From contig PAAG01000047.1 of assembly GCA_002698785.1 (NCBI GenBank), positions 1-64,000 of the forward strand: a stretch of 64,000 nucleotides of DNA, read 5' to 3'. The notes beneath the pieces are model-generated. The model made no database searches. It was given only the letters and a program-made list of their open reading frames with translations, and was not told the origin of the DNA. Both the position numbers and the translations under genes were made by a program. Below, in pieces: positions 1-64,000 of this stretch. This DNA comes from Verrucomicrobiales bacterium. Lineage in GTDB: Bacteria > Verrucomicrobiota > Verrucomicrobiia > Verrucomicrobiales > DEV007. Position 1 is the first letter of the stretch. The number at the start of each line of letters is the position of its first letter.

Positions 1-1
1 G

Positions 2-166
2 ATCTGGATCCTGCTCGCGCGCCACCGCCAGCCACTCGCGAACGTGGCCAAGAAGCTGACGATGGACCAGCGGAAGGGCCTGGTGCGGCTGCAACGCAAG
101 CCGCGCCGCGCGGTCCCTGTCTGGACAGACGACTACAGCAATCTGCTACAAGTAGTGGAGTGGTAA
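2..166 (+). CDS. C-terminal end of an unidentified protein (partial)
   Basis: An open frame enters from the left edge and stops at a TAA at 164-166, giving the last 54 residues of a protein whose start lies outside the window. The tail is basic in the middle and ends in WTDDYSNLLQVVEW. That Thr-Asp-Asp-Tyr-Ser-Asn motif close to the C-terminus resembles the ends of some membrane-bound spermidine-synthase-like proteins, but this is only a resemblance and I do not name a function. It converges with the minus-strand oxidoreductase, whose stop lies 6 bp away. The base composition is more GC-rich than the next genes. Confidence 0.5.
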   Translation: MWILLARHRQPLANVAKKLTMDQRKGLVRLQRKPRRAVPVWTDDYSNLLQVVEW

Positions 167-171
167 ACGGA

Positions 172-933
172 TCACTCCGCATCGTAAGGCCAGTGCGTCT
201 TCGTCCAGAGCCCACCGTCGACATAGATCGTCTGACCTGTCACAAAGTTAGATTCCTCAGCCGCAAGATGGACAACCATGTGCGCAATATCGCTAGGGTA
301 ACCGATACGGTTCATCGGCGTCAATGGCGACCAGGTCCCCGCATAGTCATCCGACTCCTCCTTGGTGCGCTCGATCTCAATCGCTCCCGGAGCCACACAG
401 TTCACACGAATACCATACTGTCCCAACTCACAGGCGCTCACTCGAGTCAGCTGTTCCAGCCCACCCTTCGACGCGCAGTAATCAATGAGATTCATGAAAG
501 GCTGCTTATTCGCCCCTGATCCGATATTAATGATCGAACCACCATTCCCCTGCTCCTTCATGATCCGAGCCCCTGCCTGCGTGCAGAGAAAGCTCCCTTT
601 CAAATTTGTACGAATCGTCTTATCCCAATCTTCTTCTTTCAGTTCCAACAGAGGAGCAAACGTCTGGCGTCCCGCATTATTCACCAGACAATCCAGCTGC
701 CCCATCTCCGCCACAACCGCCGAGAACATCGCATTCACATCCTCCTTGTTGCCCACATCACCGGAAATGGTAAAACACCTCCGCCCTTTTTCCTCGATCG
801 CCTCGCGGGTTTCGTCAGCCCCTTCTTTATCGCTGTGGTAATTGACGGCAATATCCCAACCGGCATCTGCCAACCCATAGGCGATTCCTCGCCCGACTCC
901 CTTACTTGCTCCTGTGACTAAAGCTACTTTCAT
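172..933 (-). CDS. SDR family oxidoreductase (3-oxoacyl-ACP reductase-like)
   Basis: A 253-residue classical short-chain dehydrogenase/reductase, expected to be a cytosolic NAD(P)H-dependent oxidoreductase. Visible motifs are the cofactor-binding TGASKGVG a few residues from the start, the NNAG motif near residue 87, a catalytic Ser in the INIGSG segment, the YCASK (YxxxK) active site, and the PGAI segment after the sixth strand. Length matches the family. I start at the ATG giving MKVALVTG because the 23 extra upstream codons precede the Rossmann fold and look non-coding. Substrate cannot be read from sequence; FabG-like or sugar/alcohol dehydrogenase activity are both possible. It is monocistronic. 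Confidence 0.9.
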   Translation of the reverse strand: MKVALVTGASKGVGRGIAYGLADAGWDIAVNYHSDKEGADETREAIEEKGRRCFTISGDVGNKEDVNAMFSAVVAEMGQLDCLVNNAGRQTFAPLLELKEEDWDKTIRTNLKGSFLCTQAGARIMKEQGNGGSIINIGSGANKQPFMNLIDYCASKGGLEQLTRVSACELGQYGIRVNCVAPGAIEIERTKEESDDYAGTWSPLTPMNRIGYPSDIAHMVVHLAAEESNFVTGQTIYVDGGLWTKTHWPYDAE

Positions 934-1051
934 CGTTTGATTGCTACGATCCAATGGAGCCCTACGTCGGCACAAGTCAAAACGAAACCTCTCGACATTC
1001 ACGTCATCTCACCGCTTGCATTTCAGCGAATAAAACGCCAAAGATACCCCG

Positions 1052-1426
1052 TTGAACCGAATCCCGACCATTCTGGCTATCCTGACAGCCGTCCTTCTCA
1101 CGGACGTCCACTGGGGTGTTATGCAGTCGATTACCTGGGTTCAAATGGTTCAGGAAGCACCAGCTTCGACCTCTCTGGTAGAAAAGGTTCTCACGACCAT
1201 TTCCGGCAACGCCCCTTGTGACCACTGTAAAGCGTTGCAGGCAGAGAAGCTCACAGAGCAGGAAAAGGAAGCAACCCTCCTGTCAAACAGCCAGACAGTT
1301 GCGCCGCTCTCGCTCGCCTCTCACCAACTTTCCCACACCCGTAAGGTGTTGTTTGCCATCACAGAGCCACAGTCAGGGAAAGGATCTGGTTACATTTTCG
1401 GGATAGACCATCCTCCCCGGGCATAA
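1052..1426 (+). CDS. Small exported/anchored protein with a CxxC motif
   Basis: A 124-residue protein with a hydrophobic N-terminus (signal or anchor, about residues 3-18), a segment with WVQMVQEA, then NAPCDHCKAL, a CxxC pair near residues 55-58 that could bind metal or be redox active. The start is a TTG at 1052. Small proteins of this pattern (N-terminal hydrophobic segment, then a PCxxCK motif) are common in Verrucomicrobia and often sit next to metal-related membrane genes; that is recollection, not shown here. The transporter-like gene begins 97 bp downstream on the same strand, so they may be co-expressed. The C-terminal half is low in recognisable features. Confidence 0.6.
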   Translation: MNRIPTILAILTAVLLTDVHWGVMQSITWVQMVQEAPASTSLVEKVLTTISGNAPCDHCKALQAEKLTEQEKEATLLSNSQTVAPLSLASHQLSHTRKVLFAITEPQSGKGSGYIFGIDHPPRA

Positions 1427-1473
1427 TCGCCCAGTCTCAGAGCATCTAAGCTCTATCGCCCTTCCCCGCGCAA

Positions 1474-1503
1474 TCGTGCTGCACTTTCGCATGCACGAGT
1501 TTT
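1474..1503 (+). terminator. Hairpin with short T-run between two genes
   Basis: TCGTGC at 1474-1479 pairs with GCACGA at 1493-1498, and a short T-run follows at 1500-1503. It lies 20 bp before the ATG of the downstream transporter-like gene. It could be a weak intrinsic terminator or attenuator for the CxxC gene, or a 5'UTR structure of the next gene. Confidence 0.4.
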
Positions 1504-1523
1504 AAACCTAACATTTACACCTA

Positions 1524-2588
1524 ATGAAATCTTTTATTCAAACTATCTTTCTAATCCTAAGCCTCGCGATCGCATCTCCGCTCGTTGCCGGGGACATCGC
1601 ACCGAAGCAAATCGTAGAGCAGCATTGTTCTGAAACTCCTTACGATCACTCCCGTCCCGACAGCCATGCCCCAATTGGGGTAATGGCTGATCACACCCAC
1701 CACGCAGGAGAAGTCATGCTCTCCTACCGCTACATGTTCATGGACATGCGCCCGAACTACGTTGGCGACAACGAGGTCACACCTCAGTCGCAGCTCAGCC
1801 CTCCCGGCGTCGGGCCTTACCAGATCATGCCTGTCGATATGCAGACGGAAATGCACATGATCGGCGCCATGTATGCCCCCACGGACGACCTCACCTTGTC
1901 CTTCATGATTCCCGTTCTCGACAAGTCGATGGATCACCTCGTAGCGAACGGCACGACCTTCAGCACAAACACGAACGGTATCGGTGACTTCAAATTCGGT
2001 GGCCTCCTGAATATCTTCGAAAAAGGGAACACCAAAGCACACCTCAACCTGCTCATGAGCGCTCCGACTGGATCTACCACCGAGACGGGATTCGTTCCTC
2101 CGGCGGGAGCAGTCGTTCGTCTTCCTTATCCGATGCAACTCGGTTCGGGAACCTGGGACCTCCACCCCGGGGTTACTTACCTGGGACAGTGCAACAACTT
2201 CTCCTGGGGAATGCAACTCCTCGGCACCATTCATCTCGGCGAGAATGACGAAGGCTACTCTCTGGGAGACGACATCACAGCAAACGTCTGGGGAGCCTAT
2301 CGCCTCTCCAATTCGCTCAGCACCTCCCTTCGTCTTACCGCCACCACTTGGCAGGACATCGACGGACGCGACCGACGCATTGGCGGTCCAGTCCCAACGG
2401 CTAACCCAAACCTGCGCGGCGGCGACCGACTCGACGTGTTCGGCGGTATCAACTACTACTGCCGAGACGGCCTTCTCGCTGGTCATCGCTTTGCCGTAGA
2501 AGCCGGAACCCCGATCTACCAGGACCTCAACGGACCACAACTTGGAATGGACTGGATGATCACACTCGGCTGGCAAAAAGCATTCTAA
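1524..2588 (+). CDS. Outer-membrane transporter-like beta-barrel protein
   Basis: A 354-residue exported protein with signal peptide MKSFIQTIFLILSLAIASPLVAG (residues 1-23). The mature start is His-rich (DHSRPDSHAPIGVMADHTHHAGE) and is followed by alternating hydrophobic/aromatic segments typical of an outer-membrane barrel, ending in an aromatic residue (WQKAF). The HHAGEVMLSYRYMFMDM segment is typical of proteins annotated simply as transporter, related to the MetA-pathway phenol-degradation family. The clustered His and Met residues suggest metal (perhaps copper) binding, which is inference. It follows the CxxC protein and ends at a strong terminator, so the two may form one unit. Confidence 0.7.
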   Translation: MKSFIQTIFLILSLAIASPLVAGDIAPKQIVEQHCSETPYDHSRPDSHAPIGVMADHTHHAGEVMLSYRYMFMDMRPNYVGDNEVTPQSQLSPPGVGPYQIMPVDMQTEMHMIGAMYAPTDDLTLSFMIPVLDKSMDHLVANGTTFSTNTNGIGDFKFGGLLNIFEKGNTKAHLNLLMSAPTGSTTETGFVPPAGAVVRLPYPMQLGSGTWDLHPGVTYLGQCNNFSWGMQLLGTIHLGENDEGYSLGDDITANVWGAYRLSNSLSTSLRLTATTWQDIDGRDRRIGGPVPTANPNLRGGDRLDVFGGINYYCRDGLLAGHRFAVEAGTPIYQDLNGPQLGMDWMITLGWQKAF

Positions 2589-2615
2589 TCCAGCCACTTA
2601 CAACACCTTTCCCAG

Positions 2616-2642
2616 AGGGCCAGCGCACGCTGGCCCTTTTTT
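2616..2642 (+). terminator. Rho-independent terminator
   Basis: Perfect stem AGGGCCAGCG (2616-2625) with CGCTGGCCCT (2628-2637), running directly into six Ts (2637-2642), 27 bp after the transporter-like gene. A textbook intrinsic terminator. Confidence 0.9.
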
Positions 2643-2756
2643 GTACTCGATCGAGTGTCACACGTTCGCCTCTCAATGATATAAAAGGGTGCAAGTTTGG
2701 CCTCGATACCCCTTGCCAAAAAGCAGCGGATTGATCAAAAATCCGGATTCCCCTCC

Positions 2757-5186
2757 ATGAATTTCCCCTCCACCCACAGATTCTTTACGATTACCGGAGT
2801 AGTCCATCTCGTGGTTACCTCGATGCTGCTGGGAGCAGATGATTTCACGAAACCACTTGAGAGCGTTTTCGACAAACACTGCTACGAATGCCACGACGAT
2901 CTCACAACCAAGGGAGAACTCGACCTGTTCTCCCTTCCCACTGACCTCTCAGACGAGCACACTTTATCCAAATGGATTCGGATCTATGACCGTGTAGCCT
3001 CCGGCGAGATGCCTCCCGACGATCGCGATCCTCTGACCGACGGAGAGAAGCGTTACTTCAGGGAGAACCTCGCACCTTCCCTCTCCGCAGCGCACGAAGA
3101 GCAGAAAGGCACCATCCTCCGTCGCCTCAACCGCCAGGAATACCAGAACACGCTGAACGACCTCCTCGGTATCCGCCTAGACATCATCGACACTCTCCCT
3201 GAAGACGGACGTTCCCACGAGTTTGATACCGTCGGCGGCGCCCTCGGTATTTCGATGATCCAGATGCAGCGTTATCTGGAGGTCGCAGACGAGGCACTCG
3301 ACACCGCAATTGCCAAAACGACCAGCAAATCCGAGGCGACCGTCACACGAGCCAGCTACGCTGACACCCGTGGTCACGAGAAATTCATCGGCAGCTCCTG
3401 GCTCAAAGCTAAAGACGGAGCAGTCGTCTTTTTCCAAGACCTCGCCTATCCAACCGGAATGCTGCGCGAGGCAGAAGCAAAAGAAGAAGGATACTACAAA
3501 ATTCGAGTCACAGGCTACGCCTATCAAAGCGACAAACCCGTTACTTTTTCCGTAGGCGGAACATCCTTCGCCCGCGCTTCAGACAAGCCAATATACGGGT
3601 ACTTCGCCTTCACTCCCGGCAAGCCCACCACAGTCGAACTCACCGCCTGGATGGATCGCCGTTACATGATTGACATCCGCGCTCAGGGAATCCACGACGA
3701 AGAATACCTGATCAAAAAGAACGGTCTCGAAAATTACGAGGGACCAGGGCTCGCCATTTCCTACGTCGAAATTGAAGGCCCCATTGTCGACGAGTTTCCA
3801 ACCAAGGGACACCACCTGATCTTCGACGGCCTCAACCGCAGTGAAATCGAACCTCGCAATCCAGCCGATAAGGAAAAGCCATGGTATCAGCCAAAGTTTG
3901 AAATCGCACCAGAAGATGCAACTCAGGCTGTCATTCCAGTTCTCGAACGCTTCGCGGAAGCTGCCTTCCGTCGCCCTAACGGAGAACGAACGATCGCGCC
4001 CTACCTTCTACTATTTCAGCAGGAGCTCGGCGCAGGAGAAACATTCGAAACGAGCCTCCGAACCGCACTGAGCGCAATGCTCTGCTCTCCCGATTTCCTT
4101 TACTTGAAAGAACCCGCCGGAAAACTCGACGACTACGCTCTCGCTTGCCGGCTCTCCTACGCATTGTCGCGCACATTCCCAGACGAGGAACTCCTCGCTT
4201 CCGCCGAGGGAGGCACCCTCCGATCTTCCATCGAGAAACACGCTCAGCGCCTGATCGAAGATCCACGGTTTGAGCGATTCATCGCCGACTTTACCGATTC
4301 TTGGCTCGACCTCCGCGATATTGATTTCACCAGTCCCGACGACAAACTTTTCCCGGAGTTTGATCGATACCTTCAAAAATCAATGGTGAAGGAAACGAGA
4401 ACATACTTCCACGAACTCATCCGGGAAAACCTCGACGTCAGTTACATCGTTCAATCGGATTTCGCCATGTTGAACTGGCGCCTCGCAGAGCACTACGGAA
4501 TCGAAGGTGTCAGTTCTCCGCAGGTGGAACGCGTATCGCTTCCTGCCGAGTCCAACCGCGGGGGCTTTATCACCCAAGGGAGCGTTCTCAAAGTCTCAGC
4601 TAATGGAACAAACACGTCACCTGTCCTTCGAGGAGTCTGGTTCAACGAACGGATCCTTGGCAAACACCCTGCACCTCCTCCCCCTGGAATCCCCGGAGTC
4701 GAACCCGATATTCGTGGGGCCGAAACCCTTCGCCAGATTCTCGAAAAGCATCGCACCTCAGAGAACTGTCAATCCTGCCACGAAATGATCGACCCGCCAG
4801 GATTCGCTCTGGAATCCTTCAACCCTATCGGCGGATGGCGGGACACCTTCCGCAGTCTTGGCGAAGGAGAGAAACCGGAATACCGGAATCTAAATGGTAA
4901 ACGCGTCCAATTCAAAATCGGCCAGCCAGTAGATGCCAGCGGAAACCTTCAGGACGGAAGATCATTTTCCGGCTTCAAAGAATTCCGCGAACTCATTGCG
5001 GAAGACAAAGACCAACTAGCCAAAGCATTTACCACGAAATTCCTCACCTTTTCGACTGGTCGAGAAATGGGCTTTTCCGACCGTCCCGAAATTAACAAAA
5101 TCGTCGCCGCATCGGCAAAAAACGAACATCGCATGCGCGATTTGATTCTGCTTTGCTTACAGAGCGAAATCTTCAATCATAAGTAA
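2757..5186 (+). CDS. Planctomycete-type cytochrome c domain protein (DUF1587/1592/1588/1585)
   Basis: An 809-residue exported multidomain protein. After the signal peptide (MNFPSTHRFF to about residue 28) comes a planctomycete-cytochrome-like heme site CYECH (residues 42-46), a GEMPPDD segment, RRLNRQEYQNTLNDLLGI (DUF1587), a central beta-rich region of about 200 residues, then DUF1595/DUF1592 (LSYALSRTFPDEELL), DUF1588 with GSVLKVSANGTNTSPVLRG and a second heme-like site CQSCH, and a C-terminal DUF1585. Known for such families: found with DUF1552 partners in Planctomycetes, Verrucomicrobia and Acidobacteria; enzyme role unproven. I chose the ATG at 2757 over the TTG at 2697 because it leaves a proper signal peptide. 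The DUF1552 partner starts 10 bp downstream. Confidence 0.88.
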   Translation: MNFPSTHRFFTITGVVHLVVTSMLLGADDFTKPLESVFDKHCYECHDDLTTKGELDLFSLPTDLSDEHTLSKWIRIYDRVASGEMPPDDRDPLTDGEKRYFRENLAPSLSAAHEEQKGTILRRLNRQEYQNTLNDLLGIRLDIIDTLPEDGRSHEFDTVGGALGISMIQMQRYLEVADEALDTAIAKTTSKSEATVTRASYADTRGHEKFIGSSWLKAKDGAVVFFQDLAYPTGMLREAEAKEEGYYKIRVTGYAYQSDKPVTFSVGGTSFARASDKPIYGYFAFTPGKPTTVELTAWMDRRYMIDIRAQGIHDEEYLIKKNGLENYEGPGLAISYVEIEGPIVDEFPTKGHHLIFDGLNRSEIEPRNPADKEKPWYQPKFEIAPEDATQAVIPVLERFAEAAFRRPNGERTIAPYLLLFQQELGAGETFETSLRTALSAMLCSPDFLYLKEPAGKLDDYALACRLSYALSRTFPDEELLASAEGGTLRSSIEKHAQRLIEDPRFERFIADFTDSWLDLRDIDFTSPDDKLFPEFDRYLQKSMVKETRTYFHELIRENLDVSYIVQSDFAMLNWRLAEHYGIEGVSSPQVERVSLPAESNRGGFITQGSVLKVSANGTNTSPVLRGVWFNERILGKHPAPPPPGIPGVEPDIRGAETLRQILEKHRTSENCQSCHEMIDPPGFALESFNPIGGWRDTFRSLGEGEKPEYRNLNGKRVQFKIGQPVDASGNLQDGRSFSGFKEFRELIAEDKDQLAKAFTTKFLTFSTGREMGFSDRPEINKIVAASAKNEHRMRDLILLCLQSEIFNHK

Positions 5187-5196
5187 AAGGCCAGCA

Positions 5197-6495
5197 ATGA
5201 ATACTCCTTACCTTGCCAGTAGATCAGCACTCAGCCGTCGTCACTTTTTAAAAGGAACGGGGAGCGCTCTTTTCAGCCTGCCTTTTCTCGAAGCGATGAC
5301 GCCCGCCTTTTCGCGAGCTGCGAGTCCAGCTTCGCCAAAGCGATTTGTTGCGATGTGTGCGACACTTGGATTTCACACACCACATTTGTTTCCCACCAAA
5401 GAAGGCCGTGACTACGAGCTGACTCCTTACCTTGATCGCCTCAAAGATCACCGGGACGACATCACTGTCTTCTCGGGCCTCTCCCACCCCGAACAGCAGG
5501 GAAACAACGGTCACGCCTCCGAATTGACCTGGCTTACCTGTGCGCGCCGTCCCGGCCTGGCAGGATTCAAGAACTCCATCTCTCTCGATCAGGTCATCGC
5601 AAACCAGATCGGTGTGGAAACTCGTTTTCCCTACCTCACTCTTTCCACGAGTGGACGATCCATGTCCTGGTCCTCCAGTGGAGTAGAAATCCCGGGGGAA
5701 ACCTCCCCTTCCAAGCTGTTCAAGGCACTCTTCGTTGAGGGAACCGAACAGGAAGTTGCCGCAGAAATGAAACAGTTTCAGCGCGGAAGAAGCATCCTCG
5801 ATACCGTGCTAGGAGAGGCAAAGAAACTCGATAAAGAACTTGGTCACCGTGACAAAGAGAAACTCGACGAATACCTCTCTTCTGTTCGTGACTTGGAAGT
5901 GCGATTACAGGAATCCGAGAACTGGGTTCAGAAGCCCAAGCCAAAGGTCGACGCCACCGAGCCCAAAGACATCACGGACAAGCAGGATGCCATCGGGAAA
6001 CAGCGGCTCATGAACGACATGATCGCCTTGGCGCTTCAGACCGATTCGACCCGAACTGTCACCTTCCAGCTCAGCGGTATGAATGCTGTCCCGACCATTC
6101 CGAATGTACAGACTGACTGGCACAATCTTTCTCACCACGGAAAAGACCCCAAGAAGATCGAGGAACTCAAGCTCATCGAAGAGGCGGAATTCACCGTCCT
6201 CAACGAGTTCCTCGGGAAGCTGAAAGGAATCGAGGAAAACGGGAAGCCCCTCCTCGATCACACCTCAGTTCTTTACGGATCGAACCTCGGCAATGCGAGC
6301 AGCCACAACTGGCGAAACCTCCCCATCATCCTTGCTGGCGGCGGCTTCAAACACGGAGCCTACGTGGCACACGATGAGGAAGACAACACTCCCCTGGCCA
6401 ACCTGTTTGTCCCTCTCGCACAGCGAATGGGCATCGAAATCGACCAGTTCGGCAGCAGCACTTCCGCAGGTCTTCGCGGACTGGAAGTCGCCTGA
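5197..6495 (+). CDS. DUF1552 domain-containing Tat-exported protein
   Basis: A 432-residue protein with a twin-arginine signal (SRRHFLKGTGSALFSLPFLEA, residues about 13-33), so export in folded form is expected. The rest matches the DUF1552 pattern: FVAMCATLGFHTPHLFP, SGLSHPEQQGNNGHASELTWL, and near the C-terminus VLYGSNLGNASSHNWRNLPIILAGGGF. DUF1552 proteins resemble the alkaline-phosphatase/DUF1501 sulfatase-like fold and are almost always encoded next to DUF1592-type cytochromes, as here with a 10-bp gap. Function is not established; periplasmic oxidation or hydrolysis of polymers has been suggested from context. The ATG start fits the Tat signal. Confidence 0.88.
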   Translation: MNTPYLASRSALSRRHFLKGTGSALFSLPFLEAMTPAFSRAASPASPKRFVAMCATLGFHTPHLFPTKEGRDYELTPYLDRLKDHRDDITVFSGLSHPEQQGNNGHASELTWLTCARRPGLAGFKNSISLDQVIANQIGVETRFPYLTLSTSGRSMSWSSSGVEIPGETSPSKLFKALFVEGTEQEVAAEMKQFQRGRSILDTVLGEAKKLDKELGHRDKEKLDEYLSSVRDLEVRLQESENWVQKPKPKVDATEPKDITDKQDAIGKQRLMNDMIALALQTDSTRTVTFQLSGMNAVPTIPNVQTDWHNLSHHGKDPKKIEELKLIEEAEFTVLNEFLGKLKGIEENGKPLLDHTSVLYGSNLGNASSHNWRNLPIILAGGGFKHGAYVAHDEEDNTPLANLFVPLAQRMGIEIDQFGSSTSAGLRGLEVA

Positions 6496-6499
6496 CCGT

Positions 6500-7765
6500 T
6501 TACTCCGAAATAGTGAAGTCCAGGATCAGGTCCTTATTCGCCGGTTCGAAATCTTCCGTCGTTGCCGGAGGAACCCCTGAACCGCCCATCATGGCGATCA
6601 AGAGTTTGTCCAGCCCTTCAATTACAGAAATATCAGTAACCTGGCGGCATTTCACGAGGCTCAATTGAATCAAGTTCTCCAGACTCGCGAGAGCCGAAAT
6701 GTCCTTCAGATTTTCACACCCAGTCATATCCAGCTGCTCCAGTGACGTCGCCACTTCAACTCCCTCAAGACTGGTCAACTTCGGACAATAGGTGAAACCT
6801 GCATACTGAGACACATTCGGTGGAAGCCCTTTAAGGCTCCGAAAATTCGCGCAGGCCTCTAAGTGGATTTCTCGAAGTGATTCCATATGAGTAAAAGGCT
6901 CAAGCGTCTCAAGAGAATCCTGCCCACCCATCCGCAACACCCGAAGCGTCGGCAGCTTTCCGATTCCTGAAAAGTCCTCCAGCGCCACATTCCGGATATC
7001 CAGGACGATAAGCGACTTCAATTCTTCCACCCCATCAATCTGCGTAAGTGAACTCGCGTTGCTCAGATCCAGGTCAGTCAAAGAGGTTAAATGGGAAAGC
7101 CCCTCCAGAGTTTCTAACCCACCACATCCATCCAGATAAAGTTGCAAGAGACCGGAAAGAGCCCCCACGTTCAAAACCTTTAGATTTCGGCAACGGGAGA
7201 GATAAAGGTTTTTCAACCCGCTCAACCCTGAAACATCCACTCCACTCAGAGCTTCGCACCCACTGAAATCCAAAGTATCGAGGTTAGGCAGCCCCTTTAC
7301 CGCGGAAGCATCGGCAAATGCCTGACTATCCGTAAAAACCAGTTCGCGAAGTCCGGTATGGCCAGCCACTCCTTCCGCCGAAACCAACTTCGGACAATCA
7401 ATCGCAACGAGCGATTCCAGACCAGACATCTGCTCCACTCCTTGGAACGATTGCAGATTTGGTGCACCCGTCAGGTCAAGGACGGTAGGTTGCCCCACTT
7501 TTGCCATCAGGGACCCGAACTCACGAAGATCGACCAGCTTCTCGCTCGAACAACCGACGACGAGCTGCCGTATCATTCTCACTTCTTTTCCATCGCCAGC
7601 TTCAGGATCCCGCGCTGGCATTTCTATCTCAGTGATTTCAGCCGCGTAATCCTCCACCAGAGTCTTTCGCGCCCGTTCCTTACTCTTCTGGGAAAACACC
7701 AACAGAATGATCACGATCGCTACGATCGCGAACAGCATGACGATCACTCGGGCAGAACTCTTCAT
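6500..7765 (-). CDS. Membrane-anchored leucine-rich-repeat-like protein
   Basis: A 421-residue protein with one N-terminal membrane segment (VIVMLFAIVAIVIILLVF, residues about 7-24), then a charged stretch and about a dozen repeats of roughly 22-24 residues of the form L..LxLsxCxxLxxlxgl. These match the bacterial leucine-rich-repeat type with a conserved Cys. A signal anchor with a periplasmic repeat domain suggests a protein-binding role at the cell surface; partner unknown. I start at the ATG giving MKSSARV because the upstream codons lack membrane-protein character. It lies 67 bp downstream of the MoxR gene on the same strand and converges with the DUF1552 gene (4 bp between stops). Confidence 0.75.
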   Translation of the reverse strand: MKSSARVIVMLFAIVAIVIILLVFSQKSKERARKTLVEDYAAEITEIEMPARDPEAGDGKEVRMIRQLVVGCSSEKLVDLREFGSLMAKVGQPTVLDLTGAPNLQSFQGVEQMSGLESLVAIDCPKLVSAEGVAGHTGLRELVFTDSQAFADASAVKGLPNLDTLDFSGCEALSGVDVSGLSGLKNLYLSRCRNLKVLNVGALSGLLQLYLDGCGGLETLEGLSHLTSLTDLDLSNASSLTQIDGVEELKSLIVLDIRNVALEDFSGIGKLPTLRVLRMGGQDSLETLEPFTHMESLREIHLEACANFRSLKGLPPNVSQYAGFTYCPKLTSLEGVEVATSLEQLDMTGCENLKDISALASLENLIQLSLVKCRQVTDISVIEGLDKLLIAMMGGSGVPPATTEDFEPANKDLILDFTISE

Positions 7766-7832
7766 GAAGCGAGGGGACGGGGTGCCACAACGATAAACGC
7801 AGGTCCGTTCTCGTCCAATTCTGAAATAAAAA

Positions 7833-8825
7833 TCAAGGCACCGGCAATCGGTCCAGAATCGTCGCAATAATCTGCTCGCTCGTGATCTCTTCTGCTTCGG
7901 CTTCGTAGCTCAGCAGAATTCGGTGACGGAGCACGTCATAGGCGAGATTCTTCACATCCTGTGGCACGACATAGCCTCTTCCCTCAAGGAAGGCCGCGGC
8001 TTTTGCCGCAAGAGTCAGATTGATTGTTCCCCTCGGAGAAGCTCCCGCCCGAATCAGAGGCTCCAATGCAGACTCGATATCTCCGGGGAAACGAGTCGCG
8101 TGGATCAGGCTCACGATATAATCCTTCACTCCATCTTCAACGTGGACGTAGTTCACCAGTTCCCTGCTCTTCACTACCGTTTCAGGATTTACCACAGGTC
8201 GAGTCGTTAATTTCGGGCTCGAAGTAGCCATTCTGTCGAGAATGGCTCGCTCTTCTTCGACCGAAGGATATTCCACCACTACCTTCACCAGAAATCGGTC
8301 CAACTGCGCCTCAGGAAGTTGATACGTCCCCTCCTGATCGATTGGGTTCTGCGTAGCCAGCACTAAGAAAGGATCGGGAAGCTTGTAAGTCGTATCCCCT
8401 ATCGTGACCTGCCTCTCCTGCATCGCCTCGAGCAACGCACTCTGTACCTTGGCAGGTGCACGGTTGATCTCATCCGCCAGGATGAGGTTCGAGAAAATCG
8501 GCCCCAGCTTCGGGGAAAACTCGTTGGTTTGCGGATTGAAAATCAGCGTTCCCAGCAAATCAGCAGGCAGAAGATCCGGAGTAAACTGAATCCGCTGGAA
8601 ATCCGCCGACATAGCCCCTGCCAGCGCATTCACCGTCAGGGTTTTCGCCAGACCCGGAACACCTTCCAGAAGCACATGGCCGTTTGTCAATAAGCCGACC
8701 AGCAGGCGGTTCACAAGCGCCTCCTGCCCGACGACCACACGGCCCATTTCACTCTTTACAGCATGGACCCAAGTCCCCTGCTTCTGGATCTCTTCGGCGA
8801 GTCTTCTGGTATCGACTTTCTGCAT
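7833..8825 (-). CDS. MoxR family AAA ATPase
   Basis: A 330-residue AAA+ ATPase of the MoxR group, which acts as a chaperone for metal- or cofactor-containing and von Willebrand A-domain partners. Visible are the Walker A GVPGLAKT (about residues 55-62), Walker B LILADEINRAPAKVQSALLEAM, sensor 1 ATQNPIDQEGTYQLPEAQLDRF, and a C-terminal lid containing GASPRGTINL. Length is typical. MoxR genes are usually followed by DUF58 and VWA genes; here the next gene is instead the repeat protein, so the usual partners are missing locally. Confidence 0.93.
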   Translation of the reverse strand: MQKVDTRRLAEEIQKQGTWVHAVKSEMGRVVVGQEALVNRLLVGLLTNGHVLLEGVPGLAKTLTVNALAGAMSADFQRIQFTPDLLPADLLGTLIFNPQTNEFSPKLGPIFSNLILADEINRAPAKVQSALLEAMQERQVTIGDTTYKLPDPFLVLATQNPIDQEGTYQLPEAQLDRFLVKVVVEYPSVEEERAILDRMATSSPKLTTRPVVNPETVVKSRELVNYVHVEDGVKDYIVSLIHATRFPGDIESALEPLIRAGASPRGTINLTLAAKAAAFLEGRGYVVPQDVKNLAYDVLRHRILLSYEAEAEEITSEQIIATILDRLPVP

Positions 8826-8903
8826 TCAGTAGGGGCATAGGATGGACGAGAATCCTGACCATGCAAGCCTTGACGAAGCCGGAACTCGTTCTTCCTCCGA
8901 ATC

Positions 8904-10304
8904 TCAAGCAGGTTCAAGTTCAGGATCGCTGTCACCGTCGGACAATTCCCTATCGCCATCGTCCCTGTGCACAGCAGGCTCGATCCTTCTTTCCCAGATA
9001 TAACGTCGAAACAATACCTTCAGCGAAGCTGTAAGGGGGACCGCAAGGAGAGCGCCCAACAGACCACCCAGAAGCAGCGACCAGAAGAGAACGGAGAAAA
9101 TCACCGTCAATGGATGTAGCCCGACCGAATCCCCGACAATTTTCGGAGCAGTCACCAAACCATTGATTTGCTGCAAAATCACAAATATCGCCAACACGAT
9201 CACTGGATAGGCCCAGACATGAGGCAGCCAGTTCCAGGCATGCAGTAGCACCTCTACTTCGTATCCGTCCCCTACTTGGGTCGCTTTGGTCACTACTTTT
9301 TTGATCGTTTCGACTTTTCCTCCGTCCGTGATCTGCACCTTTGCCACCTCACCGACCACTGGTGCCACATCCCCCACTACTGTCCCAGTGGCTTTCGCGC
9401 CAAAATGAACGATGGCAATGATCAAAGCCGGGATCATTACCAGCAGATTCCCGATGAAAGGGATCAGCCCAAGGATCGCCAGGAAAACACCGATCAACAA
9501 AGCATACGGAAGCCCTATCACAGAAAGGGCCACCGCTACCAGTGCTCCATCGATCAAGCTCACAACCATCTGGCCACGGAAAAAGGAAATCAGGTATCCG
9601 TTTACCTCAGTGAGAGTAGCAACCACCTCATCTTTAAATTTGGAAGCCCTCAACGGCAGGTATTCCGACCAGGTCTCTGAAATCTTGTGCCCTTCTCGAA
9701 GAAAGTAGAAAAGATAGATCGGCACCAGCAATAGCCCCAGCACATATCCGAAGAAACCAAACGCCCCCCGCACCCTTTCCCACAACCACTCCCCGAAATT
9801 GGCAGCAATCCCCGGTCCCTCTTCAGAAACCCACTCGATACCTTCTGTATAATATTCCTTGGCCTTTTCTGTGTTGAACTGAGAGTTCTGGAATTTCTCA
9901 ATTCCATCCGTCACCATCTTCGTGGCCTGCTTTTGATACACATCCCAATTCTTATACACTTCACCCGCCTGCCCAACTGTCGGAACGACAACCAGTACAA
10001 TCAGGAGCACCACCATTACTAGAAAGGTGACAAACACAGCCATCATCGCCTTGCCGTGACTCCAACCCCGGCGCTCCAACCAGCGGATCACCGGTTCCAG
10101 GAGATAAGCAATAATTCCCGCTACCGCCAAAGGCACCAGAACCGGCTGCAGATAGCTCAGCACCGTCGCACCCAGCATGACAAACCCTACGGTGATCGCT
10201 CCGATTACCACGATCGACAACGCTGTAATCGCAATCCAGAAAGTCTTTCTCTGGAAATTGGAAGGAACAGACTTCTTCTCTACGGTTTCCTCAGGCGATT
10301 CCAT
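8904..10304 (-). CDS. AI-2E family transporter
   Basis: A 466-residue polytopic inner-membrane protein of the AI-2E transporter/permease family (PF01594). It has a charged N-terminus, paired hydrophobic segments near residues 23-70 and 85-112, a soluble alpha-helical stretch, then further membrane segments including YALLIGVFLAILGLIPFIGN and the family-typical SVGLHPLTVIFSVLFWSLLLGGLLGALLAVPL. A hydrophilic insertion of about 60 residues (from VHFGAKATGTVV to LLHAW) between membrane segments is longer than usual. Substrate unknown: family members have been implicated in autoinducer export or Na+/H+ exchange. It is transcribed away from obgE across the DnaA-box region. Confidence 0.88.
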   Translation of the reverse strand: MESPEETVEKKSVPSNFQRKTFWIAITALSIVVIGAITVGFVMLGATVLSYLQPVLVPLAVAGIIAYLLEPVIRWLERRGWSHGKAMMAVFVTFLVMVVLLIVLVVVPTVGQAGEVYKNWDVYQKQATKMVTDGIEKFQNSQFNTEKAKEYYTEGIEWVSEEGPGIAANFGEWLWERVRGAFGFFGYVLGLLLVPIYLFYFLREGHKISETWSEYLPLRASKFKDEVVATLTEVNGYLISFFRGQMVVSLIDGALVAVALSVIGLPYALLIGVFLAILGLIPFIGNLLVMIPALIIAIVHFGAKATGTVVGDVAPVVGEVAKVQITDGGKVETIKKVVTKATQVGDGYEVEVLLHAWNWLPHVWAYPVIVLAIFVILQQINGLVTAPKIVGDSVGLHPLTVIFSVLFWSLLLGGLLGALLAVPLTASLKVLFRRYIWERRIEPAVHRDDGDRELSDGDSDPELEPA

Positions 10305-10399
10305 TTGTCACAGACTCGCAGCATCTAGCACGCCGAACAGCGAAGCAATTACAAAATCCCCCAACGAATTGTAATTCCACCCAACCGCCCAAATCGCTG

Positions 10400-10745
10400 T
10401 CTAGGATCTGAATAAGTTTTCCTCAATTTGTCGAAGAAAAGGTTGTGAATAACTTCTGAACAACCTGTCGAAAAGAGGAAATTCACCGACTTTGCCCAAG
10501 TTATTCAGAAGTTATTCACATTCGACGCAGGAACCGTGAGAAACCCTCAATCACCGAACAACAAACTTATAATCAACACCTTACGCAACAAATATGGCAT
10601 AGACCTGCCTTCTATTTGCCATTTTGAACCACTCTAGGCGTGTAATAAGTCCCACTTATCAACATTCTTCCCCTCCGAAAAAGTTATTCACATTTTTGCA
10701 GAAGTATTGTGAACAACTGAGGAAAATTCCTGTGAATAACGTGAG
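10400..10745. other. Cluster of DnaA-box sequences (candidate origin or DnaA-controlled region)
   Basis: The 542-bp gap between divergent genes holds four exact TTATTCACA sequences (fitting the DnaA box TTATNCACA): 10444-10452 (-), 10512-10520 (+), 10684-10692 (+) and 10731-10739 (-). One-mismatch copies are at 10407-10415 (-), 10501-10509 (+), 10656-10664 (+) and 10708-10716 (-). I noticed no comparable cluster elsewhere in the window. A more AT-rich stretch lies around 10555-10615. No gene is visible here. It may be the chromosomal origin, a secondary DnaA-titration site, or a DnaA-regulated promoter for obgE. Confidence 0.6.
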
Positions 10746-10846
10746 ATGAGCGATCACAGTAACAGGGGAAAAAATCACGAGGCCTCCTGATTTCCAACTG
10801 ATCAGAATCGTGGTAAAGGTTCCCGAGACTCCTAAATTTCTCTTCC

Positions 10847-12076
10847 ATGTTTGTCGATCATATTAAAATTCACGCCAAAGCCGGCGACGGCGGGAACGGC
10901 TGTTCCAGCTTCCGCAGGGAGAAGTTTACCCCAAAGGGAGGCCCCGACGGTGGAGACGGAGGCCGCGGAGGCGACGTCATCCTCGTAGTCGACCAGCACA
11001 CCGACAACCTCAGGGAGTTCTTCTACAAGCCCAACTACAAAGCGGAACGAGGCGTTCACGGCCAGGGCCAGCGCAAAACCGGACGCTCCGGGAAAGACCT
11101 CATTCTAAAAGTCCCCCCCGGCACCATCGTCTACCAGACACAACCACCCGAGTCGAAAAAGGACCCCGACGAAGAAGATTTCCTCGTCGACGAGGCATTC
11201 ACCGGCGCCGATTGGGCCGGAGAGTTCGTTGAAGACACCGAAGGCACCATGGTTCTGATGGACCGAACCATGGATGACGAAGACGAGGAAGGAGAACTCG
11301 ACGAAGACGAAAACCCTGCCGAGGGCGAGCTGGAAGAACATTTCGAAGACGAGGAAGAGCCCGAGAAAAAGGGCTACGGCGAAATCATCGCAGACCTTAC
11401 GACGGTCGGAGAACGATTCGTCCTGTGCGAAGGCGGAGTCGGAGGAAAAGGTAACTGGAACTTCCGTACCGACACCAACCAGGCCCCCATCGAATTCACC
11501 CCCGGTGAAAAAGGCGACGAGGGCTGGTACTATCTCGAGTTGCGACGCATCGCGGACGTGGGCCTCGTCGGATTCCCAAACGCCGGAAAATCCACCCTTC
11601 TCCGCACACTTTCCAACGCCACGCCAAAAGTAGCCGCCTACCCCTTCACAACCCTGAAGCCCATGGTTGGCATCGTCGAATTCCCCGGCTTCTACCGCGC
11701 CACCGTCGCAGACATACCGGGACTCATCGAAGGCGCGCACGAGAACGTCGGCCTCGGACACGACTTCCTCCGTCACATCAGCCGCTGTTCCGTATTCCTT
11801 TTTGTCGTGGATACTGCCGGCGTCGATCAGCGCGACCCTATCTCGGACATTCAGATTCTCCGAAAAGAACTCCGCCTCTACGACGAAGAACTCGGCGAAC
11901 GAGAATGGCTGATTGTCGCCAACAAAGTCGACCTCGAAGAATCTCAGCTCTACCTCGAAGCCCTCAAGACCCGCTTTCCAAAGCAGGAAGTCTTTCCCAT
12001 CTCCGCCGAGACCGGCGAAGGCCTCGAAGCCCTGAAAAAGCGCTTGTGTGAGATGGTGGGAACACGTCCGGGCTAG
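10847..12076 (+). CDS. obgE: Obg family GTPase with an acidic insertion
   Basis: A 409-residue Obg/CgtA GTPase, a ribosome-associated protein involved in 50S maturation and stress response. The glycine-rich OBG fold (residues 1-100: KAGDGGNGCSSFRREKF, GGPDGGDGGRGGDV) is interrupted at about residues 101-178 by a stretch dominated by Asp and Glu, then resumes with IIADLTTVGERFVLCEGGVGGKGN. The G domain has P-loop GFPNAGKST (242-250), DIPGLIEGA (289-297) and NKVD. There is no long C-terminal OCT domain. The insertion is in frame and has the same codon style as the rest, so it is not a frameshift. The ATG start aligns with the family N-terminus. Confidence 0.95.
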   Translation: MFVDHIKIHAKAGDGGNGCSSFRREKFTPKGGPDGGDGGRGGDVILVVDQHTDNLREFFYKPNYKAERGVHGQGQRKTGRSGKDLILKVPPGTIVYQTQPPESKKDPDEEDFLVDEAFTGADWAGEFVEDTEGTMVLMDRTMDDEDEEGELDEDENPAEGELEEHFEDEEEPEKKGYGEIIADLTTVGERFVLCEGGVGGKGNWNFRTDTNQAPIEFTPGEKGDEGWYYLELRRIADVGLVGFPNAGKSTLLRTLSNATPKVAAYPFTTLKPMVGIVEFPGFYRATVADIPGLIEGAHENVGLGHDFLRHISRCSVFLFVVDTAGVDQRDPISDIQILRKELRLYDEELGEREWLIVANKVDLEESQLYLEALKTRFPKQEVFPISAETGEGLEALKKRLCEMVGTRPG

Positions 12077-12146
12077 CCACCAACCCGGAAAACAAATACC
12101 ATTGCCTTCCCCCCCACCCTGCGCTAGACTCCGCGCCAGTTGGCAA

Positions 12147-12215
12147 ATGGATCGCTTTTCCATTATTACGATTATTAGCAACGCAATCATTATTGGCACT
12201 GCCATTATTGGCTGA
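12147..12215 (+). CDS. Isoleucine-rich leader peptide of cimA
   Basis: A 22-codon ORF from ATG (12147) to TGA (12213-12215). It begins MDRFSIITIIS and ends TAIIG; nine of its 22 residues are Ile (eight ATT, one ATC), with no Leu or Val. It sits 119 bp before the gene for citramalate synthase, the committed step of the pyruvate route to isoleucine. Known precedent: leader peptides rich in the end-product amino acid control ilv, leu, his and trp operons by ribosome stalling. A Shine-Dalgarno site is weak at best. The peptide probably has no function beyond sensing charged tRNA-Ile. Confidence 0.75.
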   Translation: MDRFSIITIISNAIIIGTAIIG

Positions 12216-12250
12216 GAGAGCCAGGTGATTGCGAATCGGTCTTTTTTCCT
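12182..12250 (+). promoter_or_regulatory. Putative transcription attenuator upstream of cimA
   Basis: CGCAATCA (12182-12189), inside the leader ORF, is perfectly complementary to TGATTGCG (12226-12233). A smaller hairpin, TGGCT (12209-12213) with AGCCA (12219-12223), spans the leader stop codon, and a run of six Ts follows at 12242-12247. Mutually exclusive pairings around an Ile-codon-rich ORF, ending in a T-run, are what an attenuator needs. The exact terminator stem is not clean by eye; the 8-bp pair is separated from the T-run by 8 nt. Confidence 0.55.
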
Positions 12251-12334
12251 GCCAGAGCTTACCGAATCGGGATCGCCCCCTTCCCCGGCACGATTTCCCC
12301 TTTTGACCTTTCACTTTTTTCACGGCCCTGACTC

Positions 12335-13903
12335 ATGAGCGAATCCCCCGATGTAAAACTGTATGACACCACCCTGCGAGACGGCACCCAGGGTGAAGGA
12401 GTAAACTTCAGCTCAGTCGATAAAATCCGCATCGCCAAGGAATTAGACGCCTTTGGAGTCGACTACATCGAAGGCGGTTGGCCTGGTTCCAATCCCAAGG
12501 ACGTCTCCTTTTTCGAGCAGGCCGTCGACGTAGACTGGAAAAGCGCAAAGATCGCTGCCTTCGGATCCACTCGCCGAAAAGACACCCCGGTCGAAGACGA
12601 CATCCAGGTCAAAACCCTTCTCGATGCCAAAACTCCGGTCATCACCTTCTTCGGCAAAAGCTGGCGCCTCCACGTCACCGAAATCCTCGGAACGACAGAA
12701 AAGGAAAACCAGGCCATGATTCGCGACACCACGCGATATCTGAAAGAAAATGGCCGCGAAGTCATCTACGACGCCGAGCATTTCTTCGACGGATACAAAG
12801 ATTGTCCCGAGCACGCCCTCGCCACCCTCCTGGCAGCCAAAGAAGGCGGCGCCGACTGGGTCGTCCTCTGCGATACTAACGGCGGCACCATGCCCCACGA
12901 AGTGGCAGAGATCACCGACGTCGTGATGAAAAAAGTCGGCCTGCCCGTCGGCATCCACACCCACGACGACACCGGAGTGGCCGTGGCCAATGCACTCGCC
13001 TCCATCCGTGCCGGAGCTACCCAGATCCAGGGCACCATCAACGGCTACGGAGAGCGCACCGGGAACTGCAACCTCACCACCGCTATCCCCAACCTTCAAC
13101 TGAAAATGGGGCACCCCCTCGTTAAGGACATTTCCAAGCTCGCCCACCTTTCTCGCTTCGTAGACGACCTTGCCAATTGCGAGCATAACGTCCGAGCTCC
13201 CTACGTCGGCGCCACCGCTTTCGCTCACAAAGGGGGAATGCACGTGAACGCAGTGCAGAAAGTCGCCCACAGCTTCGAGCACATCGAACCCCGCACCGTC
13301 GGAAACCGACAGCGCATCCTCGTCTCCGAGCTCTCCGGCCAGTCAAACGTCCTCATGAAAGCCGAAGAACTCGGCCTCCCGATTGAGAAAGGCTCCGACG
13401 AAGCAAAAGCCATCCTCGCAGACCTGAAGAACCTCGAAGAGCAAGGCTACGAATTCGAAGCCGCCGAAGGCTCCTTCGAACTGCTCATCCGAAAGCACCT
13501 CAAGACCTACCAGCCCTTCTTCAAGCTCAAGGAATACCACTGCACCTTCCGCCGCGATGGAGCAAATGATTACCAGACCTGCTCGGCGACAGTAAAAGTC
13601 ATCGTCAACGGAGAAGAGCAATACACCGTTGCCGAAGGCGACGGTCCTGTGAATGCCCTCGATGCTGCAATGCGCAAGGCACTCCGCCCTTCCTACCCAC
13701 AGATCGACGAGATGGAACTCGAAGACTACAAAGTCCGTATCATCGACAGCCACATGGGGACAGCAGCTAAGACACGAGTGCTCATCCTCAGCACCGATGG
13801 CAAAGACGACTGGGGCACCGTCGGTGTCAGCTACAATATCATACAGGCCAGTTGGCGCGCCCTTGTTGATTCTATAGAGTTTTTCCTCGCAAAGCGAACC
13901 TGA
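12335..13903 (+). CDS. cimA: Citramalate synthase
   Basis: A 522-residue enzyme that condenses pyruvate with acetyl-CoA to (R)-citramalate, the entry to threonine-independent isoleucine synthesis. It has the HMGL-like TIM barrel with KLYDTTLRDGTQGEGVNFS near the start (catalytic Arg-Asp and metal Asp), HTHDDTGVAVANAL with metal-binding His residues, and GTINGYGERTGNCNL. The C-terminal LeuA dimer/allosteric domain follows (from about residue 385: KEYHCTFRRDGAND to the end). The GEGVNFS variant of the first motif and the length favour CimA (TIGR00977 type) over 2-isopropylmalate synthase. The Ile-rich leader upstream supports feedback of this pathway. The stop is followed 5 bp later by a MITE-like element. 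Confidence 0.93.
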   Translation: MSESPDVKLYDTTLRDGTQGEGVNFSSVDKIRIAKELDAFGVDYIEGGWPGSNPKDVSFFEQAVDVDWKSAKIAAFGSTRRKDTPVEDDIQVKTLLDAKTPVITFFGKSWRLHVTEILGTTEKENQAMIRDTTRYLKENGREVIYDAEHFFDGYKDCPEHALATLLAAKEGGADWVVLCDTNGGTMPHEVAEITDVVMKKVGLPVGIHTHDDTGVAVANALASIRAGATQIQGTINGYGERTGNCNLTTAIPNLQLKMGHPLVKDISKLAHLSRFVDDLANCEHNVRAPYVGATAFAHKGGMHVNAVQKVAHSFEHIEPRTVGNRQRILVSELSGQSNVLMKAEELGLPIEKGSDEAKAILADLKNLEEQGYEFEAAEGSFELLIRKHLKTYQPFFKLKEYHCTFRRDGANDYQTCSATVKVIVNGEEQYTVAEGDGPVNALDAAMRKALRPSYPQIDEMELEDYKVRIIDSHMGTAAKTRVLILSTDGKDDWGTVGVSYNIIQASWRALVDSIEFFLAKRT

Positions 13904-13908
13904 TACTA

Positions 13909-14119
13909 GGGTGCGCCTGAAAATCAGGGTGAGGCGTGACGCTCGCCATTGCCCCGCCTCGCACGGCGCTTCGAAGAAGCGGGTTTCCCCGCGACTGAGG
14001 AGCAACAAAGTGAGTTGGCGCAATGGACGCGCTTCTCCCCACATCCGTCCCGTTCGCGGGGCCAGATCTCTAAATACATCGAAAAAAATTCGCGTCCATC
14101 CCGATTTTCGAACACACCC
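13909..14119. mobile_element. MITE-like element, family 1, copy 1
   Basis: About 211 bp, non-coding, bounded by inverted repeats: the left end starts GGGTG and has TGAAAATCAGGG, the right end has CGATTTTCGAACACACCC, and both abut CTA/TAG. It shares long internal blocks with copies at 14892-15017 and 21975-22185, including GCGACTGAGGAGC, ATCCGTCCCGTTCGCGGGGCC and CTAAATACATCGAAAAAA. No transposase is inside, so it would need one in trans. It fills the gap between cimA and a lipoprotein gene and may act as a transcription barrier. Confidence 0.75.
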
Positions 14120-14165
14120 TAAGCCGCGCTTGCAACTATAGTAAGGGACCACCAAGGTGCCCCTG

Positions 14166-14891
14166 ATGAATCTTCGCCAATACCTGCAGATAGGCAGTCT
14201 GACAGCAGCATGCATACTGCTGACTAGTTGCATACCTACCACAGGAGAACTCTGGACTTGGAAGAGCAAAGAGAATAGAGAAATCAAAGCAGAGCTCGTC
14301 CGCTACGACCGCGAAACCAAACGAGTTCACTGGCGCATGCCGGACAATAGCGAAGGATCATCCCCTCTGGATTCCCTGAGTTACAGAAGCAAATGGCACG
14401 CACTATGCATACCAGCAGTATCTCACGAAGCAGGGTGGCTGGCTGGGTGGTATACAAAAAGAGATCCTTCCTCGCTGACTCCTTTTTGGCTGTTTCTCGT
14501 CTTTGGTATTCTCTCCCTCATACTTCTGGATTTCCTCTCTTTTCTTCTCGGAGCAAGTATCTTTCGAATTTCCGCCGATAACATCCCTGGTTATACAAAA
14601 CAAATCGTCGGAGGGCTCGCGATTTGGATACTCGGCTCAGTTGTCATCGCATTCGCGGAAAACCAAGGAGTCTCCCAGAACACCCTCAGCTACGCCGGGC
14701 TGGCACTGCTCGTCGTTGCCACCTTAGTTTCGGCAAACCTGGTCTCCACTCACTACAACTGCAGTATGGGCAGAGGACTAGGCGTCATATTGCTCTACCG
14801 CATGGCATGCTATGCATTCCTCATAGTGATCTTCCCGTTCATCTCCTGGACCATCGATCCCCTTTTCCTTGAACCACTCCGGATGATTTAG
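14166..14891 (+). CDS. Membrane lipoprotein with N-terminal SHD1-like segment
   Basis: A 241-residue protein with a lipoprotein signal (ACILLTSC, Cys about residue 21). A segment of about 50 residues (ELWTWKSKENREIKAELVRYD) resembles SHD1 domains of Planctomycete/Verrucomicrobial envelope proteins. Four hydrophobic membrane segments follow (about residues 100-125, 145-165, 172-192, 205-230). I prefer the ATG at 14166, which has AAGG 8 bp upstream, over the GTG at 14157. The gene is flanked on both sides by directly repeated copies of the same MITE-like element, and its TAG stop coincides with the left edge of copy 2. Function unknown. Confidence 0.65.
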   Translation: MNLRQYLQIGSLTAACILLTSCIPTTGELWTWKSKENREIKAELVRYDRETKRVHWRMPDNSEGSSPLDSLSYRSKWHALCIPAVSHEAGWLAGWYTKRDPSSLTPFWLFLVFGILSLILLDFLSFLLGASIFRISADNIPGYTKQIVGGLAIWILGSVVIAFAENQGVSQNTLSYAGLALLVVATLVSANLVSTHYNCSMGRGLGVILLYRMACYAFLIVIFPFISWTIDPLFLEPLRMI

Positions 14892-15017
14892 GATGTGTTC
14901 GAAAATCAGGGGGAGGCGTGATGCTAGCGCTTCTCCCCACATCCGCCCCGTTCGCGGTGCCTTATCTCTAAATACATCGAAAAAAATTCACGTTCATCCT
15001 GATTTTCGAACTCACCC
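14892..15017. mobile_element. MITE-like element, family 1, copy 2 (internally deleted)
   Basis: About 126 bp with the family-1 ends (GGATGTGTTCGAAAATCAGG on the left, CTGATTTTCGAACTCACCC on the right) and the shared blocks CGCTTCTCCCCACATCCG and CTAAATACATCGAAAAAAA. Relative to copies 1 and 3 it lacks roughly 80 bp in the middle. The TAG at its left edge is the stop of the lipoprotein gene, and the CTA at its right edge is the stop (TAG) of the minus-strand gene, so one short element terminates both flanking reading frames. Confidence 0.75.
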
Positions 15018-15361
15018 TAGTCGACACCACCTGCAGACGTCTCTGGCGTTTCTTTGTCAGGGGAACCAAAAGACCTCTCGGCCAACTCCAGCAGCAACCT
15101 TCTCTCTGGGTTCCCATTCCAGTTGCGCCCCAAAAACACAGACAGATTGGCAGCAGCGGCGAATACCACCAACTGCAGCGTGAAGGTAATTGAAAACAAG
15201 GGAGAATCAATCACCGACGGCTTCAAAGCAAGCATCAATAGATACACCCAGACCCCGATCAGACCGATCGCAATAAAGAGAAAGAAAACTTTCACACGTT
15301 GAAATGTATTCTCCTGCCGCAGCAGACGATCATAGATCCGGGTATAACTTTCGTCTTCCAT
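15017..15361 (-). CDS. Small two-helix membrane protein, hypothetical
   Basis: A 114-residue protein with a charged N-terminus (MEDESYTRIYDRLLRQENTFQR), two membrane segments (about residues 25-46 and 57-77) and a charged C-terminal tail. No family recognised. Its last codons and TAG stop run into the right end of MITE copy 2, so the natural C-terminus may have been replaced by the insertion. Confidence 0.5.
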   Translation of the reverse strand: MEDESYTRIYDRLLRQENTFQRVKVFFLFIAIGLIGVWVYLLMLALKPSVIDSPLFSITFTLQLVVFAAAANLSVFLGRNWNGNPERRLLLELAERSFGSPDKETPETSAGGVD

Positions 15362-15538
15362 GAATGACTATCCGCTAGAATCATAATAGGGATTCAAACC
15401 ACCGAGAAGCTCTTTCTGCCATACAAAAGGCAACCCGCTCGATTGTCAGAGTTCAACAACCCGTCCTCTCTCATCGAAACGATAAACGCTCTCCTGCTTG
15501 AAGCCCAACTTCCACCCTGCGATTCTCCTTCCATTAAT

Positions 15539-16165
15539 TCATAAATTGAGCAACCCGGGAAGTTCTGCCATTGAACCAAAAACAACTGCCCCACTATCGT
15601 ACCGAGCCTCCTTGTCAGGCAAAAAATAGAACGGCCTCATCCCCGCCGCAACAGCGGCCTGAATCCCGGGCGCACTATCTTCCACGACCGCACATTGCCC
15701 CGGAGAAAAACCCATCGCTTCGGCAGCATGCAAAAGGAGCCCCGGTTCCGGTTTCCACGATCCCACCTCATAAGAGCTAAAAACATTTTCGCCGAAAAAG
15801 TGGAAGAGCGAACTCACAGTTAGCGCCTGACAGATCTTTTCTCTCGGCCCACTCGAAGCCACGCAAATGGGATATGGAATACCCGCGAGCATCTCCATTA
15901 CTCCCGGAACCGGCCGTAGTTCGGTTTCAAACAACGAAGCAACCCTCGCCCGATACTCCTGCTCAAAACCAGCAGGTAACGATCGGCTAATATGTTCTTC
16001 AATATCGCCAAGAATATGAGCCAGCTTCTGTCCTCGACAGCGAGCGACCATGTCCTCCAAAGACAGATCCAACTCTGGCACCAGATCGAGAAACGCTCGA
16101 CTACAGAGTCCTTCGCTATCAACAAGCGTCCCATCTAGATCAAAAATCACGCATGCGATACTCAT
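15539..16165 (-). CDS. HAD family hydrolase (beta-phosphoglucomutase-like)
   Basis: A 208-residue haloacid-dehalogenase phosphatase. All four motifs are visible: DLDGTLVDSE (nucleophile Asp and acid Asp) near residue 9, VASSGPREK (motif II Ser), the Lys of GSWKPEPG (motif III), and VVEDSAPGIQAA (motif IV acidic pair). The cap insert after motif I is alpha-helical, as in subclass I (GS1-like/phosphoglucomutase-like) enzymes. Substrate is a small phosphorylated metabolite; not predictable. The ATG at 16165 is used because it leaves a 4-bp gap after the upstream stop and starts just before the catalytic strand. It is last in a row with the DUF2332 and GNAT-fusion genes. Confidence 0.88.
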   Translation of the reverse strand: MSIACVIFDLDGTLVDSEGLCSRAFLDLVPELDLSLEDMVARCRGQKLAHILGDIEEHISRSLPAGFEQEYRARVASLFETELRPVPGVMEMLAGIPYPICVASSGPREKICQALTVSSLFHFFGENVFSSYEVGSWKPEPGLLLHAAEAMGFSPGQCAVVEDSAPGIQAAVAAGMRPFYFLPDKEARYDSGAVVFGSMAELPGLLNL

Positions 16166-16169
16166 TGTC

Positions 16170-17222
16170 TTACACACTAGGGCGGGCTATGTCAGTTCCC
16201 CCTGCCAACCATTCAAACCACCTCGCGTGGCCGTCGGTTCTGGCAAGAGGAACATTCTCCTCCACGCCATCCTTGTAAAAGGTGAGATGCAGGGTCGGCT
16301 GAATATTGTTACAAATGTGGATCAAATCCCGCCTCTTTCCAATCTCCGCCAGAGTGTCCAGAAACGTCTCGATACTCTCCCGGTCCACCTGATTCGCGAC
16401 GTGCGTATGATAGACACAGGCGACAGACCCTTCGGGTATTTCATTGATCACGTCCGCAATCACTGAGAACCCGTCACCCTGCCGCAGATCCAGATCAAAA
16501 CCAGACCGACGCCGCAACGCAGCATCAAGGATGTCTCTTCTTTCCTTGTGCTCAGGCCAGATCAAGGCGCGCAGCCAGGCAGCTTCGTCAGGATCCGAGG
16601 TATCGACAATATTCAGATCCAGCCCGATACGATGAGATATCCGAGACACCGAACCAAAGAGGCAATCAGGAAATTCACCTCGTATCTCCGACTGTATCAT
16701 CACCGAAGATCCCCCGTCACCCAGACCTTCCAGATCCCCATACCGATAGGAATACTTATCCCAGAGAAGATTCAGCCCCGCACTTGTTCCAATCTCGATC
16801 AGGGCTAGCGGGCGGTCTTCAAACCTTCCCGCCGCATACTGGATCGAGGGAAAGAGATACGCGCATCGCCTCACTTCATTCGTTTGGACAAGACGACGTC
16901 CTATCACATCAATAACCTCATCACGATGAGACAACACAAATTCCCGAAACGCAGGGAAAGCATCATCCTCACTCCCCACAGGAGAAGCACTCAGACTGGG
17001 ATAAAACGCCGTCAGTGGCACATCACGATCGAAACTGAGAAGATAGTGAACCGCCCCAAAGAAAAGATTGGGAACCGGCTGTCCCTCCTTGGAAAATCTG
17101 GCGAGATCCAGCAGATCTTCATCCTCCGTCATCCCCAGCGAGAGTTGATAATATAGCTCCGAGGATCCAAGGCACTCAGACTCCGCGAACCGAACAAATC
17201 TCTGACTCAGGGGGTGGTTCAT
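16170..17222 (-). CDS. DUF2332 family protein
   Basis: A 350-residue protein matching the DUF2332 pattern: N-terminal FVRFAESECLGSSELYYQLSLG, NLFFGAVHYLL, CAYLFPSIQYAA, LIEIGTSAGLNLLWDKYSY (a methyltransferase-like glycine loop), and a late CVYHTHVANQ segment. The GTSAG loop suggests a Rossmann-like SAM-binding fold, but activity is unproven. Its ATG overlaps the TGA of the upstream GNAT-fusion gene in an ATGA junction, so the two are translationally coupled. Confidence 0.82.
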   Translation of the reverse strand: MNHPLSQRFVRFAESECLGSSELYYQLSLGMTEDEDLLDLARFSKEGQPVPNLFFGAVHYLLSFDRDVPLTAFYPSLSASPVGSEDDAFPAFREFVLSHRDEVIDVIGRRLVQTNEVRRCAYLFPSIQYAAGRFEDRPLALIEIGTSAGLNLLWDKYSYRYGDLEGLGDGGSSVMIQSEIRGEFPDCLFGSVSRISHRIGLDLNIVDTSDPDEAAWLRALIWPEHKERRDILDAALRRRSGFDLDLRQGDGFSVIADVINEIPEGSVACVYHTHVANQVDRESIETFLDTLAEIGKRRDLIHICNNIQPTLHLTFYKDGVEENVPLARTDGHARWFEWLAGGTDIARPSV

Positions 17223-18382
17223 TCTTGTTTCTTGGGTACCCAACGATATCGCTTCTTACGAAAAGAGCCCCGCTCATAATGCGGATCTCCCACCGGCACA
17301 TCGACTTCATCCAGAAAAACAGCACCGATTCGCTCTATGGTGCGAATACTAGGAATATTGTCAGGATCCACGGTGATAATCACGGCACCGGATACTTTCG
17401 CAACCCACGGAGCCACAGCAAAGCAGGCAAGAGCAGCATATCCATTGCCACGATGCTGCTCAGTGACTTCGAACCCAATGTGGCCAGCCGCCAGCCTGAT
17501 ATGCTCCGAGTCCCCTACCCGAAAATTAAGGTGACCGACCTCCTCCGACCGAGCGTTGAAGATTGTAAAATGGTATCCCGGAGCAAATCCTCTAGATTCG
17601 TCTCCCTCCGTCATTCGGCAAAAGGCGATAGTTACCCCTCCGTAGCTCAGGGAGGAGGGTGCCTCAGGCAGCCCGGCAGTATCCAGCGGTGTAGTTTCCT
17701 TCGCGCTGCCTACAGAGCGACTTCCCTGGGTAACTCCATGTAGTTTCCAAGGCTCGGGAACCACGCCGACTGAACTACCAAACTCCCTCCTCAGCACTTC
17801 AGGATCAGCCCAGATCTGGGCCTCCACATAGCGATACCACCCGTTCGACTCCATCTCCTTCATTAGATGTCGATCGATCTTCAGCGCCTCAAAACCCTCG
17901 ACCAGCTCCTCATACGTCATCAGCTTTCCAAAATACGGATACGCCTCTTCCGAATAATCATTCGGAATCTGATATCCGAACATCCTCCCACCACCGTCTC
18001 GCTTCATCAAACTCACCAGATGAAAATGATCTGGACACATAAACGTCAGTTCCCCCTCCCCAAACGCCTCGACAGGAATTCTCATCTTGTGAGGATCACG
18101 AAACAACCCACCGACGACATCCGCATCACCGAGGACACCGTAGAATGGTCGCCTCTCTGGCCGCCTTCCAAACTTTCCCTCATAGAGATCCAGCAGCAGA
18201 TCGTCAGCGAGCAGGCGAAAATCAAAAAACTCTTCACCATAGGAAAACCGATTAAATCCCGTCTCCGCATCCTTTTCCCGATCAATGATCGCCCTTCTCT
18301 GCTCGGGCGCCAGATCACAGATGCTCAGCAAAGGCCCTGCTTCCTTTTCGAAGTAATGACTCACATGGCTGGCGAACTCCAT
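17219..18382 (-). CDS. Fusion protein with C-terminal GNAT acetyltransferase
   Basis: A 387-residue protein. The C-terminal portion (about residues 235-385) is a GNAT N-acetyltransferase: GHIGFEVTEQHRGNGYAALAC carries the acetyl-CoA loop (R/Q-x-x-G-x-G/A), followed by VIITVDPDNIPSIRTIERIGA. The N-terminal 210 residues are acidic and aromatic-rich (FSYGEEFFDFRLLADDLLLDLYEGKFG; MCPDHFHLVSLMKR) and I do not recognise them. Most GNATs are 150-190 residues, so the extension is a real second domain, possibly substrate-selecting. It overlaps the DUF2332 gene by 4 bp (ATGA). The acetylated substrate is unknown. Confidence 0.75.
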   Translation of the reverse strand: MEFASHVSHYFEKEAGPLLSICDLAPEQRRAIIDREKDAETGFNRFSYGEEFFDFRLLADDLLLDLYEGKFGRRPERRPFYGVLGDADVVGGLFRDPHKMRIPVEAFGEGELTFMCPDHFHLVSLMKRDGGGRMFGYQIPNDYSEEAYPYFGKLMTYEELVEGFEALKIDRHLMKEMESNGWYRYVEAQIWADPEVLRREFGSSVGVVPEPWKLHGVTQGSRSVGSAKETTPLDTAGLPEAPSSLSYGGVTIAFCRMTEGDESRGFAPGYHFTIFNARSEEVGHLNFRVGDSEHIRLAAGHIGFEVTEQHRGNGYAALACFAVAPWVAKVSGAVIITVDPDNIPSIRTIERIGAVFLDEVDVPVGDPHYERGSFRKKRYRWVPKKQE

Positions 18383-18396
18383 AGCTTTCCAGATTG

Positions 18397-18867
18397 TCAG
18401 TCTCCTGCCGCCAGAGTCGGCGTTTCGGAATCACAGGTCTGTGCGGATCTTTCATTCGGCAGAATTTCGAGACTCAAACAGTAATCCAGATAGCCAACCG
18501 ATCTCCAAAACGCCACTGCCTCTGCGTTTCGAACCAATGCATCCACCGTTAGTCGCTTATCACGGGGCCAGATCTCCTCGAACAATATCGCCATCGCTCT
18601 GGACCCAACTCCGCTTCGCCGTTTGTCCCTCCGGACAAAAAACTGCCTCAAGTAAATCTCCTCCTCAGATTCTCGGAATAGCGCATAGGCAACATCCTCA
18701 TCATTCGCGAACACAACAGCAATATAGTCAGAGAAAAGCCACCCTCTCATTCTCTCCCGGAGCTCAGCCACACACATCGGATTTCGGTGCCCCTCGTCCT
18801 CGATCAATTGATGGTTCCACTCCGCAAGTAGATCGAGTTCAAAATCCGTTGCGCGACGCCAGTTCAT
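18397..18867 (-). CDS. GNAT family N-acetyltransferase
   Basis: A 156-residue acetyltransferase. Evidence: N-terminal MNWRRATDFELDLLAEWNHQL, the strand pair AYALFRE/EIYLRQFFV, the acetyl-CoA loop RRDKRRSGVGSRAMAIL, and VDALVRNAEAVAFWRSVGYLDY near the end. This order is diagnostic for the fold. I use the ATG with a TGGAG motif just upstream rather than the GTG six codons earlier. It is one of five GNAT domains encoded within about 4.5 kb, and lies 14 bp upstream of the GNAT fusion, probably in the same transcript. Target unknown. Confidence 0.85.
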   Translation of the reverse strand: MNWRRATDFELDLLAEWNHQLIEDEGHRNPMCVAELRERMRGWLFSDYIAVVFANDEDVAYALFRESEEEIYLRQFFVRRDKRRSGVGSRAMAILFEEIWPRDKRLTVDALVRNAEAVAFWRSVGYLDYCLSLEILPNERSAQTCDSETPTLAAGD

Positions 18868-18918
18868 TATTCTCCACTCAAACACCGGGACTTGGGCTAC
18901 GCAACCACGAGCACAACA

Positions 18919-19467
18919 TCAAACCAAACTCCTCATCCACACATCCCGCTCAATGCGCATCAAAACGAGACCCCAGGATTCCTCACCGAACCGCCTGGCA
19001 GCGGAAACACGCTCGTATTCCAAAAAACCAATCGCCTCGTAGGCCGCCATCGCTCGAGTGTTAAAGTCGAACACACTGAGAGTAATCGTATCAAAATTCA
19101 TCGTTCCGAATGCGTAATCGATTGCAGCCTTCACCATCTGCCTACCATACCCCTTTCCACGCCACTTAGGCTCCCCGATCAGGACTCGCCCCATGTGCGC
19201 TCTCCTCCGTTTATGATCGATCCCCATGAGTTCGATATGCCCAATCACCACGTCCTCGGGTTGCCGGAGCGCCTTGAACATGAGATGCGACGGAGCCGTT
19301 CCCTTAGTCTTTCCAAGCGCCTCAAAAAGTTGAGCAGCATCCAACGGAAACGAATATCCTGGCCCAGCCCACTGAAGTAGGAAACGGGCATCCGGTATCC
19401 ATCCGATCAACCTCGGTATATCCGAATATTCAAAAGGGCGGAGCTCGATCACATTCTTCAAATCCAT
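18919..19467 (-). CDS. GNAT family N-acetyltransferase (RimJ/RimL-like)
   Basis: A 182-residue acetyltransferase of the RimJ/RimL or spermidine acetyltransferase shape: IELRPFEYSDIPRLIGWI at the start, GHIELMGIDHKRRRAHMGRVLIGEPKWRGKGYG with the acetyl-CoA loop near residue 95, and LSVFDFNTRAMAAYEAIGF in the last third. Length fits. Ribosomal N-terminal acetylation or small-molecule modification are both possible. It is on the same strand as the surrounding GNAT genes but separated by 33-74 bp gaps. Confidence 0.83.
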   Translation of the reverse strand: MDLKNVIELRPFEYSDIPRLIGWIPDARFLLQWAGPGYSFPLDAAQLFEALGKTKGTAPSHLMFKALRQPEDVVIGHIELMGIDHKRRRAHMGRVLIGEPKWRGKGYGRQMVKAAIDYAFGTMNFDTITLSVFDFNTRAMAAYEAIGFLEYERVSAARRFGEESWGLVLMRIERDVWMRSLV

Positions 19468-19541
19468 TTATGGTTACACCTTCATCAAGCGTATCGGAAT
19501 CGATTAGATCGACAACCAGCCGCATATCACTCCTCGCAATC

Positions 19542-20099
19542 TCATGAAAACTTGAGTTCAAAATAGTCGTATGTCTCACATTCCGCCGACTCCTGTTCGT
19601 TGCGCGAAAACCCGGCTCGAAGCAGAACTCCCAGTGATTCCCGGTTCCTCTTGCGAACCCTTCCGTAAAGCATCTTGTATCCCGCCTCTTTCGCCAACTC
19701 AGACAGCGCGACTACCGTATTCGTCATGACGCCCCGGTGCCTGTGGCTCGCGAGATACCCGATCTCGGCTCGCCCAAGATCGGCAGACTTGATATCAATA
19801 CATGCCGCTGGATGCCCGTCCTTAGTCAGGAGCAGAAACACGAACATTTTGCTGCTTCTCCACCCGTTGATTCCCATCTCAAAAAAATCCCGAGCATTCT
19901 TCGTTTGATAAGGCTTTCCGTCCAACATTTCATCAAACAGCCACGAGTACACCAGAGTCTCGTTTCCGATCGCGACCATCTCCGCAAGTATCTCATCCGT
20001 CTCCACCACTTCATCGACTCGGTGCAAAGAGTAAGTGACACCAGTCAGGTAGTTCGTGACCGGTATCGATAAATTGCGTGGAAATCTGGGAGTCATCAT
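19542..20099 (-). CDS. GNAT family N-acetyltransferase, start abuts a MITE
   Basis: A 185-residue acetyltransferase-like protein: AACIDIKSADLGRAEIGYLASHRHRGVMTNTVVALSEL holds the acetyl-CoA loop region, and YGRVRKRNRESLGVLLRAGF is the typical late segment. The loop is RHRGVMT rather than RGxGxG/A, a deviation from consensus. Only 3 bp separate the ATG from the end of a MITE-like element, so the promoter, and perhaps the original N-terminus, was displaced by the insertion. It may still be expressed from within the element. Confidence 0.72.
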   Translation of the reverse strand: MMTPRFPRNLSIPVTNYLTGVTYSLHRVDEVVETDEILAEMVAIGNETLVYSWLFDEMLDGKPYQTKNARDFFEMGINGWRSSKMFVFLLLTKDGHPAACIDIKSADLGRAEIGYLASHRHRGVMTNTVVALSELAKEAGYKMLYGRVRKRNRESLGVLLRAGFSRNEQESAECETYDYFELKFS

Positions 20100-20102
20100 T
20101 AG

Positions 20103-20268
20103 CAGCCTGTTGAAAAAGCAGGGAATGAAAAAGCGGGAGACATTTTGTTTACTGGCGAGGCGCGATAAAGGAAGTTAGCAAGCTACCTGACTGATTCGCA
20201 ACGAAGCCAGACATTCCCAAAACATTAATACCATAGATTTTTCTTTTCATGGTTTTTCAACAGGCTGT
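20103..20268. mobile_element. MITE-like element, family 2, copy A
   Basis: A 166-bp element with terminal inverted repeats CAGCCTGTTGAAAAA and TTTTTCAACAGGCTG (15/15 match), flanked on both sides by TTAG, a possible 4-bp target duplication. The interior (TTTACTGGCGAGGCGCG, TAGCAAGCTACCTGACTGATTC, ACATTCCCAAAACATTAATA) is shared with copy B at 26056-26277. No coding capacity. The left end lies 3 bp from the GNAT start codon. Confidence 0.8.
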
Positions 20269-20384
20269 TAGGGAGTGTTCGCCGAATAGCCGTCCATTCA
20301 AAATCAAAAGAGCAAAGTCCTTTTATCCGTCACCCGGAGAAAGAACCGTCTAGAGCGACTCAAACAGAAAAAATTAATAGGAGG

Positions 20385-21095
20385 CTAAAGCCTTCGAATG
20401 TCCAATTCAGTCGCACAGATTTCCTCGCCATTTTTCCCGACATGGTAGGCCCTTGCTTCACTCCGCGACGAAATGGCTTCAACGAATTCGCCGTTTGTAA
20501 AATGGAGAGCCGTCCCGACTTCTGTGGCGTATCCCTCCTTCATAGCGCCGGACAGAATCTCCTGATGGTAAAACTCCCTTCGATTCGCAGAATCGTAATA
20601 GGGACAGTGGGACCCTGGCACAAACCCCAGGCAATCCATGGAGTCTACCTGTTGAGAATGAATCGGCGCAAACGAATCCGTCGTCGCCTGCTCAAACCAG
20701 CAGATCGCACCCGCGCTCAGCCCCGTCAAAATCGTTCCGCCCTCTAGCGCCTGCCGCAGGTAAGTATCCACCGACCACTCCCGCCAAATCGCCAACATGT
20801 TCCGAGTATTACCACCACCCACGTAGACAACATCCTGTTCGCACAAGTAGCTCAGTAAATCATCCGTTGGCGGCTGAAATAGCGACAGATGGCAAGGGCG
20901 GCAATCCAGCGTCGTAAAGGACTGGTAAAACCTTCGCGTGTAGTGGTCAGAATCCCCACTGGCCGTAGGGACAAAGCAGACCCGAGGGTTCGAGGTTCGA
21001 GCGATTTGAATCACAAACTCATCAAGCACGAGATTCTCGGGCTCCATCCCAAAGCCTCCACAGGAAGCAACGATATGCTGATCGAACTTCGACAT
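20385..21095 (-). CDS. Peptidase S51 family protein (dipeptidase E-like)
   Basis: A 236-residue cytosolic class-I glutamine-amidotransferase-like protein of peptidase family S51, which in characterised members cleaves Asp-X dipeptides or cyanophycin. Visible are IVASCGGFGME at the start, VCFVPTASGDSD, VVYVGGGNTRNML, and the nucleophile elbow LTGLSAGAICWF (Ser of GxSAG). A His/Asp-rich segment CPYYDSANRREFYHQ follows. The ATG at 21095 starts just before the first strand; the TTG 12 codons upstream is less likely. Substrate cannot be settled. It is a stand-alone gene in the minus-strand array. Confidence 0.85.
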   Translation of the reverse strand: MSKFDQHIVASCGGFGMEPENLVLDEFVIQIARTSNPRVCFVPTASGDSDHYTRRFYQSFTTLDCRPCHLSLFQPPTDDLLSYLCEQDVVYVGGGNTRNMLAIWREWSVDTYLRQALEGGTILTGLSAGAICWFEQATTDSFAPIHSQQVDSMDCLGFVPGSHCPYYDSANRREFYHQEILSGAMKEGYATEVGTALHFTNGEFVEAISSRSEARAYHVGKNGEEICATELDIRRL

Positions 21096-21229
21096 TTGCA
21101 GTAACGGACTCTCGACTCCCACTCTCGTCAACTTCCCGTTACAACACTTGGGAATGAGCTTCCGACTTCAGCCGTAATGCCACGATCAACCCTGCAAAAA
21201 ATTCAGGCCAGCATCCATATTCGGTTTCT

Positions 21230-21697
21230 TTAGAGAAAGAGTTTCAAGCCTTCATGGCTCGCAACGAATCCACACGACTCGTAAAATTTTCTGGCCTCGC
21301 GCCGAGACTTGTCCGTAGTCAGTTGGATTAAGTGGCATCCACGTTCTTTTGATCGTCTAACTACCTCTTCCAGCAAGAGACGACCGATCCCCTTCGACCG
21401 AAAGGCCTTCTCAACCCGGACTCCTTCGACCAGAGCCCGTTTCCCTCCCCTGAAAGTGAGATAGGGAACAAAAGTCACCTGCAAAACTCCGACCACCATT
21501 TTATCGAAAACTGCCACTAGTAAGATATTGTCATCGCTCTCCGAGATCTCCTCGAACGCCGTATGGTATTCACGAGGGAGCGGCTCGCAATAGCTCTCAC
21601 GATTACTACCCAACACATCGTCTGCGAGCATGCGAACAATCGTTGGCAGATCCGTGGGAACCGCTTCTCGAATCTCTACCGTCTCTGGATTGCTCAT
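21230..21697 (-). CDS. GNAT family N-acetyltransferase
   Basis: A 155-residue acetyltransferase: IREAVPTDLPTIVRMLADD at the start, VVGVLQVTFVPYLT, then VEGVRVEKAFRSKGIGRLLLEEVV with a textbook acetyl-CoA loop (residues about 93-103), and QLTTDKSRREARKFYESCGF. This is the clearest GNAT of the cluster and resembles small stand-alone acetyltransferases for amines or antibiotics; the substrate is not predictable. Upstream (to the right) is a decayed kinase fragment and a MITE. Confidence 0.88.
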   Translation of the reverse strand: MSNPETVEIREAVPTDLPTIVRMLADDVLGSNRESYCEPLPREYHTAFEEISESDDNILLVAVFDKMVVGVLQVTFVPYLTFRGGKRALVEGVRVEKAFRSKGIGRLLLEEVVRRSKERGCHLIQLTTDKSRREARKFYESCGFVASHEGLKLFL

Positions 21698-21784
21698 CGA
21701 ATTCTCTTTCAGGGGGGATATCGCCGCACAGAGTCCAACACCGAACGGGCAAAGGAACAGACCTTACTTCTACACTATACCACA

Positions 21785-21974
21785 TCACCGGCACTCATTG
21801 ATTGCTTCTACAACGAACGTCACCACTTGTTCCACCGAATGCATCCCGGAGTCGAACACACAATCCGGTTCGGTATGAGTGCGAGAGGAGTGAAAGCTCC
21901 GACGGGTTTCGTTTGTCGTCCTATTCCCTCGACAAGAGGCTCTCTGTTCGAAATTAGAATCAACAATTCAGCTT
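21785..21974 (-). pseudogene. C-terminal remnant of a CPT-like kinase
   Basis: Read on the minus strand this gives an intact C-terminal piece (FEQRASCRG... to VVEAINECR, TGA at 21785-21787). It aligns with the last 65 or so residues of the complete kinase at 25414-25971, for example TRRSFHSSRTHTEPDCVFDSG against TRRSFESSRTHAEPDCVLDSG. The N-terminal part with the P-loop is absent; homology stops about where MITE family-1 copy 3 begins (21975). The element insertion or a linked deletion probably destroyed the gene. Confidence 0.75.
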
Positions 21975-22185
21975 GGGTGTGTTCGAAAATCAGGGTGAGG
22001 CGTGACGCTGGCAACTAACCCGCCTCACACGGCGCTTCGAAAGAGCGGTGATTCTCCTGCGACTGAGGAGCCACAAAGTGAGGTGGCGCAATGACCGAGC
22101 TTCTCCCCACATCCGCTCCGCTCGCGGGGCCTGATTTCTAATTACATCGAAAAAATCCACATCCGCCCTGAATTTTAATACCCCC
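21975..22185. mobile_element. MITE-like element, family 1, copy 3
   Basis: About 211 bp, starting GGGTGTGTTCGAAAATCAGG and ending with a decayed right repeat (CCCTGAATTTTAATACCCCC). It shares blocks CGACTGAGGAGC, CAAAGTGAG, GCTTCTCCCCACATCCG and ACATCGAAAAAA with copies 1 and 2, in the same orientation. The right edge CTAG supplies the TAG stop of the adjacent minus-strand lipoprotein gene, and the left edge truncates a kinase remnant. Confidence 0.75.
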
Positions 22186-22550
22186 TAGTGAGGAACGGTT
22201 CGCTTCATCAAGGCGGCCTTCAATTCCGGATCGGTTCTTACAAGCAGCAACCCAATCCGCCCGAAGCTTCCGCCATCAAAATGTTCACCAATGTAGGCAG
22301 TATCGACAGTATTATCATTGGTCGAAAATATCGTCGCAAAGTTTGGCCCCACTGCAAGCAATCGCACTCCATACTCTGTATTCTCATTCGGGCCATCTTC
22401 TAGGGAGAGCGTAAAGAATCCGTCATGATCTGACAGTACGGGCTCAGTTGTCGATTGAATAACGTGATCCGAATTACCGACAACTGAGGTTTCCTCGATT
22501 TTCTCGCACGCGCAGAAGAAGAGGAGTGCCGACACTGGGATCATATTCAT
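22185..22550 (-). CDS. Small lipoprotein, hypothetical
   Basis: A 121-residue protein with a short lipoprotein signal (MNMIPVSALLFFCAC, lipobox around residue 13-15), an acidic linker and a compact beta-rich domain (EYGVRLLAVGPNFATIFSTND; AYIGEHFDGGSFGRIGLLL). No family recognised. The ATG used gives a proper lipobox; the longer ORF adds 11 residues in front. Its TAG stop is provided by the end of MITE copy 3. Confidence 0.55.
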   Translation of the reverse strand: MNMIPVSALLFFCACEKIEETSVVGNSDHVIQSTTEPVLSDHDGFFTLSLEDGPNENTEYGVRLLAVGPNFATIFSTNDNTVDTAYIGEHFDGGSFGRIGLLLVRTDPELKAALMKRTVPH

Positions 22551-22686
22551 GGTTTTCAAAGCCGAACGTTGATGAATGGCCATGGCTGATTGTCGCTGGA
22601 GGACGCGGGTCTCCTTACTAAGAAAATAACAAATGCAACAAACGAATACAACTCCCGGAGTGGCGAGGATTCAAAGCCACGTGGTG

Positions 22687-23028
22687 TTAGCCCCTCGGTT
22701 CAGCTTTGCCAAATAACCTGCGGAAGACCCAACGGACACCCCGCGATACGAGCACTAACACTGCGAGTTCCAGTCCGAAGATCCAACCAGCAATAGCGCT
22801 CGCGACTACGGCTGGTCCCTCCGGAAAATACCGCACTAAGTCTTCAATTCCGAGAAGCCCCAGAATCCCAGGCACGACAATACAATTCAACACTGCCCAT
22901 GCAAAAATAGTCCCCCACGCAGATAAAATAAGACGAGAGTAAGATTTCGTTTTGAAATAAATCCTAATCGGGATCACTGCGGCGATAAGCAAAGCCAGAA
23001 TGACAAAAATGTTTACTGCCAACTGCAT
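22687..23028 (-). CDS. Small membrane protein, hypothetical
   Basis: A 113-residue protein with three hydrophobic segments (NIFVILALLIAAVIPI near the start, IFAWAVLNCIVVPGILGLL in the middle, VASAIAGWIFGLELAVLVLV later) and a basic tail (RGVRWVFRRLFGK). No family recognised. The ATG is preferred over an upstream TTG. The TAA stop lies in a GTTAGCC context, seen also at the stops of two nearby genes. Confidence 0.55.
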   Translation of the reverse strand: MQLAVNIFVILALLIAAVIPIRIYFKTKSYSRLILSAWGTIFAWAVLNCIVVPGILGLLGIEDLVRYFPEGPAVVASAIAGWIFGLELAVLVLVSRGVRWVFRRLFGKAEPRG

Positions 23029-23189
23029 CGTTTCATGTTCAATCAACTAACAGTGGCACGACAAGAACCGAATTTCGAAATTCATTCTCGATTTCAGTGT
23101 AGCAATTCGAAGGAGACAATACGTTGTTTGTCGAGTTAAGCACAGTGCCATCAAAACAGGATCAACCTGCTTCTAGCACGATCGACCTT

Positions 23190-23314
23190 TCCACGAAGGA
23201 CCAACAAGCCTCATGAAGGGCCTCTACAACCAGAGCAGCCATTTACTCGACCGTATGCATACCGGAGTCGAACACACAATCCGGCTCGGCATGGCTACGC
23301 GAAAATTGAAAGCT
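23190..23314 (-). pseudogene. Second decayed fragment of the CPT-like kinase
   Basis: Minus-strand translation gives SFQFSRSHAEPDCVFDSG, then MHTVE, an in-frame TAA (23243-23245), then MAALVVEALHEAC. This is clearly homologous to the C-terminus of the intact kinase at 25414-25971 (SRTHAEPDCVLDSG, VEEMAALVVEAIHDA). Only about 40 codons survive. Its upstream edge has merged with the end of the neighbouring lipoprotein gene. Confidence 0.7.
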
Positions 23315-23570
23315 CCATGAGTGCCGGAGTATCAAGTGCGAGTGTCTCATTCAGAATTTGAAACAACGCCGGTTCATCAACCTGGTTAAACTCTTGATCA
23401 ACCGGAGGAATCGCGAGCCCCTGAAAGTAGGTCCTCAAAGAAAGTCCAGAACCATGGTGAGGAAGGTCGGTTGTCGGAAGGCTGACCTGGGGGCTGACAT
23501 AAGGCTTATCACACCCCGCAATGGTCAAACCAAGGTTGATGACCAGAATGCTTGGTATGGCTGCTTTCAT
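23295..23570 (-). CDS. Small lipoprotein, possibly truncated
   Basis: A 91-residue protein with a lipoprotein signal (MKAAIPSILVINLGLTIAGC, Cys at residue 20) and a short Pro/Ser-rich then acidic mature part. No family recognised. The last residues (LSIFA) are encoded by the kinase remnant, read in another frame, so the C-terminus is probably artificial and the protein truncated. I use the internal ATG because the upstream 27 codons have no signal-peptide character. Confidence 0.45.
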   Translation of the reverse strand: MKAAIPSILVINLGLTIAGCDKPYVSPQVSLPTTDLPHHGSGLSLRTYFQGLAIPPVDQEFNQVDEPALFQILNETLALDTPALMELSIFA

Positions 23571-23701
23571 TGCTGAACATTTGAGGCCACTAGCTCGATA
23601 CCCAGAGCACGGACACGAGTGCAAAGTAAGGAATCGGATCACAAAAGTCAAACGACTCCCAGCGAGTATCGAGTTGAGTGAGTCGACCTGTTATGATCAT
23701 G

Positions 23702-24031
23702 TTAGCTTCCAGTGATCGCCTCAAAAAATAATCCTATTTCTGCGTCTGCTTGGTCTAAATCCGGGTTGTTTCGAATCAAACCCTCAACGAACTGCCGATC
23801 AAGAACGGAAGAATACTGCCATTCAGGAGTGTCATTGGGCCGCCCATCCTGAGCCCGATCTGCAATCAGATTGAATTTGCGTAATCGTCGGTCTACCAAG
23901 AATACTTCCGAGGTTGCCCAGAACCAGTGGTCGACGTCTTCAGTCCACTCGTCGTTAGAACCGAGAACTTCAAGGCTTCCGTCCAATTCGACCAGGAGCG
24001 CAGGAAATTCTGGATGAGGAACCTCAGGCAT
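23702..24031 (-). CDS. Hypothetical acidic protein
   Basis: A 109-residue cytosolic acidic protein. It has LLVELDGSLEVLGSNDEWTEDVDHWFW, a Trp-rich acidic patch, and a C-terminal helix DQADAEIGLFFEAI. No family recognised. Small acidic proteins like this occur as immunity proteins or in accessory arrays, but no toxin partner is visible. The TAA stop sits in GTTAGC. An upstream inverted repeat (CTCGATAC at about 23593, GTATCGAG at about 23667) lies between it and the neighbouring gene. Confidence 0.5.
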   Translation of the reverse strand: MPEVPHPEFPALLVELDGSLEVLGSNDEWTEDVDHWFWATSEVFLVDRRLRKFNLIADRAQDGRPNDTPEWQYSSVLDRQFVEGLIRNNPDLDQADAEIGLFFEAITGS

Positions 24032-24164
24032 ATTTTCTGGCACTACGTCTGGAGCATGGCAGCCTGATTCGGCAGGGATGCGTCGGTTACGGAATACGGA
24101 TTCGAGTCACGGAAGTAAATTAACTCGCGGCAGGATCGGGCTTACGATCGACGCCTTGTTAGCC

Positions 24165-24446
24165 TTATAGTTCGCTCTCAACCATAAAGTCTAGGACTTC
24201 GAGCGTGTCTTCAGAATCGTCGAACTCTCCGTTCACAATCTCGTTGTCTTTGATCGTCACCATGAGCCTTTGCGAGTCCTCCTGTACCGAGAGGAATTCA
24301 TCATCTCGAGATCCTATAATAATCGTCTCTGCTTCCTCCTCAGAAAGCTCACGAATGTAGATCTTAATTCCTCGTGAGGTTGTGTGCTTCAGCTCGAAGT
24401 GTTTCGACGATTCGATATCAGATGCGGTTTCAGGAACAAAACTCAT
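24165..24446 (-). CDS. Hypothetical acidic protein
   Basis: A 93-residue acidic protein (about one residue in four Asp or Glu) with a predicted alternation of strand and helix: ELKHTTSRGIKIYIRELSEEEAETIII, then QRLMVTIKDNEIVNGEFDDSEDTLEVLDFMVESEL. No family recognised. It is on the minus strand with its neighbours, separated by 100-130-bp gaps that contain imperfect inverted repeats. Confidence 0.5.
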   Translation of the reverse strand: MSFVPETASDIESSKHFELKHTTSRGIKIYIRELSEEEAETIIIGSRDDEFLSVQEDSQRLMVTIKDNEIVNGEFDDSEDTLEVLDFMVESEL

Positions 24447-24553
24447 AATCTTCTACGCAAGAGGCTTTGGTTTTCTACGCTAACGTCGAGGGTGACCCGC
24501 CGCCTACAGGCAGCGCCACTCCGCAACAGGGTTTAGGGTTCGAGTTAAGAGGG

Positions 24554-25078
24554 TCATGTCGACTCAGGTCGTGTAGGATTTTGGTGTCCACCCGCTTGTT
24601 CTGTGACTGGTTTGATCTGTGCCTTCGCCACCTGAGCCAGGTCAATAGCCTCCTTCAAATATTGCCGAATCTCGGGAGCGGCTCGATCCTCATAATCGCG
24701 GGGAGACGGAGCCGATAGGTATCGATTCAGATGATGGTAAAAATACTCGCAGTCAGTTGAGCAACTGCTTGGATCCGTGTGATCTCCCGCTCGATGGAGG
24801 AAAGTTGAGAATTCGATCTCACCCTCGAAATACTTAAGAGCGATGAGACCGAGCGCTATCTCGTCGAGTTCCCGCAAAGGTAATTCCGGAGTGTCGTGGA
24901 TCGACTCGCTAATCGCATTCCATGCGGCACTGGTGTCTCGGGCAAGGGAGAGATCAATGAGCCACATCGGCGGCTCTTTAGTGTGACCGATCTGCCTGTC
25001 TGCCCACGCGACCCACCGGTTAGGCTGAATGTAATCTGCGTGGATGGCTGCTAATAGCCCTACTGGTGGGGTATCCAT
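24554..25078 (-). CDS. Hypothetical protein
   Basis: A 174-residue soluble protein starting MDTPPVGLLAAIHADY. It is rich in aromatic and acidic residues (RWVAWADRQIG, MWLIDLSLARDTSAAW, CSTDCEYFYHHLNRYLS), and its middle (LRELDEIALGLIALKYFEGEIEF) looks alpha-helical. No known family identified. The internal ATG is preferred because the 11 preceding codons are hydrophobic and unlike the rest. Confidence 0.5.
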   Translation of the reverse strand: MDTPPVGLLAAIHADYIQPNRWVAWADRQIGHTKEPPMWLIDLSLARDTSAAWNAISESIHDTPELPLRELDEIALGLIALKYFEGEIEFSTFLHRAGDHTDPSSCSTDCEYFYHHLNRYLSAPSPRDYEDRAAPEIRQYLKEAIDLAQVAKAQIKPVTEQAGGHQNPTRPEST

Positions 25079-25413
25079 TTCTTCACAGAACAGTAATATT
25101 ACAGGAACCAAATATCGATATTCATTTTCGCTATTGGCATGTTAATTATCTTTCACAGAAGCGGAGAACTCCCGGCAGGTCAAGGGTTTCAGGTGATTAT
25201 CCCGGAATGCCTACCGCACGCTTTTTTGTAAGACTCGCTTTACTGTGCATCAATCGAAAAGAGCCGATATTTTTGCTTAGTTCGATTGATTGTTACTCCA
25301 ATTGAGAATCCAGAGGATACGAAGCTCGATTATTCTAATTCCTCATTTCACAGTGATAGGCATAGGAAATACGTGAGCACTTCAGCCAGCCACATTTTCA
25401 TCGAGAAGGCCCC
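25079..25413. other. Intergenic region without visible gene
   Basis: About 335 bp of AT-rich sequence upstream of the hypothetical gene ending at 24554. No ORF with coding character; it probably holds that gene's promoter. A GC-rich patch with a T-run (around 25150-25228) could be a weak terminator remnant. Confidence 0.3.
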
Positions 25414-25971
25414 TCAGATAGGCTTGCCCCCTCCACGAAGGGCTCGAGCATCATGAATTGCCTCCACCACAAGAGCAGCCATTTCCTCAACAGTATGCTC
25501 ACCGGAGTCGAGCACACAATCCGGCTCGGCATGAGTGCGCGATGATTCAAAACTTCGACGTGTCTCCCTTATCGTCCTGTCGCCTCGGTGAGAAGCTCTT
25601 TGTTCGAGAGTAGAAAGATCGCATCGTAGCTCGATAGTGAACACAGCAAAGCCTGAAAGGGCCATCTCGATACTCTTTCCACTCTTTTCATTGCCTACTA
25701 CGGCATCAAAAATCACTCGGTTCCCGGCTTCGAGAAGCGCACGGAGACACCCAGTAGCCCCATTGTAGAAGGCACCACCATCGACACCTTCCCAATTGTC
25801 CTCAAGGTTGCACCGATGAAGCACCGACTCCGGCAGACCATAGATGATATCGTCGACCGAAAACGCCAGCCACACCTCAGGTAAAAGCGACTCTTGAAGA
25901 GCCTTCGCGAGAGAAGTTTTCCCTGCGCTGGACGGTCCAGAGATGACAATAGCTACAGGGGACTCATTCAT
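25414..25971 (-). CDS. Chloramphenicol phosphotransferase-like P-loop kinase
   Basis: A 185-residue P-loop kinase similar to the CPT family (PF07931). It has Walker A GPSSAGKTS (residues 12-20), FSVDDIIYGLP with the Asp expected near the hydroxyl substrate, NRVIFDAVVGNEK (Walker B-like Asp), and a lid region EQRASHRGDRTIRETRRSFESSRTH with several Arg residues. In Streptomyces venezuelae, CPT inactivates chloramphenicol by phosphorylation, but most family members have unknown substrates. Two C-terminal fragments of close homologues lie at 21785-21974 and 23190-23314, so this gene was duplicated locally and two copies decayed. Confidence 0.82.
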   Translation of the reverse strand: MNESPVAIVISGPSSAGKTSLAKALQESLLPEVWLAFSVDDIIYGLPESVLHRCNLEDNWEGVDGGAFYNGATGCLRALLEAGNRVIFDAVVGNEKSGKSIEMALSGFAVFTIELRCDLSTLEQRASHRGDRTIRETRRSFESSRTHAEPDCVLDSGEHTVEEMAALVVEAIHDARALRGGGKPI

Positions 25972-26055
25972 AAAACCTCCTACGATGGCAGCTACCGAAT
26001 CGCAACTCGTATCCGGAACAGCCTCGACTTCATTTTATTGTTATGTTAGAATCAG

Positions 26056-26277
26056 CAGCCTGTTGAAAAAGCAGGGAATGAAAAACTGGATGTCATTTTG
26101 TTTACTGGCGAGGCGCGGGGAAGGAAAGTAGCAAGCTACCTGACTGATTCGCAACGAAGCCAGCAAACAAAAGGGCCCCAGCCCGAAGGGGCGGTTTCCC
26201 TTTCCCATCGGCGAAGCCGGACATTCCCAAAACATTAATACCATAGATTTTTCGTTTCATGGTTTTTCAACACGCTG
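26056..26277. mobile_element. MITE-like element, family 2, copy B
   Basis: A 222-bp element with ends CAGCCTGTTGAAAAA and TTTTTCAACACGCTG (one mismatch from a perfect inverted repeat). It shares nearly all of copy A (20103-20268) and carries an extra segment of about 52 bp (from about 26164), including GGGCCCCAGCCCGAAGGGGC, which can form a hairpin. No ORF of its own. It sits about 85 bp upstream of the kinase start, where it may insulate or alter its promoter. Confidence 0.78.
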
Positions 26278-26736
26278 TTAGACCGCCACTGCACCCCAGA
26301 ACGCCCCCCCCTTCGCTCTCGCCCCTTTTCCTCCAAGTTCACAAGTTCTCGAACCTCCCCTCACCTTTCGCTCGATGCCATCCAACTCCGCCAATCCCCT
26401 CAAAAGATCCCGAAATGAGGGCAGATTTCCGGAAATGATGGGAAAATGCATGACACCCGAATCACCAACAACAGACTCACCAAAAACGCGTTACACCAAA
26501 ACAACACCCACAAAACAGGCCGAAAATGCAGAAAAACGAAATCCCCCTCATTTCCCCTCATTTTCAAAAATAGACCTGTAATCCGCCCCTCAAAAAGTGT
26601 TACCCATGTATTGAACCAAATGTGTTACCTATGTTCTGACTGCGCCACTGCGCCACCACCACTTCTGCCTTCTGCCCGTAACCTTCTGCCTCACTTAGTG
26701 CCTTTGTGCCATATCCCTTTGTGCCTTCTCCCCGCC
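26278..26736. other. Leader/intergenic region before the sulfatase, with repeat traces
   Basis: About 460 bp without a convincing gene. It holds a near-perfect 13-bp direct repeat, GTGTTACCCATGT (26597-26609) and GTGTTACCTATGT (26622-26634), resembling repeated ends of some insertion sequences. A run of pyrimidine-rich near-repeats (TTCTGCC, CTTTGTGCC) follows at 26660-26730, just before the sulfatase ATG. The frame of the sulfatase stays open through part of this stretch but has no protein-like composition. Confidence 0.4.
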
Positions 26737-28107
26737 ATGTCCAAACCCCTCACAATCTTCCTCGCCACTCTCCTCCTCGTCTCCATCTCCCGAGCCACAC
26801 CCCCACCCAACATTCTCCTCATCTTTACCGACGATCAGGGAATCAACGACGTGGGATGCTACGGTTCCGAAATCCCTACTCCGAACATCGACCGTATTGC
26901 TGCCGAGGGAATCCAGTTCAACAGCTTCTACTCCGCCTCTTCTATCTGTACCCCTTCCCGATTTGGCCTTTTAACCGGCCAGAATCCTGTTCGCTCCCAG
27001 GATCAACTCCTCGGTGCTCTCATGTTCATGGCAGAGGGACACGCCGACAAAGGCATCCAGGAAAAGGAAGTCACCATCGCCTCTGTCCTGCGAGACCAAG
27101 CAGGCTACGACACCTCCCTCATTGGGAAATGGCACCTTGGCCACGGCGATCCATCCCTGCTCCCGCTGAACCACGGTTTCGACACCTTCATCGGTCACAC
27201 GGGTGGATGTATCGATTTCTTCACCATGACCTACGGGATCATTCCCGATTGGTACAACGGTTCCCAACACGTCTCGGAAAACGGATACGCGACCGAACTC
27301 ATCACAGAAGAAGCCATTGATTACCTCAGCGGCCAGAAAGAACGCGACCGCCCCTTCTTTCTCTACCTCGCCTACAACGCCCCCCATTTTGGTAAAGGCT
27401 ACAGTCCGGCCGACAAAAAACCGGTCAATCTCATGCAACCACAGGCCGCAGAGCTGAAACGAGTCGCCAGTATCGAAGACAAGATCCGCCGCGAATTCGC
27501 AGCCATGACTGTCAGCCTCGACGATGGCGTCGGAAAAGTCCTCGCCGCACTGGAAGAATACGAACTCGAAAACGACACTCTCGTCATTTTTCTCACAGAC
27601 CACGGAGGCGACCCGACCTACGGCGGCAGCAACCTCCCTCTTCGTGGAAACAAGGCCACCCTGTTCGAAGGTGGAATCCGAGTTCCTTGCGTCATGCGTT
27701 GGCCCGGCAAGATCGAAGCCGGCCAGAAATCAGATTCGCAACTGTGGTCACTCGATCTATTCCCGACATTCTGCGAACTCGCCGATATCGAGCCCGATTC
27801 TGGCCTGCCACTCGATGGCGTGAGCTTCGCCAGCCTTCTAACCGGCGAGGAGCAGAGCACACAAGAGCCTCGAAACATGCTCTGGATGACAGGCGCTCAC
27901 TCAGAACTCGAGCGCAAACCATGGATAGCCTACCGCGAAGACAACATGAAATACCTCCTCAGCCCCGAAGAAGGTGAATTTCTCTTCGACCTCGAATCTG
28001 ACCCGAATGAGGAAACGGATCTACGCACGAAGAAACCCGAAAAATTTCAGTATCTGAAATCCGAGGCAGAAAGCCTCATCGAATCGTACAGACCAAAAAC
28101 TGAATAG
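26737..28107 (+). CDS. Sulfatase (arylsulfatase-like), exported
   Basis: A 456-residue secreted sulfatase. The signal peptide is MSKPLTIFLATLLLVSISRA. NILLIFTDDQGINDVGCYG carries the metal-binding Asp pair. SICTPSR is the C-x-P-x-R signature whose Cys must be converted to formylglycine by a maturase not encoded here. IGKWHLGHG and LTDHGGDPTYGG provide further metal and catalytic residues. A short C-terminal subdomain ends with EFLFDLESDPNEETDL. Such enzymes desulfate algal or animal polysaccharides and are abundant in Verrucomicrobia/Planctomycetes. I chose the ATG at 26737 because it starts the signal peptide. It converges with the M23 gene, 6 bp away. Confidence 0.92.
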   Translation: MSKPLTIFLATLLLVSISRATPPPNILLIFTDDQGINDVGCYGSEIPTPNIDRIAAEGIQFNSFYSASSICTPSRFGLLTGQNPVRSQDQLLGALMFMAEGHADKGIQEKEVTIASVLRDQAGYDTSLIGKWHLGHGDPSLLPLNHGFDTFIGHTGGCIDFFTMTYGIIPDWYNGSQHVSENGYATELITEEAIDYLSGQKERDRPFFLYLAYNAPHFGKGYSPADKKPVNLMQPQAAELKRVASIEDKIRREFAAMTVSLDDGVGKVLAALEEYELENDTLVIFLTDHGGDPTYGGSNLPLRGNKATLFEGGIRVPCVMRWPGKIEAGQKSDSQLWSLDLFPTFCELADIEPDSGLPLDGVSFASLLTGEEQSTQEPRNMLWMTGAHSELERKPWIAYREDNMKYLLSPEEGEFLFDLESDPNEETDLRTKKPEKFQYLKSEAESLIESYRPKTE

Positions 28108-28113
28108 TTTCTG

Positions 28114-28953
28114 CTACTCGGAAAGCTTCTGAAACAGCTTCTCGAAAATCGATTTGGACTTCTCCGGAGAGGCCGCTTCGGTGCTGGTTTCGGCCTCAAT
28201 GACGGTTTCGATCTCTTCAGGAACTACAGGCCTCACCGCCGCAGAACGCTCGGTAATTTCCTCAACGGAAACCGGAGCAGTGGTCAACAGATTCGGATTG
28301 CTCTTTGAAAACGTATTGATCGGGATCCTCACGATCCGGTCCTCGTGCCGCAGCCTTCGGTAAGTCTGGATAAACGTACGAGGGCTGTGATACGTCGTGT
28401 AGGTCTTTGGATACAAATCCCGACGCATCCCCACACGCAGATCTTTTCGAATCTCGAAATGCAAATGCGCCGCATACATTCCATAAGGGCCTGTGCCAAT
28501 CGTTCCCACAAGCTGCCCCCGCGTTACCTGCTGCCCTACGCTTACAGAACGCACCTTCAGGTGGCCATACAGGGAATCCACGAAAGCGATTTGGCCGTTC
28601 TTTTCTCGGAAAGCGTGCCGGATGATGATCACATTCCCCCAGCCTCTCTTATAATCCTCTGAGAAAACAACCACCCCATTTCCCATAGAATAGACCGGAT
28701 CGCCCTCGTCCGAGTCGCCACCGCCGTTGCCGTTCCAATCTTCGCCCATGTGCCCGTTCGGCGAAAAACCGCGGTAAACATAATACCCGTCCCCATTCGG
28801 CTTCCCCACAGGAATGTCAAAACCGTCCGCGAGACGAGCGGTGGTATAAGATTGGGCGAACACGACTCCTGAAAGACCGGAAACGATCACAAAACTCAAA
28901 AGAGCCTTCAGAAGAAGACTCTTTTCGGATTTCAATGGATTCGATTCGATCAT
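28114..28953 (-). CDS. M23 family metallopeptidase (LytM-like), exported
   Basis: A 279-residue periplasmic peptidase or regulator acting on peptidoglycan cross-bridges. It has a long signal peptide (MIESNPLKSEKSLLLKALLSFVIVSGLSGVVFAQ), then a LytM domain with the zinc ligands HMGEDWNG (H-x-x-x-D) near residue 70 and HLHFEIRK near residue 168, and a GNVIIIRH strand between them. The C-terminal 60 residues are low-complexity Glu/Pro/Thr-rich. All ligands are present, so catalytic activity is likely. Stand-alone, upstream of a divergent uppP gene. Confidence 0.88.
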   Translation of the reverse strand: MIESNPLKSEKSLLLKALLSFVIVSGLSGVVFAQSYTTARLADGFDIPVGKPNGDGYYVYRGFSPNGHMGEDWNGNGGGDSDEGDPVYSMGNGVVVFSEDYKRGWGNVIIIRHAFREKNGQIAFVDSLYGHLKVRSVSVGQQVTRGQLVGTIGTGPYGMYAAHLHFEIRKDLRVGMRRDLYPKTYTTYHSPRTFIQTYRRLRHEDRIVRIPINTFSKSNPNLLTTAPVSVEEITERSAAVRPVVPEEIETVIEAETSTEAASPEKSKSIFEKLFQKLSE

Positions 28954-29011
28954 TTCAAACTGTCAAAAACAAGACGCGGTCTAGAACGGAACGAACGGGC
29001 AAGTCCGAAAA

Positions 29012-29818
29012 TTAGGCCCCGATCGACCGAAAATACAGAAATCCAACGACTCCTGCAACAAGGCAATAGATCCCGAAGAACTCAAATTTACCCTTCCGGA
29101 TCGCTGCCAGCACCGTGTAGATCGCTCCCAACCCCGATACGAAGGCCACTACAGCGCCCACTATATAAGGACCTAAAACATCGGTTTGAAGGTCTCCCAA
29201 ATGTCTCAATTCCAAAACCGCTGCAGCAGCAATCGCCGGAATTGCCATCAGAAAGGAAAACTCAGCCGCATCCGATGATTTCGTTCCCGCCAGCATTCCC
29301 GAAACAATCGTCGACCCTGAACGTGAAATTCCCGGAAGAATTGCAAATGCCTGCCCTACCCCCATTGCCAGCGCCGAGCCATACCCGATTTCCCGCTTTC
29401 CTCTCCTTGCGAGAAGCCGCGGAAGGAAGAGCAGCACACCAGTAACAATCAGTAATGCCGCCACCATGGCTGGCTTCTCATAAACACCTTCGAAAGAATC
29501 CTTCAGAGGAGAAAACCCAACAATAGCCGCCGGAATACTCGCTACGATCAGATACGGAATCATCTTCCGATCTTTCTGGTACTCCGGCCGAAAAGGCGGA
29601 AGAATCGAAAGGAACATCCGCCAGAGAGGCTTCCAGAAATAAATAACCACCGAAAGCAACGTCCCGAAATGAACAAGGATCTCAAAGGTGACGCCTTTGT
29701 CATCGACCCCGAGCAACTCCTGGGTGAGCACCAGATGCCCCGACGAAGAAACCGGCAGAAACTCTGTGAGCCCCTGCACCAGCCCTAGAACAATCGCCTC
29801 GAAGAAATTCATGGCCAT
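29012..29818 (-). CDS. uppP: Undecaprenyl-diphosphatase
   Basis: A 268-residue integral membrane phosphatase (BacA/UppP) that recycles undecaprenyl pyrophosphate for peptidoglycan and O-antigen synthesis and confers bacitracin tolerance when overexpressed. Family motifs are clear: GLTEFLPVSSSGHL (E/Q-rich motif, residues about 16-29) and PGISRSGSTI (about residues 161-170). About seven to eight membrane helices are visible. Length is typical. The ATG at 29818 and a second ATG two codons later are equally plausible. Confidence 0.95.
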   Translation of the reverse strand: MAMNFFEAIVLGLVQGLTEFLPVSSSGHLVLTQELLGVDDKGVTFEILVHFGTLLSVVIYFWKPLWRMFLSILPPFRPEYQKDRKMIPYLIVASIPAAIVGFSPLKDSFEGVYEKPAMVAALLIVTGVLLFLPRLLARRGKREIGYGSALAMGVGQAFAILPGISRSGSTIVSGMLAGTKSSDAAEFSFLMAIPAIAAAAVLELRHLGDLQTDVLGPYIVGAVVAFVSGLGAIYTVLAAIRKGKFEFFGIYCLVAGVVGFLYFRSIGA

Positions 29819-30294
29819 TCATAGTCCAGCTTCCCAATTTATCCACTGTTTCGTTCCTCGTTTAGTGCACCGAGGTTTCCGCAACGAATACAATTTCCAG
29901 ATTTCATTCTCTAAGCCGCGACACGCCATTGACGAGAACCATGTTCCCTTCCAAGGTGACGAGCCCCTGGCAAGTTGTCGATTATCAGGTTTGCAACCAA
30001 GGCGGTTTTATACAGTGGATAAAGCTATTACAGCCCCAAGGACTCCTATCAAAAGCGCATCCGCTATCGGATTCTCAGCAATAGCGAAGCATTTCAGCCA
30101 CCCGAGTCGCACGAAAGACTCTCAAAACTGAAAATATTTCTCATTTATTTCTTGTATTTATTCTAAAACTGGCCACAATTATTAGAACCGCCCTTCAGGA
30201 TTACCGAAATTGTGGTTTTTATAGCCTTATAATTGTGGTAATTTCAGACAGTTAAGTCCTGTTGAAGGTCGGTCTGTAACTAAATAGCATACCC
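29819..30294. promoter_or_regulatory. Intergenic region with repeated AATTGTGG operator-like sites
   Basis: A 476-bp divergent spacer. Near the regulator gene it has three copies of an 8-mer: CCACAATT (30173-30180, inverted) and AATTGTGG at 30208-30215 and 30231-30238, with TATAAT-like sequence just before the third. They lie 57-122 bp before the HTH-receiver gene and may be its autoregulatory operator. The rest (29820-30170) shows nothing I can name. Confidence 0.4.
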
Positions 30295-30855
30295 ATGGCA
30301 GACGAAGAAGCCCCAGAATTGATGACCGTGAAAGAAACCGCAGAGTATCTGCGGATTCCTCTTCCCACGGTGTATTACCTTGTCCAGCGTGGGCAGCTCC
30401 CCGCGATCCAAATCGGTGGCCGCTGGCGCATCAAGCGCAGCCTCCTCGACCGGGACATTCTGAAAACTGACGAAGGTGGCCAACCTACAGTGCTTGTCGT
30501 TGATGACGACCCAGCTCTCCAGACCCTCTTCAAGCAGTTTCTCAAGAAGGCCGGATTTGGAAGAATCGTTGTTGGCACAGGAGCAGAAGCTCTCTCATAC
30601 GCCGAAAAGCAGCGCTTCGACTTGGTATTCCTCGACTTGAAATTGCCTGACATTCCAGGTGACGAACTTTACGCGAAGCTCAAGAAGCTCTATCCCGACC
30701 TTCCAATCGTGATCATTACAGGCTATCCCGACAGTGAGATTCTCACCAAGATTCTCTCCAGCGGGCCAGTAACGGTAATCAAGAAGCCGATCGAATACGA
30801 CCAGCTCAACCGCACTGTGAAAATCCTCGGTCACAAAGGCGCAGACGCCGCCTGA
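30295..30855 (+). CDS. MerR/excisionase-type HTH fused to a response-regulator receiver domain
   Basis: A 186-residue two-domain regulator. Residues 9-57 form a helix-turn-helix of the excisionase/MerR-like type (LMTVKETAEYLRIPLPTVYYLVQRGQLPAIQIGGRWRI). Residues 65-180 form a CheY-like receiver: VLVVDDDP (acidic pocket), VFLDLKLPD (phosphorylated Asp near residue 114), a Thr in IITGYPD, and IKKPIEY (conserved Lys). The DNA-binding domain is N-terminal, opposite to the usual receiver-first order. No histidine kinase is nearby, so it is an orphan. A strong terminator follows. Confidence 0.88.
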   Translation: MADEEAPELMTVKETAEYLRIPLPTVYYLVQRGQLPAIQIGGRWRIKRSLLDRDILKTDEGGQPTVLVVDDDPALQTLFKQFLKKAGFGRIVVGTGAEALSYAEKQRFDLVFLDLKLPDIPGDELYAKLKKLYPDLPIVIITGYPDSEILTKILSSGPVTVIKKPIEYDQLNRTVKILGHKGADAA

Positions 30856-30889
30856 TCTTCAGATCTTTTTGACCATCCAACCCTTCAAA

Positions 30890-30919
30890 AAGCTTCCCCA
30901 TCCCGGGGAAGCTTTTTTT
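30890..30919 (+). terminator. Rho-independent terminator
   Basis: Stem AAGCTTCCCC (30890-30899) with GGGGAAGCTT (30905-30914), a 5-nt loop, and a T-run at 30913-30919, 34 bp after the regulator gene. A classic strong terminator. Confidence 0.92.
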
Positions 30920-31393
30920 CGTACTCCGCAATAATCCCACCACGAACCCCCAGTAGAACTCCCCTCTATTTACAGTCTTCAGGAGTCCGCCAGCCGGATG
31001 TCTCAGCCCTTGGCATTAAAGCGAAGAAACAGTGCACATCAGAGGCCGCTTACTGGTCTCCAGATTCTAATACTACCGGAACACCCCTCGGCCGCGACAA
31101 TCTCTCCGCCGATGATGGCAATCGCCTATCAATGTTAGCAAACATATCCAAGCCCCTCACCTTCCTGGGCTCCCAGCAATAGGCGCTCATCATTATAAAG
31201 CAAGAGCCAGCAGCTAAGAGAGGAGAGAGAACGAGTTCCGAAATTGCGTGCGCAATAACCGATCCTCTCAATCAAAACGAGGAGCACACATCTCAGGAAA
31301 CAAAAGAGACCCTCCAGCCTGAAAGTCGTGAGGCCGGGGATCTAGATCACCCGGCCTAATCAAACTCGTAGCTCTTTTACAAACGAACGTTTC
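30920..31393. other. Intergenic region with a GC-rich hairpin
   Basis: About 470 bp between convergent genes. No convincing gene. At 31331-31338 AGGCCGGG pairs with CCCGGCCT (31350-31357), with a palindromic loop (GATCTAGATC). It lies 36 bp after the tpsB-like gene (minus strand) and may end that operon, although no T-run follows. Confidence 0.4.
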
Positions 31394-33916
31394 TTAGAAC
31401 GTTGCGCGAGCCCCAACGTGCCAGCGTCCTTGCTCGCCATCGTCAAATCCCTGCTCGGAGACCTGGAAACCATAATCTACCCGCAAGGTAAACCAATCGG
31501 ACTTCTGGTAGCGGAAACCAACACCAACCGACCCAAGAGAGCGGTCAATTTCACCCGGAAGCGGATCTTCGCTCGAGAGGGTTGCGGCATCGTAGAAAAG
31601 AAGACCGAAGGCACCGTCTCTAACGTTATCAAAACCTCCAAAGACAGCAGGGTAGAAGGTAGGCGTTCTCAACTCAACCGAGCCGACGAGACCAGAATCT
31701 CCACGCACCACTCGCTGCTCGAATCCTCGAACAGTATCATATCCGCCCGCACCCAGGGTTTCGCTCGCCAGTAGGTTTCCGTTCGTGACTTGTCCCTGCA
31801 TACGAGCAAACACCGTCCAGCCACCATCACCGAGTTGCTGATCACGCTCAATAGAAACTCGTCCGTAAGTGTAATTGGCTTTCGCACCCGCACGCTGCGA
31901 ATCGAAGATTGCGTCGGTATTGAGAACCGTCTTGTCGCCCGGGCTAGAGTAGACCTCCGAGTCAACCCGCCAAACACCAGAAGTGTCTTTCGCGATAATG
32001 TTGTAACCAAGGCTGTATTGGGCAATTTCCGAAATCGTGTCAAAGACTTGAGCACTATTCAGATCAAGATCGGTGCTGCTAGACTTGATATCCATTCCGA
32101 GCTCAAGCTCGTGAGAGATATTTCCGATACTCGGAAGCGGGATTCCATAACGGATACTTCCCTGCTTGTTCACACCATCAGTGCTGATTGGAATACCATT
32201 GGCATTCACGAAGTTTGCTTTGGAATCCACATATGCACCCAAAAGAGTCAACTGGTGCCTCCATGGCAGATAGGTTGCGAATACCCCACTATGTCCGTGG
32301 ATATTTGCGTCACTCTTGTCGAAATTCGTTGTGAGCTGGTAACTCAGGATTGATCCCTCACCAAAGAAGAGCGGCCCAGTCCAGCTGACCCCGAAGATCG
32401 CTCGGTCTTCACCGAGAGTTTCCGTTCCTGAGTTCTCATAGGCGAAGTATGCCTGAAGATCCTTATACGCCTGACTCCTCAGGATAACATCCGTTTCGCC
32501 GTAGCCATCGCCAGGGCTGAAGATCAAGTCAACCTGGCGGGTTGGGTGCTTGTTAATCCACGCAAGATCTTCGGTGAGCTGGCTCTCACGAATAACTTCG
32601 CCTCGCTCGGTTCGAATTTGCCCCGCAAGCGCTCGACTTTCAGGCCTGCTCGCACCTTCAACAATCACATCGCCAAGGCGACCTTCGATAATCACAAGTT
32701 GGAGCACACCGGATGTGATCTCTTGCTCAGGAACAAGAACGTCTACAACAGGAAGGTCGCTCTTTCGGTAGGCCAGGACCGCGTCACGCACCATCTGGTT
32801 CAGATCGCCCAATGTGAGAGACGTTCCAATCCTTGACTCAAAAACGGGATAAACTTTGTTTGGCAGATCCACCCCTTCCAGCACAACGCCAGAAACTCCA
32901 CCAAGACCAGACTTGGAAACTTCGCGTGTCGAACGAACGATCCGAATGCCTCGAAGATTTGATGTGAGCATTGTAGAATCCAGCGACGATCTGGATGCAG
33001 AGTATCCGCCTGAATCGGCAGGTTCCGTATAGGAAACGGGCTGAACATCATCACGCGGCCCACCAAAAGGGTTTCTCCATTGCCATTTTGGCTCGACACC
33101 ATCACCTGGCTCGCTTGTTCCTTTCTTCCACCAGACCTGAGCGGGCGCCGTATTTTTCCGCCCTTTGTATACAAGCGACCCATCCTTGTAGTAAGAAGAG
33201 TCCTCGTTGAACGGTTTCAAATTTCCACCACTGTTAATCGTCTCAGGTGCATCTACGTTACCCATGTAACCGGGATCATAGCCACCCTGCGATTCAACCT
33301 GCACCAGTGCGTTGGCTGGATCGGCGGGCGGAAGATTAACAACAGCACGCTCGCGCGCTTCTCTTTCCTCGCGCTTGGCATCCGCCTCAGCTTTACGCAG
33401 CTCATACTTGGCAATTCGCTTGTTTCTGAGCCGCTCTTTTTTCGTAATCTGATCAGGAGTCCGGAGGTCTGGCATTGGGAGCAAGTCGATCTCCAACTCG
33501 TCCTGCGGAGGAAGCGGTATACCTTCCCAGTATTTCCCTTCTTCTCCGAAGGGCTGAAGTCGAGCTCCACTCGCAGTCATTGCGTTGTCGCTCGAGGAGA
33601 TTGTGTTATCGACTGAAATCTCGGTTGTCGGCCGCGGAGTAGATGTGCGTTCTTTCACCGAATTGGAGAGGCGCTGGTAAACAGTCGCTCTCCCTGTATC
33701 CTCAGCGGTGCGCTCGTACACATTGTTCTCGTAACGGCTCTGAGACGCCTTGCGACTCTTCTGTCGCTTCTCTTTCCAACTCAACTTGCGTTCAGGATCA
33801 CCCAGATCCAAATCAGGAATCGGCGGGAGGGCTCCGAGTTCCATATCTTGAGCCACCACATTCCATGTCATGGATGCAAATGCGACGACTAAGGTGATGG
33901 ACTTCAAATGCTTCAT
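31394..33916 (-). CDS. TpsB-type outer-membrane transporter of two-partner secretion (ShlB/FhaC/HecB family)
   Basis: An 840-residue protein expected to secrete the two giant exoproteins encoded upstream. It has a signal peptide (MKHLKSITLVVAFASMTWNVVAQ). An unusually long, charged N-terminal region of about 310 residues, with a basic helical stretch (KKERLRNKRIAKYELRKAEA), replaces the short linker of classical TpsB proteins, which are near 550-590 residues. A POTRA domain (about residues 335-415, VVLEGVDLPNKVYPVFE to LQLVIIEGRLGDVIVEG) precedes the 16-strand barrel, which ends in the outer-membrane signature VGARATF. The gene is last in the operon, 134 bp after the second exoprotein. Confidence 0.9.
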   Translation of the reverse strand: MKHLKSITLVVAFASMTWNVVAQDMELGALPPIPDLDLGDPERKLSWKEKRQKSRKASQSRYENNVYERTAEDTGRATVYQRLSNSVKERTSTPRPTTEISVDNTISSSDNAMTASGARLQPFGEEGKYWEGIPLPPQDELEIDLLPMPDLRTPDQITKKERLRNKRIAKYELRKAEADAKREEREARERAVVNLPPADPANALVQVESQGGYDPGYMGNVDAPETINSGGNLKPFNEDSSYYKDGSLVYKGRKNTAPAQVWWKKGTSEPGDGVEPKWQWRNPFGGPRDDVQPVSYTEPADSGGYSASRSSLDSTMLTSNLRGIRIVRSTREVSKSGLGGVSGVVLEGVDLPNKVYPVFESRIGTSLTLGDLNQMVRDAVLAYRKSDLPVVDVLVPEQEITSGVLQLVIIEGRLGDVIVEGASRPESRALAGQIRTERGEVIRESQLTEDLAWINKHPTRQVDLIFSPGDGYGETDVILRSQAYKDLQAYFAYENSGTETLGEDRAIFGVSWTGPLFFGEGSILSYQLTTNFDKSDANIHGHSGVFATYLPWRHQLTLLGAYVDSKANFVNANGIPISTDGVNKQGSIRYGIPLPSIGNISHELELGMDIKSSSTDLDLNSAQVFDTISEIAQYSLGYNIIAKDTSGVWRVDSEVYSSPGDKTVLNTDAIFDSQRAGAKANYTYGRVSIERDQQLGDGGWTVFARMQGQVTNGNLLASETLGAGGYDTVRGFEQRVVRGDSGLVGSVELRTPTFYPAVFGGFDNVRDGAFGLLFYDAATLSSEDPLPGEIDRSLGSVGVGFRYQKSDWFTLRVDYGFQVSEQGFDDGEQGRWHVGARATF

Positions 33917-34050
33917 CTAGAGCGGTTTAAGAAAAAAGGTGAGCGAACTATTTACATTCGCCCACCCTCGATTCTGAAAGACAACCGGCTGCTTCGCAAG
34001 AGGAATATTCAAATTTTTGATGTTTCGCTCTTTTAGGAATCTTAACTATC

Positions 34051-37000
34051 TCACTGAGTCAGATAGAAGTTTGTCGTAAGATTTCCGAACAACCTGTAAC
34101 TTGAGTAGCGGTTTGTGCCTGGATCGTAGACATAGTAGGTCAAACCAAGTGGTCCGACGCCTTTTTCTGCCCGTCTTCTCCGGCGGCGTTCTTCTTCATC
34201 CTGTTCTTCAACCGAGAAGGAATCCCGCTGATCGCCAAACATATTGTCGAGGCTGTTCTCAATTGCCCAAGCACCGGACTCTTGCTGCTCTGACTCATCA
34301 AGTTCCCCGAAAGAAAGCCCTGCATAGAGGAAGTCATCGCCACCGGCAATGCCATTCTGCAATAACTGCTCTGCCAGTTCGAAAGAATCATACTGGTCAA
34401 GGAAGGCAAATCCGTTGAAGTTGAACACCAGTGGTGGAACAGGTATCGGAGGTGGCAATGTTGGCCCAGGAGGAACTGGAAGAGAATTCTCCACGAACTC
34501 AGTGGCATCGTAGTAGATCGTATACTGCCCAGCCCCACTTACACCGTTATTGTCACGGTAGTCGGGCGCAGAAGATCCAAGCGCACCAGCAACGAGTGTT
34601 GCAAGATTAAACAGTCCACCGGGGGCATCTACATTGGCAATGGCGCCACCCTGCCCGCTAACCGCATCTGTCGGGAAAACTCCGCCGCCGGAGATTCCTA
34701 CTGCGGCAGCTCTACCGGTCTGGTCCCACCAAAGGTCCGGTGTGAGATAGATCTCATCTTCACGACCTGCATAGATTCCACCACCGGGGGTGAAAGGAGC
34801 TGCAAAGTCACCAGGCTCAACAGTATACCCAGCCGACACCTCGTTCAGACGAGTCGTATCGTCCATAAGGTTGTTCGAACGGGATGGAATGTAAAACTCA
34901 AGCTGTCCACCGGATCCATATCCACCGCTGGTAAACACCGTTCCATTTGTAGCAGTGAGTCTCCCGGAGCCTCCAAAGAATGGATTCAAGCGGCTGACCG
35001 CGACCTGGGTATTGCCGATTACAGTTTGGCTCGAGACAGCATCATCAGCGTGCCCAACGAGAGCGCCATTGAATGTGGCGTGATTTCCGGAAGCAATAAC
35101 GACGTTGCCAGAACGAACCCCTTGAGCTTCCTGGCGGAAGAGTGAGGCTGCTGAGTTCACCGAGTCCTTGATGTAGTCACCATTACCGATCATCGCGTAG
35201 TTGTTGAGGCTAAGCGTGGTTGCGCTGCTGCCATCAATTTCTGATCCGGTATTGACCGTAGTATTTCTTCTCACGAGAACTGTCACATTGCCCTCGACAT
35301 CGCCAGAAATACCTGGGCCACCGTGGCCAATCTGAACGAATGCGCCATAGATTGTCTGCTGATCAACATCTGGAGTCGTTCCGCCCTGAAGAGTGAGGTC
35401 TCGATTCACGACGACTGTGATGTCTCCAGACTGGCTCGCGTTCTGCACACCGTCACCGCTACCAGTATTCCGGCTCTCATCCTCAATCGAGAAGTGACCA
35501 ATCTTAGCGAAGTTGAAAACAGAGGCAATGACCCCGGTATCTGGATTGATCTGTTGATAAATCCCTCCGCCAGTAAGAGAGCCATCCACAGCTTCATCGG
35601 TGCGCTGTTGTGCGGTCAGGTTAATATCACCACCTGCATAGATGCTGATGTCACCGGAAGAAGGAGCGTCAATAAGATATCCCCCATTACCGATTGCGGC
35701 ATAAGCACCGGAGATAGTATCCGGAACACCGTCGCTAAGTCCACTTGGGGTTTCGGACCATGCATTTGGACTGCCCACCAAAGTGATGTCGCCGAGCACG
35801 TTCACGATGATGTCACCATTGAATCCCGTGTAAACGTTGAGACGTCGAGCAGCATCATTCCCTTGGTCGGAGGAGAAACCGTGCCCGACCTGGGCATAAG
35901 AGTTCTCTGTTCCCTGACCAGCTAGAACTGACAAGTCCCCACCCGCATTTACCGAAATGGTAGAACTTGCCCCGATTCCATTCACATCCTCACCGCCATT
36001 CAACACTACGATATCCAAGTTGTTGCTAATACCTCCGTGACCAATAATCACAGGGTTCCAGCGTGACGGTGCAGCAGAACCGAAGAGAGCATTCGTATTT
36101 TCATCCCGTTCGTTTGCAGGAGCTGCGGAAGCATCCACCGAGACATTCCCACCTGCAGAGACAGTAATATCCCCGGCCAGCTCGACGGCACTTGAGTGAG
36201 TCGTAAGCGTTCCGTTGACACGATCGTTTCGGCCCACACCGTGACCGATTCTTGTCCAACGATCCTCGCCCGAGCCGTTGGTCATCGTGACGTTTCCAGT
36301 TTCGGCTACCACCGTAATGTCGCCGATCTTGTCTCCATAATTGGAATTCGGATTATATTCGTTGATCGCGTCGGCAACGATTCCACCGTGTCCAATCATC
36401 GCGAATGAACGACGAGTACGGACACCGTCGTCCTGCGCGTCATCAATCAAGTTACCATCACCTGCATTCCTGTCATTTCGGCGCTTACCCAGTGCAGCGT
36501 GCTGCAGAGTAACATTGCCTCCGGCGCGAACATTGATATTCGCGGTATTGCGATCTCCGAGCGAATCACCCGCATAAGAGAAGTCTCGTGTCTCCGTCTT
36601 CTCCAGATTTCCACCGAAGTCGTAGAACTCGTAATCAACCACCGCCACGCTGTTGTTCAGTGTAGTATCGATGTTTACGCTGATTCCATCTCGGATGAAA
36701 TTCTCAGCCCGGATGAAGTCACCACCAGACTGACCGTAGTCTTCCCAGCCCTGGTGGCCGATCTTCGCATAGGTCGCGGTGTGAGAGCCATTCGTCAGCG
36801 TTATGTCGCCGTTCGCATTGACTTCGATATCTCCCAAGTAGCCATAGAAACCGGAACGGTATCCACCGTGGCCAATCTGGGCATGGGCGCGCATGTCAAA
36901 TCCGTTATTTGTATTGGTTCTACCCTCGTTCTCAACAATACCGCCACCGGTGATGTCAATGTTCCCACCGGCAGTAACCTGGATATCCCCTAAGACGAAA

Positions 37001-40000
37001 GATGAACTTTCCGGATCGGCCAACTCAGAACCACCGTGACCAATTCTTGCGTCATCAAATACATCATTTCCTGCTGTCAGCGACACATCACCACCGGCTT
37101 CGACGTTGATGTCGCCTGTGATAGTCATCATCTGGACAGATCGATTTCGCTCGGCCCTACCCGTATTACCAATCTCGGTCCGGCTTGCGGTGTTAGAATC
37201 ACCGATCTCCCAGACCACGATTTCACGTCCGTCCAAGTCGGCCGGGTTTCCACCATTAGGTGTTTCTGCAAATGTCTGCAATCCTTGGTAACCAGATCCC
37301 TCGGTCCAGAAAGCAAAGTTGGTTCCGCCGTGGCCAATCCCCGCGAAACGTCGATCTCGCGCCTGAGCGACTGTGGGATCGTCAGGAGTGTTGTAGGCTT
37401 CCACCTCGATATCGCCAGCACGAGAAATCACTGTCACGTCGCCGTGTAAGCCACTGATAGTGCTACCATCGAGAGCTTCGACAGTCACAGGCCCCATTGG
37501 TGAGAGGTCCAACGGAGCAAGTCCACCCGATCCCTGAGGATGGGTCCCACCAGGGCCAGACTGACCGCGAGTGTATTGAGTGACGAAGTATTCGTCGCCA
37601 CTCGCGGGAACGCCGTCAGGATCCACCTCGACGGGATAGTTGTCCAAATTGAAACGGGAACCAGCAGCCGGATCGATCGTCGGATCAAAGCCGGTTGTCA
37701 CTTCGCCTGAGAAAAGTTCACCACGGCGCAGGTTCGGGTTATCGAAGTCCGATGCGGAGGAGAAGAATCGAATCTGCTGATCTTCCACGCTCGTTGGGTT
37801 CCAATAGGCATGACCACCGAAAGTATGACCAATCGTAGCGTATGATCTGGTTCCGTTACCGGCTTCAAGGGAAATCGTGCTCCCGGCCTCCACGTAAATA
37901 TCACCGTAGAACTCTCCGAATTGACCAATTCCGCCATGACCGATCTGGACAAACGAGTTGTGAGACTGGTTTCCAGTTTCAAAATCCTGCGCAGCCTGCA
38001 GAGCAACACGACCGCCCTGACCAACGACTCCATTTATTGTTCCATTATCATGATCAACAAGCACACCCACACTGGTGTCCACTCCGGCAAGAACATTGAT
38101 GTTTCCGTATACGGGTGCCAAACGGGCAATGGAGGTAGCGTTTCGGTCCTGGATCGAACCATTGATCGTCCACATCCGCTCAATCTGGTTACGCTCAATA
38201 CGCTGATTGTTGTTTCCGTTAGTAGAAATTGAGAAGTTGGCACTCGCAGGATTCTCATCACCGTTCTCACGAACCGAAGTTCCAGCACCTCCCCAGTTAT
38301 TGCGATTCACACCTCCATGACCGATCATCGCGCCGGTCTCTTCTCGTCCGGCACCGCCTTGAACAAGAACATTTCCTCGGGCGAGGACATTTATGTCAGC
38401 ACCATTGCTCGAAGAACCGGCACCGTATTCGGGGCGACGCCCACCAAGACCGTCCGGGTCTTTGGTTTCTGCGCTTCCCGCATCCTCAATCTGCTGCCAC
38501 CACCAGTTACCACTCGCACTGGAGTTAAAGTGGTTGGCATAAGGGATAAAAGTATCGTTGAGAACACCGCTACTGTTCACACCACGAACTCCATCCATGA
38601 TGCCGTCACCGTTCATGTCGACCTCATTCTGACCGACGATACCAGCGATTGGATCATAAGTTCCGGCCAGAGGCTGACCAGCACCATTCAAACCGTCACT
38701 GAGATACCAGTTTCCTCCTCCATCAGTCAGGTCGAGAGAGATTCCGTTACCGTTATTCAGACGCGGAGCGAAAACTTGCCCTCCGTCGTGGAAGCCAACC
38801 TGGGCAAAGCGGTGAATGGTGTTCGTATCGGAGCCTGTCACCCGAATGTCAAAACCCGCGAGGTTGGTGTCGCCGTATCGGCTACCCACGACAACGTGGC
38901 GGTTCATGTTTGTATTACCAACAAAGATACTGCCGCCGCCTTCACCAAAAGAGCCTGAGGCAACGTAGGTATCCCATGCTCCCTCCGGATCGAAAGCGAG
39001 GGTCCCGTCGTCTTCAGCACCTGTCCAGCCAGCAATCAGGTTAATGGATCCGCCACCAGATGTCCTGATGTGGTTTTCGAGAATGATAGACCCCTGAGCG
39101 AAAGCACCAAAGTCACCATCCGAGTTGGTCCACTGAATCGCGAGGTGACGATCATTCTGAGCGTTACCATCATTGTCAAAACCACCCTGACCGAGGTTCT
39201 CGAAAAAGATATCGCCACTGTCCGTGACGATCAAAACGTCGCCACCGTCCTGCAAAGTCTCGTTGATGGACTGAACACTGACGGTCGATTCAGTGATGGG
39301 TCCCAGCAAAGGAGATGTCAATGGTCCAACTGCACCGACGATCACATCGCCCGGGTCGAAAAGAAGAGTTCCCGATTTTCCGTTTGCTGCATGAACAGAA
39401 GCATTACCGTCGAAGATCAAATGCTGCTTGCCAGAAACCTCCACCAAGCCGCCGTTTCCAACGATGCCACGTGCCTGAGCTGATACATCGCCGAGGAAGA
39501 CGGTGTCATTGTTAGCCCACACAATCACCGTTCCGGCATTGCCGAGGGTACCGTCTGCACGGATGTCAGCACCTTCCGCAACTCCCACGCGAGAAGCTTC
39601 CCTGAGGCCCGTATCCTTACCTTGAAAATCTCCACCCACTCGGATCTTACCACCTTCCATACCGTCAGCAGTGATCGTTGCATTCGCGTCAGCGAGAATC
39701 AGATCGCCAGTGATGTCGATGTCTCCTCCTGTGCCATACGCGCTCGAGGCATCCACCTTTCCGTCGATGCTGGTCAACTCAACAGAGTCGATCTTAACGC
39801 TACCGCCGGAGGAACCGCCGCTCGCGTCGATCACAGATCCCGCAGTCTGGGTAACATTATTACCGACAACACTGACACTGCCGCCATCCACATTCCCACT
39901 GGCATCGATAGAACCGCCCACTGTCACATCGCCACCGTCGGAAGAAATTGCGACATCGCCGCCACTGCTACCCGCGCTCGCGATGATCTGCGAATTCGTC

Positions 40001-40851
40001 CCAAGATTGATATTCGAACTAGATCCCGATGCCTGGAGACGCACTCGACCGTTTGAACGTGTGGCACCTGAAGCGCGGACCATTCCGCTGTTGTTGATAG
40101 CAAGAGCGTAGATGTTGCCGTGCGCCTTTAATTCTGCATTGGCACCGCTGATGGAGCCTGTGTTGGAAATCCCTGTTCCATCGGCATTACCGCTGGAACC
40201 TGAGCCACCACGAATCGTAATTTTGGACTGGCCGGTTTCTTTCACCAGAATTTCTCCCCCAGCACCAATTGCGACAGTGCCGTTCAGAGCGCCGATCTGG
40301 CCGTCGTTATCAACAAATCCACCCATGAGGATCACGTCGCCATCGGCAGAAGAAATGGAACCTACGTTCGTGATACCTGCGGTCGAACCGCCGTAAAAGA
40401 GGTCGTCACCACCGCCCATGAAATCGTCGTTGTCGATGTCGAGTGTCGAGAGAACGGCACTACCACCAATGTCGATCACGCCACCGGAGTGAACGAAAAT
40501 CCCGTTTGGGTTTACCACGTAGACGTTTCCATTACCCTTCAACTGGCCGTGAATGTGAGAGACGTTCCCAGTCGTGACACGGTTCAGGACAGATGCGTTA
40601 CGATTTGGTTGAACAAACCGCGTTACCTGACCAGCACCAATCGAAAAGTTATCCCAGTTGATAACGGCTCTTTGAGTCTGCTGGTGGATTTTGAGATGAT
40701 TGGCCGAAACATTCACTATATCGGCTGCACCACGAACCACTCTTCCACCTCTCGGGTTGGCCTGAACAGGCCCACTGATGAAGGCGAAAGAAGGCAGCAG
40801 AAGGGATAAAACCCATTTCTGACAGCGTTTGCCGATTCGGATGGTTTTCAT
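34051..40851 (-). CDS. TpsA-type giant exoprotein (filamentous-hemagglutinin N-terminal domain), 2266 aa
   Basis: A 2,266-residue secreted protein. The signal peptide ends at about residue 31 (FISGPVQA). It is followed by a TPS/FHA domain (residues about 32-280: NPRGGRVVRGAADI, QRAVINWDNFSIGAG, VVNPNGIFVHSGGVIDIGG), which TpsB recognises. The rest is Gly/Asn/Asp-rich repetitive sequence predicted to form a beta-helix. It holds about 15 units containing IGHGG or variants, usually near GDI and an AGG(N/D) turn. The C-terminus has YYVYDPGTNRYSSYRLFG, also present in the neighbouring paralogue. No protease, toxin or adhesin domain is visible. Role (surface filament, adhesion, polymer binding) is inference. 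Confidence 0.9.
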   Translation of the reverse strand: MKTIRIGKRCQKWVLSLLLPSFAFISGPVQANPRGGRVVRGAADIVNVSANHLKIHQQTQRAVINWDNFSIGAGQVTRFVQPNRNASVLNRVTTGNVSHIHGQLKGNGNVYVVNPNGIFVHSGGVIDIGGSAVLSTLDIDNDDFMGGGDDLFYGGSTAGITNVGSISSADGDVILMGGFVDNDGQIGALNGTVAIGAGGEILVKETGQSKITIRGGSGSSGNADGTGISNTGSISGANAELKAHGNIYALAINNSGMVRASGATRSNGRVRLQASGSSSNINLGTNSQIIASAGSSGGDVAISSDGGDVTVGGSIDASGNVDGGSVSVVGNNVTQTAGSVIDASGGSSGGSVKIDSVELTSIDGKVDASSAYGTGGDIDITGDLILADANATITADGMEGGKIRVGGDFQGKDTGLREASRVGVAEGADIRADGTLGNAGTVIVWANNDTVFLGDVSAQARGIVGNGGLVEVSGKQHLIFDGNASVHAANGKSGTLLFDPGDVIVGAVGPLTSPLLGPITESTVSVQSINETLQDGGDVLIVTDSGDIFFENLGQGGFDNDGNAQNDRHLAIQWTNSDGDFGAFAQGSIILENHIRTSGGGSINLIAGWTGAEDDGTLAFDPEGAWDTYVASGSFGEGGGSIFVGNTNMNRHVVVGSRYGDTNLAGFDIRVTGSDTNTIHRFAQVGFHDGGQVFAPRLNNGNGISLDLTDGGGNWYLSDGLNGAGQPLAGTYDPIAGIVGQNEVDMNGDGIMDGVRGVNSSGVLNDTFIPYANHFNSSASGNWWWQQIEDAGSAETKDPDGLGGRRPEYGAGSSSNGADINVLARGNVLVQGGAGREETGAMIGHGGVNRNNWGGAGTSVRENGDENPASANFSISTNGNNNQRIERNQIERMWTINGSIQDRNATSIARLAPVYGNINVLAGVDTSVGVLVDHDNGTINGVVGQGGRVALQAAQDFETGNQSHNSFVQIGHGGIGQFGEFYGDIYVEAGSTISLEAGNGTRSYATIGHTFGGHAYWNPTSVEDQQIRFFSSASDFDNPNLRRGELFSGEVTTGFDPTIDPAAGSRFNLDNYPVEVDPDGVPASGDEYFVTQYTRGQSGPGGTHPQGSGGLAPLDLSPMGPVTVEALDGSTISGLHGDVTVISRAGDIEVEAYNTPDDPTVAQARDRRFAGIGHGGTNFAFWTEGSGYQGLQTFAETPNGGNPADLDGREIVVWEIGDSNTASRTEIGNTGRAERNRSVQMMTITGDINVEAGGDVSLTAGNDVFDDARIGHGGSELADPESSSFVLGDIQVTAGGNIDITGGGIVENEGRTNTNNGFDMRAHAQIGHGGYRSGFYGYLGDIEVNANGDITLTNGSHTATYAKIGHQGWEDYGQSGGDFIRAENFIRDGISVNIDTTLNNSVAVVDYEFYDFGGNLEKTETRDFSYAGDSLGDRNTANINVRAGGNVTLQHAALGKRRNDRNAGDGNLIDDAQDDGVRTRRSFAMIGHGGIVADAINEYNPNSNYGDKIGDITVVAETGNVTMTNGSGEDRWTRIGHGVGRNDRVNGTLTTHSSAVELAGDITVSAGGNVSVDASAAPANERDENTNALFGSAAPSRWNPVIIGHGGISNNLDIVVLNGGEDVNGIGASSTISVNAGGDLSVLAGQGTENSYAQVGHGFSSDQGNDAARRLNVYTGFNGDIIVNVLGDITLVGSPNAWSETPSGLSDGVPDTISGAYAAIGNGGYLIDAPSSGDISIYAGGDINLTAQQRTDEAVDGSLTGGGIYQQINPDTGVIASVFNFAKIGHFSIEDESRNTGSGDGVQNASQSGDITVVVNRDLTLQGGTTPDVDQQTIYGAFVQIGHGGPGISGDVEGNVTVLVRRNTTVNTGSEIDGSSATTLSLNNYAMIGNGDYIKDSVNSAASLFRQEAQGVRSGNVVIASGNHATFNGALVGHADDAVSSQTVIGNTQVAVSRLNPFFGGSGRLTATNGTVFTSGGYGSGGQLEFYIPSRSNNLMDDTTRLNEVSAGYTVEPGDFAAPFTPGGGIYAGREDEIYLTPDLWWDQTGRAAAVGISGGGVFPTDAVSGQGGAIANVDAPGGLFNLATLVAGALGSSAPDYRDNNGVSGAGQYTIYYDATEFVENSLPVPPGPTLPPPIPVPPLVFNFNGFAFLDQYDSFELAEQLLQNGIAGGDDFLYAGLSFGELDESEQQESGAWAIENSLDNMFGDQRDSFSVEEQDEEERRRRRRAEKGVGPLGLTYYVYDPGTNRYSSYRLFGNLTTNFYLTQ

Positions 40852-40934
40852 AGGCTTGGAAAAGTTAAGGAGGGGGTTTCGATACTCAGATCGTTTTGCT
40901 TATACTTGTCTCGTCGGAGCTTTCCGTGACGGTT

Positions 40935-43900
40935 TTACTGGGCTGGAGCCAAATCTTCCTGCGGAAGACCAAACAGTCGGTAGCTTGAGTATCGGTTGGT
41001 GCTTGGATCGAAAGCGTAGTATACAAGACCGGACTTTCCGACCTTACGACCTGCTCTACGCTTGCGACGCTCTTTCTCCTTCTGGAGCTCATCCTCAGAG
41101 AGGATAGTCTGCGCCGCTCCTTCGAATCGGTTTTCGATGATGAAGGACATCAGGAGGAAGCTCGGGTCAACAAGCAACGCCTCGTCCCGTGACAAACTCG
41201 TATCCAGGAAAGTGAAGCCATCGAAGGAGAAGAACAGATCGTCTCTTCCAAACTGATCGAAGAACGCATCGAACAAGAAGTCATTGAAGCCGAATCCAGG
41301 ATCAATGACAGGAGGAAGGGTTGGTGGAAGAGTAGGAGGATCCACAACCGCATCAGGATCTGGCCCTGCATAATAGATATTGTAGAGACCGAAACTGTTG
41401 GTCGGGTAAGCACCTTCTGGGGTGAAGGTCCCCTCGAGCTCGCCGTATGCACCCGTGGTGAAAGTATGCTCAGTTGCAATATTTTCATCATTCCGTGTGC
41501 CGTCCGGAGTCGGCGTGCGGGTGTATTCACCGGAATTGATGAAGGTTCCCTCTGCAATCTGGTTTGCACCGGAATCAGGCATGTAGAGCCTCAACTCACT
41601 TCCTACTCCGAATCCCGAACTTGCCAGAACGGTGGTCGAATCTGTGATGAAGCTGCCGGGACCGCCAGCAAATGGATTGTTCCGGCTGACCGCGATGAAA
41701 GTACTACCTTCGTCATATGCGAAGAGGTCTCCCACGTTCAGAGGATCTACATGACCAACCAGGCCACCCACGGAATCGAAGTTCAGCCCGGCACTCACAA
41801 AGATGTCACCGTTCCTGTTCCCGGAACCGTTATTGTTTCGACCTCCGAATGCCTGTGCGCCATGACCAATTTTTGCCCATGGATTAAATTCACCAGTTCC
41901 GCGCGTGAGGATGACACTGCCCCCCGCTTCCACGTCAATAATTCCACTGTGGTTGCCGCTTGAGGCGTATCCTCCATGCCCAATCTGCGCCCATGGATCG
42001 CGAGCAGCCTCGCCACCAGTGAGAACAACATTTCCACCGGCAGATACGTTGATATCACCAGTCATGTCTCCGTCGGTAGCATATCCGCCGTGACCGACCA
42101 TTGCATACATTCCCTCGAATCGGTTCGTGTTCGCAGTGATCATACCGTTGCCGCCACCGAGAATCGAGATGTTGCCTCTCTTGGCAATCACATCGATGTT
42201 ACCTGTGTTTCCGCCAACTCCAGGTGCATTGTTCTGGTTTCCGCCCTGCGGGTCGGAATCCCAACCACCGTGACCAATCTGAGCATTCGAGCGACGACCA
42301 GAGGAAATGTGACCTGTATTGTCGAGGCCACCGCCCTGAGTGGAACCAGTATCCTCTACGCTTGTTCCACCTTGGAGGGTGATATTTCCTGACTCAGAGT
42401 AGACGAAGATATCTCCACTGTGAGATTCGCCACGCGCAGCATAACCACCGTGACCAATCTGGGAATCTGATCCCCGAGGGTTCGTACCACCGATCATCAT
42501 AATGTCCGAACCAGTGCGGACGGAAATGTTTCCGGAGTGGCTACCACCCGTTGCATATCCACCGTGTCCAATTCGGGCAGAGGTGCCTCGGGCATTGTCA
42601 TTATCGATAAGAGAAGTGACATCCGTTCCCCATTCGGACACGACATCCGCATCGCGACCGCCGGCCAAGAGATTCAAGTATCCGCCAATATCGATCGTGA
42701 TCGCTCCGGTGTTACCGGTGTCGCCGTTCCTTGCATTGTTGTCGTTTGAACCATCTGCATCGAATCCGCCGTTACCGACTTGAGCGTACGATTCGCGGCC
42801 CTCACCTGCTATCACGTCCATGTTACCACCGACGTTAATCACGATGTCACCGACATGGTCGCCGCGAGCAGCCCAGCCACCAAGACCGATGTGCAAATAT
42901 TGCCTCTGTCCCTGTGAAGGGTCGTCTTGGCTGTTGTCCCCATTGATGAAGTTTCCTGAACCAGCAGAGTTGATTCCCGGACCGACGTAATATTCTCCCG
43001 CTCCACCGAGTGTTCCCATTCCGACAGCTGGATCGGAACCACCCATCCCATCGACGCCCTGGTAATTCTCGACCGTAATCGTCAATTCCTGCCCCGTCGA
43101 TACGGCCTGCTGGATATCACCTGCTCGCGCATCAAAATCGCCACCCACATTAATCGTGATGTTGCCGCGGTGACCTTCACCGTCAACTCCACCACGGTAG
43201 TCTCCACTTCGCCCACCGTGACCGATCTGCGCGTAGCTATCCTCTGCGGACATAACTGGGTCTGGCATTGTCCACGTTTCCCCATTAGCACGATCAACAG
43301 TGACCAATCGGCCGTAGAATTGACTAAAACCCTGTCCTGGTGTGGCGGGCGTTGTCCCGTCTTCCAGCAGATAGGTATTCAACACAGCCCCAATATTTGG
43401 ATTACCTGCCCCATTATCCTGAATGATTCGAACCGGGATAGGAATCTGGTTGGTGTCTTTCATCGCACCATACAGCCTGAAGTCGCCACCAACGGTGATG
43501 TCGATATCCGAAACTCCATCACCGTAATCGAGACCCAGGCCATCGCCCTCGGCACCAGAATTGTTCCAGTTTTGAGTCGGATTGTTGTTGTTGTGAGTCG
43601 AGTCGACCCCGCCGTGCCCGATAGTAGCGAAGTTTCTGTAACCGCTCCGGCCGTTGTCTTCGGTAGAGTTAAGACGGGGTGTTCCGAGAGTATTGGTATT
43701 GTTGTCGCTCGCGTTGTTCTCGATCGTGACGGCGTCCCATCCACCACGTGCTTCAAACTCCATATCACCGCCGGCGTTCACATCAATTTGTCCGTAGTGA
43801 TCCCCTTTTGAGAAATACCCACCATGACCAACCATCGTCCAGGCATCGCGCGCATTAGCCTCGAAGAAGGTCTGCCCCTCACGCAGGGTGTCCGCCCCGG

Positions 43901-46900
43901 CCTTGAATGAAATGCTTCCGCCAGCCGTAACGGTAATATCACCATGGTGCCCGGTCTCGCTCTCGTCTATAGCTCCACCTCCGATGAGAGCACCGTTGGT
44001 CAGACCTAACGGATCGACAATGTCAGCTTGCTGAAAGTAACCACCATGACCGATCTGTGAGAAAGAATGCGATGAGTTGTTTCCAAATCCGCTTCGGAAA
44101 GTGATATCACCACCGGCAAGGACCGTGATGTCACCAGAATGCGTCCCGTTTGCCTGGTTGTTACGCTGACGACCACCGCTCCATGTAGAACCGTCTTCTC
44201 CGCGACCGCCGTGACCGACCATCGCGTAAGACTCGGAACGCCCTGCATAGAATTCGATATCCCCGGTAGCTGATACGTAAATATCACCTGTCGAGCCACC
44301 AACGTAGCGGGTGCCGCCGTGACCAATTTGCACATGAGCACGCTGGCCGCGGTTCGTGATATCACGACCACGCTCGTTGATTTGATCTGCATCGCGATCA
44401 AAGATAATATCGCCATTCTGAGCTATCACGGTCACATCACCGAAGTGATCCCCTTGTGTGGAACGCCCTCCGTGACCAACCATTGCATATGCATCCGTTC
44501 CGTTCGCCGCACGGAATTCAATTCCACCAGCAGAAGTCACAGTGATATCACCGCCATGACCATAAGCCATCCCAGTGTCCGGATTGATTGCGATCCCATC
44601 GCCAGCCACACTTGAATTCGCGACGGATTGAGCAAGCCCAGATGTGGTATCCAAGGTCACAGTCCGCCGAGGCAAGATATCATTATTAGCGTAGTCGGAA
44701 TCAAAACCACCGTGTCCGAACTGAACAAAAGACTGGTCACGGTTGTTTCTCCACCGCCAATCATTTGAGTTTGCGGGTCCACCAATTGCGGAATCGGGAG
44801 CTGCTTCGGCAATTATTCCACCAACTGTTGCGGTCACAGAGATATCACCGCGGTGGTCTCCCCGTGCGCGCATTCCCCCATGCCCAATCATTGCATATGA
44901 TTGGTTGTAAAAACCTGCTTCCACATCGATGACACCTCCCGTGACTGAGATATTTCCTGATAAATCTCCATTCACAGAGTTCGATGTATGCGCAACGTGC
45001 CCATCATAAGTACCCCGGTTGATCTCACCTGTGTTGTTCGCATTGAAATTATGCCCAGTGGTCCCGGATCCAGCGCGAGCGCCATGACCGATTTGCACGA
45101 ATGATTCAGCACGGGCTCCAGTCATGATCACAGCTCTACCAGCATTCACGACAATATCACCACTATTGTCTCCATCTCCCACTGTGGTCGTTCCGGAGTC
45201 ACTGCCCCAATCATCTGATGAAGCAACCGTCACACGAGAAGCTGGCCAAGGGTTCATGGGATCAGCTGGCATATTCGCCTCCAATTGGACCTCAAAAAAC
45301 TGGCCAGCCCGATCATCGACATCATCATTACTGTCACGCTGTCCTCCGTGACCGATCATTACATATACCCGGTCAGTCGACTTAACACCCTCTTCGTTAG
45401 ACGTGTTGGAATTAGGAGCAAGCAACACATCCTGCTTCGCATTCACGTTAATATTGCCAGTGACACCGGTCTCTTGATCGACTGTTGTGGTATTGACCGT
45501 ATTTGAGAAAACAATTGGCGTAAAGCGATCAACAACCTGAGTTCCGTCTCCGGAAGTCAGTGTGATTGTGTTTCCGGGATTCTGAGCATTCCATGAATCG
45601 ATCAACTCATTTAGAGTCATATCAACCTCTTCACCGGCGGTAAAAGCATTGTCCGCGTCCGTATCTGCATAAGCATCGGCAATCAATTGAATCGGACCTG
45701 CACCGGCGAAATCCGCCTGAATCGTAACTGCAGTAGCTAGCCCATCCATTCCTGTATAGATCGCAAAAGGATTCGCATCCGCCTGAAGCACCATTCCACG
45801 AATGTCGTTCTCCCGGCGATATCCCAGTTGAGTGAACTCACCACCGCCATTGCCACCACGGAGGTCGACATTGAATCCAAAGGCATTCGTCTCGCCACGC
45901 GCACTACCAACCTCAACAGGTTCCAATGCGGCATCATTCAAGTAAACGCTTCCACCACCTGTGCCCCACTCTCCGTAGTCTCCGCTGAGCACCTCTGTTG
46001 CACTCACAGAAGGCCCCGAAGAGCCCGCACCTGTGTTGTCAGGATCAAATCCGAAATTGCTCGCACCAGTACCATCCCATCCTGCAACCAGTGTGATATT
46101 CCCGGTACCGGCAGCATCAGTAGTCCCGTGATTTTTGACATCACCATTTACGAAAATCGATCCATGAGCGAAAAACGCGAGAGAGTTGGGACTGTCGTAG
46201 ACCACATTCGATCCACTCTGAATGGTAATGTCTCCGTCTTCCGTATTGGCAGAGGCTGTGTGGATAACGACATTGTTGTTCAACACCGCATTCACAAGAG
46301 CAGTATCTGACATGGTCGCCCCACCACCGGGACCGATAACCACGTTCGTCGGGTCGAGGAGTAGACGGCCTGTTTTCCCATTTGCTGCCGCCGTAGATGC
46401 CGACCCAAAGAAGGCGAGAGTATTCAAGCCAGAAACTTCAACAAAACCACCGTTTCCAACATTGCCCAAAGCCTGAGCGGAAACCTGACCGTTGTACATC
46501 GTGTCGCCATCGGACCAGATCACCACGGTGCCTGCGTTACCACCGGTCGCATCCGCAAGGATCACCGAACCCTCCTCAACCGTCGTGCTATCAGAATTTG
46601 CGATTGTTGAATCTGAACCCTGAATTCCTCCGCCTATACGAACCTCGCCGCCGCTAGAAACACCTGAGGCATCGATCGTGGCCGTAGAACCGACTGTCAC
46701 CGAACTCGCCGTCACATCCACATTACCTCCTGCCGCGGAAGAACCAACCGTATCAATGCTACCATTCACAGTAGCGGAATTGCTTCCAATAATAGAAACC
46801 GAACCGCCAGTCGAACCGCCGGCAGAAACCGAAGCCGTCGAAGCAACGGAAACATTTCGGCCGGATACCGAAACCTGACCACCAGCCATCCCGGCGTCAC

Positions 46901-47909
46901 CCGAGGCATCCACCACGGAGTTGTTTCCTAATGTTACGTTTCCACCAGAAACGGAAATCTGACCGCCGGACCCATCACGGTTTTGTGCATACAGTTGACC
47001 TGTGTTCACAACGCTACCGCGTGATCCTGCACTGAGGGTAAGCTTGCCACCGGAGAAATTGTATCCATTAGCACGCACAACCCCATCGTTCTTAATGGCA
47101 AGCGCATACACGTTCCCGTGAGCTTTCAGCTCAGCGCCAGCTCCACTGATTGTGCCGTCGTTCTCAATGCCCTTTTCGCCACCAGGGCCTCCACCAACCA
47201 CCGAAATCGTGCTACCACTGACAGTCTGGTTCACGATAATATCGCCACCAGCACCAAAGACCACGTTACCATCAGGAGCTGTTACAGAGCCCTCTGAAGC
47301 GTTGCGAAGGAAGTTACCCAGCATAACGACGTCACCGCTCTCACTGACAATCGAACCGTAGTTTACGATCCCAGCGCCTGAATTCCCCCTGAATCGATTC
47401 GATCCCCCATTTAGAAAGTCATCATTGGTGATGTCCAGAGTCGAGAGTGTCAGCATCCCCTGCACGTCGATCACACCGCCTGGCCCAACCATGATTCCGT
47501 TCGGGTTGATGAGAAGCACATCCCCCCTGGCTGCTCTCAATTGCCCGTAAATCTCTGATGGGTTACCAGCAACAACTCGGTTCAAGGTCACCGCACCTGC
47601 TCCCTGATTAATCCTCGTAATCTCATCCGCCTGGATCGAGAACGACTGCCAATTGATGATGGCACTATTCGAAGAGTTATTGATGTTAAGCGTTTTTCCG
47701 TTGTTGGCCCAGTTCACGTTACCGTGAACTACCTGGCCTCCTCGAGGGTTCGCGTTCAAGGAAACCGGAAACGTCATGAGTCCGGGTGTGAGCATCGCGA
47801 GCACAACGACTTGTGCGACGAAACTCTTTCGAAGTCTGGGAGCAATGGTTCTCATTTGCTGATAGTGGGGGGAGTTAGATGACAAAAGGGGGGCAAAAGC
47901 CTTTCCCAT
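40935..47909 (-). CDS. TpsA-type giant exoprotein, paralogue, about 2324 aa
   Basis: The first gene of the operon. Signal region VVVLAMLTPGLMTFPVSLNA, then a TPS domain (NPRGGQVVHGNVNW, SAIINWQSFSIQADEITRI, LINPNGIMVGPGGVIDVQG), then a beta-helix-like body with about 19 IGHGG-type units, often GHGGYxxxGxHxGDI. This repeat is more regular than in the downstream paralogue. The C-terminus has a basic cluster and YYAFDPSTNRYSSYRLFG. I start at the ATG at 47909 because AAGGA lies 7 bp upstream; a GTG five codons earlier and an ATG 18 codons later are alternatives. It is 83 bp upstream of the second exoprotein. Confidence 0.88.
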   Translation of the reverse strand: MGKAFAPLLSSNSPHYQQMRTIAPRLRKSFVAQVVVLAMLTPGLMTFPVSLNANPRGGQVVHGNVNWANNGKTLNINNSSNSAIINWQSFSIQADEITRINQGAGAVTLNRVVAGNPSEIYGQLRAARGDVLLINPNGIMVGPGGVIDVQGMLTLSTLDITNDDFLNGGSNRFRGNSGAGIVNYGSIVSESGDVVMLGNFLRNASEGSVTAPDGNVVFGAGGDIIVNQTVSGSTISVVGGGPGGEKGIENDGTISGAGAELKAHGNVYALAIKNDGVVRANGYNFSGGKLTLSAGSRGSVVNTGQLYAQNRDGSGGQISVSGGNVTLGNNSVVDASGDAGMAGGQVSVSGRNVSVASTASVSAGGSTGGSVSIIGSNSATVNGSIDTVGSSAAGGNVDVTASSVTVGSTATIDASGVSSGGEVRIGGGIQGSDSTIANSDSTTVEEGSVILADATGGNAGTVVIWSDGDTMYNGQVSAQALGNVGNGGFVEVSGLNTLAFFGSASTAAANGKTGRLLLDPTNVVIGPGGGATMSDTALVNAVLNNNVVIHTASANTEDGDITIQSGSNVVYDSPNSLAFFAHGSIFVNGDVKNHGTTDAAGTGNITLVAGWDGTGASNFGFDPDNTGAGSSGPSVSATEVLSGDYGEWGTGGGSVYLNDAALEPVEVGSARGETNAFGFNVDLRGGNGGGEFTQLGYRRENDIRGMVLQADANPFAIYTGMDGLATAVTIQADFAGAGPIQLIADAYADTDADNAFTAGEEVDMTLNELIDSWNAQNPGNTITLTSGDGTQVVDRFTPIVFSNTVNTTTVDQETGVTGNINVNAKQDVLLAPNSNTSNEEGVKSTDRVYVMIGHGGQRDSNDDVDDRAGQFFEVQLEANMPADPMNPWPASRVTVASSDDWGSDSGTTTVGDGDNSGDIVVNAGRAVIMTGARAESFVQIGHGARAGSGTTGHNFNANNTGEINRGTYDGHVAHTSNSVNGDLSGNISVTGGVIDVEAGFYNQSYAMIGHGGMRARGDHRGDISVTATVGGIIAEAAPDSAIGGPANSNDWRWRNNRDQSFVQFGHGGFDSDYANNDILPRRTVTLDTTSGLAQSVANSSVAGDGIAINPDTGMAYGHGGDITVTSAGGIEFRAANGTDAYAMVGHGGRSTQGDHFGDVTVIAQNGDIIFDRDADQINERGRDITNRGQRAHVQIGHGGTRYVGGSTGDIYVSATGDIEFYAGRSESYAMVGHGGRGEDGSTWSGGRQRNNQANGTHSGDITVLAGGDITFRSGFGNNSSHSFSQIGHGGYFQQADIVDPLGLTNGALIGGGAIDESETGHHGDITVTAGGSISFKAGADTLREGQTFFEANARDAWTMVGHGGYFSKGDHYGQIDVNAGGDMEFEARGGWDAVTIENNASDNNTNTLGTPRLNSTEDNGRSGYRNFATIGHGGVDSTHNNNNPTQNWNNSGAEGDGLGLDYGDGVSDIDITVGGDFRLYGAMKDTNQIPIPVRIIQDNGAGNPNIGAVLNTYLLEDGTTPATPGQGFSQFYGRLVTVDRANGETWTMPDPVMSAEDSYAQIGHGGRSGDYRGGVDGEGHRGNITINVGGDFDARAGDIQQAVSTGQELTITVENYQGVDGMGGSDPAVGMGTLGGAGEYYVGPGINSAGSGNFINGDNSQDDPSQGQRQYLHIGLGGWAARGDHVGDIVINVGGNMDVIAGEGRESYAQVGNGGFDADGSNDNNARNGDTGNTGAITIDIGGYLNLLAGGRDADVVSEWGTDVTSLIDNDNARGTSARIGHGGYATGGSHSGNISVRTGSDIMMIGGTNPRGSDSQIGHGGYAARGESHSGDIFVYSESGNITLQGGTSVEDTGSTQGGGLDNTGHISSGRRSNAQIGHGGWDSDPQGGNQNNAPGVGGNTGNIDVIAKRGNISILGGGNGMITANTNRFEGMYAMVGHGGYATDGDMTGDINVSAGGNVVLTGGEAARDPWAQIGHGGYASSGNHSGIIDVEAGGSVILTRGTGEFNPWAKIGHGAQAFGGRNNNGSGNRNGDIFVSAGLNFDSVGGLVGHVDPLNVGDLFAYDEGSTFIAVSRNNPFAGGPGSFITDSTTVLASSGFGVGSELRLYMPDSGANQIAEGTFINSGEYTRTPTPDGTRNDENIATEHTFTTGAYGELEGTFTPEGAYPTNSFGLYNIYYAGPDPDAVVDPPTLPPTLPPVIDPGFGFNDFLFDAFFDQFGRDDLFFSFDGFTFLDTSLSRDEALLVDPSFLLMSFIIENRFEGAAQTILSEDELQKEKERRKRRAGRKVGKSGLVYYAFDPSTNRYSSYRLFGLPQEDLAPAQ

Positions 47910-48180
47910 GCCATCGTCCTTCACGGTGTAACCCTAATGGGATGACAGCATAGAATGCGGTTGTAAATGCAAAATTCACGTATTTTACCCGTTATTCACC
48001 AACACCTTGTCGCACAAAATCGGTGCGTGACACGGAATGGAGAAACTAAATTGTGATTTTCACTCCTGATTTCTTTCTCGAATCTGACCAAAAATTACCA
48101 AATATCAAAAATTTAGGGAAACTTTTCTTTTGCGGCTCTTTCCCCGGCCAAAAGCCGAAATGAAGGCTGGGAAATGGGAA
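47910..48180. promoter_or_regulatory. Promoter region of the two-partner secretion operon
   Basis: About 270 bp, markedly AT-rich compared with flanking genes (around 47950-48120), between ubiE and the first exoprotein gene, which both read leftward. It should contain the operon promoter, but I see no confident -35/-10 pair. No small gene is apparent. Confidence 0.4.
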
Positions 48181-48876
48181 TCAGAGTGCTCGCGCAGAGT
48201 AAACGCTACTAATTCCACCCATCTGAGGCTCCCACATAGCATCTTCGAAGCCATTTGCAGTGATGAGATTCTGCATATTCTCACCAGATGGAAACCGTTC
48301 GATAGATTCCCCGAGGTAGGCGTATGCTTCCTTATTTCCAGTCAGTGTCCCAGCGAGCCCTGGAAGGACACGGTGAAGGTAAAACCGGTAGGGAACACGT
48401 AGCAGGCGATTGGAGGGAAGCGAGAAATCCAAGACGATCAAGCGACCTCCCGGACGAAGGACTCGAGAAAACTCACGAATTCCAGACCCCCAGTTCGCCA
48501 TATTCCTGAGACCATAACCAATGGTCAGGACATCAAAAGTGCTATCCGGAAAGGGAAGCCGAAGCCCGTCTGCAACGATCAGCTCACGAAGACCACGCTT
48601 TCTAGCCTCCGCCAGCATCGGAGCGCAGAAGTCCGCACCAATCACACGTGCCCCAGGATTCCTCTTTTGCACAGCAGCCGCGAGATCTCCACTGCCAGTC
48701 GCCACATCCAGTATCAGAGAGGGTGTCACCTCAGCCGCCAGCTGAGCCACATACTTTCGCCAGAAGACATCAATACCAAGACTAAGCACGTGATTCGTCA
48801 GCACATACCGGCTCGCTATCGAGGAGAATGCACGATGAACGAATGCCGGATTTTGATCCTTGGTTTCTTCTGACAT
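48181..48876 (-). CDS. ubiE: Demethylmenaquinone/ubiquinone methyltransferase
   Basis: A 231-residue SAM-dependent methyltransferase of the UbiE/MenG family, which methylates the quinone ring in the last step of menaquinone (or a middle step of ubiquinone) synthesis. It starts AFSSIASRYVLTNHVLSLG (a family-specific motif), then the SAM-binding LDVATGSGDLA, VIGADFCAPMLA, LTIGYGLRNM and the C-terminal Tyr-rich YAYLGESIERFPSGENM. Length is typical. Menaquinone is more likely in this phylum. tRNA-Leu lies upstream on the same strand. Confidence 0.93.
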   Translation of the reverse strand: MSEETKDQNPAFVHRAFSSIASRYVLTNHVLSLGIDVFWRKYVAQLAAEVTPSLILDVATGSGDLAAAVQKRNPGARVIGADFCAPMLAEARKRGLRELIVADGLRLPFPDSTFDVLTIGYGLRNMANWGSGIREFSRVLRPGGRLIVLDFSLPSNRLLRVPYRFYLHRVLPGLAGTLTGNKEAYAYLGESIERFPSGENMQNLITANGFEDAMWEPQMGGISSVYSARAL

Positions 48877-48906
48877 CTATAATCGACCGCTCGCTGCCAG
48901 AAAAAG

Positions 48907-48990
48907 TGCTCACGAGAGGACTCGAACCTCCACGGGTTTAACCCCACTAGAACCTGAATCTAGCGCGTCTACCAATTCCGCCACGTGAGC
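48907..48990 (-). tRNA. tRNA-Leu (CAG anticodon)
   Basis: Class II tRNA read on the minus strand. The acceptor stem GCTCACG (5' end at 48990) pairs with CGTGAGC. The D-arm region has GGCGGAATTGGTAGACGC, the anticodon stem CTAGA/TCTAG encloses loop TTCAGGT with anticodon CAG, a long variable arm follows, and the T-arm has GGTTCGAGTCC. CCA is not encoded. A tyrosine recombinase gene begins 102 bp from its 5' end. Confidence 0.95.
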
Positions 48991-49092
48991 TTTTCCTTGT
49001 AAAACAAGGGTTTACGGCTATGTTGAATTCTAGTTTTCACCGTTTTATACACCATTGTTATACACTGAGCCCGGATTTTACGCTCTTTCCCC

Positions 49093-50184
49093 ATGAGTGC
49101 AAACGCAAAAACATGGCAACCCACTCGCCACCAGCACCTCTACCGCCACAAATCCGGAACCTATTACGTCAGGCTCGGAAAGCGCACCTGGCGCAGCCTC
49201 CGAACCAAGGTCAAAAGCGTCGCCCTCAAGAAGCGGGACGAAGAACTCGCCCTCGAAGCGAAACGACAGGAAAGCGCTCCGCAACAGGAAGAGCGTCCGC
49301 TCCGGACCGTGGGTGACGCCATCACCGCCCGCCAAGGGCAGATCCGGAACGATCCTTCCCTCAAAGAAAGCACGAAAAAGTTCTGGGACGACATCTACAA
49401 TGTCGTTCCCAAAATCTGGCCAGGCATCAAGCAAAGGCCGATTCGCCGCCTTACCCCGGAAGAATGCGAAGCCTGGGCTGGTCCTTACAGCCGGACAGTT
49501 TCCGCAAGCCACTTCAATCACGTTCTTTCCGCCTTTCGCACCGCCCTCGATCTGGCGGTGAATCGGGGCATCCGTCCATCCAATCCGTTTTCCGGAATCA
49601 AACAACGCAAAGCACGGAGCAAAGACCTGACCGGATCGCTTCCGAGTCGGGAAGAATTTACCGCGCTGGTCGAAGAAATCCGGAACTCCCCCAGCCGATG
49701 GGGAGAAGCCTGTGGGGACTTCGTCGAATTTTTGGCGTATTCTGGAGTCCGCGTCGGCGAAGCCCCCTGGATTCTGTGGAAGAACTGCGACCTCAAGCGC
49801 GGCGAGTTGATCGTCACGGGCGAACCCGACGAAGGAACAAAAAACCGGCAGGTTCGGCGGGGTCCCATCATCCCCGATCTCGAGAACCTGCTGATGCGTA
49901 TCGCCGAAAAACGAATCGACGCCACCCGCGAGTCCCCCATCCTTGCGGTCAAATCCGCAAGCAAAGCCCTGAAACGCGCCGCCACCACACTCGAACTCAC
50001 TCCCCTCACCCATCACGATCTCCGACATTTTTTCGCCACGGTATGCATCGAATCTGGAGTAGACATCCCCACTCTTTCAAGATGGCTGGGCCACTCCGAT
50101 GGCGGCGTCCTTGCCATGAAAACCTATGGCCACCTTCGCAACGAACACAGCCTCGCCGCAGCGAAGAAAGTTTCTTTTTCCTAG
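49093..50184 (+). CDS. Tyrosine recombinase/integrase
   Basis: A 363-residue phage-type integrase. N-terminal basic residues (YRHKSGTYYVRLGKRTWRSL) resemble an arm-binding/AP2-like domain. A SAM-like core-binding domain occupies about residues 70-170. The catalytic domain has Arg in LAYSGVRVGEAPW, HHDLRHFFAT (HxxR), WLGH and nucleophile Tyr in MKTYGHL. All key residues are present, so it is likely active. It lies next to the 5' end of tRNA-Leu and is transcribed away from it. The attachment site is not obvious. Confidence 0.9.
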   Translation: MSANAKTWQPTRHQHLYRHKSGTYYVRLGKRTWRSLRTKVKSVALKKRDEELALEAKRQESAPQQEERPLRTVGDAITARQGQIRNDPSLKESTKKFWDDIYNVVPKIWPGIKQRPIRRLTPEECEAWAGPYSRTVSASHFNHVLSAFRTALDLAVNRGIRPSNPFSGIKQRKARSKDLTGSLPSREEFTALVEEIRNSPSRWGEACGDFVEFLAYSGVRVGEAPWILWKNCDLKRGELIVTGEPDEGTKNRQVRRGPIIPDLENLLMRIAEKRIDATRESPILAVKSASKALKRAATTLELTPLTHHDLRHFFATVCIESGVDIPTLSRWLGHSDGGVLAMKTYGHLRNEHSLAAAKKVSFS

Positions 50185-50333
50185 CCGATTAGATGGAAGT
50201 TGCACCCCGGCCATCCATTCCTTCGATATTAACTGGCATCCAACACTCGCAGGGATTGCACTTCAGTAATGGGCAAAAGATCGCATTGAAGCAAATACTT
50301 TGAACATAGCGCGATACCGAAGCATTGTATCAT

Positions 50334-50651
50334 ATGGCTGTTCGTTACGATCAACAAACAAAAGACAAGGTAGTCGATTTCGTTCGCGAGTACAACGAGT
50401 CCCACGGACGCGGCGGTCAATCCGCCGCCGTGGCGAAATGGTCAATAAGTCCACTCACTGTTAAGAGTTGGCTCGACAAAGCCGGAGTCTCAACTCCCAG
50501 CAAACCGATAATGGCATCCCCTTTCCGGAGCACCAACCTGAGGAAGACTGATCCTGATTGCGCAATCAACACACTAGAGCGTATGGCCGAAATCCAGACA
50601 CAGCTCTCGAAATTGGAATCGGAGTATTTCAGCCTGAAATCCACGTTGTAG
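50334..50651 (+). CDS. Small helix-turn-helix protein
   Basis: A 105-residue protein with an N-terminal helix-turn-helix of the transposase/Homeodomain-like type (QTKDKVVDFVREYNESHGRGGQSAAVAKWSISPLTVKSWLDKAG). A short linker follows, then a C-terminal coiled-coil-like helix (TLERMAEIQTQLSKLESEYFSLKSTL). It resembles the first ORF of IS elements or an element-encoded DNA-binding protein; no matching second ORF is present. The internal ATG at 50334 is chosen over the TTG at 50325. Confidence 0.6.
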   Translation: MAVRYDQQTKDKVVDFVREYNESHGRGGQSAAVAKWSISPLTVKSWLDKAGVSTPSKPIMASPFRSTNLRKTDPDCAINTLERMAEIQTQLSKLESEYFSLKSTL

Positions 50652-50760
50652 TTGCTACATCCCATCAGGTAGGGGCGTGGAATCAATATGGATAAAAATA
50701 GCTTTCCACACCTCTCCAAACGACTCATTCGCGCAGCAAACCATTTGTCCCCAAATTCTA

Positions 50761-51147
50761 ATGGGAAATCGCCAGACGGAAAAAGTAGCCCTGACACCCG
50801 GCGAGTTTGCCGCTTTGTTCGGCAAATCCCAGACTTGGGGATACCGGCAACTATACGCCGGAAAAGTCACAGCGCTTACCGGCTACGGGAGAACCTTGAT
50901 CCCCGTTTCCGAAGTCGAGCGCGTTCTTAGAGAAGCGGGCCGCTACAATGGTGCTGGCTGCGACACCGAAAAGATGCTGAATCCGCGAGTTCCCAAGCCA
51001 ACACCGTCAATAAATCCCTGGAGGGAAAGCGTTCGTAACCGCCGCAACGGAACCACAGCTTCCGATTCCAGGAAAGCCAAGCGCAGCGCTGCCCACCTCC
51101 AGAGCCAAAGAAGCTCGGCCCTTCGAAAGCTGAACCGAAGAAAGTGA
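50761..51147 (+). CDS. Small DNA-binding (excisionase-like) protein with basic tail
   Basis: A 128-residue protein whose N-terminal half (LTPGEFAALFGKSQTWGYRQLYAGKVTALTGYGRTLIP) fits the MerR/excisionase-type winged helix. The C-terminal half is a basic, disordered tail (RKAKRSAAHLQSQRSSALRKLNRRK). It probably controls excision or expression of the element. I use the ATG at 50761 because the upstream 28 codons look non-coding. Confidence 0.6.
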   Translation: MGNRQTEKVALTPGEFAALFGKSQTWGYRQLYAGKVTALTGYGRTLIPVSEVERVLREAGRYNGAGCDTEKMLNPRVPKPTPSINPWRESVRNRRNGTTASDSRKAKRSAAHLQSQRSSALRKLNRRK

Positions 51148-51188
51148 CAGCCGCGACCGAGGACGGTCCGGCTGCCTAACATTCCACC

Positions 51189-51485
51189 CTAAGCACATTC
51201 GCGCTCAGATTCCCCTCCGCCGACACGCTCCACAAAGCTTTCTCCATTGCGGGCTTTCTCCGCATTAAGGCTGATGTACTCGAATGCCTTTCGCGTCACC
51301 AGTTCCACACGCGGTAGATCATCCCTTCCGAATACCGTGGAATCCTTCCATTCCTCTCCGTCACGGTAACTTCGGGTCACCGCGACTGAAAAATAGGTTC
51401 GGTCATCCTCCGCCACGTTGGCCCAAATGGCCGCGCGAACGTTTCCCGCGCGGACTGTCTTGATCGGTCGATTGCTGTTTGTCAT
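51189..51485 (-). CDS. Mobile-element-associated hypothetical protein
   Basis: A 98-residue protein of the pattern PIKTVRAGNVRAAIWANVAEDDRTYFSVAVTRSYRDGEEWKDSTVFGRDDLPRVE. Similar small proteins recur in Planctomycete and Verrucomicrobial mobile elements; function unknown. The start ATG has AGGAG 7 bp upstream, whereas the ORF extends further. It overlaps the 3' end of the upstream gene by about 80 bp in another frame. Confidence 0.6.
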   Translation of the reverse strand: MTNSNRPIKTVRAGNVRAAIWANVAEDDRTYFSVAVTRSYRDGEEWKDSTVFGRDDLPRVELVTRKAFEYISLNAEKARNGESFVERVGGGESERECA

Positions 51486-51855
51486 CGTTTTCTCCTTGGT
51501 TGGTTGATTGATTTCGTCTCCTTCGCTGATGCGGACGGGCTTTACGCACACAGTGAAAGTCCACCCCCTCCCCGTCGTGAATCATCTCCTTAAGCACCCT
51601 TCGCGTTTCTCTCGGGTCCACACCCGCGAGATCACACACCGTCTCAAAATCACGGTGATTCGAAGCGTTGCCAAGCCAAGCAAGGGCTTCCGCCTTCCAT
51701 CGCGCAGCTTTCGCACTCTTGCTCCGTGACCTTGCATCAATGCAGGCCTGAACAAGAACCGCAGCCCACAGCGCACGACATTCCGGTTCCTGTCCGTTCT
51801 CAATATCGATAGGTTCCCTTCCTTCACGCTCCGCGTCTTCCTTCTCCGTATCCAT
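51403..51855 (-). CDS. Phage/element-associated hypothetical protein
   Basis: A 150-residue protein: ECRALWAAVLVQACIDARSRSKSAKAARWKAEALAWLGNASNHRDFETVCDLAGVDPRETRRVL is a pattern frequent in phages and integrative elements. The C-terminal 45 residues are basic and disordered, exactly where it overlaps the next gene. The ATG has a GAGGAG motif 5 bp upstream. Function unknown. The long in-frame overlap with the downstream gene suggests a compact phage-like organisation. Confidence 0.55.
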   Translation of the reverse strand: MDTEKEDAEREGREPIDIENGQEPECRALWAAVLVQACIDARSRSKSAKAARWKAEALAWLGNASNHRDFETVCDLAGVDPRETRRVLKEMIHDGEGVDFHCVRKARPHQRRRRNQSTNQGENDDKQQSTDQDSPRGKRSRGHLGQRGGG

Positions 51856-52044
51856 TCTTCTCCTCAATTGGTTAAATTGTGTTACCAAGAATGGTATATA
51901 CCCTTACTAGAAATTATACGGAACCCCTCAATCGCTAGTTGTATGTTAGTATTTCATACCAACTCGATTAACGGAAGCCAGGCCCCCTTCCGTAATTCGC
52001 TTTCCTTGCTTAGATTGCCTCTCCTCACCAGAACAGGAGGAAGT

Positions 52045-52254
52045 ATGACCAAAGCATTTTTAACCCTGGAGCGCGTTCTTGAGCGTGTGCCCTACAGCAA
52101 GACCGAATGGTATCGCGGCATCAAGGAAGGGAGATTTCCGAAGCCCTACCGCCGCCGCCCAGACAAATCACACTCACGTGGCGTCTGTTGGAGCGAAGCT
52201 GAGATCGAGCAAGTTCTCCGCTGGATAGAGAATGGCGGACGGAATGAGGCATAA
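52045..52254 (+). CDS. AlpA family phage regulator
   Basis: A 69-residue AlpA-like helix-turn-helix protein (FLTLERVLERVPYSKTEWYRGIKEGRFPKPYRR... WSEAEIEQVLRWIENG). AlpA proteins activate or excise P4-like elements, and this one sits next to a P4-type integrase on the opposite strand. AGGAGG lies 5 bp before the ATG. The preceding segment of the ORF is not protein-like. Confidence 0.85.
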   Translation: MTKAFLTLERVLERVPYSKTEWYRGIKEGRFPKPYRRRPDKSHSRGVCWSEAEIEQVLRWIENGGRNEA

Positions 52255-52300
52255 AACTCCCGTTTATAACTCACAAAAACACCCATTTTTTACGCATAAA

Positions 52301-53485
52301 TCAGAGGTACGAGTTTTGATTCATTACAAAATCTCCCCACCATTGCATGAGTTCTCGGCGTTCGGGCATGTATTCCGCCCGGTTGTAGGCAGCGCGAACA
52401 GAGTTTCGCTCCATATGGGCAAGCTGGCGCTCGATCGCATCGCGATTGAAGCCGTTTTCGTTCAGCACGGTGGAAAATAGCGAACGAAACCCATGCCCTA
52501 CAATCCGCCCCTTGTAGCCCATACGGTCGATCATGTGGTTGATGGTGTTCTCGCTCATCACAGGATGCTTCTGGCGCTGCTGGTTCGGGAACAACCATTC
52601 CTGATGGCCAGTGATCCGGTGCAGTTTCTCTAAAATGGAAATGCTCTGCCGGGAAAGCGGAACGATGTGCTCTGTCCGCATTTTGGTGATTTCTGCTGGG
52701 ATTCGCCACTCCTTTGCTTCGATATCAACATCGATCCACTTGCTGTGGCGCATCTCGCCTGTTCTCACTGCCGTGAGGAGCAGAAGCTTAAACGCCAGTT
52801 TATTCTGTTCTGTCGTATGCAATTCCTCCAACGCTTTCAAAAACTCCGGCAATTCCTGCACCCGTAATGTCGGATGATGTTTCTCCCTGTGCGGTCGTAG
52901 CGCTTTGTTCAGTCCAATCGTTACGTTGTGCTGAACCCGGCCTGTAATGATAGCGAAATTGAAAATCGCCCCACACATCTGTAAGCAACGGTGCGCCGAG
53001 AATGTTGCGCCCTTTGTTTCAATCTCCTGAACTACGGAAAGCATTTCCAACGGCGCAATCTCCGCGATAGGGCGTGAACCGAGCTTTGGTATAATGTGAT
53101 TATCCAAACGGCATTTTACCTTTTTCGAATGCTTCTCCGACCAGACAGAACGATTGCGTTCGAGCCACTCTTCTGTGACCGCTCCGAAAGAATTCCGGTC
53201 GCGAAATATCGCCAATGCTTTTTCTTGTTTGCGGTTCGCACTCGGGTCTTTTCCCGAATCGATCAACCTCAAGGAATCTATCTTCTTATCCCTCGCCTCC
53301 GCCAAGTTCACTCTCGGATATTTTCCGAGGGAGAGTGTCTTCTCCTTGTCCAAAAAACGATAGCGAAGCTGCCAGTGTTTGTTCCCATTCGGGCGCACGA
53401 CCAAAAACAACCCCTCTCCATCGCCTAGACGGAAGGTCTTCCCGTTTGGTTTTGTTGCTCTGATTTTTGCATCTGTTAGTATCAC
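52301..53485 (-). CDS. P4-type tyrosine integrase (DUF4102 N-terminal domain)
   Basis: A 394-residue integrase: ILTDAKIRATKPNGKTFRLGDGEGLFLVVRPNGNKHW is the DUF4102 arm-binding domain. A core-binding domain spans about residues 100-190, and the catalytic domain has LLTAVRTGEMRHSKW (Arg), EHIVPLSRQ, GHGFRSLFST (HxxR position) and AYNRAEYMPERRELMQWW (Tyr). The R, H, R and Y residues are visible. The GTG at 53485 starts the typical family N-terminus; the TTG at 53545 adds 20 residues. Its start lies 196 bp from a tRNA 3'-end fragment, the expected target of this integrase class. Confidence 0.92.
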   Translation of the reverse strand: MILTDAKIRATKPNGKTFRLGDGEGLFLVVRPNGNKHWQLRYRFLDKEKTLSLGKYPRVNLAEARDKKIDSLRLIDSGKDPSANRKQEKALAIFRDRNSFGAVTEEWLERNRSVWSEKHSKKVKCRLDNHIIPKLGSRPIAEIAPLEMLSVVQEIETKGATFSAHRCLQMCGAIFNFAIITGRVQHNVTIGLNKALRPHREKHHPTLRVQELPEFLKALEELHTTEQNKLAFKLLLLTAVRTGEMRHSKWIDVDIEAKEWRIPAEITKMRTEHIVPLSRQSISILEKLHRITGHQEWLFPNQQRQKHPVMSENTINHMIDRMGYKGRIVGHGFRSLFSTVLNENGFNRDAIERQLAHMERNSVRAAYNRAEYMPERRELMQWWGDFVMNQNSYL

Positions 53486-53535
53486 ATCACAAAGCGTAAC
53501 CCAGATGAATTCCTTACGGAAGCGACATTGAAAAA

Positions 53536-53554
53536 TTACCCTCAAAATTACCCA
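53536..53554. repeat. 19-bp direct repeat, copy 1 (possible integrase arm site)
   Basis: TTACCCTCAAAATTACCCA, repeated identically at 53758-53776. The two copies flank the tRNA fragment at 53682-53705, as arm-type sites flank a core site. An adjacent inverted motif (TTACCCAGGATTTTCTGGGTAA, positions 53548-53569) adds local symmetry. Confidence 0.65.
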
Positions 53555-53681
53555 GGATTTTCTGGGTAACTAGGGTATTTCCTGGCACTTTCTGACACAA
53601 AAACAGAAGGTCAAAATCACCGAAAACCAAGAGCTACAGCCACCTTCCGGCACTTCCTGAAACGTTAACGGAAATTAAGGA

Positions 53682-53705
53682 TGGTGCCCCGGGGCGGACT
53701 CGAAC
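53682..53705 (-). other. tRNA 3'-end fragment, probable att site
   Basis: Read on the minus strand this 24-nt segment is a tRNA 3' end: T-loop GTTCGAGTCC, then GCCCCGGGGCACCA, giving an acceptor 3' strand and encoded CCA. The rest of the tRNA is absent; the sequence to the right lacks a T-stem partner. It lies upstream of the P4-type integrase and between two 19-bp direct repeats. Such displaced 3' ends mark one end of an element integrated in a tRNA gene. The intact tRNA should lie elsewhere. Confidence 0.7.
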
Positions 53706-53757
53706 AACGGCTTTATCCTATTGATTTTACGAGAGAAATCTATCCTCTCATAACACG

Positions 53758-53776
53758 TTACCCTCAAAATTACCCA
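53758..53776. repeat. 19-bp direct repeat, copy 2
   Basis: Second identical copy of the sequence at 53536-53554, 53 bp to the right of the tRNA fragment. Confidence 0.65.
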
Positions 53777-53827
53777 ATCATTTCATCCGTGTGACTCCAC
53801 CGACACAGGCAAGAAAAAACAGGATCG

Positions 53828-54694
53828 TCACTCTTCCCGAAAATGAGTCCGGAAAAACCCAATCGCCTCATTGAGAGCCGCCAGCGATGCATTCTGTTCC
53901 GCCGTTCGATTCACCTCATCCGGGTGGAACTGCCTGACCAGGGCCTTGTAATTCCCTTCTGCCTGCTGGAGAGAATAGGGCGGAATCAACCGCAGCATAG
54001 CGGCGTATTTTTCCAGATCTCCCTCCGAGGCACTCTCCACCCGCACTCGGCTTCGTTGCTGACGAGGTTTGCGCGAAGTTCCCACGACACTCGCCGGGAG
54101 GGGAGGAGGTTCCCGCTTCTCCGCGACCTCCGTCATGGTATCCTCCGTATCTTCCAAAGCATCTGCCTGCTGCTTCACCTTGCGCACCCTCGCCCACTGA
54201 TTAATCCCCTCTTTCGCGAACATCGCCAGTGCTGCGAATAGCAGATAGCCCGACAGAGAGTTCGCCCCCGCAACGATTCGCAATCCAGTCGAAACCACCA
54301 ACACCAACACAGGCTCTCCCCACAGAAACACCTTCCAGTCCGCCAGTCCCAGCAAAGAAAGAAACGACCGCCCTGCAAACTGATCGTGTTGGGCTTTCCC
54401 CCACTGCGAAACCATCGCCCGGATCAAATGCCCCACGTATCCAATCGCCGAAAATGTACAGAACCAGAAGAACAGAGCCCCGCGACTCCACCGCGTCGAT
54501 TCGAACAGTGAATACACCGCGAACAGGAGAAGCGCCCAGATCAGAGCGAGGAAAATACTTTTAGGCCGAAGAAACAGATACCCGAAATCATGACGCAGCA
54601 GAACCAGTACCGGCATGACCATCACATGCAGCACCGGGCTGATCACCGGGATGTGCGCCGACTCCGCCTTCCGTTTGATCTGAGCGTCCTTCAT
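53828..54694 (-). CDS. Polytopic membrane protein with C-terminal J-domain
   Basis: A 288-residue protein. Residues about 20-170 hold five hydrophobic membrane segments (VMVMPVLVLL, SIFLALIWALLLFAVYSLF, GALFFWFCTFSAIGYVGHLI, VFLWGEPVLVLVVSTGL, LSGYLLFAALAMFAKEGI). A Glu/Pro-rich cytosolic linker follows. The last 65 residues look like a DnaJ J-domain with the invariant HPD (NYKALVRQFHPDEVNRTAEQNASLAALNEA), which recruits and stimulates Hsp70. Its ATG overlaps the stop of the TraD-like ATPase (ATGA), so the two are made together. TraD N-termini normally carry the membrane part; here it is a separate protein. Role unknown. Confidence 0.75.
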   Translation of the reverse strand: MKDAQIKRKAESAHIPVISPVLHVMVMPVLVLLRHDFGYLFLRPKSIFLALIWALLLFAVYSLFESTRWSRGALFFWFCTFSAIGYVGHLIRAMVSQWGKAQHDQFAGRSFLSLLGLADWKVFLWGEPVLVLVVSTGLRIVAGANSLSGYLLFAALAMFAKEGINQWARVRKVKQQADALEDTEDTMTEVAEKREPPPLPASVVGTSRKPRQQRSRVRVESASEGDLEKYAAMLRLIPPYSLQQAEGNYKALVRQFHPDEVNRTAEQNASLAALNEAIGFFRTHFREE

Positions 54695-56199
54695 GGTTTT
54701 TGAGAAAACAAATGCCGGATGAAATTGCGCGGCTTCTGCCCATCCGGCAGCCAACTCCGCCCTCCCTGAAAAATAATCGCCCCGACCTGATATCCATGAT
54801 CCGGCCCTCCCGTTGCCAAGGTAGTGAACTCCGCCGGTTGCACCGGATATTCATAGACCAGATTTCCACCCGCCGTCTGATTGAAGCTGGTTCTCCCCGG
54901 TCCCATTCCTCCCTCCGACATTCCACCCGAAAGCTGGATCTGACGCGTCCGCCCGATCGAATCCGCCATCCACAAATTCGTCGCCGGATCTCCGTTGGCA
55001 TGCGCAATCTTCGTCTGCAAATTCCCCAGGAAGCTCTCCGCCTCCTGTCGACCATTTGCTCCGCCAAAGGCCGAGAAATAGGTAGGCAAGTTCTGTGTTA
55101 AATAGACCGTGCAGGCCCGCGAACTCCGTGCCGTCGACTGGAACAAGGCATCATAACTGTTCACGAAGAATTGGCTCTCATCCGCGAACAGAAACACCGG
55201 CCGTATCGTCTCCTGCGCCATGCGCCGGTCTGTATCCACCGGAATACGCCGCTCCACTGCCCGCTGCCACACAAACTTGAACAACACCTGGGCGAACTGC
55301 CCCAACTCGTGAAACTCCTTCACCGGCAAATTCAACACAATGATCTTTCCGTCGAAACAATCCTCTGGAGAATAATTCAGTCCCTCACAAAACAGCTTCC
55401 GCAAAGCACCCCGCATGAAACAATCCGCCATCGATGTAAACGTGCTCACCACCACCGACCGCGTTTCATTGGCTAGCCCCGCGAATTCCCGTAGGAAATA
55501 CGCGGCCACCAGCTTCAAGTCCTCTGCCCGATTCCCATCCGTATGTTTCGCTTGAGCTGCTTGCAGCAAAGCAAAACAAGCCGACGACTCCTGCCACCCT
55601 TCATCCCGTGTCTCCTCCCGCGAAGTCGGAGCCGACGCAATGATCTCATACAGGCTCGAAAGATCCACATCCTCCAGCGCCAGCACCGCCAAATCGATAG
55701 CATTGCGAAGCAACTGCCGCAATGCGCGATTCCAATAGGCATCGCCACCACCCATCTGTCCCTGCCGCTTCTCCGCCGATTCCAGAACTGCACAGAACAG
55801 ATTCACCAGCGATTCCGTATGCCCGGCCCCCACTCCCGGCCGGTTCAACTCATACCGAAGAAAGTTAAATTGAAACCTACCCTCCAAAGTCACCTCAATC
55901 AGGTCTTCACTCCTCCCCTCCTCCTCGGCCATCTTTCGCCACGCAGCCGCCTCGTCCGTCTTCGCAGTCAAAACCAGACCACCCAGATTGGCCGCCAGAA
56001 ACGCACGCGCCAAGGCCTGTCCGCTTCCCGAGCTTTTCCCCGACCCCGTGCCACCAAACACCTGCGCCCCCTCAAAAGCATCCCTCAAACTCCAATAATT
56101 CTCCGCCCTCTCTCCTTCACCCAATTCCAGAAGCACTTCATTATCACCCGGCCAGTCCTGAATTCCCCCTCTTAGTGGAACCTTCGATTCTTGATCCAT
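54691..56199 (-). CDS. TraD/VirD4-like P-loop ATPase (copy 1)
   Basis: A 502-residue soluble ATPase of the type IV coupling-protein class. It has Walker A FGGTGSGKSSGSGQ near residue 50, GLVLTAKTDEAAAW, Walker B PVFLFADESQFF, and the sensor-like VYLTQNLP. The C-terminal portion resembles the TraM-recognition region. Transmembrane helices are absent and are supplied by the next gene. Classical VirD4 proteins pump DNA or proteins at conjugation pores, but no relaxase, VirB4 or pilus gene is visible here. A diverged paralogue lies at 59349-60917 in opposite orientation. Confidence 0.85.
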   Translation of the reverse strand: MDQESKVPLRGGIQDWPGDNEVLLELGEGERAENYWSLRDAFEGAQVFGGTGSGKSSGSGQALARAFLAANLGGLVLTAKTDEAAAWRKMAEEEGRSEDLIEVTLEGRFQFNFLRYELNRPGVGAGHTESLVNLFCAVLESAEKRQGQMGGGDAYWNRALRQLLRNAIDLAVLALEDVDLSSLYEIIASAPTSREETRDEGWQESSACFALLQAAQAKHTDGNRAEDLKLVAAYFLREFAGLANETRSVVVSTFTSMADCFMRGALRKLFCEGLNYSPEDCFDGKIIVLNLPVKEFHELGQFAQVLFKFVWQRAVERRIPVDTDRRMAQETIRPVFLFADESQFFVNSYDALFQSTARSSRACTVYLTQNLPTYFSAFGGANGRQEAESFLGNLQTKIAHANGDPATNLWMADSIGRTRQIQLSGGMSEGGMGPGRTSFNQTAGGNLVYEYPVQPAEFTTLATGGPDHGYQVGAIIFQGGRSWLPDGQKPRNFIRHLFSQKP

Positions 56200-56374
56200 A
56201 GTTCCGACCCTACCGCACGGATATAAGTATAGTCAATTCATGCCAAGTCGAACGGTAACAATCTGAAGCAGTCTATCCTCATACTTGACTAACGATTCCA
56301 TTTCAGGATCTGCGATACCCACTTATCTCATACTGTATGCAGGCGGTAGCGGATGAGAAAAAGATTCGAATGAT

Positions 56375-56836
56375 TCAGGATTCGTCGTTCTCTTTCTCTT
56401 CAAACGCATCCCCCTCCAGCTCTTCGCCGGTCTCCCATTCCTGATCCGTCGTTTGGTGTCCCTCCAATTCCACGAGGAGAGATTCCACGAAGAGACCGTC
56501 AGAATCTTCGGACTCTCCGTCACTCGCCTCACGCAAGCAGTAGATGACTTGGCGATTGAATCCTTCATAAACAGCTGTGAGTTTTTCCCCAAAGATACTT
56601 ACTTTCCCCGTACCCGGAAAGTTGATCGAAATAAACTCGCCGTCTGTGTTGCCGTCTTCGTCGATATACTGATCGTACACAATCTCCTGTGAACTGTAAT
56701 AAGGCAGTGAAATTCGACTGCCATCTCTCTTCTGGAAATCGATGCGAGTTTCACCCCCGCTGGAGGCCGAGAAGAATTTCCGGTCATCGCTTACGGATAC
56801 GAAATCACTAAGAAAATTGCTCTTGAATTCCGACAT
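56375..56836 (-). CDS. Hypothetical acidic protein
   Basis: A 153-residue soluble protein: an N-terminal beta-rich region (GETRIDFQKRDGSRISLPYYSSQ; FISINFPGTGKVSIFGEKLTAVYEGFNRQVIYCLRE) and a strongly acidic C-terminal tail. No family recognised. The N-terminal part could fold as a small barrel. It lies 175 bp upstream of the TraD-like ATPase on the same strand and 210 bp downstream of the disordered protein gene. Confidence 0.5.
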   Translation of the reverse strand: MSEFKSNFLSDFVSVSDDRKFFSASSGGETRIDFQKRDGSRISLPYYSSQEIVYDQYIDEDGNTDGEFISINFPGTGKVSIFGEKLTAVYEGFNRQVIYCLREASDGESEDSDGLFVESLLVELEGHQTTDQEWETGEELEGDAFEEKENDES

Positions 56837-57050
56837 GAGACCATTCTATCCGCATTTTATCTCCATGCTCAATCGAGTTCTTCCAGTAGCGAAAATTTTG
56901 GCACGAAAAGATACGGATACTGTTCGGGTAACCGCCGAAATCCGAAATACTTACAAAAGGTTGCTCCATTTTCATCTTTGGTGCCAAATTAGTCTTGATC
57001 AGCCCGGAATACCGAAGACAAAGATGTAGATCACAATCTATTGCGAGGTC

Positions 57051-58649
57051 TTATTTTCTTGGAGTGGATTTGGGAGGAGGCGGTTTCGCTGCCCCTTTCT
57101 GGGGAGTTCTCGCCCTTCTCTGAGTCTGGGCACGAGCCTGATTGGCTTTGATTTGCTGATTCCGTTTCGAGGCAGCGCTGCCATTGCTCTTCGGATTGGA
57201 ACTGGAGGAAGGCTTTTTGCCTGCCGTTTCACTCTGCTTAACCGGGTTTGGTGATACGGGTTTTTTACCTTTCTGCGGGGGCTTAGCAGAGGTTCTGAGT
57301 TGCTCCGCTTTAGGGGCCTTCGGCGAGGTTGTCTCCGGTCGAGTGCCGTTGCTTCCATTCATCTTCCCTGGAGTGACGACGTGGGATTTTCTCGATGCTC
57401 CGACCGTTTTTTGAGAAGGGAGGGGCTGACCGGTCTTTTCTACCCTACCCGGAGATTGACCGGATGGCTTCTTCGCGGGCTGTCCGATCTTACCTGGTAA
57501 GGCTGATGGGCTGGAAGGTTTCTTTGCCTGGCAGACTAGAGAACTCTTTTGAGAGGCCGAGGGGGACGGATTCTTTGTTTGCTCGACTTGCGTTTGGGCC
57601 TTCTTCGGGTTGCCTGATTTTGGCTGATCGCTATTTGTCTTTGATGCCGTTCCGGCTGGTTTGGCATGTTGGTATGGCGTAGTTTTTTTGGTATTGCTGG
57701 CCGATTTGATGTTCTGCTCTTGAGGGGAAGCAGGCTTGGGCTGCCTGGCGGTAAAGGGTTTTGCTTTCTGGGCGGACAATGCCGATTTTTTTGGCTTCGT
57801 GGGTTGAGCCTTCGGCGTAGGCGATTGCGGCTCCTTGGAATGCTGGGAATTCGCTTTTTTTCCTTGAGCGTTCATGCTTTGCTTCGTTCGAGCACCGCTC
57901 CAGTTCTTCCCTTTCAGTTCTTTGTTTTTCTCGTGAGATTTTTGCCGCTTTGCCCTGTCCCTCACTCCGTAGCTCTCCACATCACGCTTTTGCTGGGAAG
58001 CCATATCCTGCGGAGCGTTCTTATCGGCCTCCCCCCCTCTCGTCTTTCCGCGCTCGGTGCCAGCTCGGCCGGCCTCCTTCGAGGATTGTTCTCTGGCGTC
58101 GGAAAGGATGGTTTGAGGAGGGCGTTCCTGCTTTCGGTCTTTGGTTTTTTCGTATTGGTTCTCCTTCGTCCTGCTGTTGCTGGAAGGTGCGGAAGTGTTG
58201 GACTTGGATATGTGGGATTCTCCCCTGAGCGACTGAAAGAAATCCCCACTTTGTTCTGTATGTATGCTCTCCCGTTGCTTTTCTCTATTCTTTTGGTCTC
58301 TGCTGCCACCTGCCTTGAGAAACTTTTGATAGGTCTTTCGTTTTGAATCGATCTCATTGAATGTTACTGCATTGTGCATCTTGGTCGAGGAGATGTGTGC
58401 TTCGTTGGACCTCAGTTTTACCGGGTTGCCCTTTGCATCATGGTATTGCCCCGAATATTTGATTTTCCAGTTATCGACCCGTTTTGACACATGCGTTGCA
58501 TCTTGTTCTGCTTTTGTGAACCGGACTTGATAAAATTCTCTGGCATTAATGTTGGTTGGCCCAAAAACCCATTGCCCTTCCTTTTCGCGGAAACAAACCC
58601 AGTCATCTGGAATTCCTGCGGGCCGGTCCGGAGGTTTCATCAGGCTCAT
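57051..58649 (-). CDS. Long basic disordered protein with a short N-terminal domain
   Basis: A 532-residue protein. The first 110 residues look folded (DDWVCFREKEGQWVFGP, FYQVRFTKAEQDATHVSKRV). The remaining 420 are low-complexity Lys/Ser/Pro/Gln/Ala-rich with repeated KP, SP and PK pairs, predicted disordered and highly basic. Despite low complexity the codon use and uninterrupted frame support it as real. Possible roles: nucleic-acid binding, or scaffold or substrate for the ATPase system; all inference. It starts 10 bp after the stop of the upstream gene, so the two are probably one operon. Confidence 0.6.
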   Translation of the reverse strand: MSLMKPPDRPAGIPDDWVCFREKEGQWVFGPTNINAREFYQVRFTKAEQDATHVSKRVDNWKIKYSGQYHDAKGNPVKLRSNEAHISSTKMHNAVTFNEIDSKRKTYQKFLKAGGSRDQKNREKQRESIHTEQSGDFFQSLRGESHISKSNTSAPSSNSRTKENQYEKTKDRKQERPPQTILSDAREQSSKEAGRAGTERGKTRGGEADKNAPQDMASQQKRDVESYGVRDRAKRQKSHEKNKELKGKNWSGARTKQSMNAQGKKANSQHSKEPQSPTPKAQPTKPKKSALSAQKAKPFTARQPKPASPQEQNIKSASNTKKTTPYQHAKPAGTASKTNSDQPKSGNPKKAQTQVEQTKNPSPSASQKSSLVCQAKKPSSPSALPGKIGQPAKKPSGQSPGRVEKTGQPLPSQKTVGASRKSHVVTPGKMNGSNGTRPETTSPKAPKAEQLRTSAKPPQKGKKPVSPNPVKQSETAGKKPSSSSNPKSNGSAASKRNQQIKANQARAQTQRRARTPQKGAAKPPPPKSTPRK

Positions 58650-58659
58650 AACGGAAATT

Positions 58660-59073
58660 TTAGTAGGGCTCGAGTGTGCCGTAATTTCCTTTCGGGAGAT
58701 CTGCTTCCAAAGCTGCCACAGATTTTCGTCCCAAATCAGTCAAGGCTTTCCATCGGGCGTCTTCATGCACGATTTTATCGGTAGGGTGTTTCTCAGCAAA
58801 GCTGTCGATAAAGGCTTCAAGAGGAGGAGCCAGATTCTTCAGTAAATCCTTGGTTTTCTCCGTAATGGCTTCCGTATCCTCAAGCCGTGCATCTGATGCG
58901 AAACGAAAAAAATATGCATCAGTAGCAAGGTAATCTGCGAGTTCCCAAAAAGTTTCCGTTGTCTCGTTCGGGTAGAAAATTTCTCGCAGATATTCCGCGG
59001 CCTTTTTGAGTGCGAAAGTGTCTTCTTCCTTAATCGTGTCGAAAACAATTGGCTCTCGGGCTTTGTGTTCCAT
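58660..59073 (-). CDS. Hypothetical alpha-helical protein
   Basis: A 137-residue, acidic, all-helical-looking protein (EEDTFALKKAAEYLREIF; TETFWELADYLATDAYFFRFASDARLEDTEAITEKTKDLLKNL; WKALTDLGRKSVAALEADL). No family recognised. It is first of a two-gene unit with the disordered protein, divergent from the second TraD-like gene 275 bp away. Confidence 0.5.
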   Translation of the reverse strand: MEHKAREPIVFDTIKEEDTFALKKAAEYLREIFYPNETTETFWELADYLATDAYFFRFASDARLEDTEAITEKTKDLLKNLAPPLEAFIDSFAEKHPTDKIVHEDARWKALTDLGRKSVAALEADLPKGNYGTLEPY

Positions 59074-59348
59074 GTTTCCTCTCTTAATGTGCGGTGCAGA
59101 ATAGCAGGTTTAGCCGCAAAAGTGAAGGGGGGGGGCATCTCGGACTCACTTTTCACCATTCTGTTGCAGAATTGTCACTTCTAGGTGTCACGTGCAGAAA
59201 AATATGGATATGCCTCAAAGGCCTAAAAGATTGTGTTAAAAATTAGCCATATTCTTGAGGCAGAGTTTGCAGAGCGATTGTTGCCTTTTAAAGTGATGAA
59301 AGGAATAATCTATATCCCTCTTCACGCGACCGATTCTCAATAATTCTG
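59074..59348. promoter_or_regulatory. Divergent promoter region
   Basis: A 275-bp AT-rich spacer between the helical protein (minus) and the second TraD-like ATPase (plus); promoters for both should lie here. TGTCAC and near copies occur around 59175-59195. No confident -35/-10 assignment and no gene seen. Confidence 0.35.
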
Positions 59349-60917
59349 ATGCCAACAGACATACTGGACCAAGAGATTATGACTTGGGGTGCCACTCACT
59401 GGACTCTGCGCGACGCGATGTCTGGCACTCAGATTTTTGGAGGAACCGGTTCTGGGAAGACTTCGGGCAGCGGACAACATCTCGCGCTTAAGTTTTTGGA
59501 GGCTGGCCTTGGTGGGCTTGTTCTGACAGTAAAGCCTGACGAGACAGAAACGTGGCGACGCTACGCTGCTGCCACTAAACGGGCAGACGATCTCATTCTT
59601 CTCGGCCCACGAATCAATGATTCCCGGCCATACTCCTTCAACTTCTTGGAATATGAGCGGAAGTTCGTGGGTGAGGATACCGCGCTATTTACTGAGAATG
59701 TTGTGAATCTTTTTACAGCAGTCATGGAAGTTTCGCAACGCGGCGAAGGGGCAGGGATTCAAAATGCCGGATTTTGGATCAATGCAGCGCGTCAGATGCT
59801 CAGGAACACCGTCGATCTCCTCCTTCTCACGGGAGAATCGCTAACTTTTAGTAATGCTCATGAAGTAATTACTACGGCCCCTACTTCTATTGAATTAGCC
59901 CGCAAAATGATCGCCGAGAAGGAAACTGCCAGCTATTGCGTGACTCTTCTAAAAGAACTAGCGGCTCTTTCCTCCAGGCATCCGAGAGCGGACGATATCG
60001 GAACCGTGGGTAATTACTGGCTCCACCGCTTCTCGAATATGGGCCACGAAGAGCGGTCTGGTGTGGTAAGTATGTTTACAACCGTTGCAGACCCATTTAT
60101 CCGGGGGATTCTCAAACCGTTGTTCAGCGCCAGCAAGGAACAACCTCAGGCAAGACCAGAACTCTGTCGAGAAGGAAAGATCATTCTCGTAGATATGCCC
60201 GTGAAACAGTATTTCGAATTAGGGCAGTTCTCTCAAGTTCTCTACAAGCTCATCTGGCAGCGGGCGATGGAGCGAAGCGATTTTTCAGGCGAGGAATCCA
60301 AGCCTGTTTTTCTCTGGGCTGATGAAGCACAGTTCTTCATTAGCTCACGCGACATGCTTTTCCAAACTACCGCGCGATCGGCAAATGTTGCGACAGTCTA
60401 CTTGACCCAAAGTTTGAGCAACTATCATTCGATCATGCCTGGAGAAAAAGGAAAGGCAGAAACTGATGCGCTTTTGGCAAACCTTCAGACGAAGATTTTT
60501 CATGCCTCAAGCGATACTGTAACCAACGTTTGGGCAGCTGAGCTCCTCGGCAAAGAATATCAACAGATAACGAGCCGTTCGACCCAAAGTGGCACACAAG
60601 GTGAGGGAAAGACAAGAAATTGGGGGAGTTGGTTCTGGCTGGGGGCAGGAACCGATTATAGCTATTCCAGTACAGCGAATACTTCGGAAGAGCTTCGCTA
60701 TCGAGTCATGCCCTCGGCGTTCACGCAGTTAAAACGAGGAGGTAAGCTGTCCAAACTACTAGTCGAAGCCATCATCTGTTGTACCGGCGCAAAAGAGAAC
60801 TTTGGTAAAGTTGGTTTTACGCAAAAACGTCTCGCAGGCATTGGACCAGTTCCGGCGTATGATTCTAGTAGCGCCACAGCGCAATCGAAGAAACCACCTC
60901 CGTTACCAAAAGAATAG
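59349..60917 (+). CDS. TraD/VirD4-like P-loop ATPase (copy 2)
   Basis: A 522-residue soluble ATPase paralogous to the one at 54691-56199. It shares FGGTGSGKTSGSGQ (Walker A), GLGGLVLTVKPDE, a CVTLLKELAALSS stretch, Walker B PVFLWADEAQFF and VYLTQSLSNYHS, and diverges in the C-terminal 120 residues, where a Gly/Ser-rich insertion (QSGTQGEGKTRNWGSW) occurs. It ends with a Pro-rich tail (KKPPPLPKE). The membrane protein gene follows by 23 bp, mirroring the arrangement of copy 1. A partner relaxase or pilus gene is not seen. Confidence 0.85.
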   Translation: MPTDILDQEIMTWGATHWTLRDAMSGTQIFGGTGSGKTSGSGQHLALKFLEAGLGGLVLTVKPDETETWRRYAAATKRADDLILLGPRINDSRPYSFNFLEYERKFVGEDTALFTENVVNLFTAVMEVSQRGEGAGIQNAGFWINAARQMLRNTVDLLLLTGESLTFSNAHEVITTAPTSIELARKMIAEKETASYCVTLLKELAALSSRHPRADDIGTVGNYWLHRFSNMGHEERSGVVSMFTTVADPFIRGILKPLFSASKEQPQARPELCREGKIILVDMPVKQYFELGQFSQVLYKLIWQRAMERSDFSGEESKPVFLWADEAQFFISSRDMLFQTTARSANVATVYLTQSLSNYHSIMPGEKGKAETDALLANLQTKIFHASSDTVTNVWAAELLGKEYQQITSRSTQSGTQGEGKTRNWGSWFWLGAGTDYSYSSTANTSEELRYRVMPSAFTQLKRGGKLSKLLVEAIICCTGAKENFGKVGFTQKRLAGIGPVPAYDSSSATAQSKKPPPLPKE

Positions 60918-60940
60918 GCGAATTCTAGAACTGGCACCTC

Positions 60941-61792
60941 ATGAGCAAGCAAGGCGGGGAAAGCACCGAAGAGATTTTTGATCGTGTATCTTATTGCCGG
61001 GCAGGTTGGCCGGGACTTCCTTTTTATGTACTCGAAATTGCTACGTTCTCGCTTGAGATCTTTCTCCGTCGCAAACTGGGGAGAAACTATCTCACTTTCC
61101 CCAAAGTTGTACTGGGCATTCTCTTTTTGAACGTATATTGGGTTTTCAGCACCTTTGGGATTTCCATTGAAAGCAGTGGGGGGATTTTTACTCCAGGACT
61201 CGTAAGATGGGTTCCCCACTTCGAATTGCCTCCAGATATAGAAACTTTCGGCGATTCCATCGCGCGGTCATGGAAAATTTGGACAACCATTTATGCAGGT
61301 TCCCATTTTTTTTCGATTAATGAAGAGGCAATCAGAAATCTTGGCACCGACAGCCGGGTCGCCTACATCTTGGCGATTATTCCGGTAGTCGCCCATTTTC
61401 AACTTCTTCTGGGATACTTACTCAGACGCTTCGGCGCTGGCTCGAAGGATGCTTGGTCAAGCGGCAAGCCTCTTCCGATATTCATGGGATTTTATCGAGT
61501 TTTCAACGCCTTGCATTTCAGGGGAGACATGGTAAAAATGGTCATCGAACCCACACTGTGTTTCGTTATAGGGAATATTATCTTGTCAGAGGGTCCTGAC
61601 TTCTGGCTCTATCTTGTCGGAGTTTGGCTTTATTTGGGTTCCTTTGCTCTTTTTACAAAGGCAGTCTTCGAAAACTGGAAAAAGACGAGCGAATTCTATC
61701 AGCGTAGTTCGGCAGGAGCTAAAGGAGATGCTCTATCCCCTGCTGGGAACAACCAAGGCAACTCAGAACCTTCCTGTTATATTCAGAACTAG
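60941..61792 (+). CDS. Polytopic membrane protein, partner of the ATPase
   Basis: A 283-residue integral membrane protein with about five segments: YLTFPKVVLGILFLNVYWVF, VAYILAIIPVVAHFQLLLGYLLRRF, PTLCFVIGNIILS, LYLVGVWLYLGSFALFTKAVF. A hydrophilic stretch lies at residues 65-125. It lacks the J-domain of the membrane protein paired with ATPase copy 1, but has the same position (just downstream of the ATPase), so it may play the matching anchoring role. No known family recognised. Confidence 0.6.
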   Translation: MSKQGGESTEEIFDRVSYCRAGWPGLPFYVLEIATFSLEIFLRRKLGRNYLTFPKVVLGILFLNVYWVFSTFGISIESSGGIFTPGLVRWVPHFELPPDIETFGDSIARSWKIWTTIYAGSHFFSINEEAIRNLGTDSRVAYILAIIPVVAHFQLLLGYLLRRFGAGSKDAWSSGKPLPIFMGFYRVFNALHFRGDMVKMVIEPTLCFVIGNIILSEGPDFWLYLVGVWLYLGSFALFTKAVFENWKKTSEFYQRSSAGAKGDALSPAGNNQGNSEPSCYIQN

Positions 61793-61833
61793 CACATAAT
61801 GTGTTTTCCCTTCGCGTTGGATAGAGAAGTGAC

Positions 61834-62742
61834 ATGAAAAAGAATAAAATTCGAAGATTCGGGGAATTCTTAATTACATCCGTTGTCTTTCTCCTCGGCT
61901 TGGTAATTGTTGTCCCCATTCTTCTCAAATCGTTGGACATCGATTCTCCGTTCAATCGAGAGCCAGTACCAGAGAAAACTGCAAACATTGAAGTGAACGA
62001 AACCTTGCGCAAAATTCAGACCGATCAAAATAGGCCGTCGGCGACTGACGAAACACCAGATTTTCTCAAAAACATTATACAGACCGAGCCTGCACCGGAA
62101 AACTCTCTAACTAGTCGGAATCCATTTCGCAAACCAAATGAACCGGAGATTTCGGATAATGAGCCCACGAAACCGAATGCGTTTCGAGTCGAGTCGAACG
62201 AGATGCCAAAGGAGAGTCCGTCGCGAACTAACACTCAACCTCAAATTGACTTCTCTGGTCTAATCAACCGTGTAGCAAGCAGCGCACAGTACAGAGTAGT
62301 TTATGGAGGGGAAAACGGCGTCTCGGTCTTTAAGGAACCTAATACGCTCAGTAAGGTGGTTGCCACTGTTTTTTCTCACGAAGGAAACGTCTTCAAAGTC
62401 TCCACGAGCGAATCTCGGGAAGAAGAGGGAGTTAGATGGCTCAGGGGAACTTTTTCTGGCTGGATGCCGGCGAGAAATCTAAGAAATGGTGATATCAATG
62501 TGAAAGACACGAGCGGTGGGACAGGCATTGTCAGTTGGTATGCGCCGAACGACGACTACGTTTCGATGAGGCCCGACATTTACTTTAAGGGGAAGACGTA
62601 TGCTCACGTTAAATACAAAACTCCAGTTAGCCTGGGGCGGACTCAGTTAACTGAGCAATATGAGTGGCGCTGGGCGGAATTCTCTGGATGGATCGCTGAG
62701 AAAAACAAATTCGGTCAACTCCAGATCGCACCTGTGAACTGA
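61834..62742 (+). CDS. Membrane-anchored protein with SH3b-like domains
   Basis: A 302-residue protein: an N-terminal anchor (FLITSVVFLLGLVIVVPILLKSL), a 110-residue Glu/Pro/Ser-rich linker, then two beta-rich segments of SH3b shape: YRVVYGGENGVSVFKEPNTLSKVV through EGVRWLRGTFSGWMPARNLR, and GTGIVSWYAPNDDYVSMRPDIY to FSGWIAEKNK. Bacterial SH3 domains bind cell-wall peptides or act in surface proteins. It lies 41 bp after the membrane protein gene and is probably co-transcribed with ATPase copy 2, linking the module to the envelope. Confidence 0.65.
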   Translation: MKKNKIRRFGEFLITSVVFLLGLVIVVPILLKSLDIDSPFNREPVPEKTANIEVNETLRKIQTDQNRPSATDETPDFLKNIIQTEPAPENSLTSRNPFRKPNEPEISDNEPTKPNAFRVESNEMPKESPSRTNTQPQIDFSGLINRVASSAQYRVVYGGENGVSVFKEPNTLSKVVATVFSHEGNVFKVSTSESREEEGVRWLRGTFSGWMPARNLRNGDINVKDTSGGTGIVSWYAPNDDYVSMRPDIYFKGKTYAHVKYKTPVSLGRTQLTEQYEWRWAEFSGWIAEKNKFGQLQIAPVN

Positions 62743-63316
62743 AAATCAAATCGATATTCCCTTCATTAATGTTTCGCTAAACTTTCTCTTCGTCTTACTG
62801 ACTCCGTTTTGGTTTCACTTCAAAGAAGGAGGTAGTGCTTAAGGACTGAATTCAGCAAGGATCAATCCGACCTCAGCCTCTCTCTTGAATATTGTGGATC
62901 TACCGTGAATTGAGTTTCTATAGAAGCGAGAACACCAAACGACAATTTGATCATACCGAAAACTCAACTAATTGCACAACAGAGGAATTTCAAACTTGAA
63001 ACAGTTTGCTAGAAAAGTGTTTCAGACAATACACACTGCAGGAATGTAAGCAACCTCTCGGGGAATCTCGCTAGAGTCACCCTTCTTGAGGAATTTTTGT
63101 GCGTAACCAGAATCAGCTATTCCTGAACCACACTGCCTCCATTCAAGCAGATCGAATCACTACGCCATAGAGTATTGTTGAGATTGCTTTTGGAAAAACT
63201 GTCGAATGGTTCTCAGCTGCAATCTTTGGAATTAATCGAAACATCAAAAACTCACCAAGAGTTGCGAATCCGGGAATCATACGGGATTCTCACCGAGATT
63301 AATTTGAGCTGCATTC
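62743..63316. other. Intergenic region without visible gene
   Basis: About 570 bp, AT-richer than the genes, between the SH3b-like gene and the TrlF-like gene, whose 3' ends converge. No ORF with coding character and no clear terminator. It may hold terminators too weak to recognise by eye or a degraded gene. Confidence 0.3.
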
Positions 63317-64000
63317 TCAGAATCCGTATTTTTCCTGTCGCTTTAAAAATGCGGTGTCGCCACCTTCCAGCACTTCCTTAATCAACTGGCAAACCGAAGG
63401 CTTATCGATCGACCCCATGTTCTCAGGTTCGACGACAGCATGGAGATCGCCGCCTTCACCCTTCGCTTCCATTCCTACAATCAGTTCGGCATCTCCGAGA
63501 ACCGGGATGTTTGCGTTGTGACTGGCAAAAATGAACTGCCTCCGACTCTTGCCATCCCGCATCTTCGAGACGATGTCTCGGCTGATGAACTTGTTGTCGA
63601 GATCGTCTTCCGGTTGATCAATGATCAGGGGCACATCGGATTCAAGCAGGAGAAGGAGAAGGATCGCGGTTGCTTTCTGACCGGTCGAAAGATCTTCGAG
63701 GCAACGCCAGTCTTCGGAGCCTTCATTGCGCGCGATGTTGAGTTCGATTTCGGTTTGGGAAAGAAACTCAAGCTCCTCAATCTTGAGGAAGAACTCTTCG
63801 CCCGCTTCTGTAATCCGCTGAGCGGTGCCCACTGCAATACCGAATTGCTCCTGAAGCTGTTCCGATCCAGCGCGGCAGGCATCGGCAAATTCACTCGGGG
63901 TAAGATCGTCCAATTCCTCTAGAGCCTTAACCGCCTGAGCCGTCTGTCCTGAAACTTCCGATCTAATCAACTCAAACAGAGGCTGTCGATCGGCGAAGAA
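63317..64000 (-). CDS. TrlF family AAA-like ATPase, C-terminal part (gene continues off the window)
   Basis: The C-terminal 227 residues of a large SMC/ABC-like ATPase; the frame stays open to the window edge. LSTGQKATAILLLLLLESDVPLIIDQPEDDLDN combines the signature motif and Walker B with its Glu-Asp pair, and FIFASHNANIPVLGDAELIVGM is the switch His segment. This order is typical of TrlF-type ATPases, which occur in defence islands and usually have an N-terminal PHP-like nuclease domain, outside this window. The TTG at 63970 is not the real start. Confidence 0.82.
   Translation of the reverse strand, partial: FFADRQPLFELIRSEVSGQTAQAVKALEELDDLTPSEFADACRAGSEQLQEQFGIAVGTAQRITEAGEEFFLKIEELEFLSQTEIELNIARNEGSEDWRCLEDLSTGQKATAILLLLLLESDVPLIIDQPEDDLDNKFISRDIVSKMRDGKSRRQFIFASHNANIPVLGDAELIVGMEAKGEGGDLHAVVEPENMGSIDKPSVCQLIKEVLEGGDTAFLKRQEKYGF

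Follow-up and report, generated by a model that had tools for sequence, protein, structure and literature searches.

The citramalate synthase gene cimA of this Verrucomicrobiales genome is preceded by a short, isoleucine-rich open reading frame (ORF) which, judged by comparison among genomes, is kept by selection across related Verrucomicrobiota. The ORF very probably encodes an isoleucine-sensing leader peptide, and our best explanation of the arrangement, which we consider probable, is ribosome-mediated attenuation of cimA that responds specifically to isoleucine. The following features lie in the window, that is, the whole stretch of 64,000 nucleotides analysed:

12102–12130, plus strand: promoter-like element (TTGCCT at 12102–12107, a 17-nt spacer and TAGACT at 12125–12130)
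12147–12215, plus strand: leader ORF, ATG start, 22 codons (MDRFSIITIISNAIIIGTAIIG, then the stop codon)
12182–12212, plus strand: region 2, the 5' arm of helix P2 and last part of the leader ORF (12182–12189 plus TGGC at 12209–12212 in this genome)
12220–12240, plus strand: region 3, the 3' arm of P2 (12220–12233) overlapping the 5' arm of helix P3 (12224–12240)
12242–12247, plus strand: T-run, separated from P2 by 8 nt and located within the P3 loop; may act as a pause site
12261–12277, plus strand: region 4, the 3' arm of P3 (ACCGAATCGGGATCGCC)
12278–12334, plus strand: C-rich, G-poor untranslated stretch, possible Rho loading site (C 0.40 and G 0.13 over 12283–12334)
12335–13903, plus strand: cimA, citramalate synthase, the presumed target (TIGR00977, 729.2 bits, cutoff 450)

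The sequence-only reading had described a 22-codon ORF with nine isoleucine codons and neither leucine nor valine upstream of cimA, and the sequence, the ORF list and the TIGR00977 match bear this out. Nine of the 22 codons at 12147–12215 are ATT or ATC, with no Leu and no Val, and the ORF sits between obgE (10847–12076) and cimA (12335–13903). The chance rate for Ile-rich ORFs was drawn from the window and from the loci of relatives. The leader is the sole match among 1916 short ORFs in the window (12–35 amino acids, at least six Ile and at least 30% Ile), and none of 5000 dinucleotide shuffles of 12077–12334 gave an ORF of at most 24 amino acids with at least nine Ile. Among 4928 ORFs at loci L033–L112, the only Ile-rich ORFs starting with ATG were cimA leaders. 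As a separate observation on the upstream neighbour, ObgE has a long acidic insertion (window 11160–11380, about residues 105–176, rich in Asp and Glu), by which its family match is split into two stretches.

A CimA query was matched in 74 of 75 genomes of the family, some of these matches being only to related synthases, and the region upstream of cimA was readable in 69 family genomes. We called an Ile-rich leader before cimA in 57 of the 69, representing 14 of 17 readable genera and 54 distinct peptides; the named relatives are Verrucomicrobiales MAGs. The proposal of a dedicated, isoleucine-only leader for cimA thus holds in relatives, with no loss of conservation seen; upstream of cimA in the other 12 of the 69 there was no recognisable leader. 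A fixed rule (at least four Ile and at least 20% Ile) picked out 53 leaders among the 69 family genomes. Applied to the last 350 nt before cimA, it gave hits in 53/69 genomes on the forward strand versus 9/69 on the opposite one; the 350 nt further upstream gave hits in 5/69. The peptides vary freely yet stay rich in isoleucine (for example, MGTEGYGFISTIIIAIIIG, MSERIIIRSILIAIIQD and MQRRIIGIISSIIAG): overall, the 57 leaders are 33% Ile and 6% Leu plus Val, with the first Ile codon at a median of codon 5.

A second family, f4, has shorter cimA leaders with a common CGAATTA core (MPSTSLQIIRIISGLLSA, MGDRPDNRLIIRISHGLIRA), and in family f2 no clear Ile-rich leader was seen before cimA. At the f4 leaders (L187–L201) we also observed a hairpin between the end of the ORF and the bases after the stop codon, whose arms change together (GGACTC/GAGTCC, GGGCTTCC/GGAAGCCC and GGGTTC/GAACCC).

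The same genome carries a leucine-rich leader, MKITTLSTKILVLPLSLELVLLG, ending in a stop codon directly upstream of leuA (G000:C56, locus L002, roughly 1220–1290, outside the window). Of 20 relatives sampled, 18 have a comparable Leu-rich leader in front of leuA, and in one of the other two the region was too short to judge; such leaders were also found in 10/10 of the genomes sampled from f4 and in one genome of f3. In several leuA leaders, too, the stop codon lies in a hairpin loop. No leader was found upstream of ilvB or ilvD of this genome. With an Ile leader at cimA, a Leu leader at leuA and none at ilvB or ilvD, isoleucine and leucine seem to be metered separately at committed steps.

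Upstream of the leader, the promoter-like element puts the predicted transcription start near 12137, about 10 nt short of the leader's ATG. Of 56 leaders, 44 have the pattern TTGNNN-N15–18-TANNNT in the 62 nt ahead of them, whereas shuffled sequence would yield 2.5; this conserved promoter-like sequence argues that the leader is probably cotranscribed with cimA. A different element was noticed upstream of cimA in relatives (for example, L017 and L015), namely a tandem direct repeat, AACCCTGTTGA-N11-AACCCTGTTGA, with a 22-nt period. In several genomes of the genus this repeat also lies near the starts of thiE-, pyrF- and recF-like genes (L223–L230; gene names assigned by eye); neither the window nor the reversed-pattern controls contain it. 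It is possibly a 5'-UTR or operator element.

The perfect complementarity that had been claimed between 12182–12189 (CGCAATCA) and 12226–12233 (TGATTGCG) was confirmed in the sequence. It belongs to P2, in which the end of the ORF pairs with bases just past the stop codon, so that the stop codon lies in the loop. Conservation and covariation of this proposed pairing in relatives were also found: across 22 aligned sequences, 11 cells had changed on both sides of P2, a number equalled by 0 of 500 shuffles, and the cross-genus test gave P = 5e-5. No other helix is as widely conserved as P2. A further helix, P3, absent from the earlier account, pairs 12224–12240 with 12261–12277 over 17 positions. 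Within the genus, 97% of P3 cells are paired, compared with 27–53% for slid versions, and the changes there are one-sided only.

In a duplex permutation of true against swapped partners among 16 divergent representatives, z was −5.6 for P2 and −5.3 for P3, each with P = 5e-5, the lowest value that 20,000 permutations can give. P3 was not found by this cross-genus test in g2, g5 and g14, all of which have leaders. An automatic alignment (A1) misplaced region 3 of distant genera, and covariation was counted on a second, mostly genus-level alignment (A2) together with the duplex permutation. Because P2 and P3 have the arm 12224–12233 in common, they are mutually exclusive. Another candidate, helix P1 (GGATCG at 12149–12154 with CGGTCT at 12237–12242), would close the gap between P2 and the T-run; it was 84% paired in the genus, not above shuffles, and unsupported across genera (P = 0.36), and we rejected it.

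Folding of the whole leader (12140–12334) was unremarkable, with an uninformative minimum free energy z of −1.2. In constrained folding, P2 formed before region 4 was made in 11 of 11 cases, whether the ribosome was absent or sat on the first Ile codon. Moving the ribosome to the stop codon removed P2 in most cases, and a clean switch to P3 was predicted at loci L007, L017 and L123; in the window's own sequence (L001) four P2-region pairs stayed and P3 did not fold. Some Ile codons sit within the arm of P2, and a stall there would block it. Rfam covariance models run over 11900–12500 found no T-box or other known RNA, the only match being a chance one to a snoRNA (E 2.5).

The sequence-only reading had taken the ORF, the pairing and the T-run together as a classic attenuator layout. 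The Ile leader and the pairing stand; the pairing plus T-run does not fare well as a terminator, given the 8-nt gap between them (AATCGGTC), the absence of hits in a terminator scan and the patchy T-run. The T-run is present in most members of the genus and weak or missing in L005, L006, L008, L026 and L123. The scan found no canonical intrinsic terminator, and a U-tract is also absent after P3. Between P3 and cimA, an excess of C over G of at least 0.2 was seen in 24 of 44 family members versus 3 of 39 control upstream regions. The genome encodes Rho, with three Rho-like proteins (690, 498 and 417 bits; G000:C13, C21 and C17; L219–L221), some of which may be foreign, as the assembly has an estimated contamination of about 5%.

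We lean towards P2 as the on-state and P3 as the off-state. Following this logic, scarce charged Ile-tRNA would stall the ribosome at the first Ile codons, upstream of P2; P2 would then form as an antiterminator, P3 would be pre-empted and RNA polymerase would continue into cimA. When isoleucine is plentiful, the ribosome would instead reach the stop codon and melt P2, and P3 would form as the off-state, with premature termination. P3 lacks a U-tract, so termination may need Rho, which in the off-state may act on the C-rich stretch before cimA. The C-rich, G-poor stretch and an encoded Rho make Rho a reasonable candidate, and we put forward its involvement tentatively. P2, with the 8 nt and the T-run that follow it, may pause the polymerase in the manner of a hairpin-type pause so that the ribosome catches up. 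The order of the helices fits the classical scheme of a 2:3 antiterminator and a 3:4 off-state, and the sign is right for feedback.

P2 and the T-run could instead form a terminator that the ORF overlaps, a stall on late Ile codons masking the 5' arm of P2 and giving read-through. The proposed actinobacterial ilvB leaders offer a precedent (PMC1262725), and the wide conservation of P2 above that of other helices, the T-run carried by most genus members and the similar hairpin of f4, followed by short T-runs in some members, would all suit such a terminator. We nevertheless consider it unlikely, as 8 nt separate P2 from the T-run and the gap-closing P1 lacks cross-genus support (P = 0.36), no terminator turned up in the scan, a ribosome stalled at the first Ile codons would leave P2 free to form, which is the wrong sign for feedback, and P3 is left unexplained. 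Equally doubtful is a Rho-dependent switch in which leader translation would set Rho loading on the C-rich stretch and P2 and P3 would gate the access of Rho without being terminators. The missing U-tract behind P3, the three Rho-like proteins and the frequency of C-rich, G-poor stretches (24/44 versus 3/39 in controls) speak for such a switch, but composition alone is weak evidence and the C-rich stretch appears largely unpaired in either state.

An action of the leader on cimA translation or mRNA stability, rather than on transcription, is improbable: P3 would presumably remain in the full-length mRNA, but its end lies about 25 to 140 nt short of the cimA start, depending on the relative, and it leaves the start uncovered. 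Ile-rich peptides are hydrophobic, and the ORF might accordingly encode a functional hydrophobic microprotein with no role as a regulatory leader; the 54 distinct peptides keep little beyond their Ile content, and the leuA leaders are rich in Leu instead, which makes this very improbable.

Leader-peptide attenuators are known from the trp, his and ilvGMEDA operons of enteric bacteria. The cimA leader resembles these in its short ORF of regulatory codons, its alternative helices that share an arm and the biosynthetic gene downstream; it differs in sensing isoleucine only, in its target, cimA, in having the stop codon in the 2:3 loop and in a 3:4 helix without a U-tract. Among the actinobacterial elements described previously (PMC1262725), the ilvB leaders contain Ile, Val and Leu codons in a short ORF that, as here, overlaps a hairpin with T residues after it, whereas the cimA leader belongs to another phylum, has another target, uses Ile only and has an additional, competing helix downstream. 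The LEU element at leuA is a pseudoknot in which Leu codons pair with the leuA ribosome-binding site (PMC1262725); compared at the level of the ORF only, it resembles the leuA leader of this genome in placing a Leu-rich ORF before leuA. The mycobacterial cys-operon leaders have Cys codons and precede other genes, but they too are leader ORFs with no obvious intrinsic terminator, Rho being suggested and no conserved hairpins reported (PMC1262725).

A literature search among papers available outside subscription found none that relevantly ties citramalate synthase or cimA to leader-peptide attenuation, and none, judged by titles and abstracts, on leader-peptide attenuation in Verrucomicrobia. 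Attenuation of this kind is classic; for cimA or for these bacteria it is likely undescribed.

It is conceivable, if speculative, that attenuation of this type is widespread in the Verrucomicrobiales, with leader translation picking between two helices in the absence of an intrinsic terminator, Rho or a U-less hairpin executing the decision, and single-amino-acid sensors placed at cimA (Ile) and leuA (Leu). The arrangement would offer a compact switch that is testable in reporters, and regulation of cimA by isoleucine would support the citramalate route as the isoleucine route in these bacteria. More broadly, it suggests how an abundant and poorly studied phylum may control branched-chain synthesis, through separate Ile and Leu sensors at committed steps.
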